Of a stretch of 64,000 nt of DNA, positions 1-64,000 are shown one piece after another (the first letter of the stretch is position 1; each line of letters opens with the position of its first letter). The position numbers and the translations under genes are program-made. Below the pieces are notes generated by a model. That model ran no database searches. It was not told where the DNA came from and worked only from the letters and a program-made list of their open reading frames with translations. The stretch lies in contig OY848930.1 of NCBI GenBank assembly GCA_963693285.1, positions 5,270,001-5,334,000 on the forward strand, in the 5' to 3' direction. The DNA is from Xestospongia muta (Eukaryota > Porifera > Demospongiae > Haplosclerida > Petrosiidae).

Positions 1-487
1 ATCGCAGACGCTGGCCCACAACACACTGGCAACCAAGACTGCTTTCATTTCCTTTTATATGTACTTACGATTTTGTCTTCATGCTCTTGTGGGGCGCGGG
101 TGTACCGGCTATGAATCTCATTAACGATATTGGTGAACTAAAGAGAATGCGTAAACAATTAAAATTAAAACTATAATCTAAGGACCAAGAAAAAACTAAT
201 CACGTTTAAACAAACTAGAACAGGACTACTAATTATATATTAATTATTTACCACATAAATTATAGTTAATTTTAGAGTTTAGGGTGGACAAATAGACACT
301 GCCTTGATATAGAAGACTGAGTATAACTTTTAAAAAAAATAGCTAAAGTGTATAATAAATATATGTTAATAAAATAACTATAATAATTATAACAATCATA
401 AAGATATTAAGAAATATATATATATAATTTATGACTGTGTTACTGACAACTTTATTTAACTAAAACATACACAGTAAGGACAATATA
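1..487. other. AT-rich 3' flank of the dynein gene
   Basis: This stretch is very AT-rich from about 170 to 480. It holds the presumed 3' UTR of the minus-strand dynein gene; TTTATT near 451-456 reads as AATAAA on the minus strand, about 35 bases past the stop. Positions 1-125 are noticeably more GC-rich and may hold a small exon, listed separately. Confidence 0.5.
69..121 (-). CDS. Possible first coding exon of a gene continuing off the left edge
   Basis: On the minus strand an ATG at 121-119 opens a 17-codon frame (MRFIAGTPAPHKSMKTK) that ends in a consensus donor GTAAGT at 68-63. The stretch is much more GC-rich than its surroundings and is followed by a possible acceptor ending in CAG. 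It could be the 5' exon of the next minus-strand gene, most of which would lie outside the window. Without the downstream exons it cannot be identified, and a chance ATG plus donor is possible. Confidence 0.2.
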
Positions 488-3400
488 TCACTTTATGTCA
501 CAGAGGAGAGCAACACCTCTCAATATCCAGTGATCTGGATGTTGACTTGTTTTAAGGTATAATGCAGTGATATAGGTCAGATCAGTACGACGTGGTTTCT
601 TATAAACTGGACACTCGTATAGTTTGGGATCTTTATTGCCTCTTGTGTTAATAGCATAGACATGTACCACAGGCATTATCACATAGAGTACTTTAGGAGT
701 TGGTTCAACTAGTTTAGTATTTCGACGATCCCAACCTGCTCCATCAAGAAACAGACCTTGTATGTAGACTCCCTCAGGTGGAGGAGCAGTGACATCTTCT
801 TTACTCATACGAGTGACATCATTGTGGACTACCACACTATCTAAAGCCCAACCTTTGTGAGCACGTGCAACCTAAATGAAATAAGAAGTTTTAAAAATCA
901 TTTCCACCTGAAACTGGAGACTAACCTCTTGTCTCATGGCTGTTAGAAACCCTTGAGGATTGAAGAACCCTGTCATCCAGAATATGTTGGGACGTCCTTG
1001 AAATACCCATGATCTAAATTGAGTGTCTCTCTCAAGAAGTTCTGTAAACCAGAACCCAATGGTAGTTGACTCCCAAGATACCTAGACATCAACAATATTA
1101 TAAATATACTAGCATTTGTTAGTATCACACCTTTTCCCACAAAGGGGGAACTTTGGCATCATACATGGAGTCCAGTGTATTACGAAGATTCTAATGTAAA
1201 GATTATAGCCTTTTAGTCAACTATATGTCCACTAATGTATACCTCATTCATAATAATAGTACCATCAATGGCTAACTGAAGATCCTGTAAAGTACTGCGA
1301 ACCAGTCCAATCACCCTCTGCATACGATCTATTTCTTGTCTTAAAAATATGTTCATTGGAGCTATAGCACCCATTTTTTGTAGCCTAGCACGTACCTAAA
1401 GAGAACATTATATATTTGATACAAGTAGCATCTTAAGTACCTCATGTGGTATATAATCATCTGGTAGTTTCTCTAACATCTCTCCAGCTTGTCTACGTAC
1501 AATAGACTCTCTAGTTTCTCCACCTCCACTACTACTGTCCTTGGGTTGGATCTCTAGAATAGTATCCAGACAAGACTTGGCTGTGTTACTCTGATAACTG
1601 CAATGGATACAGTAATACAATAGTACCATACTGTGGAGACTTACGTTATATCAGCATTGGGATGCATTCCAAATATTTCTGGTGTATCAATCAAGGGCAG
1701 CTTCTCAATAGCATCCAGATAGTCCTTAACTGTTTTAAGTACTGGTATTGGATAGCCTTTATAGAATGTAAAGGAAGATTGGAACATGTGTTCACCAAAC
1801 CAAGCCTATTAATATACAGATAATAATAAATAAATTGTAAGTATTTCCTACTTTTGCATAAGTATTCAACAGTCGTTTGTCATAATCATCAGTGACTCGA
1901 CCACCATATTGTATTTCACCCAGCATATAACGAACAGCACCCCAAGACAATCCCTATAGAGATGTACTACATCAAAGTAGATCAAATTATGACTCACTGA
2001 CCTTTTTAAGATCCATGTCATCAAGTAAATTCTGGACATATTGAGTGCTGGCATTGAAATCAGACTGGTTGAATTCATAGGGAATATTCCAGCCCAAAGG
2101 ACCAAACTTTCTTCTCTCTTGTACAGTTGTATGGAGAAATGCAACAGCATACTGCATAGGTTTCCATTGAGACAGATTACTATAGTCTAAATGTTCCTGA
2201 AAATAAATTATAGTTTAATGAATTGTACTACTGTCATCTAACTTGTGTCATATTTGTGTATGTTCTCTTTAAACCAGCTTTAACTCCTTGGGGTGGCTCA
2301 AATGTGTACTTGATGGATGTCTGAAGGAGATTGATGGGAAACTTATTATGAACCTCTGTAGTCATCCAAAGACGAAATGACTCATGGACTGTCTGCGTCT
2401 CCAATATTGAGAGTAGTAACTCATCCAAGAAATCAAGGGCTAAGTGACCATTTTGTAGCAATAACCAACCACCCTGTATAATATGCAACAAGAACTCTTA
2501 AAATATGTAACTTAAATGATTAATTTACAATAACCAATGTTATTTACACTGTACCTGCGTCTGACATTGCTGCAGGAGTCGTCTAGCATGAACTTCCTGA
2601 CCTTGTCCCATGGAAATAGTATGACAAGCTATATAGCAATGAAATCATTAGAAGTCACTATGGTAACCAACTACTCACCTATTTGATGTTTCTTTGACAG
2701 AGCATCTATAGTCATAGTTGGGTCTGAACCCATTGATAAAAAACAGATCATTGGAACACGTATAGCAGATTCTTTCCACATCCCCTCGACATCAAGGATC
2801 ACACCTTCGGCATATTTCACTCCTAAAGATTCAGAAATGTACTTTCGTGCTTGTGCATAAGTACGATCAGGGCACCAAGATCTAAACAGAAAACATAAGA
2901 GAACCACTAGAATTATCAGAGAATTACCTCACTAAGAGAAGTTTTCTAAATGTATCTAAAGTATTATAGCCGTCAGGTATAAGAGCTTCTTCAGGTGCTT
3001 CAGTATCAAACCATGCTTTCCAACCTTTATCATTACGTCCAATCTATAAAACAATAATTCACAATGTTTGTTAAAGATATATCTAACTCCAAGATATGGT
3101 GGTACAATGAACTATCATTCCTCCTTACTTGTATGAGAATATCAGAGAACTGAGGCAGTTTAGCTAGTTCAACCAGGTTGAGCCATGTCATATCTGTAAT
3201 CCATTTTGATGATTTTGATGGACAAGTTTTGAGATCTAGTGCAGCACCACCTTTGATAAGAGTCTGGAATTCATGATGTTTAACATGACCTTTTTGCATA
3301 TCTATCTTCAATGCTAGTAGTAAAGTGAATAGGAACTTGTGTTCCTCATACAGTCCACGTGTTGAGTAACGGAATGCTTCAAAGGTCAGATATTCTACTA

Positions 3401-6400
3401 TGTTATTGATACGTTTAGTGGTGACAGGTGACTTAGCAGAACGAGCCATAGAAAGATCAAAGATCTCTAAGAACTGGACAAGAGATGTCTGATACATGAC
3501 ATTGACCATTGACATTTCAACTATAAGAAAATATAAGACAGAACCTCGAGCAGCCACGGGACGATACTCTTCACGGGCTGCATTGATTTTGATCTCAGTT
3601 TGAGCAGCAATGTCAAGTTTTTGAGTCACATCTTCAGCTGTTCGTTTTGTGGTTCTCAACACTTCAATAAGAGACTCATCATCAACTAAAGACCCCTACA
3701 ATGAAAGGATCAAGTCAGCTGATAATTAATAGTATGGCCTACCTTTGTAGATGTCAGACGGTAAAGGAGATTGTCTTCAAGTTCTTTCATTTTCTTTTTA
3801 TTTGCATTAACTTCTTCCATTAATTTCACCCTCTCAACCTCAAGTTCTTGTTTCTCTGTGAGAATTACTCGACCTAGAAGCTGATCTTCTAATCCTTTCA
3901 CAGTCACTGTGAAGTCTATGATAGCAGTACGTGCACTGATCTGTGGACAGAGTTACTTATCTAAAAGAGTATCTGTTTGTCTCACCTCTGGTGTGTAAGA
4001 AGGGTTAGGAAGTTTAGTAGTAATGTAGAGCATGAATCCTTTCATCACATCAACTTCTTTGTCTCCTACTTTGACTTTTAATGTACTCCCAGCTTTGATG
4101 AAGTTCTTCTCTAATACATTGTCTAAAGCTGGATCCAGCTCTTCTTCTACATCCTCAATTAGTATGGCCTTCCCTAACGAGAGACAGTCCTCCAAATGAG
4201 TTCTGAAGTACTTGTGGTTTAAAGTAGTTATCTAATAACGATATGAAGTAAACAAATACTGTTATTTATTAGACTCACTTGTAACTCATTATTTGCTTCT
4301 CTGTTTTTAATCCAAGATTTACCCTGGCCCTGAGGATCCATCAGAAGAGGAAATCGGGTTGCCTTAGTTACAATGATACCATTCTGTATGGAGAGTTCGT
4401 CATTAGGTAAACCTTGAAGATTCCATTCTCCAATTGTGGCTGAATCAGTTAACAATTCTAACAAGTTGATATCATGTGAGAAAGGAACATTGCGAGACTT
4501 TAGTTCCTTCTTCCAAGCATCCATAAGAAGAAGACGAAATTCCTGGTTAAAGGGTCCAGAATAAGAGAGGAAAGCTGTACCAAGAAGAATATCTCCAACC
4601 AATCTGTATAGAAATGTTTAAAATTGTTAAAATTAAGGCAACACTCTCTTACCTTCCAAGTTGAGCTTGAAACTCCTTGCTCTGTTGTGTCCATCTTTCT
4701 TTTTCTCCTCCAAGTCCTTCAATGAGAGCTGAGGCAGCTTTCATCTTTCGTTTACAAGTCTCTGCATCATCAATAAGAGCTTGTTTTTTCGACATAGCTT
4801 CATCATATAGTGCTCGTACAACATCTAACTCCTTCTGTTTTTCTGCTAATGTGTTATTAGCCTCTTCCAATTCAGCTTGAGCCTTTTCAAATTTTACTGC
4901 TTGTATGGCCAGATTAGCTTTAAGTGGTAGCACCTCTTTATTGATGCCATAAAAGGATGACATAGCTTTTGTCCATGAGCAGAGACCAGCCACATTACCG
5001 CAGACCTTCTTAGCATTCTCCATGTAGTAATCTTCCATAGAAAAATAAGGCTGCAACAACTCTACAGTTTCTTCATTAATAGTGTCCTTAGGAAAGTTCT
5101 GTAATCCTTGAAGGAAACCACCTTGACTCATCATCTTTAGAGACTCTCCCCAGGAAGGTTTAGGACCAGGTCGCTCAGGATCCATTGCCATATTGTCTAA
5201 CTTCTTTTGGAACAATAATAGTACACAGTCCATAATTCTCATAATAAGATGTGGAGGTTTGGCTAACTTCCTCACTGTGGCTATATCTGCTGCTTTAATT
5301 GTCTGCAAAGCTGCCTCAGCTTCTTCAAGTGCAGGTCTAGCTTTCTCTAACTTCTCTTCTGCTACACTTTTATCAGCAGCTATTGCATCAGCAACAGCTT
5401 GAGCTCGATCTTTCACTTTCTGCACCTCAGCTTTAACTTTCTCTGCAGCCTGAGCCTTCACTGTCACTTCTGCCAACACCTTCTCTGCCTCCTTTGATGC
5501 TACTTCAAGTTCCTTCTCCTTAACAGCTAGTTCTTTAGCTAGCTGAGCAACAGACTCACCAGCTTCTAAGAGCTTGTCCAAGCCCATAGTCATGCGATCA
5601 CCTAATTCTTTTACTACTTTTTTCTTTTCAGTGTACATGTTCTTGTATCCTCCGATAAATGATAGATAGGACTTTGGAGTCACATGAGCTGTGCGACGAT
5701 AACGCTCAAAGTACTTGACACAACTTTCAGCGACAAAGTCTTGAAACACTCCCATAGCTTGAACAACTTGTTGCTTCACTTCTGGTGTACATACAATGTC
5801 ATATTCTGCTAAGAAATGATGAGCTACTGCAATCAAAGCATCTTTTGGCCATCTACTAAACCAATCCATTGTACAACCACTAAACAATCCTGGGAATTTA
5901 AGAGAACGGCTTCTAAACTTTTCACCTACTGGTGAGAAACAGAGCACCACATGAAGGTTCTTTCTAGCACGAGATAAGAAATATTCATAGAGGTTTTCAG
6001 GAGTTGGAGGACGCCGGGGAAACTCTTTCTTCATAACAGGAATAAGTTCAGATGTGATTTCATCGATTTCATCTCTTGCAAACAAATTGGAGACCTCTCC
6101 AGACGACAGTACATTATTGATGTACTCCAAGAATCCTTCATCTTTGATCTCCTGGTCAGTGAAGAGGAATGTCATACCTTTGCCTTCTTGGCCTGCAGTT
6201 CTGTAGAGAATCTATAAAGAAAGAAAATGATTAAGATCTCACTATGTATAACTACTGATATTAATAACCTTCAAGTCTTCAAGAAGATTATTTGCATTGT
6301 ATGTTCGACTCAGAGTAATTTGAAATGTTTTATAGCCAGCAATAAAAGACGCCAATCGAGTGAGACTCTGTTTACCAGACCCTCCCACTCCAACCAACAA

Positions 6401-9400
6401 AGCATTGCCACGATCAGTACGAATAATTCTTGAGATCTTAATAAAATGAACCATTGCATCTTTGAAGAAAACCAAATCCATTCCAGACCCTCTAACAGTC
6501 TCATTGTACTGCTGTAAAAAGTTAGTCAATCTCTCTTCTATCTCAGGATAAGATGGAATCTGTAAAAGAGATAAAATAGGTGTAAAAAACATTAAATAAA
6601 TAGAACAACATGACTGACTGGTTCGTAGATCTTGGGTGCTTCTACTTCAGCATCTTCTGGCTCATCACCTGTGGCTTCTGGAGGATCTCTTAAGAAATCT
6701 ACAAAGTAGGGCTCATCTGGGAGCTTGTCTCGTATAGCTTGACCAAGTTCTTCTTCAATGATTCGAACCAAACAATTATCAAACCATTCCTTGTCTGCAG
6801 CATTAACAAAACGGTCGGCAATCACACGAGTGCACTCGTGTCTCCACAAACCCAATAGTATCTCAACACTTGTGAGAATATCGTGTTCCATGTGTAGCAT
6901 CCCTTCCCAAATACGAGAAAGATCACGAAGATTGAAGTTGTAATGAAATTTGGCTGGAGTGGGCAACATTTTGACCTGCAATATAAGAGTAAAAGTAACT
7001 TATCAGACAATTAGAGTCAGTTAGATAGTTATTTGTAGCCATAATTCTGAGGCACTGCATAATCTTGTGAATCTAAGCTAGCTCTTAAATAATATTACAT
7101 AATATTAACTATGGTGCCAGCTCCTGTTCTAGTCTCAATTACTAAAATAACTAAGGGGTTGTACTACATACCTTAGTGTTCTGCCATAGTTTTCTTGTAC
7201 AGACCACTAATGGAAGGATGATATCAATAGCTTCTTTTATGAAGCCTCTCTCTTTGCAGAAGTATCCTGAACCTATAGCTCCAAAGATCTTGTCGATGGA
7301 AGCATTTGAAGGTAGTGTGCAATTGAAAACATTAAACTGTCTCTTTAGACGTTGAGGGATGTCATTGCGTCCTCCTCCTGGGTGGATCATGGCTGCTAGA
7401 AACTGGATGTCTTCAATGTGGGTGAAGTCTCCAGGTTTTTCAAGACTGTAGAATCCTCTCATTTCTATTGTTTGGCGTACAATTTCATTAGTGATTTGGT
7501 CTCCCCAATTATTAATGATAGGCATGTTGACATCATCAATAAAAACCGTCAATTTCTTACCAGCTGGAGGGCCATATGTTGTTCCAACTCTTTTGTCAAC
7601 ATAGCTCTCAATAGCCCGCTGGAAATGACCAGGACTAGTGGCAGAGGAGAAACTAAGACTCTTACTGAGATGCTCTTCAATGTTGTATTTAGAAACATAG
7701 CCTTGAATGATGACAGTTTTTGCTGTCCCTTGTTCCCCTATAAGAAGAACTGGTTTGGACTGTTTGGCAACAGTATGGATGAGGTAATCTGTACGGACAT
7801 TGTCAACATTGGGAACCAGAATGGAACTATAAGGGGGAATACTATCTTTGGGATAGACATACTCTTCGACACGTGTTATCCAATGAATCCAATCCCCTTT
7901 TTCATCAGGAACAAACTCAAACATGGTGTCACCTTTTTCAGCATCACAGACTGGATAATCTAAATCTGGTTTCTTTTCTCTCATCCAAGTCTCCATTTTT
8001 GAACGATCTCCAAGCTCTAGAGGAGCTCCAATACTCCACATAATAGCAAAGATGTAGAGGTGTTCAAGATGTCTATGCTGCAATGACACATTGTCTTCCT
8101 TTGCTGGAATAAGTCCTTCTAAAATAACACATGTTTGGGCAATGTAGTTACATTGTAGCAACTCCATCTTGGCCTCCAGCATTACTGAAACATAGTTATA
8201 TATATCAATGAATGAACCCTCAAAGATAGTCAGAAGGATCTCTGACTCTGTTGGAGTTATCTTCTTCTCAGAGACTTTTTTGTGAAGCCAACTTTTCAAA
8301 ATTGGATTCCAGTCAAGACCAGAGGAGCTCATGTAGACCATACCATTACGGGACACAGTAGCTGGTGAAGCATTGTCCACATTATGAGGCTCAAAGACAA
8401 TTTTACAGTCAGGTGCCATGGGAATTCGATCACCATTAGCCAGGGTAAGTGTCTTGTTGTCATCTAGTACACTGTTAAGGTTTTCAATCCATAATGTGTC
8501 CACTGGACCATCCATCACTAGCCAGATGTGTTCTCCTTTCTTGACCTTGTGGGTACGACGCCAGAGAGTGGAAAAGATCCCATCAGTCCAGTCATTAGTG
8601 GCAACATCTAGTCGTCCAAACATCTGAGGTGCTGTAATGGCCTTTGGATTCATTCTCATTTCTCTGTGAGCTTCTCCACAATCTGTCATCGCTTTCATTA
8701 GTATATGAATACAGCAAGTCTTTCCTGCACCACTAGGACCTAAGACCATAAAACCATGGCGCACTCGTTGGGTTTCAAACAATTGGATGAGCTTTAGGTT
8801 CCAGGAGGGATGGTTGATGAGACCTGCTTCTTCAACTCTTGTGTTTATAGCTGCATCCAGATCAGGATAGCCAGCAGTCTCCAGTTGGATACCAGGGAAC
8901 AAATCATTGATTAAACTAAGAAACAGAGGCTCATCTTCATCAACTAGTTTGGACAAGTTCATATCTCGTAGACCTCTCATAACTATCATCTCTTCACTAT
9001 CATTAGGACACATACGCTTCACAGGACCCAGTGATCGAAGCACAGACAGGATATTCCTTAAACCAAAGTCATAATGCACCTAATTCAGATAAAGTGATAA
9101 CTATAACAGTGTAGTCAATGTCAGAGTGACTTACTTGTTTAGATAACTGCTCTTCACACAATTTATACAAAGTATAGAACTTGGATGCAAGTACAATATT
9201 CTGCAGAAAACCACAAGAGGCAAGTTTCACACGAATAATAATCTGTCTGTCAGGAACCATCATGGCAATAGGCCTGAATAAGATCTTGAGATTCTCAGGC
9301 AATTCCTGTCGTCCAGCATAACCAGGATTCTAAAAAAGAAAATGAGATGCTGCTAAAGATAGGCAGGAGCTTACCATGGTCAGAAAGAGGCCAAATTCTG

Positions 9401-12400
9401 GGTTCAGACTCACAACATCTCCATCAGTGAAAATGAATTCAGGTTTTCTATCTTTCTTGCACATTAGGACAACATAAATCTGTTGAGCTGCCACTGACAA
9501 AACTGGTAACTCAATTCTGTTAAACTCGTCAAAACATCCCCATGAACCTGACTGTGCAAGCCCTTTGTAGATTCTGCCCAAGCCCCGGAAATCCATCTGA
9601 TCAGAACAGTTGAATACAACTACATATTTTCCAAGAGCTCTACCCATATCTTTGGTAGTCTCTGTCTTACCAGTACCTGTTAAATGTCACAAGTAATTGA
9701 CACTGATAATTGGATCAGTGATGAACTTACCAGCTGGTCCTGCAGGAGCACCTCCCATTGACATTCCTAAAGCCTGTGCTAGTGTTATATAACATCGATC
9801 CGTTAGTGGTGTGATCACAAGACGCTCAGTACAACCCAGGAACTCATTTTGATAAATGAAATTGACATCTGTTATGGAAATGTTACATCTTCCAGTGTCT
9901 TCATTGAAGTAGAAACGACTCTGTTTCAACCATTCAAAATCAGTAGCTGATTTAATGTGCATACGAACCTGCACAATGAAGGAGACATATGCTTAATAAT
10001 ATACACACAACCTGTTTAGTTAGAAGTGGCTATAAGACATAGCTCAGTTCAAACTAAATGGATTGTTATAGATGGCACATCAAACTACATGGTATCTAAT
10101 GCTGACCATAATTCTGTCAAGTAAAGAAGTGTGTTGTTTCAATTTTGAAGTGACTATGTCTACTAAATTATATAGTTCAGTTCAAAATTAAACACACAAT
10201 AACTAGACATTTGGCCAGTCCATCAAATGTTGTTCAATTCTTACCAGGTCATCAAAAATATCTCTCTGGTGAAGATGGATCAACACAAGTGTCTCATATT
10301 TCACACGATCAATTTTTTTCAACTCCTGTGTTGTCATACTGATGAGAGCATTCAGCATCTCCAGAAAGTGGTCATTAGTTGCAGCCATAATCTTTTTGTC
10401 ACTACGAGCTTGTGACAGAGCAATCTCAGCATCTCTTGTCCAAATAAACTGTATTCCCAGAATACCAACCTTTATAATTAACTCATAATACTAGATTTTT
10501 ATATGTATAGTGTCAGTTACCTGAGCAGGAAAGGAGTTTTGGAACTCCATTAATTCAAAGTTTGGGTCATTGACTGCCACTGATGCTTGTTTGATGACAA
10601 CATTGAGAGCTTGCAGTGAGGCATTGAGTAAACTTCCAAGCCAAACTTCAACATTGCCTTGAGCCATTACTGGTGTCTCCAACTGGAAACAGATTAATGG
10701 ACACAGCAACAATAGATCATTAATAGCATACCTGTATTGTCTCTGGTTCTCGTGAGTTGATGGCTAATATTTTATCATATTCCTTCTCATGAAAGGTGAC
10801 AGTCTTGATGTTATCAAAGACACTTAACAGATGAGCCTATAAAACACACACTATAGATTTTAATGTAAGAGCATGTATATACTTACTTGTATGGTGTGTG
10901 AGTCAGAAGCTTGACCCAGGATCTCCAGCAGTGCTGGGTCTGAAACGAAGAAAAATCGTGGAAATATAAGTCGTTTCTTCTCTAGATAGCCTGTTAATGA
11001 CTTCTGACAAAGTTCTAATTGTTCTAGAAGATGAGGTAAGAGTTGTCCAAGAATTTCATCACCAACACAACACTGTACAACATTGGATGTCTCATGAGCT
11101 TTTGTCATTATCTTAATCCATGATTTGTCAATATTCTGGAAACGTTTTGCTTCCTACAAGTCACAGAGTAAACCAATAAAGTCATATCGTATACATGATA
11201 CCTTTGGTAGTTGCTTAGCAATATCACCACCAACAAAGACAGCTTCTAAATACACCCAAAGATTCTGAACTACTAACCAATTCTCAATAATTTCTGAAGA
11301 ATTGGATAGTTTCTGAACCCATAGTTGTATATCTTTCTTAAAAGGAGCATTATATCTGACAAATAAATGATCACGTAACAAGAAGTGGTGCTACTTACCT
11401 GTTGGATAACAGAGAACCAAGGACCATCAATGAATCTTCCATAAGTGAGATGATCTCTGTAGTGTCTTCTCCTTTTAGGAGGAGTTCTCCACGAGTTTTG
11501 AAAGGAGCAAAACTGAATGTTTGTACACTCCAATCTGCAATGACCTGTTTCAGTTTAGCTTCAATATCTTTCTCCTTCACTGCTGCAATACAGATATCCT
11601 ATCAAGAATAGATAGATGACAGTGACATACAACACAACCATATATACCTCAATGTCTTCTCTAAATTCTAATAATGGAGCCTCCATGATATTCCTCAATT
11701 GAAAATTTTCTGACTCAACATCAAATTTATGATTAGTGACCTAAGTATGGAAAGTAAAAAATAACTCTTAATAAACTATTTTATCACATACTCCTTCTAT
11801 TCTTTCCCAGTGACGTTCTTTCATTGCTTTGTTTGCCATCATCTCAAGTAACGGACAAGTCTCATTAAAATCATCAATTTTCTTTTTCAAGTCATCAAAA
11901 GCACCATAGTCCTTAACAGCTTTTGGCAGTTTACGACACTTGTTTTGAAAGTCCAAGATCTCATTGTTAATCTTTTCAATGTCAACCTATTAAAAGAAAA
12001 GACATAAATGAGATGTTTTATAATTGATTACTTACTTCAGTCCACAGGATATCATAATATCCATCAACACTGTCCATTACTGAGTTATAAAGACCATAGA
12101 GTTTCTGAAGGAGATTCAATTCTTTTCTAATACGATTTAATTCTGAGTATTCAGTGACGGGTAAACCAAACAAATCCTCTCCATCAGAATAAGTTTGAAA
12201 ACGTCGCCATAACTCATCAAATTGTGTTTGAAATAAGTTCAAACGATCACTAGCTTCTCTGGGTGGTATACCCTCTACTGTGGGACCACACTAGAGAAAG
12301 ATAAATAAATACAATATTTCCTGATCAGGAATGCTCTTACATCTGCATAATCTCTATAAAAGGTATCTGTATCATGTTGAAATGTTGTTACATTAGTCAG

Positions 12401-15400
12401 CAATTTCTCTTTGAACTCTGATTGAATTTTAATGAGGTGATCTTGGACTTGACTCTATGGATTGAACAATAAAGACACACAGCATACAAATTGTACTACT
12501 TACAGCTAATGTCAGTAATTTCTGCCATGAATATCGAAGAGTGTCTACTCTTTCTACTTCTTCTCGTTGAATTTGAATTTGAAACTTGTTTAGTACACTA
12601 TATGACTCCTATTAAAACATGAATTAAAACAATTTCAACAAAATGTCCCTTTTGTACCTCAATAGGACCCAAACTCATATCAATCTGTATTTCATTCTCT
12701 CTGATCTCTTTCAGAGCAGCCATAGCAGTCCGAACATCATCAAGGTCCTTCACTGGACGACTCAGACGTTTACTGATATCATCAATTTGTTCTAGTGTCT
12801 TTTCCATTAGAGAACTAAATTTTATATTCATCTGACGACCATACAGTACCCTCCAGGATTTTGTTTCAGCAGCTATTGACAACTTTAACTTTGCTATGTA
12901 GAAAGTAATATGAGTTTATTATTCAAACATTGTGAAAACTTACATGCATCGAGAACAAATGCACCAACCAATATCTGGTCTTCTTCAGCCATTACATCAG
13001 CTTCCAATTGTTCATAGTAGCGTAATTCACCTTCAAAATCCCCTAAACTAGGGTCTTGTTCTGTAAACTCCGTTATTTTATTATTCTGGTCTGTCTGCCA
13101 TAACATTTGATACGCATTGAAATGAGAATAACTGTCTACAACAACAGTTTTAGCTGATGTTATCACAGATGAAAGAGTTGTCAGAATCTTTGCAATCTCT
13201 TTATTCTCTGAAACCATGCGAAAGAAGGTTTTCCGTTCTGGTATATGGACTTGAGATGGCATTTTCAATGCATTTGATTGACTAATAGTGGCAGCATTAG
13301 CATTACTAGGTGACAAGAGAGAGGCTTGTTCAAGAGATTGACTAGTGAGGTCTTCATGAGATTGTCCCCACTGATAAACATGTTTGTGTACTGCGAGTAT
13401 AGTTTGTACGACCTGATTAACTATTAACTGGACATCATCCAAATTAGGACGTATCATGAGATTTGGTATGGATAAAGCTAACTCTAATTTAAGTACTGGG
13501 ACTCTGTCATCTTTGTCTTGCTGTTCACCACTGTAGTTGATTGTAGAGGGTGGAGTGAGAGCACGTCTAAGTTTTTCCAAGGCACTTCTAGTTGTATAAA
13601 CAAGCGCATCAAGATTTCTTCTAGTGAAATGTTCCATCAAATCTTGTACTTCTTCACGAAGTTCCTCTTGTCTCTGTTTTTTTCTCATTGCTGCTTGTTC
13701 TCCGGGAGGAAGGTCCAACTCCAGATGAGGCATACTACCACGTCTTGAGCTACGAACTGTAGTAACTGATTTCGTACCAGTACCAGCATCAGAGAATGTA
13801 TCAATCTCTATTCCTTCAGATGAAAGAATCAGGTTCAATAATTCGTTAGTTGCTTGTTCAATTTTCTGTGTCTGCAAGTCAAGCTCAAGAGCTAACTTAT
13901 CACAGAGACCCTAGTAAAAAAATATAATACAAAATAAAAAAATATAAAGCATTTTTTCATCCAATAATAGATTATATTATTTCTATATACCGAAGTTTTA
14001 TGAAGGAATTCTTGTGTTGTCCAAGGCTCTGTATCTGGGAGCTCACACAACACAAGAGAGTTAATGTGTTTGAGACTCTCTTCAATTCTCATCTCAAGAA
14101 TGTCATTCAGCCTTGCAACAAGAACTTCAAGTTCTCCTAGAGCAGTGTAAACAGATTCCACATAACTATCAACATTGAGTGATGTCCAACGAAGAACGGT
14201 CAGTCCAGGACTTAACACTTCATCAACTTTCTCTAAGTGAGATACCATGAGATTACGAAACAAATCAGGGATCTTGTTTCTAACATTTTTGTTCTCTTCA
14301 AGCATGAGCTATAAAGAAAAGAACATTATCATTAATTTGCATGTACCCAAGTTATGATAAGCTGGATGGCTTACTTTAACGTTGTTGTATTTTGTCTTGA
14401 GCTCTTCTCTCCTCATTCTCATCTCACGTGCTTTCATTGGAATATCAATGTTCATTTGAGTCATAACATCAATTTCTCTCATCAGTTCATTAATATGAGG
14501 GTCAAAGTTCACAAGAATGATTTCATTATGAGGATCTTTAACTAGTAATGTGGATTCCAAACTCTTTTGAACTTCAGCAATTTTTCTATTCCATGCTTTA
14601 ATATGAACTAGTTCATACTCCACTAGGACCTGATATTAAAAAGAGATGTATAAAATGGATAGATCACTAGTAAATGGATGGACATTAGACAAGTGGGTGG
14701 TCATTCTCCATACCTGAGCTAATCTGTTGAAACTTCGAATTGCTTTGCGAGTTTCAGGTAGCTTTAATACCTCTTGTTGCTCCTGAAACACTTTGACAGG
14801 CTGACTAATGCGATGATATAGTTGACGTGACCAAGCAATCTTGCCGGCAATTGGTGGAAGATCTCGATTGAGAGGAGGAGATTGTTTCTGAGTGTTGTAC
14901 TCACTCTGAACAAACTGTAAGTCTTTAACAAACAGACTAATAGTCAATCTCCACTTGGCCATTATGTCAAGACAGGGCAGTTTCAATCTATAACATCAAT
15001 ATTATCACATGACTGTCTGATATAATACTCACTGACCTTTGAAATCTTTGAGTGAAACCAATTGCTCTTTGGACGGAGATAATTCCACTATAAAATTTGT
15101 CCATATGAGCTTGAAGCTGACCCTGTAATTACACATCAATAATATTATTATGTATGTAATAAATAAAAACTTACATTGAGATCACCTAGCTGCAGTTTAA
15201 AATCTTCATAGTCTATTTCAAAATCCTCTTTCCTGTGGTCCAATACATCATATGGTTTCTTCTTTAACCCAGACACAAGAAGACCAAAACGAGAATTAAA
15301 GGTCTCTATGCCTTCAATCCGAGAGAGTGACAGAGTTTCATATGTTGCCACTGTTTTTAGGAACTCAAGAATGTTGTTGAGTCTGAAATAGATAATGAAA

Positions 15401-17514
15401 TGTTGTATGGGGTTATGTATTAAATGTTGTATGAGGTAATGTATTAAATGTTGTATGTGTTTATGTATTAAATGTTGTACAAGGTAATGTTATTTGTGTT
15501 ACCTTCTGCAAAAGTTATCAAACTTTCCAAATATATACATCTCAGAGAAATCAAATGGTTTCTCATCAGGATGATCTTCTAGACGTTTCTTTGTATGTTG
15601 GAAGCACTGCTGGTATTCTTCATTTAGTTTAAGACACTGTTCCATCTTACAAACTACCTCCTCTCTCTCCTGTTCCCACACCTGATAATGGATGATATAG
15701 TTATGTCTGCATGTAATATCCTTAATGATCTTACCTTATGGTAGCCATTATCAGTAATGTGAGCTCTACAGGCATTGATCATTTGGTTTGTCACTTTAAC
15801 AAAGAGTGCAGTCATACGTTCTGAGTTATTGTAGTAACGAGAATAACTGTTGATCATACGTATGGCATTCATTAATCCTGGAATGGCATCTAACATAGTA
15901 ACCTATAAAATAATACAGATAGGCATATAAATTAATTTTACATATACAACTAGAAGTGACAATTAGAAATATTCACATAGTTAAGTATAAAACACCACAG
16001 GTAGTCAGTACATTACTTAAACATACTGGATTACACTTGTACAATGGTTCACAGTATTTTTCCAGCGTATAAAGAAACTTGACATTATCTTTGGCCTCAT
16101 TTGTGAAGTCTGTGATCTGCAGATCAAGCTCCTTCCAGGTCTATTGGGAAAATAAAAAATTAATAATATTCATAGACTTGCATACAATACATGGTGTGGG
16201 GTAAAGTTAACAATTATAACAATATTTATTAATCTATGAATAAGGTAGTGTTTGGGATACCTTGAGAACTTTAGACTTTGCTGCTACTAATATAGACACC
16301 ACATTTCTACATTGAGGACTCTTAACACAAGCTGTTAAAGAGTCAAAACGTGCAAGACGTTTCTTCCAGTGATTCAATTCAGCTTTAGGTCCAACATCAT
16401 CAGCTTCTTTACGCATCTGCTCTGACTCTGTTAATATCTATGCACACACATATAAGAGAAAGATATGTTAAAGAATTAAATAAACTATAAATTACCTGTT
16501 CTATTTCTTTACACCACATCAATGCACAAGACTCTGCTTCTTCCACCATCTCTGGTACTCCGGCAGCTGCTATAGCTTCAGATGGAGATGAGATAGCAGC
16601 AAGGGAAGGATTTGAACAAGGAGATAGTTTGGCTGCATCTGAAATACTTGCTCTAGCATTAGCTATTACTGCCACAAAACCATCTAGTTTTCCTAGAAAC
16701 GTTTCCTTGGCAACATGTCCAGAGATATTCTTTGATAGCTCTCCCCAGTTAGTTTGCTCTTTAAGAGCGGGTACAAAGACATTTTGTAACAATGTTTCCA
16801 CAGCTTCTAGTAGACCTCCACCATTAGATTCAAGAACACCAAAATTTGTATCTTGTGCAATATTAGCTGTTGTTAATGCTTTAAGAGAATTACGAATAAA
16901 AAATAGGCCAAGTCCAGGAAAAGGTTCTTGAGTACCATCAGTAATGTATAAATGTTTTAATGGTTTGCCTGGCTTGCCTAGTGGAGTACACAATACATGC
17001 ATTAAATGTAGTAGCAAACTTTTAATACCTTCTGGTGTTGTTTGAGGAGTTTCTTTATAAAAGAATATTAGACTTTTTGGACCATTTGCTGCAAAGAATG
17101 CGTCCATCAATTCAATCTGCAAAGCATTAATACAAAGTTATATTTATGCATCCATTCCCTTTGCATATATGTCCATTTTCTTACTTGGTTTCCTTCCAGC
17201 ATAAACTCCTCGACTTCTGCATCCTCCATATCCAACTTGGTTGCTATGGATGCAAACAGATGTTGATGACGACTGTCCAATGTTCCTCGTTTTGCTTCCT
17301 TTTCTTCTTTTAATTTTTGCTGCAAGAATCAATAGAAACAGATAAAAATTATATACACACATACTTGTCTGTCCTTGATATGGTCACTATTTACGATACT
17401 GTGTCGTCCTTTTCTTTTCTCTAGAGCTTGATCTCTACGTAAATGCTTTCGAGTTACAGCTACTTTTGAAGATTTTCGAGAGGGGACTTCCTGTTTGTCC
17501 TGACTCTCAGCCAT
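488..17514 (-). CDS. DNAH5: Axonemal outer-arm dynein heavy chain, DNAH5/DNAH8 type (complete, about 48 exons)
   Basis: Motor subunit of the ciliary outer dynein arm, which turns ATP hydrolysis into microtubule sliding. The start [10 protein letters not shown] lies at 17514. The N-terminal tail, linker, six AAA modules and C-terminal domain are collinear with vertebrate DNAH5/DNAH8, ending in ALLCDIK and a stop at 488-490. Four P-loops are visible: GPAGTGKT (AAA1, split by an intron), GPSGAGKT (AAA2), GEQGTAKT (AAA3) and GVGGSGKQ (AAA4). The stalk coiled coils and microtubule-binding domain follow. I count roughly 47 introns, mostly 45-70 bp, which leaves about 4,600 codons, close to human DNAH5. 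The largest exons (4654-6211 and 7172-9078, approximately) carry AAA2-AAA4 and the stalk. No frameshift or missing motif was seen. DNAH5 and DNAH8 are vertebrate co-orthologues, so this is probably pro-orthologous to both. It shares a 128-bp divergent promoter with the protease at 17643. Confidence 0.95.
4670..5623 (-). other. Dynein stalk coiled coils and microtubule-binding domain
   Basis: On the minus strand, about 5623 to 5306 encodes a heptad-rich, Lys/Glu/Ala-rich helix (stalk CC1). About 5278 to 4901 encodes the microtubule-binding domain, including [17 protein letters not shown], and about 4930 to 4670 the returning CC2 helix. Order and spacing match axonemal heavy chains. The whole stalk lies in one uninterrupted exon. 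Confidence 0.85.
6368..6391 (-). other. Dynein AAA4 Walker A (GVGGSGKQ)
   Basis: This codes for GVGGSGKQ followed by [12 protein letters not shown], the usual AAA4 P-loop of axonemal dyneins, with Gln in place of Thr/Ser after the Lys. Confidence 0.9.
7715..7738 (-). other. Dynein AAA3 Walker A (GEQGTAKT)
   Basis: This codes for GEQGTAKT, the AAA3 P-loop. It is followed by VIIQGY and later by the AAA3 Walker B region FIDDVNMP. Confidence 0.9.
8717..8740 (-). other. Dynein AAA2 Walker A (GPSGAGKT)
   Basis: This codes for GPSGAGKT of AAA2, preceded by [12 protein letters not shown]. It lies in the same long exon as AAA3. Confidence 0.9.
9663..9740 (-). other. Dynein AAA1 catalytic P-loop GPAGTGKT, interrupted by an intron
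   Basis: The main ATPase P-loop is split. GPA plus the first base of the second Gly lies at 9740-9731, and the rest of Gly plus TGKT at 9676-9663. A 54-bp intron (9677-9730, minus-strand GTAAGTTC ... CAG) sits between them. Splicing restores the canonical GPAGTGKTE. Confidence 0.85.
15388..15490. repeat. Minisatellite in a dynein intron (about 26-bp unit x 4)
   Basis: Units of the form ATGTTGTATGRGGTWATGTA followed by TTAA repeat about four times inside the dynein intron that spans roughly 15384-15503. Confidence 0.7.
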
Positions 17515-17642
17515 TATTAACTGCAGAGAAGGAGTAAAGGCAAATAGCGCCCTAAAAAGTAGTGAGCCCCACCCTAAAAGTGGACAAAGACGAGTCACAC
17601 CCAGATTTTAGTTGAACCACACCTCTCAATCTACACTTTGCA
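17515..17642. promoter_or_regulatory. Divergent promoter between the dynein and cathepsin genes
   Basis: Only 128 bp separate the two opposed start codons (minus-strand ATG at 17514, plus-strand ATG at 17643), so the segment must hold both 5' UTRs and both promoters. It is GC-richer than the introns and contains a CCACACC element near 17622. No TATA box is evident. Confidence 0.5.
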
Positions 17643-18533
17643 ATGTCTGCTTTTTTATTTGTCTCTCTTTTCTCTTCCATTTTAGTTGCTGTACAGTCTA
17701 TTGGCTGTTACAAAGAAGTGCCAGGACCATGGCCTAGTGTAGTATTAACCAAGATTCCTCATCAATACATCAATACTGCTGATCTACCAGCTAACTTTGA
17801 TTGGCGTAATGTTAACAATACATGTTATGTCTCTCCTCCTACTAACCAGTTAATACCCTATCCATGTGGATCATGCTGGGCTCATGCAGCCACAGGTGCT
17901 CTAACAGATCGATTTATTATTGCTACCAAAGGACAAGTAGCAATGCCACATTTATCTATGCAAGCACTGTTAGATTGTGGTGAAGGGACCAGCATTGGTG
18001 ATCTTGGTAGCTGTAGTGGAGGGAGTGATATTAAAGCATATGAATTCATTCATAAATATGGCATTACCGATGTTACCTGTTCTCCTTATATGGGTGTCAC
18101 CTCTACTAATTGGGCTGAGGGGGTAACTTGTCCAGAACGGATGTGTAAGCAATGTGATATACACGGATCATGTCGTCTTATTAATGGGACAAAATATTAC
18201 ATAATGGAGTTTGGTTCAATCCTAGGTGAAGATGAAATGATGACAGAGATATATGCTCGAGGCCCTATAGCTTGTCATGTGTATGCTCATAGTCCAGCTT
18301 TCCTGGATTATACCAATGGGATAATATCAGACCCTACTGACTATGGCTATACCACTCATGTTGTCGTGGTAACTGGATGGGGTGTGGATGCTAAAGGAAC
18401 TAAATATTGGATAGGACGTAACTCATTTGGTACCTCATGGGGAGAAGTGGGTTGGTTTAAACTGGAACGAGGAAAGAATACATTGGATATAGAACGTCAT
18501 AATTGTACATGGGCAGTGCCCAAGCTGATGTGA
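17643..18533 (+). CDS. CTSZ: Cathepsin Z/X-like papain-family cysteine protease, intronless
   Basis: A 296-residue secreted or lysosomal C1A protease. Residues 1-20 form a signal peptide (FLFVSLFSSILVAVQS), followed by a short propeptide and a mature start near LPANFDWRNV. Catalytic residues are visible: the oxyanion Gln69 in NQLIPYPCGSCWAH, nucleophile Cys78, His239 in YTTHVVVVTGWG and Asn260 in WIGRNSFGTSWGE. The insertion before CGSCW and the overall length (human CTSZ is 303 residues) point to cathepsin Z rather than L or B. The family mini-loop His-Ile-Pro, which in human cathepsin Z anchors the substrate C-terminus for carboxypeptidase action, reads Leu70-Ile-Pro here, so that activity may be altered. 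The gene has no introns in an intron-rich setting, which suggests an old retrocopy. It shares a short divergent promoter with the dynein gene. Confidence 0.9.
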   Translation: MSAFLFVSLFSSILVAVQSIGCYKEVPGPWPSVVLTKIPHQYINTADLPANFDWRNVNNTCYVSPPTNQLIPYPCGSCWAHAATGALTDRFIIATKGQVAMPHLSMQALLDCGEGTSIGDLGSCSGGSDIKAYEFIHKYGITDVTCSPYMGVTSTNWAEGVTCPERMCKQCDIHGSCRLINGTKYYIMEFGSILGEDEMMTEIYARGPIACHVYAHSPAFLDYTNGIISDPTDYGYTTHVVVVTGWGVDAKGTKYWIGRNSFGTSWGEVGWFKLERGKNTLDIERHNCTWAVPKLM

Positions 18534-18543
18534 TCACTTGATC

Positions 18544-18612
18544 ATGTGTTGTTTGCTACAAACATCAATATTCAAGATTATGTGTTGTTTGCTACAAATA
18601 TCAATATTCAAA
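18544..18612. repeat. Tandem duplication in the cathepsin 3' UTR
   Basis: Two near-identical copies of a block of about 33 bp (ATGTGTTGTTTGCTACAAAY followed by ATCAATATTCAA) sit side by side, starting 11 bp after the stop codon. One substitution separates most of their length. AATAAA follows near 18661. Confidence 0.8.
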
Positions 18613-18703
18613 ATATCATTAAATAGTTGTATTTTTCATATGCAATATTTATTAAAATCAAATAAATTATGTTGATATAGCTGCACACCTGTACTTAATT
18701 CCA

Positions 18704-21700
18704 CTACTTAATATTAGCTCCGGGAGGAGAAGGAGTGAGACTGTTGCTGAACGAACCACTCCTCAATAAAGGTTGGTAATGTTTATCTCGGAACACTTCA
18801 TTTACTGTTACCTAGGCAACCAAAAGAAAGTCAATTTTAGATGCATGTCTTACATACAAACTTACATTCATAAACACTTCCTCTAAAGTGGTTTGAGAAA
18901 TGGAATAATCTAAGATCAATGAGGAAATCTGACTCTCATTTTCAAGAACTTTAAAAAATGGTATCAAATCAGCTTGACTATAGAAACACAGCTTATTAAT
19001 TATTCATGATAATAAAGTTTGAACTGACCAATCAGGTGGGAGATTATAAAGTAATAAAAAACCATTCTCAACTTCCAATGGATCACTCTTCAGAGTAACT
19101 CCTATAAAAAGCAGACTAATAACTATAAACCACACCTATTAATCAATTAACCTGTTAACTGGGTATTGACTAAGTCCATTATTGGTTGGACACTGTCCCC
19201 ACGTACAACAAGTTCAATGTTATAACCAGCAAACCGGTTTTTCAGGTTTACAGATGTACCTAATACTCTATAAGAAACAATTATAATCCATCTAGCAAGC
19301 CATTATCTATACATCCATACCTAAGCTGGCCATTGGCCATTATTGCAATGTTATCTCCTAATATATCTGCTTCTTCCATTGAATGAGTGGTCATAATAGT
19401 TACTCGATTGACTTTCTTTTCCAAAATTAAATTCCAAATATTTCGTCTAATTTTAGGATCCATACCAGTAGTTGGTTCGTCTAAATAACAGAGATATCTT
19501 AGCCACACCTACTTACTATCCCTAATTAATACCTAAAAAGACGACACGAGGATCTCCGAGGAAGGACATAGCAACACTGAGTCTTCTCTTCATACCACCA
19601 CTAAATGTTCCTACTCGATAATCAGCCACCTACATTTCATATGATACTCATGCTAAGTCATGTGACACTCACATGATCTAGTTGAACTTGTTCTAGTAGT
19701 GAGAATATTTCTCTTTCTACACAATGTTTGGGTACACCTTTCATACCAGCAAATAACTCCATGTGTTCTCGAGCAGTCAGATCATTCCAGAGTATGTCAT
19801 GCTATAAGTGAACAAAACATTTAAGCTAAAATATTAAAGTGTAAATAACAATTTTAAAGTGAAAATAACAATTTTTCAAAAACATTAAAGTGAAAACAAT
19901 ACAACTATTTACCTGAGGACACACCCCCAACATACTCCGTATATCATCAAGGTTTCTTGAAACACTAGCTCCATAAAAAAAGGCATCACCTATCATAATA
20001 TTAATATAATTAATATGACTAAATTAATAGGGCTATACCCTCATCTGGATATAATAGCCCAGTTAACATATTAATTGTTGTCGATTTACCAGCACCATTA
20101 TGACCTAAAGAGAGAAGAGGTAATGTGATGGTGTCTTGACCACACCCACCTAATAGTGCTAATATTTGGTGCTCATGTACAGTAAGAGATAAATGATCGA
20201 CAGCTGGAGGAAGCGAACGTCTACATATCACTCCTGAATAAAATATCTGTACATTAATAGGATATTATTAGTAAATTATTAGGATATTATAGGATATTAC
20301 TTTAGTCAGGCCATTTATTTCAAATGATGAGGATTCATTAGATGCCCCATAATTATTGTCCTAAAATAAAACAATAATTCACAAAAACTAATCAATGAGT
20401 TGTACCCCAGGTCTTGTCATGAGAGGATCTTGTTCTGTCGTCACTCTATCATCAATATCTTCTGTAGGACGTGAGTATCCAGAAAGACGACGATGTCTAC
20501 TTTGAGATTTACAACCATCAAACCAATAAGAGGGTTTCAAGAAGAAAGTCCTACAAGTAGCCATGAATTACGATTAGCCATTATCTACTACATTATCTCC
20601 TTACAATTTCCTAGGGATCCCGTGGTTACCAGGAATAACATTATCCAAATACCAAAACAAGACTCCGTAAAATAATGCATTAGCTACTAACAATAAAAAT
20701 GATACGTATGTTTCTGGAAGGTAATGCTATAGGAGGGTACAAAGGGGTCAACAAAAGGTCAAAGGTCAATATCATATTTACTATGCTTGATGTGGCTCCT
20801 GTTGAATTAAAGTCAAACACAATGACTTTCCTTTCTTCAAACAATTGTTTCCATCCGTAATCTGATTGGTCAGAGGTCACATGACAGTCTAAGAATTATT
20901 ATTTAACTTACGATAAGGAATCTGTGGAAGACCATTGCTATCAGTATCACTAGCAGCTAGTCCAATGTCAGCCATAGCTTTAGACTAATGGATAAATAAA
21001 AAAAAGTAAAATGGACAAATGATTAAGGTAAAATGGATGAATAGATAATAAAATGGATAGATAAATTGTAAAATGGATAACTAGATTTACCAGATGAAAT
21101 GGAGGTAAAAAGGACAGTACATAAACTAGTGGTTTAACATATACATAGAGCTGAGTCAGCAAAAATGGATTGCCTATAAAATTAAAATTAGTTATAACAA
21201 TATTATAAAGTCATGTGACCTACCAAGAAGTGAAATAATTATAAGACCAATTACAAAAACCATCATACCCACTGATACTAAAATGGAATAAATATCAGTA
21301 TGTGTGTGTGTGTGTGTGAAAGAGAGAGAGAGAGAGATACCTGCCATTTTAATAGTTCCAATAAAGACACTAGCAAAGAATGCTAATGGTACCATACTTG
21401 CACTATATACAAAGAACAGTACTATAGAAAGAAATATGATCACATTATTATATATAATGACACACCCACTTACAAAAATTAATTATAATATTAGTATTGA
21501 AGAAATATTTCAGTTGACAAGCATATCCACTAACCATTAGTACACAAGTTGATAAGAATGCAATAACAAAACCAGTTATTGTCCTATAAACAGGTTTGAA
21601 AAACAGGTTTACAAATAATGACTTACCAAGCAACCCAATATACGGAATCCTTCAATCCAGTAAGCTTTAGTCCTTGACGTAATTTGAGGTCTTTTTCTGA

Positions 21701-22951
21701 CACCACATTGTATAACATCATTACAAACTAATATTAATAGTTAATTAACTATTAATTTAACTATAATTAATTAACCTGGAATGTTATAGCACAAAATAAA
21801 AAGACAGTAGCGCCTTGAGCCTTTATAAACAACATTACTGGATAATCCTGTTTGTAAATCAAGTATTTCAAACCTGTTTAGCTTCTACAGATTCTTGTTG
21901 ATATAATTTTGGAAATGTTTGTGTCTGTACTGTAATATTAACATGTGATTTGTTAAGTACTCGAGCAATAAATACTTGATCTAATGCCAATTGGATTTCT
22001 AATAGAAAAACCAGTTTGGTAATTCTTGTTAAACTTGTTTCTCTAACTGGACTGACCATTTCTACCATCTGGTTTGTTTGGTGATCCAAATACCAGTTGT
22101 TGTATTTTGAGGGCTCTAGTTGCATTATACATAATAGTGTAGTTCAGTTTGATATTACCAAGACTATATAAAATAAACCATGAATAAATCCCTGTCATTA
22201 TATATATTTAATTACCTGCGATTATAATTACACTCAGTAAATATTATTGCCTTTATAAAGATAGATATAAGGTGTTTTAATATCATCAACTTACAGCTTG
22301 TGTTTGGTTAGGTTTAAATTTGTTCAAACCCTTAGTGACATTACCACTTATTAGATCATTGTCAAGGTATATTTCTATTTGGTCAGATGGAAGATTACTA
22401 ACTGCAAGAGGAGGGGTTTGGTCATTTGATTAGTAGGTGTGGCTTTATGATATGTATATACCTTTAGCAAAATCATCCATGAGAGTGTTAACACAACCTT
22501 TAGCATCATCATTTAGATTAAAATGTTCCAAATAGTTGAATGGAGATGACAAGTCCTATAAGATTTCAAATGTTAGTCATGTTACTATAGTAACACACTC
22601 ACCACACCGAACACCAATAGTGTAGTACAAGTTTTGCCATTCCACCCCTATAATATTAATATATAATTAGTACAAATCATGTGAAAATCACCTGACAAAC
22701 AGGCAGATGTTTAATAGTCACTGATGGAGGATCAGTAACATTTTCAAGTCCTTGAGGTAGAAAACTCAACAACGTAACCAGTACCAAGAAGAAACATGGC
22801 GCCAAGAGTTGAAGGAGAGTAGATTTCCAGCTACGAATCTAGAGAAAGACAAACTAACAGTGAGCTAACAAAATATTAGTAATGAACATACCATAAATAG
22901 CCAGTTTTTCCATAAGAGTAGTCTTAGCTGTCTTATTCTGCCAGCAGCCAT
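18704..22951 (-). CDS. ABC transporter, subfamily A-like, half-size (one membrane domain, one NBD)
   Basis: Probable lipid or amphiphile transporter in a membrane. The start [20 protein letters not shown] (22951) is the typical ABCA N-terminal signature, followed by the first transmembrane helix and a large glycosylated loop (22000-22800). Further membrane helices lie at about 20700-21650. The single nucleotide-binding domain has Walker [10 protein letters not shown] (20060-20110, rebuilt across a 50-bp intron), Q-loop CPQ, signature [10 protein letters not shown], Walker B and D-loop DEPTTGMDP, and the switch motif [10 protein letters not shown]. The C-terminus follows the family-typical [10 protein letters not shown] and stops at 18704-18706. 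Animal ABCA proteins usually have two such halves; only one is present, and no second half lies nearby. Introns are mostly 40-120 bp. Individual exon joins in the membrane part are less certain than the NBD. Confidence 0.85.
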
Positions 22952-23100
22952 TACTGTATCATATGACTGTTACGTAAAAAGTTGACAGTTATCACGTGTT
23001 TAAAGTTTACGGAAATATGCGGAAACATTCTAAAATTTATACAGAAATAATATGGGTTTAAAGTAGCAAGTTCCGTATACTTTCATAGCACGTGGGCAAA
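22952..23100. promoter_or_regulatory. Divergent ABCA/PFDN4 promoter with a shared block
   Basis: This 149-bp gap between opposed starts contains a block at 23005-23080 (TTTACGGAAA ... GGAAACATTCTAWAATTTRT ... TTCCGTATAC). The block recurs upstream of TEFM/PIP4P at 40466-40541. A CACGTGGG box at 23090-23097 sits just before the PFDN4 ATG, and an ATCACGTG box lies at about 22991. Confidence 0.5.
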
Positions 23101-23868
23101 ATGGCAACTGGAAAGAAAGTTAGTGTCTACCAATAATACAGATATATTTTTATCGTATTATTAGGAAGTAAGAGAGGATATGGTAGTATTATATGAAGAC
23201 CAACAGAAAATAAATTTATTTGCAAAGAAAAATTCTCTGCTCAATGACATCAAAGAACAGATAACTCAAAAGGAGGTACAATCTTTATAACTCAGAGGCT
23301 AGTACTATCATTTTTATAGAAAGATTACCAAAATGTAGAGGATGCTGCAGACGAACTGATACTAATTGATGATGACCAGTTAATACCATATCCTTGTAGA
23401 TACCCTTCATATGTACACTGGTATTATACCCCATACATACACCCCTCATATGTACATAGAAGTACATATATTCCTTATATACACATAAAGTACATATATC
23501 CTTTATAGAAATACACACATCCATCACGTGTACATATGAGTACATACATAGGAGTACATACTCCTTATGTGTACATAGTACATATACCCTTCATATGTAC
23601 GTGATTTTCCTTAATATCCCAATACATATGAGATTGGTGAGGTATTTGTTCAACTAACAGGAGAAGAAGCTCAACAAAGATTAGAGGAATATAAACAAGA
23701 ACTGCAACGGCAACTAGACGAACTGAAGACACAGGTTAAAAAAACCAGTTTGACTAGTTTCTATTCCTATTAATATAGGCTAGTGAAGTAGAAGACATAT
23801 TGAAACAAGTGAAGTCACAATTATATGCCAAATTTGGAGACAACATCAATCTTGAAGCTCCAGACTAG
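23101..23868 (+). CDS. PFDN4: Prefoldin subunit 4
   Basis: Beta-type subunit of the hexameric prefoldin chaperone, which hands nascent actin and tubulin to the CCT chaperonin in the cytosol. Five exons give about 131 residues. The N-terminal coiled coil contains LYEDQQKINLFAKKN, the central hairpin reads LIPYEIGEVFV, and the C-terminus reads LYAKFGDNINLEAPD, all collinear with human PFDN4 (134 residues). Introns are 23119-23164, 23276-23319, 23388-23625 and 23735-23778. The third cannot be joined in frame with GT-AG ends. Using AT-AC ends restores the conserved IPYEIGEVF, so it is a U12-type intron. The gene is head to head with ABCA and tail to tail with CEP72, with 49 bp between stops. Confidence 0.92.
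23388..23625 (+). other. AT-AC U12-type intron in PFDN4
   Basis: The donor is ATATCCTTGT, matching the U12 consensus ATATCCTT. The branch-site match TTTTCCTTAAT lies at 23605-23615, with its adenosines 11-12 nt before the terminal AC at 23624-23625. Removal gives CC|ATATGAGATTGG, which encodes PYEIG. The interior is filled with diverged CATATGTACATA repeats. Confidence 0.88.
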
Positions 23869-23917
23869 TTTAATTATAAAAGACTAGTTAATAACTTTTA
23901 TGTATTTATTAACTTTA

Positions 23918-25975
23918 TTATAGTCCAAGTTGATCATGAACTAGTTGACGAAGTTGATCATAATTTGTTTGAAGTTGTGAAACTTCTAGTGAGTGACGTT
24001 TTCTAGTATCGTTGAGTTCTTGAAGGAGTTGACTATTACTAGCAATGAGAGATCTAATGTGGGAGATAAAAGATTGAGGGAGGAAGGGGCAGACCAAAGA
24101 TGGAAAGAGATAAAAGAGAGAGAGGCAGACCAGAGATAAGAGAGATATAACATTGAGGGATTTACTTGTGACTTTCTTGTAACATAACTGCTACATTTTG
24201 AAGTTGTTCTGAATGTGATAAAAGTTGAGTAAAATGTTGAGTCACATGATCCAAAGACTCTTGCATACATTGTTGTTGACGACTCAAATGTTCTAAAACA
24301 AAATGGACAAATAGCTTAAAATGGACACATATTAACTCACTTATATCTGAATTTAGCTGTGCTATACTTGTATCATGTTCTTTTAAACCACACCCACTAG
24401 ATTCTGTTGTTTGTCGTAGCATGGAATTCTCATGAAGTAAAGTTTGACATTGTTGTTGAAGATTAGTCTTGGGTAGAGCATGTTACCATGACAACACAGT
24501 AGTGTACTAACCATATCTCTGTGAGCTGCTTGAAGTAAATTTTGTAATTCTTTGTATTTTATTTCATTTTCTGTTTTATTTTCTACCTTTATTTGTTCAG
24601 AGGGCTGTATAAATTAAATGCCCCTACAGTTAATATCAATTAATATAATTATATATACCTCTGGTCTTTTATGAGCTGTTTCTATGGTAACAGGATTAGT
24701 GTCTACTGGATAGTTACGACTTTTATCTGGATGAGGAGTAAAGTGGATCATAGGTTGAGGTGGTAGCTCGTTAAAGGGGGTGTGACCAAAGGGAGATCTA
24801 GAAGCTATATTTCAATATTAGGTTTAACAATGTGTCTTACTTAGGTTGCTGTTTAGTGTCTGATTTTTTCTTTTTTGAAGATGTAGGTGTTTTCTTGACA
24901 GTCTTTCGTTTATTTTCACTGACAGATCGAGAAAATAATGTATCTCCTTTTTCAGCAAATAATGTCAATAACTCCATTGTATCAGCACCTAAACCTACAA
25001 GAAATAATGACATCATCATGACATCATTCATATACCTGATCTTAATGGAGCAATCGATTGAGTCAATGCCACTCTCGCTTGTGTAGCAGTACTATAGGAG
25101 AATATACATGGACATGGACATTATGTTATACATACGTATTAACAGTGGAGTCTGGAGGTGGAGTTTGTTGTTGTTTTTTATATATACTTTTATCAAGTTC
25201 ATAAGCCTAAAGACAAATAAAATATTATTATAATAAAATGTTATAAACCTGGTCTGTATCAAAGTGCATCAAGGCTGCCTTCCTTTCTTCATCAGTTACT
25301 GCTCTGTCATCTGAAAATATAGTCTTTTGAAGCTCCACCTACTAACCACACCCACCTAATACTCTTAGATGAAGTAACATATGTACAATAAAGAGTCGAT
25401 AGTCTGGTTCGTGTTTTGTTACTGGATTAAGACGCAGGTCAAGCTCCTATCGCATGTGGATTAATTATTACATAAACAATATAATATACCTTTAATTCTG
25501 TATTATGACGTAATCTAAATATTTCTCTGAGATTAGGAATATTGTTATAGTAGATATTAAGTGTCTCAAGACACTGTAAGTGATCCAGTCCCTATGACCA
25601 TATAAGGATAGTATGAACATAAACTACACGTACCATATATGACCATATATGGTAGTATGAATGTGAAATATATGTACACACCTCTAATGACTCCAGTGCA
25701 TTACGTGACAGATCTAAATGTTTGAGATTAGAGAAGGCGAGTAAAGAACGACCTAAATGTGTAATCTTTTGATGATAAGAACCAGGCAAAGACAAAGAAC
25801 GTACCATATCTAGTGGGCGTGGAATAAATGGGTGTGGTTTACAGATAGTTTTTACAAAAATTAATTATATCAATAATTCAAAATGGCTACCCTCACCAAG
25901 GTTGTCTATTTTGAGGTTGAGTTTTTCTCTTATCCATTGCTCTGATATCACTACAGCTGCTCCTGTTACCGCCAT
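23918..25975 (-). CDS. CEP72: CEP72-like leucine-rich-repeat centrosomal protein
   Basis: In vertebrates CEP72 is a centriolar-satellite and centrosome protein that recruits Kizuna and CEP290. The N-terminus MAVTGAAVVISEQWIREKLN starts at 25975. An LRR block follows, with LSLPGSYHQKITHLGRSL, LKHLDLSRNALESLE, LETLNIYYNNIPNLREIFRL and RLNPVTKHEPDYRLFIVHML, close to human CEP72. A low-complexity Ser/Lys-rich middle (24700-25250) leads to a C-terminal coiled coil (24000-24600) with MLQESHKSLIASNSQLLQEL, again matching CEP72. The stop is TAA at 23918-23920. About ten short introns. LRRC36 is a paralogue in vertebrates, but the C-terminal coiled coil favours CEP72. Confidence 0.85.
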
Positions 25976-26133
25976 TATTTATTGCAGAGACAAAAGGGTT
26001 AATTTCAGTAATAATTTGTCAAAAGCAATAATTAATTAATTAATTAAATATTCATAGTCACTGATAACCCAATGACCTAGAGAATTGCTGACAACAGTTT
26101 TGAATTGTCGTTAATCTGATTAATGTCGAGAAA
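25976..26133. promoter_or_regulatory. Divergent CEP72/PIEZO promoter
   Basis: A 158-bp gap lies between the minus-strand ATG at 25975 and the plus-strand ATG at 26134. It contains the palindromic AATTAATTAATTAATTAAAT near 26030. The shared block seen at two other divergent promoters is not here. Confidence 0.4.
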
Positions 26134-27619
26134 ATGACAAGTACTGCAACAGCAGCGGGTTTAGTAATATTGGACCATTTCTTGAGAAGATGGATATTGC
26201 CATTGTTACTGTTAGCCGGTGAGATATGATAGTCACATGATATCACGTGATTTCCTTCTTATTTTCTAGCATCTCTGCTCAGATATAACCTTTTTTCATT
26301 TGCATATCTCATTTTTTTCCTGGTAAGTGTGATAGTAGCAGGACCACGATTAAAAAGCCAAAGAGGTCAGTTTATAACCATTATTTAATAATTAGCCACA
26401 CCCCTCTAATTAGTAATCTGTATTGTGTTCCTGTTTATTGTGGTGGTTGCCTCTGCACTCTTTACATTAACACAACTTGGTTTTCAGATCGCCATAGCAA
26501 CTGGTTTCAAATTAGAGCCATGTAAGTTGCATTATAATGATAATATGATGTCACTATGATATCATATAGGTGAAACACTGGAAGTTGTTTTGCGCCAAAT
26601 TGGATTAATTCTATTTACAGTCCCACCAGTGGACATTGTTCGACATATTGTACCTGATGTTGTTATTCTTCTAGTGTCCAGTGTTACTGTGGGTGTGGCC
26701 ATCAAAATAGCGTTATTACATGGAGAAGATGACACCATACCCTCTGAAAGACAGACCCCCGAACAACAGAATATTGAAGTAAAGGAGACTCCACTTAGTG
26801 AAGCAACATCCTTATCTCGTTCTCATCAATCATCTCATCAGGAGTTTAATAAACTACCATCGTGGGTGTTACTAGTTTACGATGTCTTAATATTTTTCTT
26901 GTTGTTCCTCTCTGGGGTAGCTGTACCATCACTAACTAGTTTGTTTTATTTCTCTTTCTTTCTTCTCTTGAGTTTGTTATGGAGCTTACATCTTCACCGT
27001 TTGTTTGTGATAAGATGGTTGAGATGTCTTACTTTGATATATAGCGGTCTCCATATCCTAATACTGTATCTTTATCAGTTACAATCTGCGCAACTTTTAA
27101 TACCAATATCACCTACTGACACTACTAATAGTCTTTTAGCTAGGTATGGATAGATGGATGGACAAAAGATGGATAGATGGATGGATGGATATATAGATGG
27201 ATGGATGGATAGATGGATGGATATATAGATGGATGGATGGATAGATGGATGGATATATAGATGGCAGACTGATGGATGGATGAATGAATTATTTTATTTT
27301 AAAATGGATGTATTTTTATAGATTGTTTGGTCTCACTCCAATTATTGAAACTACTTGTAGTCGTCCAACTGAACTACTTGTGTGGGAAGCCACACCTACT
27401 ACTTTTCTCATTAACCCTTGGTCTCTTATTGGTCTCTACTGGATACTGGGAATAGATTGTCAACTCTGGCTTACCACACCAGTAAGTGTATCTGTCTGTC
27501 TGTCATCTGACTGACTGTCTGTCTGACTAATCGTCTGTTTGACTTGTCTGACTGACTGTCTGTCTGTCTGACTGTCTGTTTGTCTGTCTGTCTAACTGAC
27601 TGTTTGTCTGTCTGACTGA

Positions 27620-27665
<46 letters not shown>

Positions 27666-30413
27666 GACTGACTGACTGACTGTTTTATTTATTGGTTCTT
27701 TTTAAAATTTATTTTGAAAAGAACAAGATGTATAATAACTAGTATGTGATAATAAAAATAGAATATTGTCCTAGCATGAAATAAAGAGAGATACATTGCA
27801 GCATATTATTAGCCTATAGTAAGTTAATGATTTTAGTTCGATTTATTGAGCATTTATTTCTGAGCAAGTTTCTTCAGGTCATCTCTAACATATAAATCCA
27901 TAAATTCTCCAAGTGTATTGAAGTTCCAGTATTGTTGTCCAGCGGTAATGTCCCAACAGTGAGTCTCGTCTTCTCTGGGGTCTAGCATCTCTCCAGAACT
28001 CTCTCCAGAACCTGCTCCATTGTCATCATCAGGAGAAGCTTGTTTGTGTATTATCTGATCAAGAAGATCTTTGAGTTTTGACATGAAGCTTATTGAGTCC
28101 TTCATATCGATACAAATCCTCATATCAGAACCGACCTTTTCCTTCAAGTCGCTACACTCTGCATCATAAACTAATTTGGTATAATTATAAAAATCATTTA
28201 ACCAGATACGATCTTGTTTAAGGAGAGTGAGAGCAGTATCATTGTTGTTGGGATAACGTGGTTCAATGAAACAAGTGAAAGTGACATTAACTATTGTCTT
28301 GTTAAGTCGTGAGGCAATATCAAAAGCATTTTGAGCAGTATATACTGCTTGTTGTATCGCTTGTGTAATGATGTTCATGGGAGCTGTTTTAATAGTAGGT
28401 TTGGCGGATGTTGGTATAGGACTAGTGGAGACAAATGATCCCAGGAAGAGGATGAGTAAAAGAGTGCTGTAATAGAGTGCCATCTTGATTGGAGTTTCTT
28501 GACTTGAATTTTTTTAGAATATGTTGTATCTTTTGTGAATGCTTCATAGCTAGCTTGATTCTTTATATACAATTTCTTCTCTGCCATTCTGATCGGAACT
28601 GAACTTCTGTCTGCCGTTGGGAGTTAGATGGGGACAGTCTGTACCAGGTAAAGGTCCTTGGGTTGGTTCCCTTTGTACCAGGTGCTGATGACGATAAAGA
28701 GATTCATCGTGTTCATTTTTTCTAAGTCTTGCATCTGGTGTCACTTGTTCAGCACTAGGCACTGACTAACTTTGAACTAGACACTCCCCTTTTTTAAATA
28801 GACTCTAAATCCTAATATCAATAGATGATGTAATCTATGAATATTTAGTAAGGTTATAATGAGACAATAAACATATGAATATTGTTATGTTTAATATAGA
28901 GTCTATGAATATTGTTAATAAGTTATAAATATTATTAAATTCATCTACTTCTCCTAATTGTTTGTTAAGTTACTAACAAAATGATGTCAACTATTTATAA
29001 TGTACCAGTCTGTATCTTGACATCCATTAGTTCTTGATTATCGTAACAATAATTGACTTGAACATTAGTCAATTTTATTGATATATTTATAATTCTATTG
29101 TTTCCTAATAGAAATCATTATGGATTAAATACAAGACGTACTTTCTCCCTGCTCTCAAGTATATGGGTGATGTGGGTGGGGCTAAGTTAGAACCATCATC
29201 ATCACCAGTACGATATGGATCAGTAGAAGCCACACCCACTGCTATCATTGAAACATCTCTATCTGATGAGGTTCATAATGCATCCATTACTCATTATGTG
29301 TCCATTACTTACTGTACTATTCATCTATTTGTCTACCATTCATCCATTAGGGACCACAAGAAGATGGTGCAAGTGATATCGAAGATGAGAGGAAGAGTGC
29401 ATTAAGGAAATATGGACGTGAGAAGTTGATCCATTTATGGAAAATGTTCTCAATCCGTGTCATTGAAATATGGTCCATTATAATGAGAGTGAACTATATC
29501 TTTGCTATTATAGCTATGATGGTAAGTAATGGATATATATTGTGTATTAATGGATGTATAAATGGATATTAATGGATATATGTTTGAGTTAATGGATATA
29601 TAACTGGACATATTTTAATAGAGTATTATTTCATTATTAGGTATGGAGTGTCCTCTATCCATCGTGGTTAGCATTAGTCCTCCTCCTGTGGGCGTCGACT
29701 ATATGGTTAATCCCTCGTATTAGTCCTAAACAATCCTTGTATTGGACATCACCTATTTTATTGTTATATTCTCTAAGTCTCGTGTTACTGCAATATACTC
29801 ACAGTCTTAATCTGACTAATAGTGAACTGAGTTGGAGCTTAGCATTTGGTCCTGAGTGTGTTAGTAAATCTTCTCCCCACTTAGAGAACTGTCGAAGTGC
29901 TGTTGTGGGTATCAAAGTAAGGCAATATGTGTCCATTTTTTATTGATCTGTCCATTTTAGAGTCTTTTAATGTTGGTGTTTTGTGCTTCTGTTCGAGAGT
30001 TTATCAAAGACCTCAAAGCAATTAGAAGTAGGCAGAGTGATGGGCGTGACCAAACAGATCAAGGTGATGACAATAGAGATCATCCTTTATTAGGAGTAGT
30101 TGAGGAAGGTATTGAAAGTCATATGACTGCCATGTGATGAACAGTCTAATAGTCATGTGATTTATCATGTATGTCATGTGATATTTTATTCTCTCAATTA
30201 GCTACTGATACAAATGCAGAGACTTCCAATACTACAACATTGTTGTATATGCAGTTAAAATTATTGTTGACTAGTTACTGGATTCTTGTGGTAGTACTGG
30301 CATTTGTGTTAGTGATCTTAGCAGGAGAACCATCAATTTTAAAAAGCGTTTATTTGGTCTTCTTTTTTGTGTTTTTACTTTTATATCAGGTATGTGACTA
30401 GACAATTTGATAT

Positions 30414-30453
<40 letters not shown>

Positions 30454-33400
30454 ATTTCCAAAAGCTGGTGGCAATATCTTAATTATCCATTATGGATGAT
30501 GTTAGTGTGTTATGCTACTCTTCATCTCATTTTAGTATACACATTTCCATTTCCAACTATTAACAATCTTTGGATGAAAGCATATGAATCTTCAGATATT
30601 ATGAGTTCAAGAAATATATCATCAACTGATCTGTATGTAGGATGGATGGATGGATGGATGGATGGATGGATGGATTGATGGATGGATGGATGGACCGACG
30701 GACAGACAAACAAATGATGTCTGATACAACATCATGTCAACTTATAATGTTTTTTTTTCTTTTCAGATTTGAAAGTATTGGTTTTCTTGAATACAATGAC
30801 CTTGACACAGGACCACGATCAATTTTTGCTGTCCTTGCTCCTCTTGCCCTCTTTATTGCTGTGTTAGCATTACAATTACGCTACTTTACTCCTAAACCAC
30901 ACCCACAAACACAGGAATCAGAACTAAGCATCGGACATGTTCTTACCAGATTTGCTAATGCTGTCTCTATTGTTGATATTGATTTCAAACAATTAGAAGA
31001 TGAGATTGAACAAAAACGAGATCAGAAAACAGTTAGTGCTATCAATGAGGATAGTCTAGTGATTAAAGGAAAGAGTAAAACCCTAACATTGTATCGGGTA
31101 ATTATGTATTTGTTGGTCAAAGTGCGTCAGTTTTTAGTTGGTCTGTGGCATTTATTATGGAGGTTTTTTGAGCTACATACTCACAAACTTGCAATCATTT
31201 GTCTCTTTGTTGTCTGTATCTATGAAATTAGCATCGCTTACTTTCCAGTAATTCTGTTTATATTAATTGCCACACCCCTTCCTATTTTTAATTGGATTGG
31301 ATATCCTGTTATGACAGTCTATCTTGGTATGTTATCGCTGGGAAAGTTTCTATTTCAGTTGCCGTTAATAAAAGAATTTATGTTTGGAAATGAATGCGAT
31401 GTAAGTATTAATGGATAGATAGATAAGATAAATTGATGGATGGATGGATGAATGGACTGGTGAATGGATGTATGGTGAGTGTGATGGATGAATGGGTGGA
31501 TAAATGGATGGACAACAAATCAATCATTCTATATGTACATATAAACAATATATTTCTTTATAGAATACTACAATAGAGGATGTTAGTAATCTCAAAGGTC
31601 AAATATTTCATTATTCCTTTTCTCCTTCAAACAATGACAGTAGTTGGATAGGGTTAAATAAAGCCAGTCATAATCCACATGGTTATATTGCTGTGAGTAT
31701 AACCCTATAATAATTACAATTAATTAATGGAATACTTTAGGGACCTATGTTAGTGTCATTGTTATTTTGTTTATGGTACTCTGCTAAAAGACATCAGGTA
31801 TTTATTTAATAACTTTTAATAACTTGTAATTATAACTGTTAATAATAGGCATATTATTATCGGAGTAAAGGTATTGTTATTGAAAGATGGGACGTGGGAA
31901 GTCTATTTCTAAGTACGGACTTGGAACGAGTCCATACATCATGGATTGAGGCTGGAAAATTTCTGATAAATCATGCATTTGAAAAGTATGGAGTTGAAGT
32001 AAGTCATTAGTTGTTGTGGTATCTGATATCTCTCTCTCTCTCACTCACTAGATATGTTGGATCATGCAGGCTATACTGATAGCTGCTCGTATTGATGTAT
32101 ATGGTATATTATATGGTGTTCTTTTGCTGGCTATGTTGGTCATACCTCGAAGATTTCTAGTATATTCTTGGATTGGTTTTGTTGTTGTTCATGGCACCTT
32201 GTTAGTAGTACAATATCTCATGTTATTAGGGTTACCTCCTAGTGTATTGTGTGAAAAAGGTATGAATAAATGGATAGTGGATGGATGGATAGATGGATGG
32301 TTAAATGGATGAGTTAATAGATGTATGAATGGACATATTAATAATCAAATAATATCAACAAAGGGACATACCCTTTTACAGAACTATGAGTTAGGGGAAA
32401 TCCCATTTTCATAAGTCACTTACCTTAATTTTCCCTTGGAAAGTCCCTGGTACTTATTATTACTTATAGATTATCCCTGGGACATAACATTTCCTATTTC
32501 AAGTTATGGTATTCAATTGGAACGTTGGTTGTACATACCACATGAAGGAGCTGATATTTTGAATAAATGGCTACTTTATGGTAAGTCATGAATATCATTA
32601 ACTCTATGAATATTAATATTATTTTTTCTTAGCTGATCTTGTTGGTTATATTTTATTGTGTTTACAATTGAAATATTTTTTTCGTAATCCACTCAAATTT
32701 AAAAGGGAGGACGATTCTGTGTTACCCAATATGTATGATGCCAACTACTGGATTGATTACATCAAGGTATGTGGGTGGAGTTTTAATATGGTAACATAAG
32801 TTTCTAATTATAGATTATAATTTTTCAATATTTCTTTTGGTTTGCATTATTCATCATATTTGTAACTGGTGCCATTCGATTGAGTATATTTGGACTGATC
32901 TATCTTGTACTTTGTTTCTGGTTCTTATATCGTGGATCCAACCTCTTAACAGATCCTCGTAAAACACGAATTAAGTGGTCAGAAAATAATAAATGGATAG
33001 ATAAATGGACAGATGGATGGATAAATAGATAGATGAATGGACAGATGGATGGATAAATAGATAGATGAAGGACAGATGGATGGATAAATAGATAGATGAA
33101 TGGACAGACATATTCTCTTTATAATAGGTGGACAATTCTACGATATATAACATTTACAATTTTATTTCTGCGTATTGTAATTCAAGTAAGTATATATTAT
33201 TCCTATAGATTTGTATGTATTCATTTTATGTGTCCATATTGTTATTATCTGTCCATTAGATAATGGGTTGTATATTTGAAGAACAAGTTAAAGGTGCTAC
33301 TAACTGTTTCTTTATTGGTCTATTCAATATCCGTTGTGCTAGATCAAGTTATTATGGTAAGAATGGACAAATGGATATAAGAAATGGATGCATACACTGT

Positions 33401-36400
33401 CTAATGACATATTTTATATTCAGGTGTTCTTCCATCTTTGGAATGTGATAATGGGAGTGAGACCAACACTGGTTTGTGGTTTGATGTCTTCAGTTTTGCT
33501 GTGATCACTGTCCAAATACTCCTCATGGACACTGAATATGCTGATCAAGTACAAAATAGAATACTTGAAAAAGAAAACGATGCTGTTAAGTAAGAGCTCT
33601 TTATCCATCCACACACACATCCTTTATATCTCTACTAGTTTTGCTGAGATTATGAGGGAAGTATTAAGAGATAAACAACTTGCTATGCAACAAGAACATG
33701 ATAACAATTTAAAGGAATTAGAGAAGAGGTATATAGTTCATAATATGTATGTATTGTTAATGATATGTTTAGAGCTGAACAACTTGAGGTTACTAAAGGA
33801 AAGATAGCACATTTATTACATGCAGGAAGTAAGTCTATTTCCAGTCAAAGCAGTTATGATTTCCAGTTTTTTTCCAGCTCGTATTCCTCCAGAGTACATT
33901 AGTCAATCTCCTGTTAAAACTCGAGTTAGTACCAGTATATCTCCTCCGCCCACACATTTAGATGAGGACACGCCCACTGAAGGAGAGGATCATTTTGTTG
34001 TTGTGGATGATGAGGCTGCTAAAATTGAAACTGAAACTAGCAAGTTAAAAAAGGCGTGCCAATTCCTGTGGGGGGTGTGGCTTGAAGTAGTGGACTATAT
34101 AATACAGTGGTTTGAAGTTAACAGTGCTAATTATGTTGAGGTTGTCAAACGTCTAAAGAGAGCTCGATCTCAATCTGGTAAGGATGTGTTGTTAACAGAT
34201 ACAATGCCTCCTCTAGAAGAAAAAGCCACACCTACATCTGATCACGTGAGCTCAGATGAGATACATTCAGATGAACAGATCAAAGAAGAAATAGTTCGCA
34301 AAAAGGAGAAAAGATCGAGTCATCATCTCACGGGAGCTAGTGCCCACTTTGATCAAACAAGTGATAATTTAATAACAGCATTACAGGTGCTACCCTCGGA
34401 TCTTGAGGAAGAGAAAGCTAATGAAGTGGGCTCAGTTCTTTACAGAGTCACTTCTCAATATTCTGAACGTCCAAAGCGTTTTCTGTACGCCTTGTATTAT
34501 TGGATGTTGTCACATTTTGAATATGTTGTCTTCTTTTTTGTTATACTTACAATTTTGAGGACAGGCAGTCTCATTTCTTTTGTCTATGCTGGAATAGTGT
34601 TTCTTTGGGGACTTCTCTCTATTCCTTGGCCATCAAAACGATTTTGGTTGGCTCTTCTTTTTTTTACAATGCTTGTGTTGATCTCAAAATATGTCTATTT
34701 GTTCTTCCTGGTCACTCATTTTGGTCATGATACTCAATATCAGTCTTTGCAGCCTGGAATACAAACAGGTGGTTTATTGTCATGGATGTTTGGAATACAG
34801 TCTGAGAATAGCTATTTTGTTAATGCTATCTTTAATTTATTACTTTTAATGTCTATTATATTTCATCGAGGTTTATTAAAGGTATGTACTGTCCATTTTA
34901 TATCCATCTATCCATTCATCAGTCTATTCATCCATTCATTCATACTTCCATCCATCCATTTAGCAACATGGTTTGTGGCAGAGTTCTAGTTCTGTTAGAA
35001 CAGAAGGAGTTAGTATCTTGTAAGTTGACTGACTTAACAAATTTAACCTTTGAACTTTGACCTTTAGTAAGGACAGTTTCAAGAGTATCTACCATTTTTT
35101 CAAGACACTTATTAATCCTGGCATTGTTGTGGGCAATAAAGATTATTATACAATGATTCTATCATGTGACGTCCTGTGCTTTATAACTATTGTATTGGGC
35201 TATTCTCAATTTACAGTAAGCTATAGGACCCTGCAATTATATCAAATAATTGTAGGGTCTGATGCTTAATATTAGGACCCTGCAATTATAACAATTAATT
35301 ATAGGGTCTGATGCTTGTAGTGTTAGGTTCTGGTAATATTGATAATATTATTATAGGTAACTGCTGGTGGTAATGATTTTGGTAATGCTGCTACGTTCAT
35401 ACAGACAAATAATGTTCCTCTGACATTTGTCATCATGTTGTTTTTACAGTTCATTTCAATGCTTGTAGACAGGTAGGTGGACTATAAATTGATATATATT
35501 GTGTTAGTACAGATGTATAATTTGTAAAATGGATATATATTATGTTATTATAGATGCATAATTTGTAAAATGGATGTATATTATGTTATTATGGACACTT
35601 ATTCCACACAGAGCAATATATCTTCGTCATTCGATACGAGCTAAACTGATATTCTACATTATCTTGTTACTTCTATGGCATATAGTACTCCTAATAATTC
35701 TACCAATTGTTACAACAAAGTATGTTATGATAACAATAGTGTATTGTTCTATTGTCTTATTCCAGAGCTTTTGTTGATAATCCTGCTGCACAGTTAATCT
35801 ATTTTTTTAAAAGCGGTTACTTTATTCTCTCAGCTCTTCAAATGATTTCAGGCTATCCTGTTCGATTATTGAAATATTTTGTAGGTTCTAGTTACTCTAC
35901 TGTAGTGGGTCTCATCTTTATGGGGTAAGTAGGTGGAGTCAATGAAGCTGTTGCCATGAGAACTTTCATTTTAGTTATCGTTTGATTCCCCTTATCCCTG
36001 AGTTACGTGAAGTAATGGATTGGGTCTTCACTAATACATCATTAACATTGATTAACTGGTTAAGAGTACAAGAAATTTGGGCACAACTTTATCAAATTAA
36101 AGTTCGAAGAGCCAGAGAAAAGGTCTGTATTAGTCCTCCATATAAATATCTATTCATCCATTGAGCTATCTGTTTATCCATATAAATATCTATTCATCCA
36201 TTGAGCTATCTGTTTATCCATATAAATATCTATTCATCCATTGAGCTATCTGTTTATCCATATAAATATCTATTCATCCATTGAGCTATCTGTTTATCCA
36301 TATAAATATCATTCATCCATTGAGCTATCTATTTATCCATATAAATATCTATTCATCCATTAGCTATCTATTTATCCATTCATTGCATTCTACATTTTTA

Positions 36401-37962
36401 GAGTTTTCCTAGAGATCTTGGCGATGAACAGAGCTTTGTTATTAAAGGTTTAATGGGCGGGGCATTGTTAGTTCTCCTTGTCTTATTAATATGGGGTCCT
36501 CTCCTAGCAATCAGTCTTGTTAATCAAGTTAGTTTACCCAACCCTCCTATAAGTGCCTCTGTACAACTACATTTAGAGGGATATCAGGTCAGACCCCTTT
36601 AATTAGCACACTAATAATGACACTTATTAAATATTTTATAGCTGCTAGAGATAAGAGCTCAAAGTTCTTTAATTAACCCACTGACCTCAGAACAATATCA
36701 AGAGCTACAGAATAAAATAACACAGACTTCGGTTAATTAATTAATTAATTTATTTATTATTATGAATGGCCTTATATAGATTAATCGTGATTTCAGAAAT
36801 CTGTTTCCACAAGATAATTTTAGACGTATAACATTTCCTGGAAATTCATCATTATTGTGGACAGTCAGTACAACCTCAGCTAACCAATTGTCCTCATTGT
36901 TGAAAAATATACTTTCTAATAATCTACTAAATGCAAATTTGATTTTCTCATGGAGTCTAACAAGGTATCTGTTCATTAAACATTGAAGTCTGTTTATCTG
37001 TTTTAGATCTCCGAGTACTGGTCTGGTGTCGTCTACTGTCACTGGTAGTGTTACTAAAAAACTTAACCAATCAAATTCATCTCTGATATTACAACAATTT
37101 ATTGATAATATTAATGGGAACAATTCTGTACCTATGTAAGTTTAATGTACCAAGAATAATGTAGACTTTGTTTTACATATTATATTTACTAGCATTCTCA
37201 ATAAACTGTATCCAGTATTTGTATTAGCACCAGCTAATGAACAATCTACCGAATATAAACAACTTTCAAGTTTGTATTAGTACATGTTATTTATTCATCC
37301 ATTTAGTTATTTATTCATCCATTTAGTCATCTATTCATCCATTCTCTTATCCATCTGTCCATTTATCTATCCATCCATCTATTTCTTTATCATATATATC
37401 CATTCATTTCAGATCTAATTGGTAACGGTTCTGCAAATTGTACTGCTCAGTTGAATCAGACAATACTAGATAATGTTACTATTAATCAATGGTGGACAAT
37501 ATTGCAAATATCGTCAATATTTGCTCAAAAAGAGGACAACGATCTTGAAATCATTGTCTACAGTGAACGTATAGCTCCGCCCATCTTTAGTTATATAACC
37601 AGCTTTGGGTAAGTGTTGTTGTAGATATAGCTTGGAGCATAATACATGTGCTTTATATGCAATTATAAAGGGGTGTGGTTCATTTTTTCTTTTTATTTAG
37701 TATTATTGGTCTCTATGTGTCAGTGGTATTGGTCATCAGTCGATTTGTACGTGGTTATATTAACTCTCTACCATTGAATCTACTTGTTGAGGAGATACCT
37801 TATCCTGACCCACTCTTAAGACTATGTGATGATATATTTACTGTCAGAGAAGTTAAAAATTTTGTGATGGAAGAAATATTGGTTGGTCGATTGATTTATA
37901 TATTTAGATCACCACAAGAATTGCTGCAATTAACAGAAAGACCAAAAGCTAAATTTGATTGA
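26134..37962 (+). CDS. PIEZO: PIEZO mechanosensitive cation channel
   Basis: Large trimeric plasma-membrane channel opened by membrane tension. The start [20 protein letters not shown] is at 26134. Many exons encode paired hydrophobic helices of the blade (for example [17 protein letters not shown] near 29500-29660). The family landmark [12 protein letters not shown] lies near 34610. The 35760-36120 exons carry ISGYPVRLL and [17 protein letters not shown], followed by the outer helix [20 protein letters not shown], an extracellular cap domain (36550-37610), the pore helix [20 protein letters not shown] and the C-terminal region [10 protein letters not shown] ... [11 protein letters not shown]. 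All align in order with vertebrate PIEZO1/2. I estimate 2,200-2,400 residues. One intron (27482-29111) is far longer than the rest and hosts an antisense gene. Many other introns are filled with GGAT, CTGT and TC repeats. Confidence 0.93.
27147..27290. repeat. (GGAT)n-rich tract in a PIEZO intron
   Basis: Imperfect GGATGGATAGATGGATATAT repeats fill the intron between two PIEZO exons. Confidence 0.8.
27494..27690. repeat. (CTGT)n / (CTGA)n microsatellite in the large PIEZO intron
   Basis: About 200 bp of CTGT, CTGA and TTGT tetranucleotides start just inside the 5' end of the intron that holds the nested gene. Confidence 0.85.
27854..28483 (-). CDS. Small secreted four-helix protein nested in a PIEZO intron
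   Basis: A single-exon, 209-residue ORF antisense to PIEZO. I do not recognise it with confidence. Residues 1-20 form a signal peptide ([20 protein letters not shown]), then a Pro/Thr-rich stretch. Four amphipathic segments follow: about 36-68, 85-116, 119-148 and 178-207. There are four cysteines (71, 110, 124, 176), enough for two disulfides, and N-glycosylation sequons at Asn61, Asn66, Asn81 and Asn100. An acidic linker with Ser-Gly pairs ([14 protein letters not shown], about 152-165) resembles a glycosaminoglycan attachment site. The last helix, [16 protein letters not shown] followed by DDLKKL, is reminiscent of helix D of CNTF/IL-6-type cytokines (inference only). The stop TAA is followed within 10 bases by AATAAA, and a TATA-like TATTTAAA lies about 310 bp upstream of the ATG, so it looks like an intact gene rather than a chance ORF. 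Confidence 0.75.
   Translation of the reverse strand: MALYYSTLLLILFLGSFVSTSPIPTSAKPTIKTAPMNIITQAIQQAVYTAQNAFDIASRLNKTIVNVTFTCFIEPRYPNNNDTALTLLKQDRIWLNDFYNYTKLVYDAECSDLKEKVGSDMRICIDMKDSISFMSKLKDLLDQIIHKQASPDDDNGAGSGESSGEMLDPREDETHCWDITAGQQYWNFNTLGEFMDLYVRDDLKKLAQK
28484..28805 (-). promoter_or_regulatory. Putative promoter and 5' UTR of the nested secreted gene
   Basis: Upstream of the ATG at 28483 lies about 310 bp of higher GC content than the surrounding intron. At its far end (28789-28801) is a TATA-like TATTTAAAAAAG on the minus strand. No upstream coding exon is convincing; the longest minus frame here opens with GTG and ends before the gene. Confidence 0.3.
30417..30452. repeat. (TC)n tract forming the polypyrimidine tract of a PIEZO intron
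   Basis: About 17 TC units end directly at CAG|ATTTCC, so the microsatellite is the acceptor's pyrimidine tract. Confidence 0.8.
30641..30702. repeat. (GGAT)n microsatellite in a PIEZO intron
   Basis: About twelve GGAT units with few interruptions, just after the exon that ends near 30635. Confidence 0.85.
32990..33118. repeat. About 32-bp minisatellite in a PIEZO intron
   Basis: Three to four copies of GATGGATAAATAGATAGATG followed by AATGGACA fill the intron before the acceptor near 33128. Confidence 0.8.
35226..35315. repeat. Two tandem fold-back units in a PIEZO intron
   Basis: Two adjacent units of about 45 bp each read AGGACCCTGCAATTATA ... ATAATTGTAGGGTCT-GATGCTT. Inside each unit the two arms are inverted repeats (GACCCTGCAATTAT against ATAATTGTAGGGTC, one mismatch), so each can form a hairpin. 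Confidence 0.75.
36136..36380. repeat. 40-bp minisatellite (about 6 copies) in a PIEZO intron
   Basis: The unit TCCATATAAATATCTATTCA followed by TCCATTGAGCTATCTGTTTA is repeated about six times. The first four copies are identical; the last two differ by small changes. Confidence 0.9.
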
Positions 37963-38156
37963 ACAAACTAAATAAACCACTTTTCAATTCATAAAAATCC
38001 CATTTGTTGTTATATAGTTGTCATAATGTTTTCAGTCCATGTATTTATAAATAATTAAAATAGCACATGTGGCCCCACCCTTTTTCAGAGGAGGTGTGGT
38101 TTGCCCACGTGTTTTGTTCAAGACAAAGCAATAATAGAGGTATATACCTGTATGCT

Positions 38157-39491
38157 ATGTTGAATTTATATATCCCTATATTATGTATAGTGATTGTGAT
38201 GATATTGAGAGTTACAAAGAGAAGGTTAGTATATTTGGGTACTGGTGTCTTTGCAGGACTTCTAATAGTCAACAGAATGATATTACCTTCAACGTCAAGG
38301 TGTATTTCAGCTACTTGTCATACTGGTCCCGCCTATCAGTTATTGAGACGTAATGAGATGAGGATCGAAGTCGATCATCCGTTAATATCTTCAGTTCACA
38401 TTAATTATTTGCCCTCTAATCATCCTAATGAAGACAGATTTTCTATTGGAACAATCAAAGAACATTGTACTAGTTTATTTGCAGTTATTGATGGACATAA
38501 AACTGACGATTGTTCAGATCATCTCAAGGACACATTGTTACCATACGTTGTGCATTCTCTGAAGGAAGGGGGTGTGGTTAAAAGCAACATTGAAATGGTT
38601 GATGTACATCGCCATGCTGATACAATTATAGCATCCACTGATACCTGTGACACCACTTCACTTGATAATGTAAAAGTCGTTGATAACCTATTACATCAAG
38701 GTTTTATGTCGCTTGATAAAAACATCAGTGAAGAGGCTTTGAAATGCTTTCGTTTAGTTAATAAAGGACATTCTATTAAAGAAAATAATCGTCTTAAGAT
38801 AACTATGAGGGCTATTGCTGGTGCTTGTGCTTTGGTTGCTATGGTAACAGATAAGATGGTATACATTGCCAATACTGGTGATTGTCGAGTTATATTGGGT
38901 GTTAAAGAAAAGGGGGTGTGGTCTGCCACACCTCTGAGTCGAGATCAAAATGCACATAATAAAGATGAAGTGATTCGTATAATTTCAGCTCATCCTGGCG
39001 AGGAAAAAACTGTAATTTCTATGGGACGAATATTGGGTTCTTTAATGCCTTTTAGATCTTTTGGTGATGTTGAGTTAAAATGGCCTCAAGAACAATTGGA
39101 TCTCTTTGGCTCGTATCTGGCAAATTATTTCACTCCGCCCTATCTTACAGCAGACCCTGTAGTCACCAATAAAATAGTGACTTCGTCTGATAAATTTATG
39201 GTTCTAGCAACAGATGGTCTGTGGGAAAAACTTAGCAATGAGAAAGTTGTCGAGACTGTTAGTAATATAGGTGTCTCTAGTCGTAAAACTGGACTGATGG
39301 GTTTTTTTAGTCGACAACAACAAGAGGAGTGTTGTTCATATGAAAACTCAGCTACAACATTGTTGTGGGAAGCACTAGGTGGTACAGAGGATAGTGTTGA
39401 CAACATGTTAAGAATTCCACCACGTTTTAGTCGATTACATCGTGATGACATCACTGTTTTAGTGGTTCATTTTAAAGATAAAGATACATAG
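38157..39491 (+). CDS. PDP1: Pyruvate dehydrogenase phosphatase-like PP2C (PPM family), intronless
   Basis: Metal-dependent Ser/Thr phosphatase resembling the PDP catalytic subunit, which reactivates pyruvate dehydrogenase in the mitochondrial matrix. Visible PPM motifs are NEDRFS, AVIDGH, IANTGDCRVILGV, LSRDQNAHN, LMPFRSFGDV, TPPYLTADP, LATDGLWE and HRDDITVLVVHF. Their order matches PDP1/2, and the LMPFR-FGD, HNAxN-type and TPPYLTA segments are PDP-specific. The Gly after the DGH motif is replaced (DGHKTDDC). The N-terminus MLNLYIPILCIVIVMILRVT and a second hydrophobic run near residue 25 suggest membrane association or an unusual targeting sequence. The frame stays open up to an ATG at 38067 (30 more residues). 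I prefer 38157 because a CACGTG box at 38106-38111, which lies upstream of starts in neighbouring genes, would otherwise fall in coding sequence. No introns. Confidence 0.85.
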   Translation: MLNLYIPILCIVIVMILRVTKRRLVYLGTGVFAGLLIVNRMILPSTSRCISATCHTGPAYQLLRRNEMRIEVDHPLISSVHINYLPSNHPNEDRFSIGTIKEHCTSLFAVIDGHKTDDCSDHLKDTLLPYVVHSLKEGGVVKSNIEMVDVHRHADTIIASTDTCDTTSLDNVKVVDNLLHQGFMSLDKNISEEALKCFRLVNKGHSIKENNRLKITMRAIAGACALVAMVTDKMVYIANTGDCRVILGVKEKGVWSATPLSRDQNAHNKDEVIRIISAHPGEEKTVISMGRILGSLMPFRSFGDVELKWPQEQLDLFGSYLANYFTPPYLTADPVVTNKIVTSSDKFMVLATDGLWEKLSNEKVVETVSNIGVSSRKTGLMGFFSRQQQEECCSYENSATTLLWEALGGTEDSVDNMLRIPPRFSRLHRDDITVLVVHFKDKDT

Positions 39492-39500
39492 ATTGTTTCA

Positions 39501-40442
39501 TTATAACTGACTAATATAAGTCCATTCATAAAATGCAATACTTTGTAATAAACAATCGCTAAGATCATCCATTTTCTTTTGCCTCCAATAATAATCACAC
39601 AAATTATCGGGGGCATTTAAAAAAATTCCTAAAGGTGTACAAACTTTCTCTAAGCCATCTACTCCTAATAAATGACTTGTTGCTACAACAGCTGCTCTTT
39701 TCTTATGATAATATTGACCTGATCCCAGCTCAAAATATCGTCCCACTTTTCTTGGTGAAATACCATATATGGTGACACCTTGTTCTCGAGCTATTGTATA
39801 AAAGACTGATTCCAGTAATCTCAGTCTGAGACTAATATCCAGATATCCAGTATGAGTTCTTAATGTTCTGTGACTTTGAGATTCAAAGAGATAAACTGAG
39901 GCAGAAGGTAGGCTATGGAAAAGACGACTAACCTAGATAATTAATTATTAATTATTATAATTGATAGGGTTAATGTCATACTTGCTCATAACATGCTTCG
40001 AGAGAATATGGGCGTACCAATACAAGCTCAATTCGTTCCCATTCCAATAGTCTCATACCCATACTTAGATGAGCTACAGCAGTATTGGACAATCCAAGAT
40101 CTAATGAAACCACACTGGAGGGTAACTAGCAATGATATTATTATAGATAACATGTACATGTAGAAATACCTTTATTTTTCCATATAAGGAATGGAAATAT
40201 TGATATATCTCAACGATATCACTGACTCTATTATTATGACTCATTGTAGCCAGTGTCTTTGGTCCAATACCACGGATATTGATGATGTCACATAAAGTCA
40301 TGTGACCTGTTGATCGTAACTTGATTAATTGGTCTATTTTATTTGAACTCATACGTGGTAATGATCTCAATTGATCCAGTGATCCAGAATTGAAACATTC
40401 TAGTAAATTCTTCAAGTCCAACAATGCAGATTTCAAGGACAT
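39501..40442 (-). CDS. TEFM: TEFM-like mitochondrial transcription elongation factor
   Basis: TEFM binds mitochondrial RNA polymerase and increases its processivity. Three exons (40168-40442, about 39996-40125, 39501-39930) give roughly 280 residues. The N-terminal part has a helix-hairpin-helix block (ALLDLKNLLECFNSGSL ... IINIRGIGPKTLATM). The C-terminal part is an RNase H/resolvase-like pseudonuclease fold (VSLDLGLSNTAVAHLSMGM, SVYLFESQSHRTLRT), ending in CLLQSIAFYEWTYISQL, close to human TEFM (SLLQAIAFYEL). The start is the ATG at 40442. A TTG lies one codon upstream and is not needed. Its stop lies 9 bp from the stop of the opposing phosphatase gene. A mitochondrial presequence is not obvious at the N-terminus. 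Confidence 0.82.
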
Positions 40443-40908
40443 CAAGACACCACGTGGGCTATTATGTTACGGACGTGTACGGAAACATTCTATAATTTGT
40501 ACAGAAATGTAATGCTGTTTTAAAATAGCTTTTCCGTATACTGCAACTGACTAAGAAGATAGGAGTGGCTACTAACAGCTAAAATTCGTAATCACATGAC
40601 TATCTTGCTTACAACACCCAAAGGAAACAAAGTGAAGTAAACATAAACTACACTTTTTGGAGTGAACAGAAGAATTGAAAAGTGAGTTATCTAAAAACTA
40701 AATCATAACCTGTTCAAATTATACTCGTTTTGGTACACAATTCATTATAGATATATATAGATATATATATATATATATATACATACATACAGTATAGTCC
40801 TATATAACCACAGTATAATACTGTAGTAGATGCAAATATGTATATAGAAATAATATATTCAAATAGCTAATTTATTGTATTGACACACGCCTTTAGGAGA
40901 CCCTCAAT
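40443..40908. promoter_or_regulatory. Divergent TEFM/PIP4P promoter and PIP4P 5' UTR intron
   Basis: A CACGTGGG box lies at 40452-40459, 10 bp upstream of the TEFM ATG. The shared block (TTACGG ... GGAAACATTCTATAATTTGT ... TTTCCGTATAC) is at 40466-40541. A GTGAGT donor at 40682 and the acceptor CCTTTAG ending at 40895 define a 5' UTR intron of about 214 bp that contains a short (TA)n tract (about 40750-40780) and ends 13 bp before the PIP4P ATG. Confidence 0.55.
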
Positions 40909-42867
<1,959 letters not shown>

Positions 42868-43560
42868 TGTCATTGTTTCTTTACCAGAGAAGATAATGAC
42901 GCTATTGCTATCTTTAATTTTAAAAGACGTGTGGTTGTTTGTTATTATTATTGCTAATAAAGATAATTCTATTTATATCTATAAATTTAAAACTTATTAA
43001 ATAATTTTACAACCTCTACAACTGAGTTATAGGACAACGGAAAAATTTGATAAAATGACACAACCTTGAGTAAACTACCCCACAAACATATGTATAGCTA
43101 ATTGACAAGAGCGATGTAGTTCAAACAAAGTATAGGGAGAGTGAGCCCAACCTATTACTCATACTTGGACAATACCATCTTGTCAGTACTATAGTCCACA
43201 CTTGAGAAACTTGTGATATGTTGAACAAGTGTTATCAATTATACAATTGTGTTTACGTCAATTACAATGATTATAACAACAATTGACAACTAGAATATTT
43301 TTATTAAATTATTCGTTAATATATATATATGTGGTCAAGATCACAAACACAGCACTTAATTTATATTATGGTGGTAAGAGATAAAATACAACTGACATAC
43401 TGACATTGGATAATGATAAATCTTGAAATAAAATAGATCGTGTACATACTATGATTCATCATAAATGTTAATATAATGAATAAAATATGTTTCTTTAAAC
43501 AAAAAGACACTGAAAAACATTTACAGCTAGTTCAACTCACAAAACAGTTGTTGACACATA
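42868..43560. other. Convergent intergenic region between PIP4P and the first TALE gene
   Basis: About 690 bp of AT-rich sequence holds the two 3' UTRs. AATAAA occurs near 42956 on the plus strand. I see no coding potential or RNA gene here. Confidence 0.5.
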
Positions 43561-44816
43561 TTAGGATTGTGATATGTTGGACAAGTGTATTCCTGAAATC
43601 ATGCTGTCACGTTTTACTGCATCCAAATCTGAGACACCAAGGTTACTGTTAGTTGCCGTGGTAACCAAAGACCCAGTATGATTCCACACATCGCTTTGGT
43701 ATGGTAAGGTAGTCAGTGGTGTCCATGGCAACGGTAATGGTGTTGCTGTAGCTACAGTACTAGATTGTGAACTACATAACGTGGTAGCATTTAATGTTGG
43801 TTTGCAAACTCCACAGGGACAACTTCCATTTGGTGAAGAGGTCATCAACTGTGAATTTGGTGGTGGAATACTCCAACTTGGAGCAGCTGTGGGAAAGAAT
43901 GGAGTGTGTAGTGCAGCATTTAGTCTATAAGGTGGTCCTAAAGCTGATGGGTGTTGGGTTGGTGTTGTTTGTGGGAATGGAGCTAGTTTTGTAGCCGATA
44001 GAGAAGGGTATTTATCAAAAGATGACAACCCTCCTCCTCCTAAACCCATGGAGTATCCGGTAGTATTGTTATAAAGCTTGGCAAGATCACCAGTTACTAT
44101 ATTTGGTGGTACTATGTTCGTATTCAAATGACAAGCCCCAAAAGCTCGATGGCCTGAGAAAGAGAGAGAGAGAGAGATAGTGGGTTATTTGCAGCTGACA
44201 TGGAGATAGCTTTTGACAATAGACAATAGATAAAATCATTATGTAATGATAATGTTTTTTTACCTGGAGCATTTGTGGTGCTACATCCTGGAATCCCTTT
44301 CTTCTTTCTCCAAGTATGATAACCAAGTTTCTTGATGTTTCTTCTTGCGTTAGCGAACCAGTCATTCAACTGGCGCAAGGTGGTCCCAGACAGAGCTGCT
44401 AAATGTTGCTTCTCCGTTTTAGTTGGATAAGGATTGCTATTATGCTCTTCAATCCACTGGACTAAAACTGCTGGATTTCGCCTCTGCTTTCTTCTATCGG
44501 GACGATACGACCTTGAGCTTTCTGGGCTGCTCGTGTCTTCTTCTTCAGTGACTTGCGCAATGCTAAGACCACTGTCACTGCTGGTATCACTGGAGATCTG
44601 GTTTGTAGTAGTTGAAGAAGGTTGCTGTTGCTGTAACGCAGTGGCTATGCTGCTGGTCGTCGTGTTACTGCTGCAGGAAACAGCATCAGTCTGCATTGTT
44701 TGGGCTGAACGAGAGAACAGACTGAAGCAGTATCTTGCAAAAGTGAATACAAGTCTACAAATGCTTGTTGCTTGCAAAACTAAACTATGCCGCTGTATAA
44801 TTGTTCCCGGGCTCAT
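43561..44816 (-). CDS. TALE homeobox protein, Iroquois/Mohawk-like (copy 1)
   Basis: Nuclear DNA-binding regulator. Two exons (44264-44816 and 43561-44153). The homeodomain, about 44290-44500, contains NPAVLVQWIEEHNSNPYPTK and LRQLNDWFANARRNIKKLG; the three-residue-loop extension and Pro-Tyr-Pro mark it as TALE. Alanine at homeodomain position 50 (WFANAR) and the NPYPTKTEK string favour Iroquois or Mohawk over Meis, Pbx or Tgif. The N-terminus is Ser/Thr/Gln-rich and the C-terminal exon is Pro/Ser/Thr-rich, as in activation domains. The start is uncertain: ATG at 44816 (MSPGTIIQRH) precedes an unexpectedly hydrophobic run, and ATG at 44696 (MQTDAVSCSS) is an alternative. The intron's acceptor sits on a (TC)n tract. 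A similar gene follows immediately downstream in tandem. Confidence 0.85.
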
Positions 44817-45522
44817 TTTAAATGTACCAGCTAGTTGCACAGCGCATGCGTTCAACTTAATAACCACGTGGGGACATATAATTTAACCCTTCAGTTTCCT
44901 ACTATATTACTCATAACATAGCATGAACGTATGAAAACTGTCTGAATACTAAACTGCTTATTACTATGTGGCAGTTTTGATAAAGACTATTACATTACTA
45001 ATATTGGATGTGCTGTATAATATCATATGTACTCATTGCATTCTAGTTCATTAGTTTTAGACCGCCAACCAATCTATACAACTTTGTAAGATTTATGAAT
45101 GAATATTTATATATTTATTATTTTTAAAGGACAAAATTAATAGCATTACAATGAATGGGTTGGTCAAAAGAATAATATTAGTTGAAAAGATTATAGTATA
45201 TATATAAGTATTAATATTATGGAGTCCAAGTGATTTATTATAAAAAGTATAATAATTAATGACAGCCTGCTGTTGGTATGACAGACAACTATGACATAAA
45301 AAATCTGAAAAGTGAACAAAGACACAGAAATATGAACTGTGATGATGAAATGAAATGGATGGGTTGAATTCCAAATGAAAAAATGCATGCAGACATGATA
45401 TTAAACAAACTAGAATTCCATGAAGGTTGAATGACTACATATACCACAATACAGTGAAGTAAACACACAATGTAACAGAGCATTAACCCTATTGTTAAAT
45501 ACAAAATAATATTTTTTAATTA
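44817..45522. other. Spacer between the two TALE genes
   Basis: About 700 bp between the start of one TALE gene and the stop of the next. A CACGTGGG box (about 44864-44871) lies 50 bp upstream of the ATG at 44816. The rest is AT-rich, without convincing coding sequence. Confidence 0.5.
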
Positions 45523-46884
45523 CTAATTTTGAAGAGCTGTGGCACCTTTGTGGTCTGTTAAAACTAAAAAAAAGAAATAAAAGATGAAACTACTTCAAAG
45601 CTCAAAGTCAGTACACTTACTTGAATTTACTGGCTCTGTTGAAGCACATTCTGGTAGCATTTGATCAGGGGATGGCTGCTGTAGTGTATATGTTGTATCA
45701 CCTACATCTATGCTTTGAGCTGAGTGACTTCTTAATTGCATTGTTGCTGTAGTGGCATCAGCAGTATAGACTTGGGCTGTTAAAGGGGAGTGTAAAGGTG
45801 CTGCATTGCCTGACGATGGTCGAGATTGCAGACTTGGGAACGATACTGGAGTGGAAGACAAAATGGGAGTAGATGGCCACTGTGCCATGGGTAAGGTAGG
45901 CATGCCAAGACCCATCATAGAAGACCGTGCTTGACTTGACATTCCATACAGACTGCCCAGTGGTGAAGTTGTAGTCGAAGACGGTTGGAGACCTGTGTCA
46001 TATGACAAGCCGTTAGTCATGTGACCTGTGACACTGCCGGCCATTCCAAGTGCAGAATGTTGATGAGGTGGATAGCTACTGTGAAGACCAGTAGCCAAAG
46101 GACTGTAAGCGGCTGCAGCATAAGGCGAGGTTGACGCTAGACCAGTGTAAGAGCCACCTATGAAAATAGAGTAGGAGAATGAGTTTAGTAAAGTATATTT
46201 TCTAGTAATATAGCATATTTTGTAGTAAAGTGTGAATTATAATGTTATTAGCAGTTGTCCCAATGAAAGCTTTGGCATTAGTTGAGAACAGTCTATGGGT
46301 CTATAAGGACGGCTATTTACACTATGTTCTGCATGAGTAACACAGTTAATATTGAAGTCCCTCAAATCCCATCAAAACAGGTACACAAGACAACTTGGTA
46401 GATAAAACTGCAAGGATCATTACTTTAGCTTGCTTATTAGCACTCAAAGTCACTACTTGTTATTAGTATAGAGAAAGATATGTAATAACTGTAACTGCTA
46501 ACAGTTATTTTTACTAAAAAAATCAAGCAAGCATGCTGTATAAATAGTAGCTAGTTAGTTACCTCCTGTAAAAGAATCGCTTGGTCTTTGTATTGGCGAT
46601 GGGAAATAGTCGAGAGAGAAAGTGGAGCGACCTTCTAGCCAAGTTTTCATCCCGATCTTTTTAATTCTGCGTCTTGCATTGGCGAACCAAGTCGACAACT
46701 GGGTCAAGTTCATACCTGAATAATAAGCTAGATACTGTTTCTCTGCTTTGGTTGGATAGGGATTGGATTGGTGATCTTCAATCCACTTAACGAGAACTGC
46801 TGTATTCCTCATTCTTCTGACAGAGTAAGAGAGACTAGAAGCTGTAGCTGAAGCTGTTTTATGATGAACACTCGAGTCTGACAT
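45523..46884 (-). CDS. TALE homeobox protein, Iroquois/Mohawk-like (copy 2)
   Basis: Three exons: 46563-46884, 45621-46157 and 45523-45554. The homeodomain contains [20 protein letters not shown] and [19 protein letters not shown], followed by MKTWLEGR; Ala at position 50 and the trailing Lys-x-x-Thr-Trp resemble Iroquois proteins. The C-terminal half is rich in Ser, Thr, Pro, Met and Tyr ([19 protein letters not shown]). The last exon adds only HKGATALQN. The start [17 protein letters not shown] at 46884 is my choice. The frame is open further upstream to an acceptor-like CAG near 47036, so a 5' exon may exist. It shares the AVLVxWIExHxSNPYPTK core and gene orientation with the neighbour at 43561, so the two are probably old tandem duplicates. 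Confidence 0.83.
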
Positions 46885-47350
46885 AACATTGACAGAGAAC
46901 TGCTTTAAAGACGAAGTGCATCTGCTGTGCACTATTTGAGAGGGTCTTCTTGTGGTAGTTGACAGTAATGAAAGTATGGAGTGTCTCCTGAGATTGCAAG
47001 GAGCTTGGCTTGTAGCTTGTTGAGTCAAGAGTAAACTGCAAAACTTTTATAAACAGCCAACAGCTATAATTTGTATGGGTTCAGTTTAAGAGCAAATTAT
47101 GAATATCATAACAGTATTAATAGTTTAATACGCGTTTATAGACTGTAGGAGGCGGAGCAACTGTTTACAGAAGTGCAAACGAGATGTTGTGATGATAAAA
47201 AGTGGACATTTGTATTAAAAACAACAACAAACAGATACAATAATAGGTTGAAATAATAACAATAAAATAACTAGAACTCAAAGTTGGAAAAAAGGTACAA
47301 CAGATTACTCTGACATTATAATGCAGAAAACATAAATTATATATTTGCAT
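46885..47350. other. Spacer between TALE copy 2 and the Fn3 receptor
   Basis: About 470 bp holds the presumed 5' region of the TALE gene and the 3' UTR of the receptor. Sequence at 46885-47036 is open in the TALE frame and may be coding if an upstream exon exists. I see nothing else. Confidence 0.4.
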
Positions 47351-50300
47351 TTAATTGAAGTATAATTCATTTGAAATGGAAGAAGGAGATGACTCGGTAG
47401 AAGACCCAATAGGGATTAAACGGTCAGAGTAATCTGACATTTTATCTTCATAACACGCTTCGTCTTCTCTATGTACAGGCTCATTAATAATATATCCCTC
47501 AGAAGATACGACAAAAGAGTTAAAATTATACGGAGGTGGCAGAGGTGGCAGAGGTGGCAGTGAAACAGGAGTCGGACGGATAATGGGGGGAGTGGCTTCC
47601 ATGAGAGGGAGGCGTTCGTCATCGCCAAAATCAGAGTCAGTAGATTCTGACTCAGCCACAATTCTATTGAACACTGAATCAGAATGATATGCTGAACTGT
47701 AGCTATTATCAGAAACACTGCTTTGCCCGTCACCACGATTCTCTCTCATGATAGTAATGTATTCATTAGGCATTGATAGAGGTTGGTGCATAATGTCCAT
47801 GGCGTATGATGTGGTCTGTCTGTGGTGACGTTTATAACTGTAAAGGAAAGTAATAGAGGAGGACAATGAGGCATTTGAATGTTTGAATAGGACAAATTCA
47901 AATTTTAAAAATGCTTTGAATAGAATGACTGGAGATGTCAAAGTGTTATGTGTGCATTATATGAATGTGGACATCATATGATGAGGATCTGTCACATACC
48001 GATGATAATAACAAAGACACAGGCATGATACACAAAGCATACAGAGAACTAGTAGAAAAGCACCTACTAACATTGAGACCACAACCACCAGTGTTATTAC
48101 ACCTGTGAATATAACCAAGGAAATCATATGAAATGTTTATTAGTTGCACATAGTCAGTAACCAACAAAACATTATGTAAGGTGCGTTAATTGCTAGATAA
48201 ACAATACTACCCAGTTAGCCCTCCCTCTCTCTTTAGAGACCACCTCCCAGTAGCCAACTAGTAATTAGTGGTCTTTACTCTCACCTGTACATCTTGGTGT
48301 ATTTAATGAGTTGACCTGAGTTAGTGAGTCATTGTAAAATGGAAGGTCAACATTTAACTGAAATGTGTAGTTGGTATTGGATTTCAACTGTCCAAACGAT
48401 AGTATGACATAATTCAATTTATTTAGAGTGATTTCAGTAACATTAATAGTTGATGTAGAGTAAGTCAGAGTGTAGTTTGCACTGTAGGCATTTTGTGCTG
48501 TGAGATTCCACGATATCAGAACTTTAAAACAATGTAACAACGAGTTGTCAATCACTTTTGTAGTTAGTGTTATATTGGGTGGTGTAGTAATAGTATCAAA
48601 GCCGGTATCTATATGGTAGATATTGTACATATTATATTGTTGAATAGAAAGAGCATTATTAAGTAAAACTGGTTTAAATAGCAGTCTTTATGACAAACAA
48701 TAGAAGTAAGCTTTGTGTGTGGAGGAATTATAACAAAAGATAAGAGACAGCTGTGTGTGTGTCAATGGCATTGTCGCACTTATATAGACTCAGACTCAAG
48801 ACTGCAACAGTCCCAGACTTATACCAGTACTATTACTATGAACTTACTATATAAAGTTTTGAAGGACTGAGACTCAGACAATGGTCCAGACCCGTTATTA
48901 GTCCAAGCCATAATTTGGACAGTATATTGACTGTTAGGTTGTAAATTTGACAATGTAATAATTGTATTAGTTGTATTAAGAGAAACTGTCCTCTCCTCTT
49001 TACAACAGTAGGTTACTGTATAGAACAATATAATACCATTGCTTTGTTGTGGAGGTGACCATCTTAGAGTAAACGATGTCATAGTGACATTTATATGAGA
49101 TATATTAAAAGGTGGTCCAGCAGGTTCTGTATAGAGAGAAAATATAAAAATACAGTACACCTGGAGCACTTTATATATACACACCACATCCTTAAACAGT
49201 GATAAACACATACTATCTCATGACATCACACAATTTTAACATTGTACAGGAAATACTGTTAGCAATTTAATCAAGAGACTTATTTATAGAGGAAGTGATT
49301 GTTAAGACATTCTTCCAAGAAAGGTGTACTACTCTGATATATACTACATTTTATACATCATTAATTATGTGAACTAAAGCAGGGGGAGGTGGATGACTTA
49401 TGTACACCTCAAATTCTGCTCATGCTTGTTTCAAACATCTGCATGGCTGCTTTTACTCCAATAGCCCTTTCTTTAGACACTATCAAAACAGTAAATCTTG
49501 TTATTTATTGAGTACTAATGGACAGTTGTCTGAGAATGAGTTATCTTAGCTATGATATGTATGTAATGCAGAGGAGAGGAAGCAACCAAACAAGGGGAAT
49601 AACAAGAACAAGAACTGGAACTATTATTGTGAGGATTGAAAGCAACACACGTTTCTACAGAACAAGTTGTGATAATAATCTTTACGAACAAAATGTTTAC
49701 TGAGTTTACAACGTGATGTATACATGGTGACAAGTAGAAACTTACTGTCTTCAAAAGTTCTTATTGAAATGGGCGGGGTCTCTGGACCTACATCAGCTTT
49801 GTTTTGAGCTGCTATAGTAAATTGGTATGTGGTATAAGGGGTTAACCCTTTAAGTGTGGCTGGAGAGTTAGTATAGGTGCTTATTCCACGAGGACATCCT
49901 GTGCATATAACGATATATGAAGTTATAGGACCATTTTGTTCTTTGATGGGAAGCGGGTCCCAAGTAAGAATAATTGATGATGAAGATAACACGTTGGCAG
50001 TAAAATTACGTGGACTACCAGTTGGTCCTGTAAAGAGAGAGATAGAGTGAAATTTATCGAAGAAGTTGACATGAGGAAAACAATGTTGCTATATCTGGTA
50101 TTATCGTAACAGTAAAAGGACACTTCTTTCAGTATATGCTAAATAACATCATATAAATATGTACCATATTGTGCTATGATTGTGTTGTCAGCAAATTAAT
50201 GCTTACATTGACGTTGTATCAGTATATATTAGTATAGAATACCGTTACTGGTACAAGTTGTAAGTAAACATGCTTAGTTTTAGCCAATAAAATGATCTAA

Positions 50301-53300
50301 TTTCTAAGAATAGACAATGCACATATCAATAATATTTCTACACAAACAGATGGTGGGTTTATCAAATATGTTACAGATTTGACACCCTTGTACTGAGCAA
50401 TAGAACATATGTCACTAGTCATTAGAGTGGTACAAGTTCCAGACAAGACTACAAGGTGATAGATAAAGTTAAAAGTTTAGGACAAGGAGCTATATATCCT
50501 TGGAGGGAAGCTTGTAATGGTCGTTGCATTAAGAATGGCAGACTCATCATCTTGTGCTTCACATTAACTTGTGTATACACAAATATAACCTTATTGAACA
50601 ATATAAGGTGACTGTGGTTTAAGATCTGATTTAAACTAGTATTCCTTGACACAAACTTTCTCACACATAAGGTGGGGGTAAACAGTTGCTAAGCAACCAT
50701 GTACAAAATAGTAGGACAAACAATGTACACACATGGAATGAGGGGGTGTGTATAGAGCACTGACTTTTTTTAGATGTCCAAGAGTAAGAACAACTAAAAA
50801 GGCATGTTAACAAACAAAGTACCAACCACCACTTACCACATTTAAATGTATGGTTAACTACATGGAGTATCATGCCAATACTATAGACACACATGCTCAC
50901 GAAACTATTGGCAGCCTCTATGTAACTTAATCTATTAACAGTTAAACATTTTTAGTGTATTGTATAACTTAATGCTTTTTCTATTATCAAACAAATGATA
51001 CTGTATTTATTTCAGTGTTGCTAGGAGATAGCGATAAATATGTACTAGACCACTTGATCTTTTTGAGTTAAAATGTAACTAATGACATTGTCGTCATTCT
51101 TAAGAAATCTAATAAAATCATTTTTAACATATTTGAATGAAATAACACTGTTATACAATATTAATACATAGAATGTAATACATTTCTAAAACAAATTCTC
51201 CCTTGAATTGTAGTTAATATTATCAATTAAGTCATCATTATGTGAGGGGTAGATAAAAACATTATGAAAATATGACAGATATTGAGAATGAAACTAGTAG
51301 CAAATGATAAACTTTAATCATGAATCCAGTCTCTCCATACCAAAATACTTTTTTATTTTTAACATATGCTCTCTTTTGCTATTTGAAGTTAATTCTAAGA
51401 AACAGTTCATTCTAGTTACTTAAGATTATTTACAACTAGTTATTTATATTTATAATCTGAATAGTTGGTTAGCCAATATATTCAATAGGGAATTATAGAA
51501 CAGGATGAAGCAGGTTGCTTTCTCAACCTTAAAATGGTCTTAGTCAGACTGTTCCCACACTAGCTAAACCACAAACTGACAATGATTTAATGAAATTAAC
51601 AACTATTATAGTCTGTTAATGACAACAGTTACCACAGCAACCACTAATGAATATCATTAATTGGAACCTCCTCCACCACTTATCTTTCTGTCTATGTATC
51701 CATCTGTTCACAATCAATCCATTCATTTATCCATCCATCCATCCATTTGTCCATTCATTTATCTATCATCCATCCATTTATCCATCCATCCATCCATCCA
51801 TCCATCCATCCATTTGTCCATCCATCCATCCATCCATCCATCTACTCACTAGCTTCTAGTGTTCTACAAGAAGGACAAGGAGATGGTTGAGATAAATATC
51901 CATACACTGTATCAATAGCGATAGAGTATTGGCAAAGTGTCCAAGGAGATAACTCTGTGGTGTTGTATGATACAGTAGAATTGCCAGATGACATTATTGT
52001 AGCATTGGTACATGAAGAACTGAGTACTACATAATGATAAAGTTTTCCTTTGGGATTACTGATCTACAAGGTGGAAATAAGAGTTGTTGTAAGGTTGTTT
52101 AACATGAACCTACCAGCCATTTCAACCAAATTTGACTCGAACTAATACTTTCGCAGACAATACAGTTTATACCTAAAATGTATTGATAAATGTAATACCA
52201 CATTGTTAGAGTGTATCTTATGGTACATAATTATTACTGAGAAATAGTAAATACAAGTGCAACTATAGAGTAAATTCTTAGAACATAGAACAACTTCAAA
52301 ACAATAGATAAACCTCAAAGATCCATAGTTTCAAAATAAAAATTTAAAATCAATAAGGTTTCTTGTAGTAACCAGCATGATGTGTGAAGCCTTTATGGTA
52401 CAAACTATTTAATACTTCAATTGTACATGTCATTAACAAGGCATGGTTTAGTAAATTACAAACATCAAACATGACAGGCTGTTGGCCAAAGTTATTGTTA
52501 CAACAAATCACAAGAAATGCAAAGAGTGAAGAAAATGTATTAAATGAAAATAATAGAAATTCAACAAACAAGTAATATACTGACTTAGTATCCAAAAATA
52601 TCCAAATTTAAAACAAAAAACTAAATTTATCAACCCAATATCTAATACCATATATTGAGAACACTAGCAAAATATCCAAAGATATACTAAAATATCCAAA
52701 GATATACAAGGTATCTCTAATGGAGGCTAACTCTTCTGTTCCAAGACACAGTTAACAAACTTACAACATTTTCTACATTTTTTTTCAACAAAGCATGTCA
52801 ACATGACATTGACATTAAAAATACATGTTATAATACATTTAATGACCATTGACTACAAAACCACAACTATTATAGAGTATTCCAGTTTGAATTGGAGGAG
52901 AGCAGTGATAACTTAATTAACTGTTAATTACTAGGTACTCTGGGAATACTCCTTAATACAGGTAAACAAATATTATTGTTTCCATATTTGGAAAATTAAG
53001 GTGACGATCAACACTTCTTGTTACATAATATTTGTCAACATAATTTTAAATCGGACTTCAATACCTTAATAGATAAATAATTATAAATAAGAATGGACCC
53101 ATAAACAACTCAATATAATTATGTACATACCTAATACATGTTATATGTACATACCCTATATAGGTACATACCAGGGTTGTTGTGATTACAGGATAAAAAT
53201 AATGATTACAATTACAATTACTTTTCCCTTTGCTGCATGTAGCCATGTCAATTGTTTCACACAGTGTGACTACAGTTGATACAGCTACATTCAGTGACAA

Positions 53301-56300
53301 ATCACATGTAGTGTTGTCAGTCATGTGACTGCTTAGTGCACAATGCACAATTACACATTGCACAATATGTAAAGAATGTTAAATTTACACACTTGTTTCT
53401 ATTTATTATCCAGCAAAAAATGCTGAAATATTTAACACATTAAACTATAAGGGACTGAATTACTAATTGACTACAATTACATAGTGTAATTACAATTACA
53501 GTACAATTACTTGAGATACTGTAATCATTAATAATCATTACAATTACAATTACTGATTACAACAACCCTGGTACATACCCAATACATGTTATATGTACAT
53601 ACCCTATATAGGTACATACCCAATACATGTTATATGTACATACCCTATATAGGTACATACCTAACATATGTCATAGTGCATACCCTATATGGGTACATAC
53701 CCAATATAGGTACACACCCTATATATGTACACACCTTAGATATGTAATATATATTCTATCTCAAAAACAAACAGCTATTAAACTTTATAACAGAACCTAA
53801 TTAAGATCTTAATAAGCTTTGATAGACCTCACCATGTGTGTGTGTGTGTGTGAGAGTATGAGTAAGGAGAGAATGTGGGCATACACAATCATACTACTGG
53901 GAATAAAAAGGAGTAGGTAGTGGTATTAGAAAGGGACCACACTAAACAAACTACTATGATCTAACTACTTCTCTACATGATATTGATATGATATGTAAGA
54001 GGAAAAGTGGAAGAGATAAATGGACGCATTTTAAAGTAATTAATTGATACATGTTGATAAATGGATGGATGAATTAACAATGGACACATAACTCAATCAA
54101 TGATGGAATTAAATGGATAAATAAGGAATTTTAATGGATGCATAATTACATACTTGTCAAGGTTTGAGCTGTTACAGGAGCAGAGAGTTCACTCATTTGG
54201 CGATTGGCTGTATACTGTACTCGAAATACATAAACCACACCCTCTTCTAAGTTTTGTACCACACCCATCTGAGAATTTACATCAAAGATCTTAGCATGGT
54301 AGAAAGAAATATTATCAATGGAGGTGTGGTCTATAAGAGCGTCAACAGCATAATAAACAGTGTAGTATTGAAGTAGTGTAATATGTTTAGAAGGTGGAGT
54401 CCAAGTTACAGTTGCCATGGTAACATTTACTGTGATGTTGACAATATTCAGGGGATCAAGTCCTGGAGGAGGGAAGAGAAAAAATGAGAATAATTCAAGC
54501 AGCAAATGGCAGTGTAATGAATGTTGTTTTAGTGACTGTGTAATTGAGAGTAAAAATTAGTGGACAATGGTCTCTCCTCCTGAAAGCAATTACAACACTA
54601 TTTATTAATCGACAAATGTAAACACATTCCGTTCACATAATATATAGATATTTCTAAGATAGTTTATATTTCTGCAAATTATAGATGTCCTTGTTATGGA
54701 GATTACTAAATTTATTACTTACTTGATGGAGGGGTAGTTACATTCACTACAGGAGTCATAATGCTTTTAATAGCACTAACATCAGCTTGTATAGTGAAAT
54801 AATATGTATGTTGTGGTAGTAATTTTGAAAATAAATACGAATTATCATGAGATATAGAATCGACCTAAAGAGACAACAATGATATTAAAAACGCTATTTA
54901 ATTATGTATTGATAAGACAATGTAAATGTATTTTTATATGTACATTGATAACAATAATAACAATGATTAATGAGGTGTTTATTAATGAGTTTATTACATG
55001 TAATAATAACATCTAAACGATTATTAATTATATATTCATAATATGTTATAGTACATAATTAACATGAATAATACAATAACACTTGTTAATTACCTATTGT
55101 TTCATGTAATCAAACAAAATTAATACTTGTCGTATTGTCCAAATCACATGTAAAATACATGATATTAATTAAAACTAATTAAATGCTACACCATAGTAAC
55201 AGCTGCCTCCCTATGGTAATGAATATCATTACATTCCAATAGTGAGTACTCTAAGGAGCAGGTGGTATAGTTACCATAGTGATGTCATACACCATTGTGA
55301 CCCGTGGCATTTTGGCAAGGAAATTAGCATTATCATTTTCTGGAAAACATTCCTTTTTGGCAAGTCCTTTGGCAAAGTTTTATTAATTTAAAACCTACTT
55401 GAACTAAATTAGTAGGATCATCCCCTTTGAAAATGTGATAAGTATAGACACGATCAATATCTGGTACTGGAGTGTTCCATGTCAACTAAAAGTATTTATA
55501 GTAACAACTAATGATGTCATAATGATGTCATACCTCAACAGAAGTCGACGATATAATATGAGCTTGGAAATTACTAGGAGGACCTGTAGGAGCTAAAAAG
55601 AGAGGAATGATAGCGGGTGTGGTCTGAAATATCGACTGAAATACCATTGGCTCCATTTATAAAAACATCAGTGCTATCACTGGGAGTACTAGGAACACCA
55701 CTTTGATAAGCAATGACACGAAACATATAAAAAGAACCCATTGCCATTCCATTATATAAGTAGTAGGTGGAGTTTAACATTTGAGATATATTGTGGTAAA
55801 GAGAGGCTGTGGAATAACTTTGGACAATAAATTGTGTGGGCGGTTGAGTGGGTGGATAGCTCCAGGTAATATTGACACTTGTTATATTCACTATGAAGAG
55901 AACTGGTTTGGGAGGAGGAGAAGGTACTAGACGAAGAAATTGATAAGTTAATGATATTGATTTGTAATGAAACCAGTTAAACTGGTTTATAATGACTGGT
56001 TTGACAGGCTTATCTTAAGTACTATGAATATTATTTTCAATGGAAGTAATATAATAAGTTATAATTTTATAACTATATTCACAAACTATCAGGAAATGTA
56101 ACTTACCAACACGTACAAAGCGAGCAGCACCTTTGTTATGATACTGATAATGAGTAGGTTCAGTACGAGTATGAAAAGGAGCAGTACTAATTACCTGTGA
56201 TTCATGGAGAACTGCAAAAAGAGAAAAGAAAAGTGAGATAATAGTTAGAAAATATGCCATGATCTCTACAATCGATTGCAACAGTCTTCTTTAGACACTT

Positions 56301-56315
56301 AAGATTGAGTCTTTA

Positions 56316-56348
<33 letters not shown>

Positions 56349-57366
56349 CTAACAAATCTCTCTTCGTCTCTCTTTATATTCTCAACTTTCATAATTAAAC
56401 TGAAAGCTGATGCAGCTGTCCAATTATCGCTAAGAACCGTACGCTATTACTCACTCATAGATGGTAACAATAATTCACAATACACAGGTAATACAAACCA
56501 ACTATATTCATTATATTATATACCCATATATAGAGACTACCTAGGAATTGGTATACTGAGAACTTGTATTCATGGCCCATTGTCATGTGGCTCAATAATT
56601 CTTGAAAGTCATTATACATAGTATACTCAATTGGTGAAGCTGTTTATAAAGAGAACTGGTAATCATAGCTGTCCTTTGAAATGATATTGTAATGTGAATT
56701 GTGTTAATTCTAATAACTTTAAACTTAGCAATAACTTTCTTTATATAGGATGACGCATTATATATTATACTAGAACTCTCAATGGTCATGTTCAATAGAA
56801 TATATTGTCAGAAATGAAATTAACAACTACTTGCTTGTTTTTATTTGCTAGAAATTAGTGGAAGTAATTCAGTTCCATTAATATTAGTGGGTCATATTGT
56901 CAAGTGAGATATTACACACTATATATAATATTGCTGAGAAATTATAAATTATATGAATCTATTTCAACATGTATAGAGAAGGTTTATTTAGTAGACCAGA
57001 CAACGAAAGGGAAATTGGTAACAATATATCATAGAGTGAGAGAATTTAGTAGAATGATTTTAAAGAGGAGGTTGGAAGGTTAAAATTTGGTGATCCATGA
57101 TATCAGGGTTAAAAAACAATAGTTATGGGTGTAACCTCAAAATATAGCAAATCTTATCAAAACTCATATTGTATTTTCTTATCATTAGTTAACAAAAGTA
57201 TTAACTTATTATAACTGAGTTACTCTTTAGTGCAATAAACTTATAATATATTATACAATCTAGTTAGTACATAAAAACTTTATATAGTTCAATTACCTTG
57301 ATTACATACTGACAGAGAAGATAAGACCATTAAAAATAGTAATATTAGAAGTGTGGTAGTTGTCAT
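47351..57366 (-). CDS. Type I membrane receptor with about seven fibronectin-III modules
   Basis: I do not recognise a specific orthologue. The start at 57366 gives a signal peptide ([20 protein letters not shown]). The second exon (56107-56211) encodes [15 protein letters not shown]. Fn3-type modules follow at about 55580-55900, 54720-55590, 54146-54460, 51845-52190, 49744-50030, 48850-49130 and 48280-48610, recognised by TW/RW in strand B and Y-x-F/V-x-V/I-x-A in strand F; many N-glycosylation sequons are present. A single transmembrane helix ([20 protein letters not shown]) lies at 48040-48100. The cytoplasmic tail of about 170 residues (47351-47845) is acidic, Ser-rich and has [12 protein letters not shown], a possible SH3/WW ligand with a PPPY motif, and several tyrosines (NEYITIM, EGYIINE). 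Two introns of about 2 kb are repeat-rich. The exon set between modules is approximate. It may be an adhesion or signalling receptor. Confidence 0.78.
51717..51842. repeat. (CATC)n-rich tract in an Fn3 receptor intron
   Basis: ATCCATCCATCC and related tetranucleotides run for about 125 bp and end next to the exon boundary near 51848. Confidence 0.85.
53090..53163. repeat. CATACC/TATATAGG tandem repeats flanking the MITE (left part)
   Basis: Repeats of ATGTACATACCCTATATAGG lie directly left of the inserted element. They resume on its right side (53579-53745), as expected if one tandem array was split by the insertion. Confidence 0.75.
53164..53578. mobile_element. hAT-like miniature inverted-repeat element (MITE) with target duplication
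   Basis: The 399-bp element spans 53172-53570. Its ends are perfect 12-bp inverted repeats (CAGGGTTGTTGT at the left, ACAACAACCCTG at the right), with related AT-rich sequence inside (ATTACAATTACAATTA). It is flanked by an identical 8-bp direct repeat GTACATAC at 53164-53171 and 53571-53578. An 8-bp target duplication and CAGGG termini are typical of hAT-type non-autonomous elements. No transposase is encoded. The flanking array itself contains GTACATAC often, so the duplication alone is weaker proof than usual. Confidence 0.78.
53579..53745. repeat. CATACC/TATATAGG tandem repeats (right part)
   Basis: About four diverged copies of a 40-45 bp unit (CCCAATACATGTTATATGTA followed by CATACCCTATATAGGTA) continue the array interrupted by the MITE. 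Confidence 0.8.
56212..56260 (-). other. Alternative signal-peptide start at the 3' end of the receptor's first intron
   Basis: The last 49 bases of intron 1 read in frame into exon 2. ATG at 56260 gives [21 protein letters not shown], a good signal peptide, in the same frame as the spliced form. The polypyrimidine tract and CAG that define the exon 2 acceptor also encode the hydrophobic core. Transcription starting inside the intron would give a receptor with a different signal peptide but the same mature protein. Confidence 0.5.
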
Positions 57367-57863
57367 TGTGACAAGAAGAAAACAATTTATAAGTGATGAG
57401 AGAGATTAAAAGGCTAAGTAAGAGAGAAACATCAGACAATAGAAATATCAATAATTTCCTATATTATAGTAACTATAGCACTTACCAGACTTTGCCTTGG
57501 CAGTCGGCCAAACTCTCTACTTACATACCTATCTGAACAAACTCTTTTGATTTGACGAGTAGGAGACTAACCTATCAACTAAAGGAACTTGTGGGAAGGA
57601 GTTTCTTGGAAAAAAAGTATACAACATCCTCTTCCAAGAAAGATGGGAGCGACCCCAAATTGGTAGGCGTGTCATTATGTAATTCATTGGGTGCGGCAAC
57701 ACGTGCTCTCACTCGACGTCGATGAACCACGTGGGATTGTTTCAGCTGCTGCAACGAAGAAACGAGAACTGGTCATATTCTAAGAGACAAAGGTACTATA
57801 TATTTGATATGTTGCAGTAAATTGAATTGTTTCACTATCTTTTTGCTTCTCCAGCCGATTATC
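57367..57863. promoter_or_regulatory. Divergent promoter between the Fn3 receptor and the gene at 57864
   Basis: About 500 bp. Positions 57690-57740 contain two CACGTG boxes about 30 bp apart with a GACGTC (CRE-core) palindrome between them, a dense cluster for this AT-rich window. A 5' UTR intron for the plus-strand gene is likely, with donor AAAG|GTACTA near 57791 and acceptor TTCTCCAG near 57854. Confidence 0.5.
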
Positions 57864-59289
57864 ATGGTGTCGTATAAGTCAGACGTACAACTTCTTGCTG
57901 AATTTCATTTTGGAGTTGCAGATGTTCTTAATTTATCAGTCAGTGAAGCAGTCAAATTTAGTGGGGAATTATGTGAGGAGATCAAGAGAGTCATTATATA
58001 CAGAACCAATTATCTTGGCCAAGAAATCAAGTTAAAACTCATCACAATATTTGAAGATCTCTACAAGTGGAACAGTGGAAGAATGCGTTTAGCTACACTG
58101 AGATCAAAATTGGAGAAGAATGGAGTTCAATTACGAGAATTTTCTACACCAAGTATCACATTTTATGATGTAAGTATCTCGGCAAGAATGGACAAACATT
58201 AAATGGAAAAAAACATAACATCTTTATGAATAGACCTCTGATGAGGTAGCTATTCATTAAAAATTAACGCATTCTATTAACACTGTCTGATAAAATAATC
58301 ACCTTCCTCCTTGTAGCCATTCCCAATAATAAAAGAATTTCAAGCACGAACCTGTACACCACGTTATGATACAGTTCCGCTTCCTCCCTCTCCTCCACTC
58401 ACTCCATGTGACAGAGTAATTAACTCTTTTTCACCAGGGATTGACCCTTGCTTATCAACATCCTCAATTAACAAACAGGTCAATAAACAACTTGTCAAAC
58501 TAGTTATTATAACCAGTATTTGTAGTGTTTATCATCTAATGAAGAGCAACCTTTAGAAAGCCTCAACTCTTTTACAAGTGAAGGTAATAATATTAATATT
58601 AGCTCGCAATTCCATAAAACACTCCCAGATTACAATAAAGATAAGAAGAACTTCCATACTATTGATGAGACCCTGATGACAGTAAGTTCAATACTTACAT
58701 TATATTGTGTCTAACTTTGTTAGGGTTGTCTCTATGGCTGGCCCACCTCCATCACATCATCTGTATGGACTGATCTACAAAATATAGCTAATTATTCTGG
58801 TTGTAAAGTGATGTTACTATATGGTAAGAATATTGGGACATTTTAATTATGAGCTGGTTCTTCTCCATTCACAGAACATTTGGAAACTCCATATTTGTTT
58901 TTAACGGCAGATCGCGAGTGGGATATTCGAAAATGTATTGATTTTTTAAGAGAATTTAAAATGGAGGTAATTTTTTAACATTGAGAATATATAGATATAT
59001 CCCTGTTGTTAGAACCAATGTCCTGTAACCCAGCAACCTGACAGTCCTGCTACATCAGCTGAACCTCCTACTACAAGTAATATAGTTTATTATAATTTTA
59101 TAATATTATTTTTTATAATAGACCATATTACTTACGATCGTAGTCTTTTACTTAAGATTAAAAGGATGCAAACAAGTGGTAATAATTCTCTTATTTCTCA
59201 ACTTGTTGAGAAAACTAAGGAGTATGATATTATGGTAAGAATTATGTAATAACTTATTATTTTTATTTTTTTAAATCTAGCTTCTTTAA
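57864..59289 (+). CDS. Unrecognised intracellular protein, about 330 residues
   Basis: I do not recognise this gene. Exon 1 (57864-58169) encodes MVSYKSDVQLLAEFHFGVAD and a helical, basic region (ELCEEIKRVIIYR, LITIFEDLYKWNSGRMRLAT). A Pro/Ser-rich part follows (VPLPPSPPLTP). A compact domain then reads GCLYGWPTSITSSVWTDLQN ... GCKVMLLYEHLETPYLFLTA ... IRKCIDFLREF. Its helix - GxK - two strands - helix order loosely recalls a KH or RRM-like alpha/beta fold, a weak inference. The C-terminus is helical and basic (SLLLKIKRMQ ... QLVEKTKEYDIM). I joined a final short exon giving a TAA stop at 59287-59289; an earlier end by intron read-through is also possible. No signal peptide or membrane segment. 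All donors and acceptors keep the frame, which supports a real gene. Confidence 0.65.
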
Positions 59290-59853
59290 ATTGGTTTCTG
59301 AATTAACTGACAAACATTTAAATTAATTATGTGTTTGTGCAATTTATTTTAACCCTATCATTATCACTTATGGCATATTCAATCACTTTTTGGGTTCTGT
59401 TTTTGATGTTGTTTTTAATCATTAAACTTAAAATAATGTGTTATCATCTACTGTTAAATTTGAATCTCAGACAAAAATTTTGAATGCTCTGTCATTACTA
59501 GTTGACAGTAAGGGTAATTTTGACCAGATATGAATATTATTAATTGGTGGTTTTGTGCAATTATTAGAAAACCCACAATGGTTTGAACCGTAGGGATATT
59601 ATAAAAATGAATATGACAACAATTACTCTTACAGATACTATGTTATCACGAAATTGTAGAAATTTTTGAAAGGGATTGGTAAATCCCTAAGTTAAAATTC
59701 ATTAAGTTGTTGCATAAAAATGTGTTGTAAAGCTTCAGGTGTAGCATTGCTCTCTGATCTTTCAAAATGTGAAAATAATAAAGTGAATGTGTTATGTACA
59801 AGGATTACTAAGAGTCTCACCTGCTGTACTGCAGTAGTCAGCTGTAATTTAAG
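59290..59853. other. Spacer between two plus-strand genes of unknown function
   Basis: About 560 bp of AT-rich sequence, presumably the 3' UTR of the upstream gene and the promoter of the downstream one. Short frames on both strands near 59690-59960 overlap the start of the next gene and lack support. Confidence 0.45.
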
Positions 59854-61218
59854 ATGGCTAGTAGAAGAACTAATCTGTCTAGACAAAGAGGAGGTCCCTC
59901 ACGAACTGGATTCAAACAGTTTTCTAATAAAGTTGTTAAACCTGTTGAACAGGTTTTAAAAACTGGATCTAATGCAATGCTGTCATCCAAAGAAAAAATG
60001 GGAGTGGTTGGTCAGGGAGCAAGTAGAATGGAACCAACAAAAGGAGAGGTTACTTCGCATGAATATCAAAATGATACAGTTGTCTATCGCAATATTATCA
60101 GAGAACTAGGGTACATTAGAAATAGAGTTGATAGGGTTAGTCAAATTAATATTATGGCTCTCATACACAACTTCACCTTATAATTGTAGGTACTAACTGA
60201 ATTTCAAGACCACTGTGAGGTAACACCCACACACATAATGAATTTTCTGTGACAATTAACAGAGCTCTGATAACAATGAAGAAGAAACTACTGAACATTG
60301 CCGACAATTACTAGCAAAATATGAAAGAACACAACATGAAAGAGAAAAGGTTTAAAAAACAATAAAATAAATTATTATTATAATTTCTCTCATTCAATGT
60401 AGTTGCTGCAATCATTAAAAGCGGTAACTATTAATATTATTTAAAAACGAATTTACTATTTTATAGTTTTTCAGACAACAATTATATTATATAAAAGACA
60501 CTGATGATCTAGTAAGCATTAATAAGTGACAACTATAACTAATTAACACACTCAGTCACTCTCTTCATCTCAAGCTTCTATGACTCTAACAGCAACAAAT
60601 AGTGCAACATCAGAAGATTTCCTTATTGACTTAGAAGATCACAACTTTATGTACGAGATCAATGTCTATAATTCTTATATTGTTATTATATAGGGATGCT
60701 TGGCATATCGCACTAAATGATATTGATCGTCTCAAAGATATCAATAAACAATTAATTGAATTGAGCAGAGAAATGAACAGGTTATGATCACATATAATAC
60801 TCACTGAAAATGTATTACTTCTCTCTCTTTATCTCTATAGTTTGCCTTTGTCTAACTCGACAGAATATGAAGGTAATTATTAATACTTTATTTTCAATTA
60901 TTACATAATTACAGGGTTAATGGGCAAACCACAAAGAGATCGGATAAGAGATATGTTTACAGAAGAGGCTAAGCAAAACATGAGGTAGATATAATATAAT
61001 ATTAATTTGTTGTTATTTATTACTTTACTGTAGAATGAGTAGAGAGTTAAAGGAAATTGCTAAAGTATGTTATGATTAATACAAATTCATGTTGTGTTAA
61101 CTTCCTATTATAGGAAGTGAATTTTTTACGGCAACAAAATGAAGATTTATTAGATCAGAAAGTATTGGGAGAGAATAAAGCTGAACAACTTGTGGAAACT
61201 ATTAAAATTGCAGAAACA

Positions 61219-61254
<36 letters not shown>

Positions 61255-62716
61255 ATTCTACATACATTGTATTCTAGCAAATTAAACAGTTACAAGATGA
61301 GGTGTTGAGAGCCAAACAAAGTGCTGTGATAGCCTCAGCAGCTGCTAAGAGAAGTGACAGTGCATACAGTCAAATTAAAGCAGAGGTATCAATATACCAT
61401 TATACCATTGTACCAATATACCAATGTACCAATGTACCAATATATCAATATACCATTGTACCAATGTACCGATGTACCAATATACCAATGTACCAATATA
61501 CCAATATACCAATATACCAATGTACCAATATACCAATATATTACTACCATTACATTACATTACATTATGTTACAAGTATCATGAAATGCTTGCTCAACAA
61601 ACTCCACCAATACAACAATCACCAACAGAACAACCGCAAGAACTTACAAAAGATATTAAGTAATATTAAATAATATTAAATAATAATAAATAATATTAAA
61701 TAATAATAAATAATATTAAATAATAATATTTTTTATAGAAGACCAGTATCAACTAATGACAATACATCATTACATGTGACAGTATCTACTAACAATAGTA
61801 AGACAATTATATTAATACAATAAAATTATTATACTGTTTAGATAAAAGTAAAAAGAAAAATAAAAAAAGTGACAAAGGGACCAATTATCAAGCCACACCC
61901 ACCTTGGTATACTCGTTACATTATTATGATGTCATCATATTATTGCCTAGGCATCACTAACAGTTCCAACAAAACCTCAACGACCACATTCTCAAATGAA
62001 ACCTCACAAGAAATTCACACCTCAAGATCAAATGAAACAAATTAATAAATATATACAAAAATTAACAGAGAAGAGGAACGCACCACGGCCACAAGTAAGT
62101 AACCCTTACTTAAGTCATATATTAACTTCAGTTTCAGATCAAAATCAATCAAGTCAACTTCCAAAGCTCATTCAATTTTTATGTCCCCTCCCCTTCTCCC
62201 ACCCACTCAATTCCAGGATCATTAAATAGGGGTCAACATAAATTACCCACATTAGGAAAATCAATGTTATATCATTCAGATCCATCAGGTATTGATGACA
62301 TTGAAGGTAAAGATCCTATGTGGGTGGTACCCCCGTGGGCACAGAGACATAGATTGTCTAAAAGTGGCAAAGGTAGATGGCAAATTAGACACTACTGGAC
62401 ACACCCCTCATCAATGTATGCAGAAGGCAAACCAATAAGTCTACAACCATATCAAAATCGTTACTCACAACCGGTGTTGCCATGGAAACAACACAAAGTA
62501 CATGATACAAGGAAGTTGCTCTATTTAAACAAAGATGGCCAATATGTTAATACACCAATCAAATTAAAAGATACAAAAAGTTCCACACAAAATCGGCAAA
62601 AGATATCTCCACATATTATAAAGATATTCGACACATTTCAAGAAGATTATGACTATAAGTTTGGACGCAAACATGCAGAGATTCTATACAATTCAGAAAC
62701 AAACACCTTTAATTAG
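59854..62716 (+). CDS. Unrecognised coiled-coil protein, about 620 residues, many small exons
   Basis: I do not recognise this gene. The start MASRRTNLSRQRGGPSRTGF (59854) is basic and Gly/Arg-rich. A helical segment (YRNIIRELGYIRNRVDR) is followed by about a dozen very short exons, one of only 21 nt (LLQSLKA, about 60403-60423). These build a long coiled coil (DIDRLKDINKQLIELSREMN, FLRQQNEDLLDQKVLGENKA, IKQLQDEVLRAKQSAVIASA). A Pro/Gln/Lys-rich linker leads to a large last exon (about 62220-62716) encoding a Trp/His/Tyr-rich domain (DPMWVVPPWAQRHRLSKSGK, GRWQIRHYWTHPSSMYAEGK) and the stop at 62714-62716. The final splice needs a donor at GTAACC near 62099 to stay in frame. Architecture suggests a cytoskeletal or centrosomal scaffold; that is inference only. 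It is tail to tail with katanin p80. Confidence 0.65.
61388..61550. repeat. TACCAATATACCAATG repeats in an intron of the coiled-coil gene
   Basis: About 160 bp of the 9-10 bp unit TACCAATRTA fill one intron. All three frames stay largely open, so the tract produces spurious Tyr/Gln/Cys/Thr/Asn-rich ORFs. Confidence 0.9.
61658..61735. repeat. TAATATTAAATAATAATAAA low-complexity tract
   Basis: Tandem AT-only repeats form nearly the whole intron after the exon ending in LTKDIK. Confidence 0.85.
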
Positions 62717-62852
62717 AAGGTGTGGTCACTTAATGTCCCATAAAAATAATATTCAAATATGACTTGTAAAAGTATAAATTATGGATATTAATTTAAATAA
62801 GTGAATAGGGACATCCTCTTTTAAATAATAGTAGTAATTACATCTAATGGTT

Positions 62853-63587
62853 TCAGTCTAATAACTCAAATGTTTCATATAATTTTTGTTCCTTACAAAT
62901 ACGAGTCAATAATGGATAAGACGAGGGAGAATAGGTATGAAGATCTTGTCTGATCTTTTGAAGATGTGAGAAACAAGTCTGACATTTCTCTAATCTAACA
63001 ACACAAAGTAATACCAACATCATTACTATAGCAATAATAAAGGTTTACAATGGCTTTACTTGTAATGGTATCAATTCTAATATATGTGTGGTACTAAATT
63101 TATTGCAGTATCAAGTTCACTTTGTAGCTATAAAGTATTGTACTATTTGTGTATACTTATAAATTGTGAAAATATAAGTTGTATTAGCTGACCTTTCATC
63201 TCGAGCAATGTCAATACCACCATTTGTTGGTGTACTAGGTTGTCTTATATTAGTGACAATTACTGAACTAAACGACTTTAATATCAACTTAAGTGTAGTG
63301 CAGGCACATATGATATGACTGCAGAGAGAAAGAGAGAGAGAGACTCATTCATTGAGTGTTCTAAGAGACTTACTTCTCATGTTTACTTCTCAACAATAGT
63401 CTAAGTTCCGATAACACTAAAATTGACATGTCTAATGTCCATAATGATCTGAAGGGGGTGTGGTCAGTTATATAACCTACTAATTATTATAAACACACCT
63501 TTTTAAGTTTAAAATTGACAGAATATCAACAACGGCAGTTTGATTACCACTATTAATTACAACTTCTAATGACACCTACAATGTCAG

Positions 63588-63671
<84 letters not shown>

Positions 63672-64000
63672 TACTCACTCTTGGTTCACTGATAGACCAA
63701 TGTGTCCGTGCTTCTTGTAATATAGTTAATCTACTCCTCAATATACTACAGACATCACTATGAGCTATAATGAGGTATAAACAATTATTAACCCTTTATT
63801 AACTTAATTATACCTTCATTAACATCTCTTACAATCTCACGTACACCACATTTTAATTGAGGTGATGGGCGTGGCTGTTAATGTAGATGTTTAATTAAAA
63901 TCAGTATTTTTTTAATGTAACATACATTTGGAAGAAAATCTTTTACTATTGGTGGATCAATTAAGTGGGTTGGGTCATTGGGTGTGGTTTCAGGAGGTAG
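62853..64000 (-). CDS. KATNB1: Katanin p80 (KATNB1-like), C-terminal con80 domain, partial
   Basis: The p80 subunit targets and regulates the microtubule-severing katanin p60 ATPase. At least seven minus-strand exons in the window encode pieces of the con80 domain: KCGVREIVRDVNE, HSDVCSILRSRLTILQEART, NQTAVVDILSILNFK, SLWTLDMSILVLSELRLLLR, TTLKLILKSFSSVIVTNIR, GGIDIARDERLEKCQTCFSH and a C-terminal KIRQDLHTYSPSSYPLLTR, stopping at 62853-62855. Order and content match the end of vertebrate KATNB1 (ALKLILKSFS, IGVDISREER). The N-terminal WD40 propeller would lie beyond the right edge. KATNBL1 has a con80 domain without WD40 repeats and cannot be excluded. Confidence 0.82.
63594..63669. repeat. 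(TA)n(GA)n compound microsatellite in a katanin intron
   Basis: About 24 bp of (TA)n adjoins about 50 bp of (GA)n, inside the intron between the LQEART exon and the next downstream exon. Confidence 0.9.

What the first reader, a model, noticed from the sequence alone, without database searches (positions are those of the whole stretch)
27854..28483. Secreted four-helix, cytokine-like gene nested antisense in a PIEZO intron
Seen: an intact single-exon gene with signal peptide, four N-glycosylation sequons, four cysteines, an acidic Ser-Gly linker (possible glycosaminoglycan attachment), and AATAAA directly after the stop. Four amphipathic helices are evident, and the last, WNFNTLGEFMDLYVRDDL, follows the W-x-x-x-x-L-x-E-L/F-x-x-W/L-x-V-R spacing of helix D in CNTF-type cytokines. 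Known: class I helical cytokines diverge so fast that sequence searches miss them, and they are generally described from bilaterians. Inference: this may be a four-helix-bundle ligand in an early-branching animal.
Basis: partly seen in the sequence, partly recalled or inferred. Interest (0 to 1): 0.8.

Follow-up and report, generated by a model that had tools for sequence, protein, structure and literature searches.

The report
Orphan secreted helical protein in sponge
A small gene hidden backwards inside an intron of a sponge's PIEZO gene really exists and is conserved in close relatives; it probably makes a secreted bundle of helices that could act as a messenger protein, but that it is a true cytokine is not shown.

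Summary
The gene is real. An intact 209-codon single-exon ORF lies antisense in a 1,630-bp GT-AG intron of PIEZO (27482-29111). None of 2,000 Markov-simulated introns gave an ORF as long. Three full-length homologues (83-97% identity) keep all four mature-chain cysteines, three shared sequons, two Ser-Gly sites and a C-terminal block invariant at 35 of 36 positions. No cytokine family or PDB match by sequence; one copy found in the genome.

Best reading: a clade-restricted secreted four-helix ligand-like glycoprotein, receptor unknown.

The parts
27854..28483 (-). Single-exon ORF, 209 aa, stop included: secreted four-helix-like orphan protein
   Evidence: three full-length homologues
28421..28483 (-). 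Putative signal peptide, residues 1-21 (cleavage site inferred)
   Evidence: hydrophobic LLLILFLG core read by eye; 14 of 21 invariant
28301..28375 (-). Helix A, residues 37-61 (model 38-61 / 38-60)
   Evidence: hydrophobic moment above 99.7% of shuffles
28244..28300 (-). AB connection, residues 62-80, with C71 and sequon N66; 17 of 19 invariant
28142..28243 (-). Helix B, residues 81-114 (model 81-110 / 81-114), with sequons N81 and N100 and C110
28040..28129 (-). Helix C, residues 119-148 (model 119-148 / 119-147), with C124
27965..28039 (-). Acidic linker, residues 149-173, two Ser-Gly sites (159, 163), possible glycosaminoglycan attachment; length varies but two SG kept in 4 of 4
27857..27964 (-). 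Most conserved block, residues 174-209, with C176, W177, W186 and helix D (191-208 / 191-207)
   Evidence: 35 of 36 positions invariant
28562..28569 (-). TATATAAA, candidate TATA box 86 nt before the ATG
   Evidence: sequence; function inferred
27842..27858 (-). Two AATAAA poly(A) signals, first bases at 27858 (overlaps the stop) and 27847
   Evidence: sequence; function inferred
27482..29111 (+). Host PIEZO intron (GT at 27482, AG ending 29111)
   Evidence: read by eye; Piezo_TM1-24 matches before (profile 256-315, below cut-off) and after (408-468)
26560..37962 (+). PIEZO host gene, the part identified here (5' end not traced)
   Evidence: Pfam Piezo_TM1-24, THU_Piezo1, Piezo_cap

Best explanation
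A clade-restricted gene, single as far as the search saw, for a secreted N-glycoprotein that folds as a helical bundle and works as an extracellular ligand. Shown: the ORF, its conservation, its cysteines, sequons and SG sites. Inferred: the signal peptide is removed; helices A, B and C pack with helix D; the long AB (about 19 residues) and CD (about 42) connections and short BC loop (4-8) allow an up-up-down-down bundle; C71-C176 would tie the AB loop to the start of helix D (the same idea as the AB-loop-to-helix-D disulfide of growth hormone/prolactin, recalled) and C110-C124 would close the BC turn; the acidic SG linker may carry a glycosaminoglycan that holds the ligand in the mesohyl; the invariant block 174-209 is the receptor-binding face. 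The receptor is unknown; with STAT present, many receptor-type and Src-type tyrosine kinases seen, and no class I receptor or JAK detected, a tyrosine-kinase receptor (as for SCF or CSF-1, recalled) is at least as likely as a gp130-like one. The case of true descent from class I cytokines with a JAK-coupled receptor is counted apart, under the rivals.
For: ORF beyond chance; full-length conservation in three homologues, C-terminal block 35/36 invariant against 96/127 in residues 22-148, Fisher p=0.003, the block being chosen after looking; four main helices in two models with long-short-long connections; Foldseek PDB lean to helical cytokines: 10 of the top 13 rows and 17 of 50 listed, 22 of 50 listed, several rows being the same protein and the chain identity of the IL-12/IL-27 rows being inferred; STAT in the genome; compact gene signals.
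Confidence: 0.43

Rival explanations
1. A lineage-specific secreted helical protein that is not a signal: a mesohyl/matrix, skeletal or defence protein whose bundle resembles cytokines only because simple helical bundles resemble each other.
For: Best VIA matches are generic bundles: mitofusin 9.2, synaptogyrin 7.9, single-chain ROP 7.8, iron-binding protein 8.0; no sequence relative found outside a close clade; acidic SG linker fits a matrix proteoglycan; no receptor found.
Against: Foldseek's listed rows lean to long-chain cytokines in both runs; the long-short-long loop pattern and near-invariant C-terminal helix are unlike a repetitive or structural protein.
Confidence: 0.38
2. A true class I helical cytokine by descent, signalling through a gp130/Domeless-like receptor, JAK and STAT in a sponge.
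For: As for the best explanation; helix-D motif in exact CNTF spacing, 1.25% of 400 shuffles score as well when position is fixed; IL-6 local z 1.47 and global z 2.46 (2.7% of shuffles), the best of ten such tests; STAT present; a published report of JAK and STAT in Porifera (PMC13203501, passages).
Against: Motif within chance when position is free (70% of shuffles score as well) and chosen after the fact; IL6Ra-bind and FERM_F1 no match, EpoR_lig-bind, Jak1_Phl and FERM_F2 none over cut-off; the 12 best JAK2-kinase matches, the only ones fetched of 140, look like Src-type or receptor kinases; published surveys see IL6R first in Mollusca and no CRLF3 in Porifera (passages); single exon, unlike most class I cytokine genes (recalled).
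Confidence: 0.14
3. An ORF of this length by chance, or a gene that is not expressed.
For: No RNA evidence could be tested; five upstream ATGs lie within 330 bases before the ORF.
Against: 0 of 2,000 simulated introns reach it; three full-length homologues with conserved cysteines.
Confidence: 0.03

Closest known systems
IL-6/IL-11/CNTF/LIF long-chain class I cytokines
   Same: Predicted four helices of 17-34 residues, long AB and CD connections, short BC loop, W shortly before helix D; W-x4-L-x-E-[LF]-x4-V-R shared with CNTF; frequent Foldseek rows
   Different: No sequence match; low-confidence fold; no FxxK site III motif (recalled) in helix D; single exon; receptor and JAK not found
Prolactin / growth hormone / placental lactogen
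   Same: Prolactin is the first Foldseek row of run 1 (E 0.12, prob 0.92, TM 0.33/0.37); possible AB-loop-to-helix-D disulfide C71-C176 (recalled analogy)
   Different: Sequence comparison at noise level (PRL z 0.98, GH z -0.35 local); the other cysteines differ (recalled); no EpoR_lig-bind match over cut-off
SCF / CSF-1 type helical ligands of receptor tyrosine kinases (recalled)
   Same: Secreted glycosylated four-helix ligands, CSF-1 with a proteoglycan form; many tyrosine-kinase matches in this genome
   Different: Not among the 50 listed rows of any fold search; different cysteines; no class III receptor kinase tested

Membership tests
Class I helical cytokines | Secreted, with signal peptide | tested here: inconclusive
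   Hydrophobic N-terminus followed by a sequon-rich chain, read by eye and conserved; no predictor run
Class I helical cytokines | Four alpha-helices | tested here: inconclusive
   Helices 38-61, 81-110, 119-148, 191-208 in run 1; 38-60, 81-114, 119-147, 191-207 plus a short extra helix and two strands in run 2; pLDDT 50.5 and 55.1
Class I helical cytokines | Up-up-down-down topology with two long crossover loops | tested here: inconclusive
Class I helical cytokines | Sequence match to a described cytokine family | tested here: not met
   No Pfam or PDB match, and only unrelated weak rows in NCBIfam and in the profile and helix-D searches; but 8 of 10 pairs of known members have z of 2.22 or less in the same pairwise test, so this is weak against it
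Class I helical cytokines | Class I receptor (cytokine-receptor homology region, WSXWS) in the same animal | tested here: inconclusive
   PF09240 0 matches (control rang nowhere), PF09067 7 matches none over cut-off, WSXWS consensus peptide 8 matches; 7 W[ST]xW[ST] strings in 5 fetched loci, none at a matched stretch, all chance-like by eye; exon-split six-frame search
Class I helical cytokines | JAK in the same animal | tested here: inconclusive
   PF17887, PF18379, PF18377 none over cut-off, controls rang nowhere; of 140 JAK2-kinase matches the 12 best were inspected by eye: 8 with an SH2-like stretch, 4 with a membrane-type stretch; two tested against PDB, both nearest to Src/Fyn
Class I helical cytokines | STAT in the same animal | tested here: met
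   PF01017 over cut-off (36.4 against 27.5 bits) at G000:C15:3089776-3089991, the match running past one stop at an exon end; E. coli and T. maritima rang below cut-off in the control; STAT-like N-terminal exon nearby by eye
SCF/CSF-1 type ligands | Class III receptor tyrosine kinase partner | not tested
   Only general tyrosine kinase matches seen

The most novel reading that the evidence does not exclude
A class I-like four-helix cytokine, related by descent to the IL-6/prolactin superfamily, exists in a sponge, so that the ligand, and by implication an undescribed receptor, predate the split of sponges from other animals.
Probability: 0.14. Interest if true: 0.85.

Novelty: new variant of a known kind. 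Interest (0 to 1): 0.45.

Why it matters
Published surveys, of which I saw passages, place JAK and STAT in sponges but the first IL6R-type receptor in molluscs, IL6 itself only in vertebrates (PMC13203501) and CRLF3 absent from sponges (PMC6797617). A sponge helical ligand would give that orphan pathway a candidate input and make the question of where helical cytokines come from testable with one small recombinant protein. If it proves unrelated, it is still an undescribed secreted family whose C-terminal block is under strong constraint.

Tried and rejected
Chance ORF: rejected. Paralogues in the genome: only one other match, E 0.75, 25% identity over residues 18-107 with two stops inside, judged chance. 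Viral relatives: none confirmed in viral contigs (8 stretches matched a pattern); BFVD fold rows are scattered over unrelated viral proteins, the best with E 0.091, which shows how little E-values near 0.1 mean here. RNA families in the window: none at gathering score. More homologues by profile: the same three proteins among the 7,996 candidates scored (a capped list). The helix-D motif as proof: rejected (and phmmer of residues 177-209 against PDB gave two unrelated rows). JAK presence: not shown. Cytokine families not listed in a VIA table are not counted against. Paper searches that listed no report of a sponge helical cytokine, seen as listings; subscription papers and preprints are not in that library. 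PMC6723221 (passages) held nothing on a sponge cytokine. Nesting in an intron as a point of interest: rejected, since PMC10282587 (passages) counts 3,358 nested genes in Amphimedon, 2,432 in Aphrocallistes and 5,032 in Sycon (but 83 in Oopsacas and 0 in Ephydatia, which it lays to annotation method).

The codon-level test of selection (dN/dS) could not be done: only the protein letters of the homologues are at hand.

Full report
The observation. The ORF at 27854-28483 on the minus strand is intact, 209 codons, single exon. In 2,000 sequences simulated from the dinucleotide content of the intron the longest ATG ORF averaged 59 codons and never exceeded 138. The ATG has a good context (ATCAAGATGG); a TATATAAA stands at 28569-28562; AATAAA overlaps the stop at 27858 and recurs at 27847. 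If transcription starts about 30 nt after that box, near 28538, the start lies just past the last upstream ATG (28547); this is inference.

The surroundings. The plus strand carries PIEZO: Pfam Piezo_TM1-24 at 26560-27150 and 29641-29943, THU_Piezo1 at 33808-34986, Piezo_cap at 37669-37959, and below-cut-off Piezo_TM1-24 matches for 27284-27511 and 30343-30675. The exon stops before GTAAGT at 27482 and the next begins after TAATAG ending at 29111 (read by eye), so the gene lies wholly inside a 1,630-bp intron, antisense. This is ordinary in sponges: a sponge genome paper counts thousands of nested genes in Amphimedon, Aphrocallistes and Sycon, though few or none in two other annotations (PMC10282587, passages).

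Conservation. Two searches of 5.8 billion proteins gave the same three homologues, at 97, 83 and 85% BLASTP identity over the full length. All four sequences keep the four mature-chain cysteines (P0003 has a fifth in its signal peptide), W94, W177 and W186, three of the four sequons and two SG sites; sequon 61 is missing in P0004, and P0003 and P0004 each have an extra one in the linker. The block 174-209 is invariant at 35 of 36 positions against 96 of 127 for residues 22-148 (Fisher p=0.003; the block was chosen after looking); the acidic linker 149-173 is invariant at 13 of 25 and varies in length. The downstream PP2C gene has homologues at 98 and 91% and then at 54% or less; 397 proteins had E up to 1e-20, of which 120 were listed; the one name with an organism reads '[Amph', cut off. 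So the database holds more distant relatives of a neighbouring gene, and the present gene is either restricted to a narrow clade or changes too fast to be seen outside it; the search needs shared 5-residue words, so the second is possible.

No known family. No Pfam match, only weak unrelated NCBIfam rows (best E 0.036, VirB8, in two of four members), no PDB sequence match (profile best E 0.56, acyl carrier protein). One copy found in the 158-Mb genome.

The motif. W-x4-L-x-E-[LF]-x4-V-R does occur with the spacing of CNTF helix D, five identities in 15. In 400 shuffles of the mature chain against the whole of CNTF 100% reach five identities and 70% reach the score; limited to the C-terminal 30 residues against CNTF helix D, 8% and 1.25% do. 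Chosen after the fact among many cytokines, it proves nothing. Whole-sequence comparison with PRL, GH, CNTF, IL-6 and LIF gives local z from -0.35 to 1.47 and global z from -1.19 to 2.46, the last for IL-6 (2.7% of 300 shuffles, the best of ten tests); of 10 pairs of the known members only PRL-GH (24.8) and CNTF-LIF (4.3) stand out, so sequence cannot decide.

The pathway. STAT is present (PF01017, 36.4 bits over a cut-off of 27.5; exon with STAT N-terminal sequence by eye). IL6Ra-bind gave no match, EpoR_lig-bind seven below cut-off, the one read lying in a fibronectin-type protein by eye, a WSXWS peptide eight weak matches without WSXWS at the matched place. JAK domains gave none over cut-off, and of 140 matches to the JAK2 kinase domain the 12 best, the only ones fetched, look like Src-type or receptor kinases by eye (two tested against PDB, both nearest to Src/Fyn). 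These searches see exons one at a time, and no control genome known to carry these genes was searched (those that rang at all were E. coli, T. maritima and M. jannaschii, below cut-off), so they do not show absence. Published surveys report JAK and STAT in Porifera, IL6R from Mollusca on and IL6 only in vertebrates (PMC13203501, passages) and no CRLF3 in Porifera (PMC6797617, passages).

Conclusion. The gene is real and its product most likely a secreted, disulfide-bonded, glycosylated helical protein (secretion, disulfides and glycosylation inferred from sequence). That it acts as a ligand without shown class I descent is my best single reading (0.43); that it is a class I cytokine by descent is possible (0.14) and unproven; a non-signalling secreted helical protein is nearly as likely as the first (0.38). 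I do not file it as a member of the class I cytokines.

Noticed in passing
G000:C13, about 5114001-5223000 (-), loci L004, L033-L036 (outside the window): An open frame reported as 41,553 aa. All five sampled stretches, 3.0-3.1 kb each over 109 kb, are open on the minus strand and, by arithmetic on their coordinates done by hand, in one and the same frame; the protein is made of diverged repeats of roughly 100 residues (by eye) with no Pfam match (1,000 aa tested). A 49,014-aa single-exon protein is published for the sponge Aphrocallistes vastus (PMC10282587, passage), so it has a precedent.
   Followed up: partly
G000:C8:6532061-6584472 and G000:C6:1180282-1275034 (outside the window): Clusters of tyrosine-kinase genes with the kinase domain in one open frame: Src-like SH2-kinase genes on C8 and receptor-type kinases on C6 (types by eye for the fetched ones, one of them tested against PDB).
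   Followed up: partly
G000:C5:3382734-3563237 (outside the window): Five weak EpoR_lig-bind matches, all to profile positions 9-46 and below cut-off, clustered within about 180 kb; the one read (L008) lies in a fibronectin-type protein (by eye).
   Followed up: partly
window 17643-18533 (+): Single-ORF papain-family cysteine protease (Pfam Peptidase_C1, E 6.1e-46).
   Followed up: no
window 38067-39491 (+): Single-ORF PP2C-type phosphatase just downstream of PIEZO; the named relatives in the listing are called pyruvate dehydrogenase phosphatase.
   Followed up: partly
window 27500-27680: Long runs of CAGA/CAGT and CTGT-type short repeats between the gene's 3' end and the upstream PIEZO exon.
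   Followed up: no
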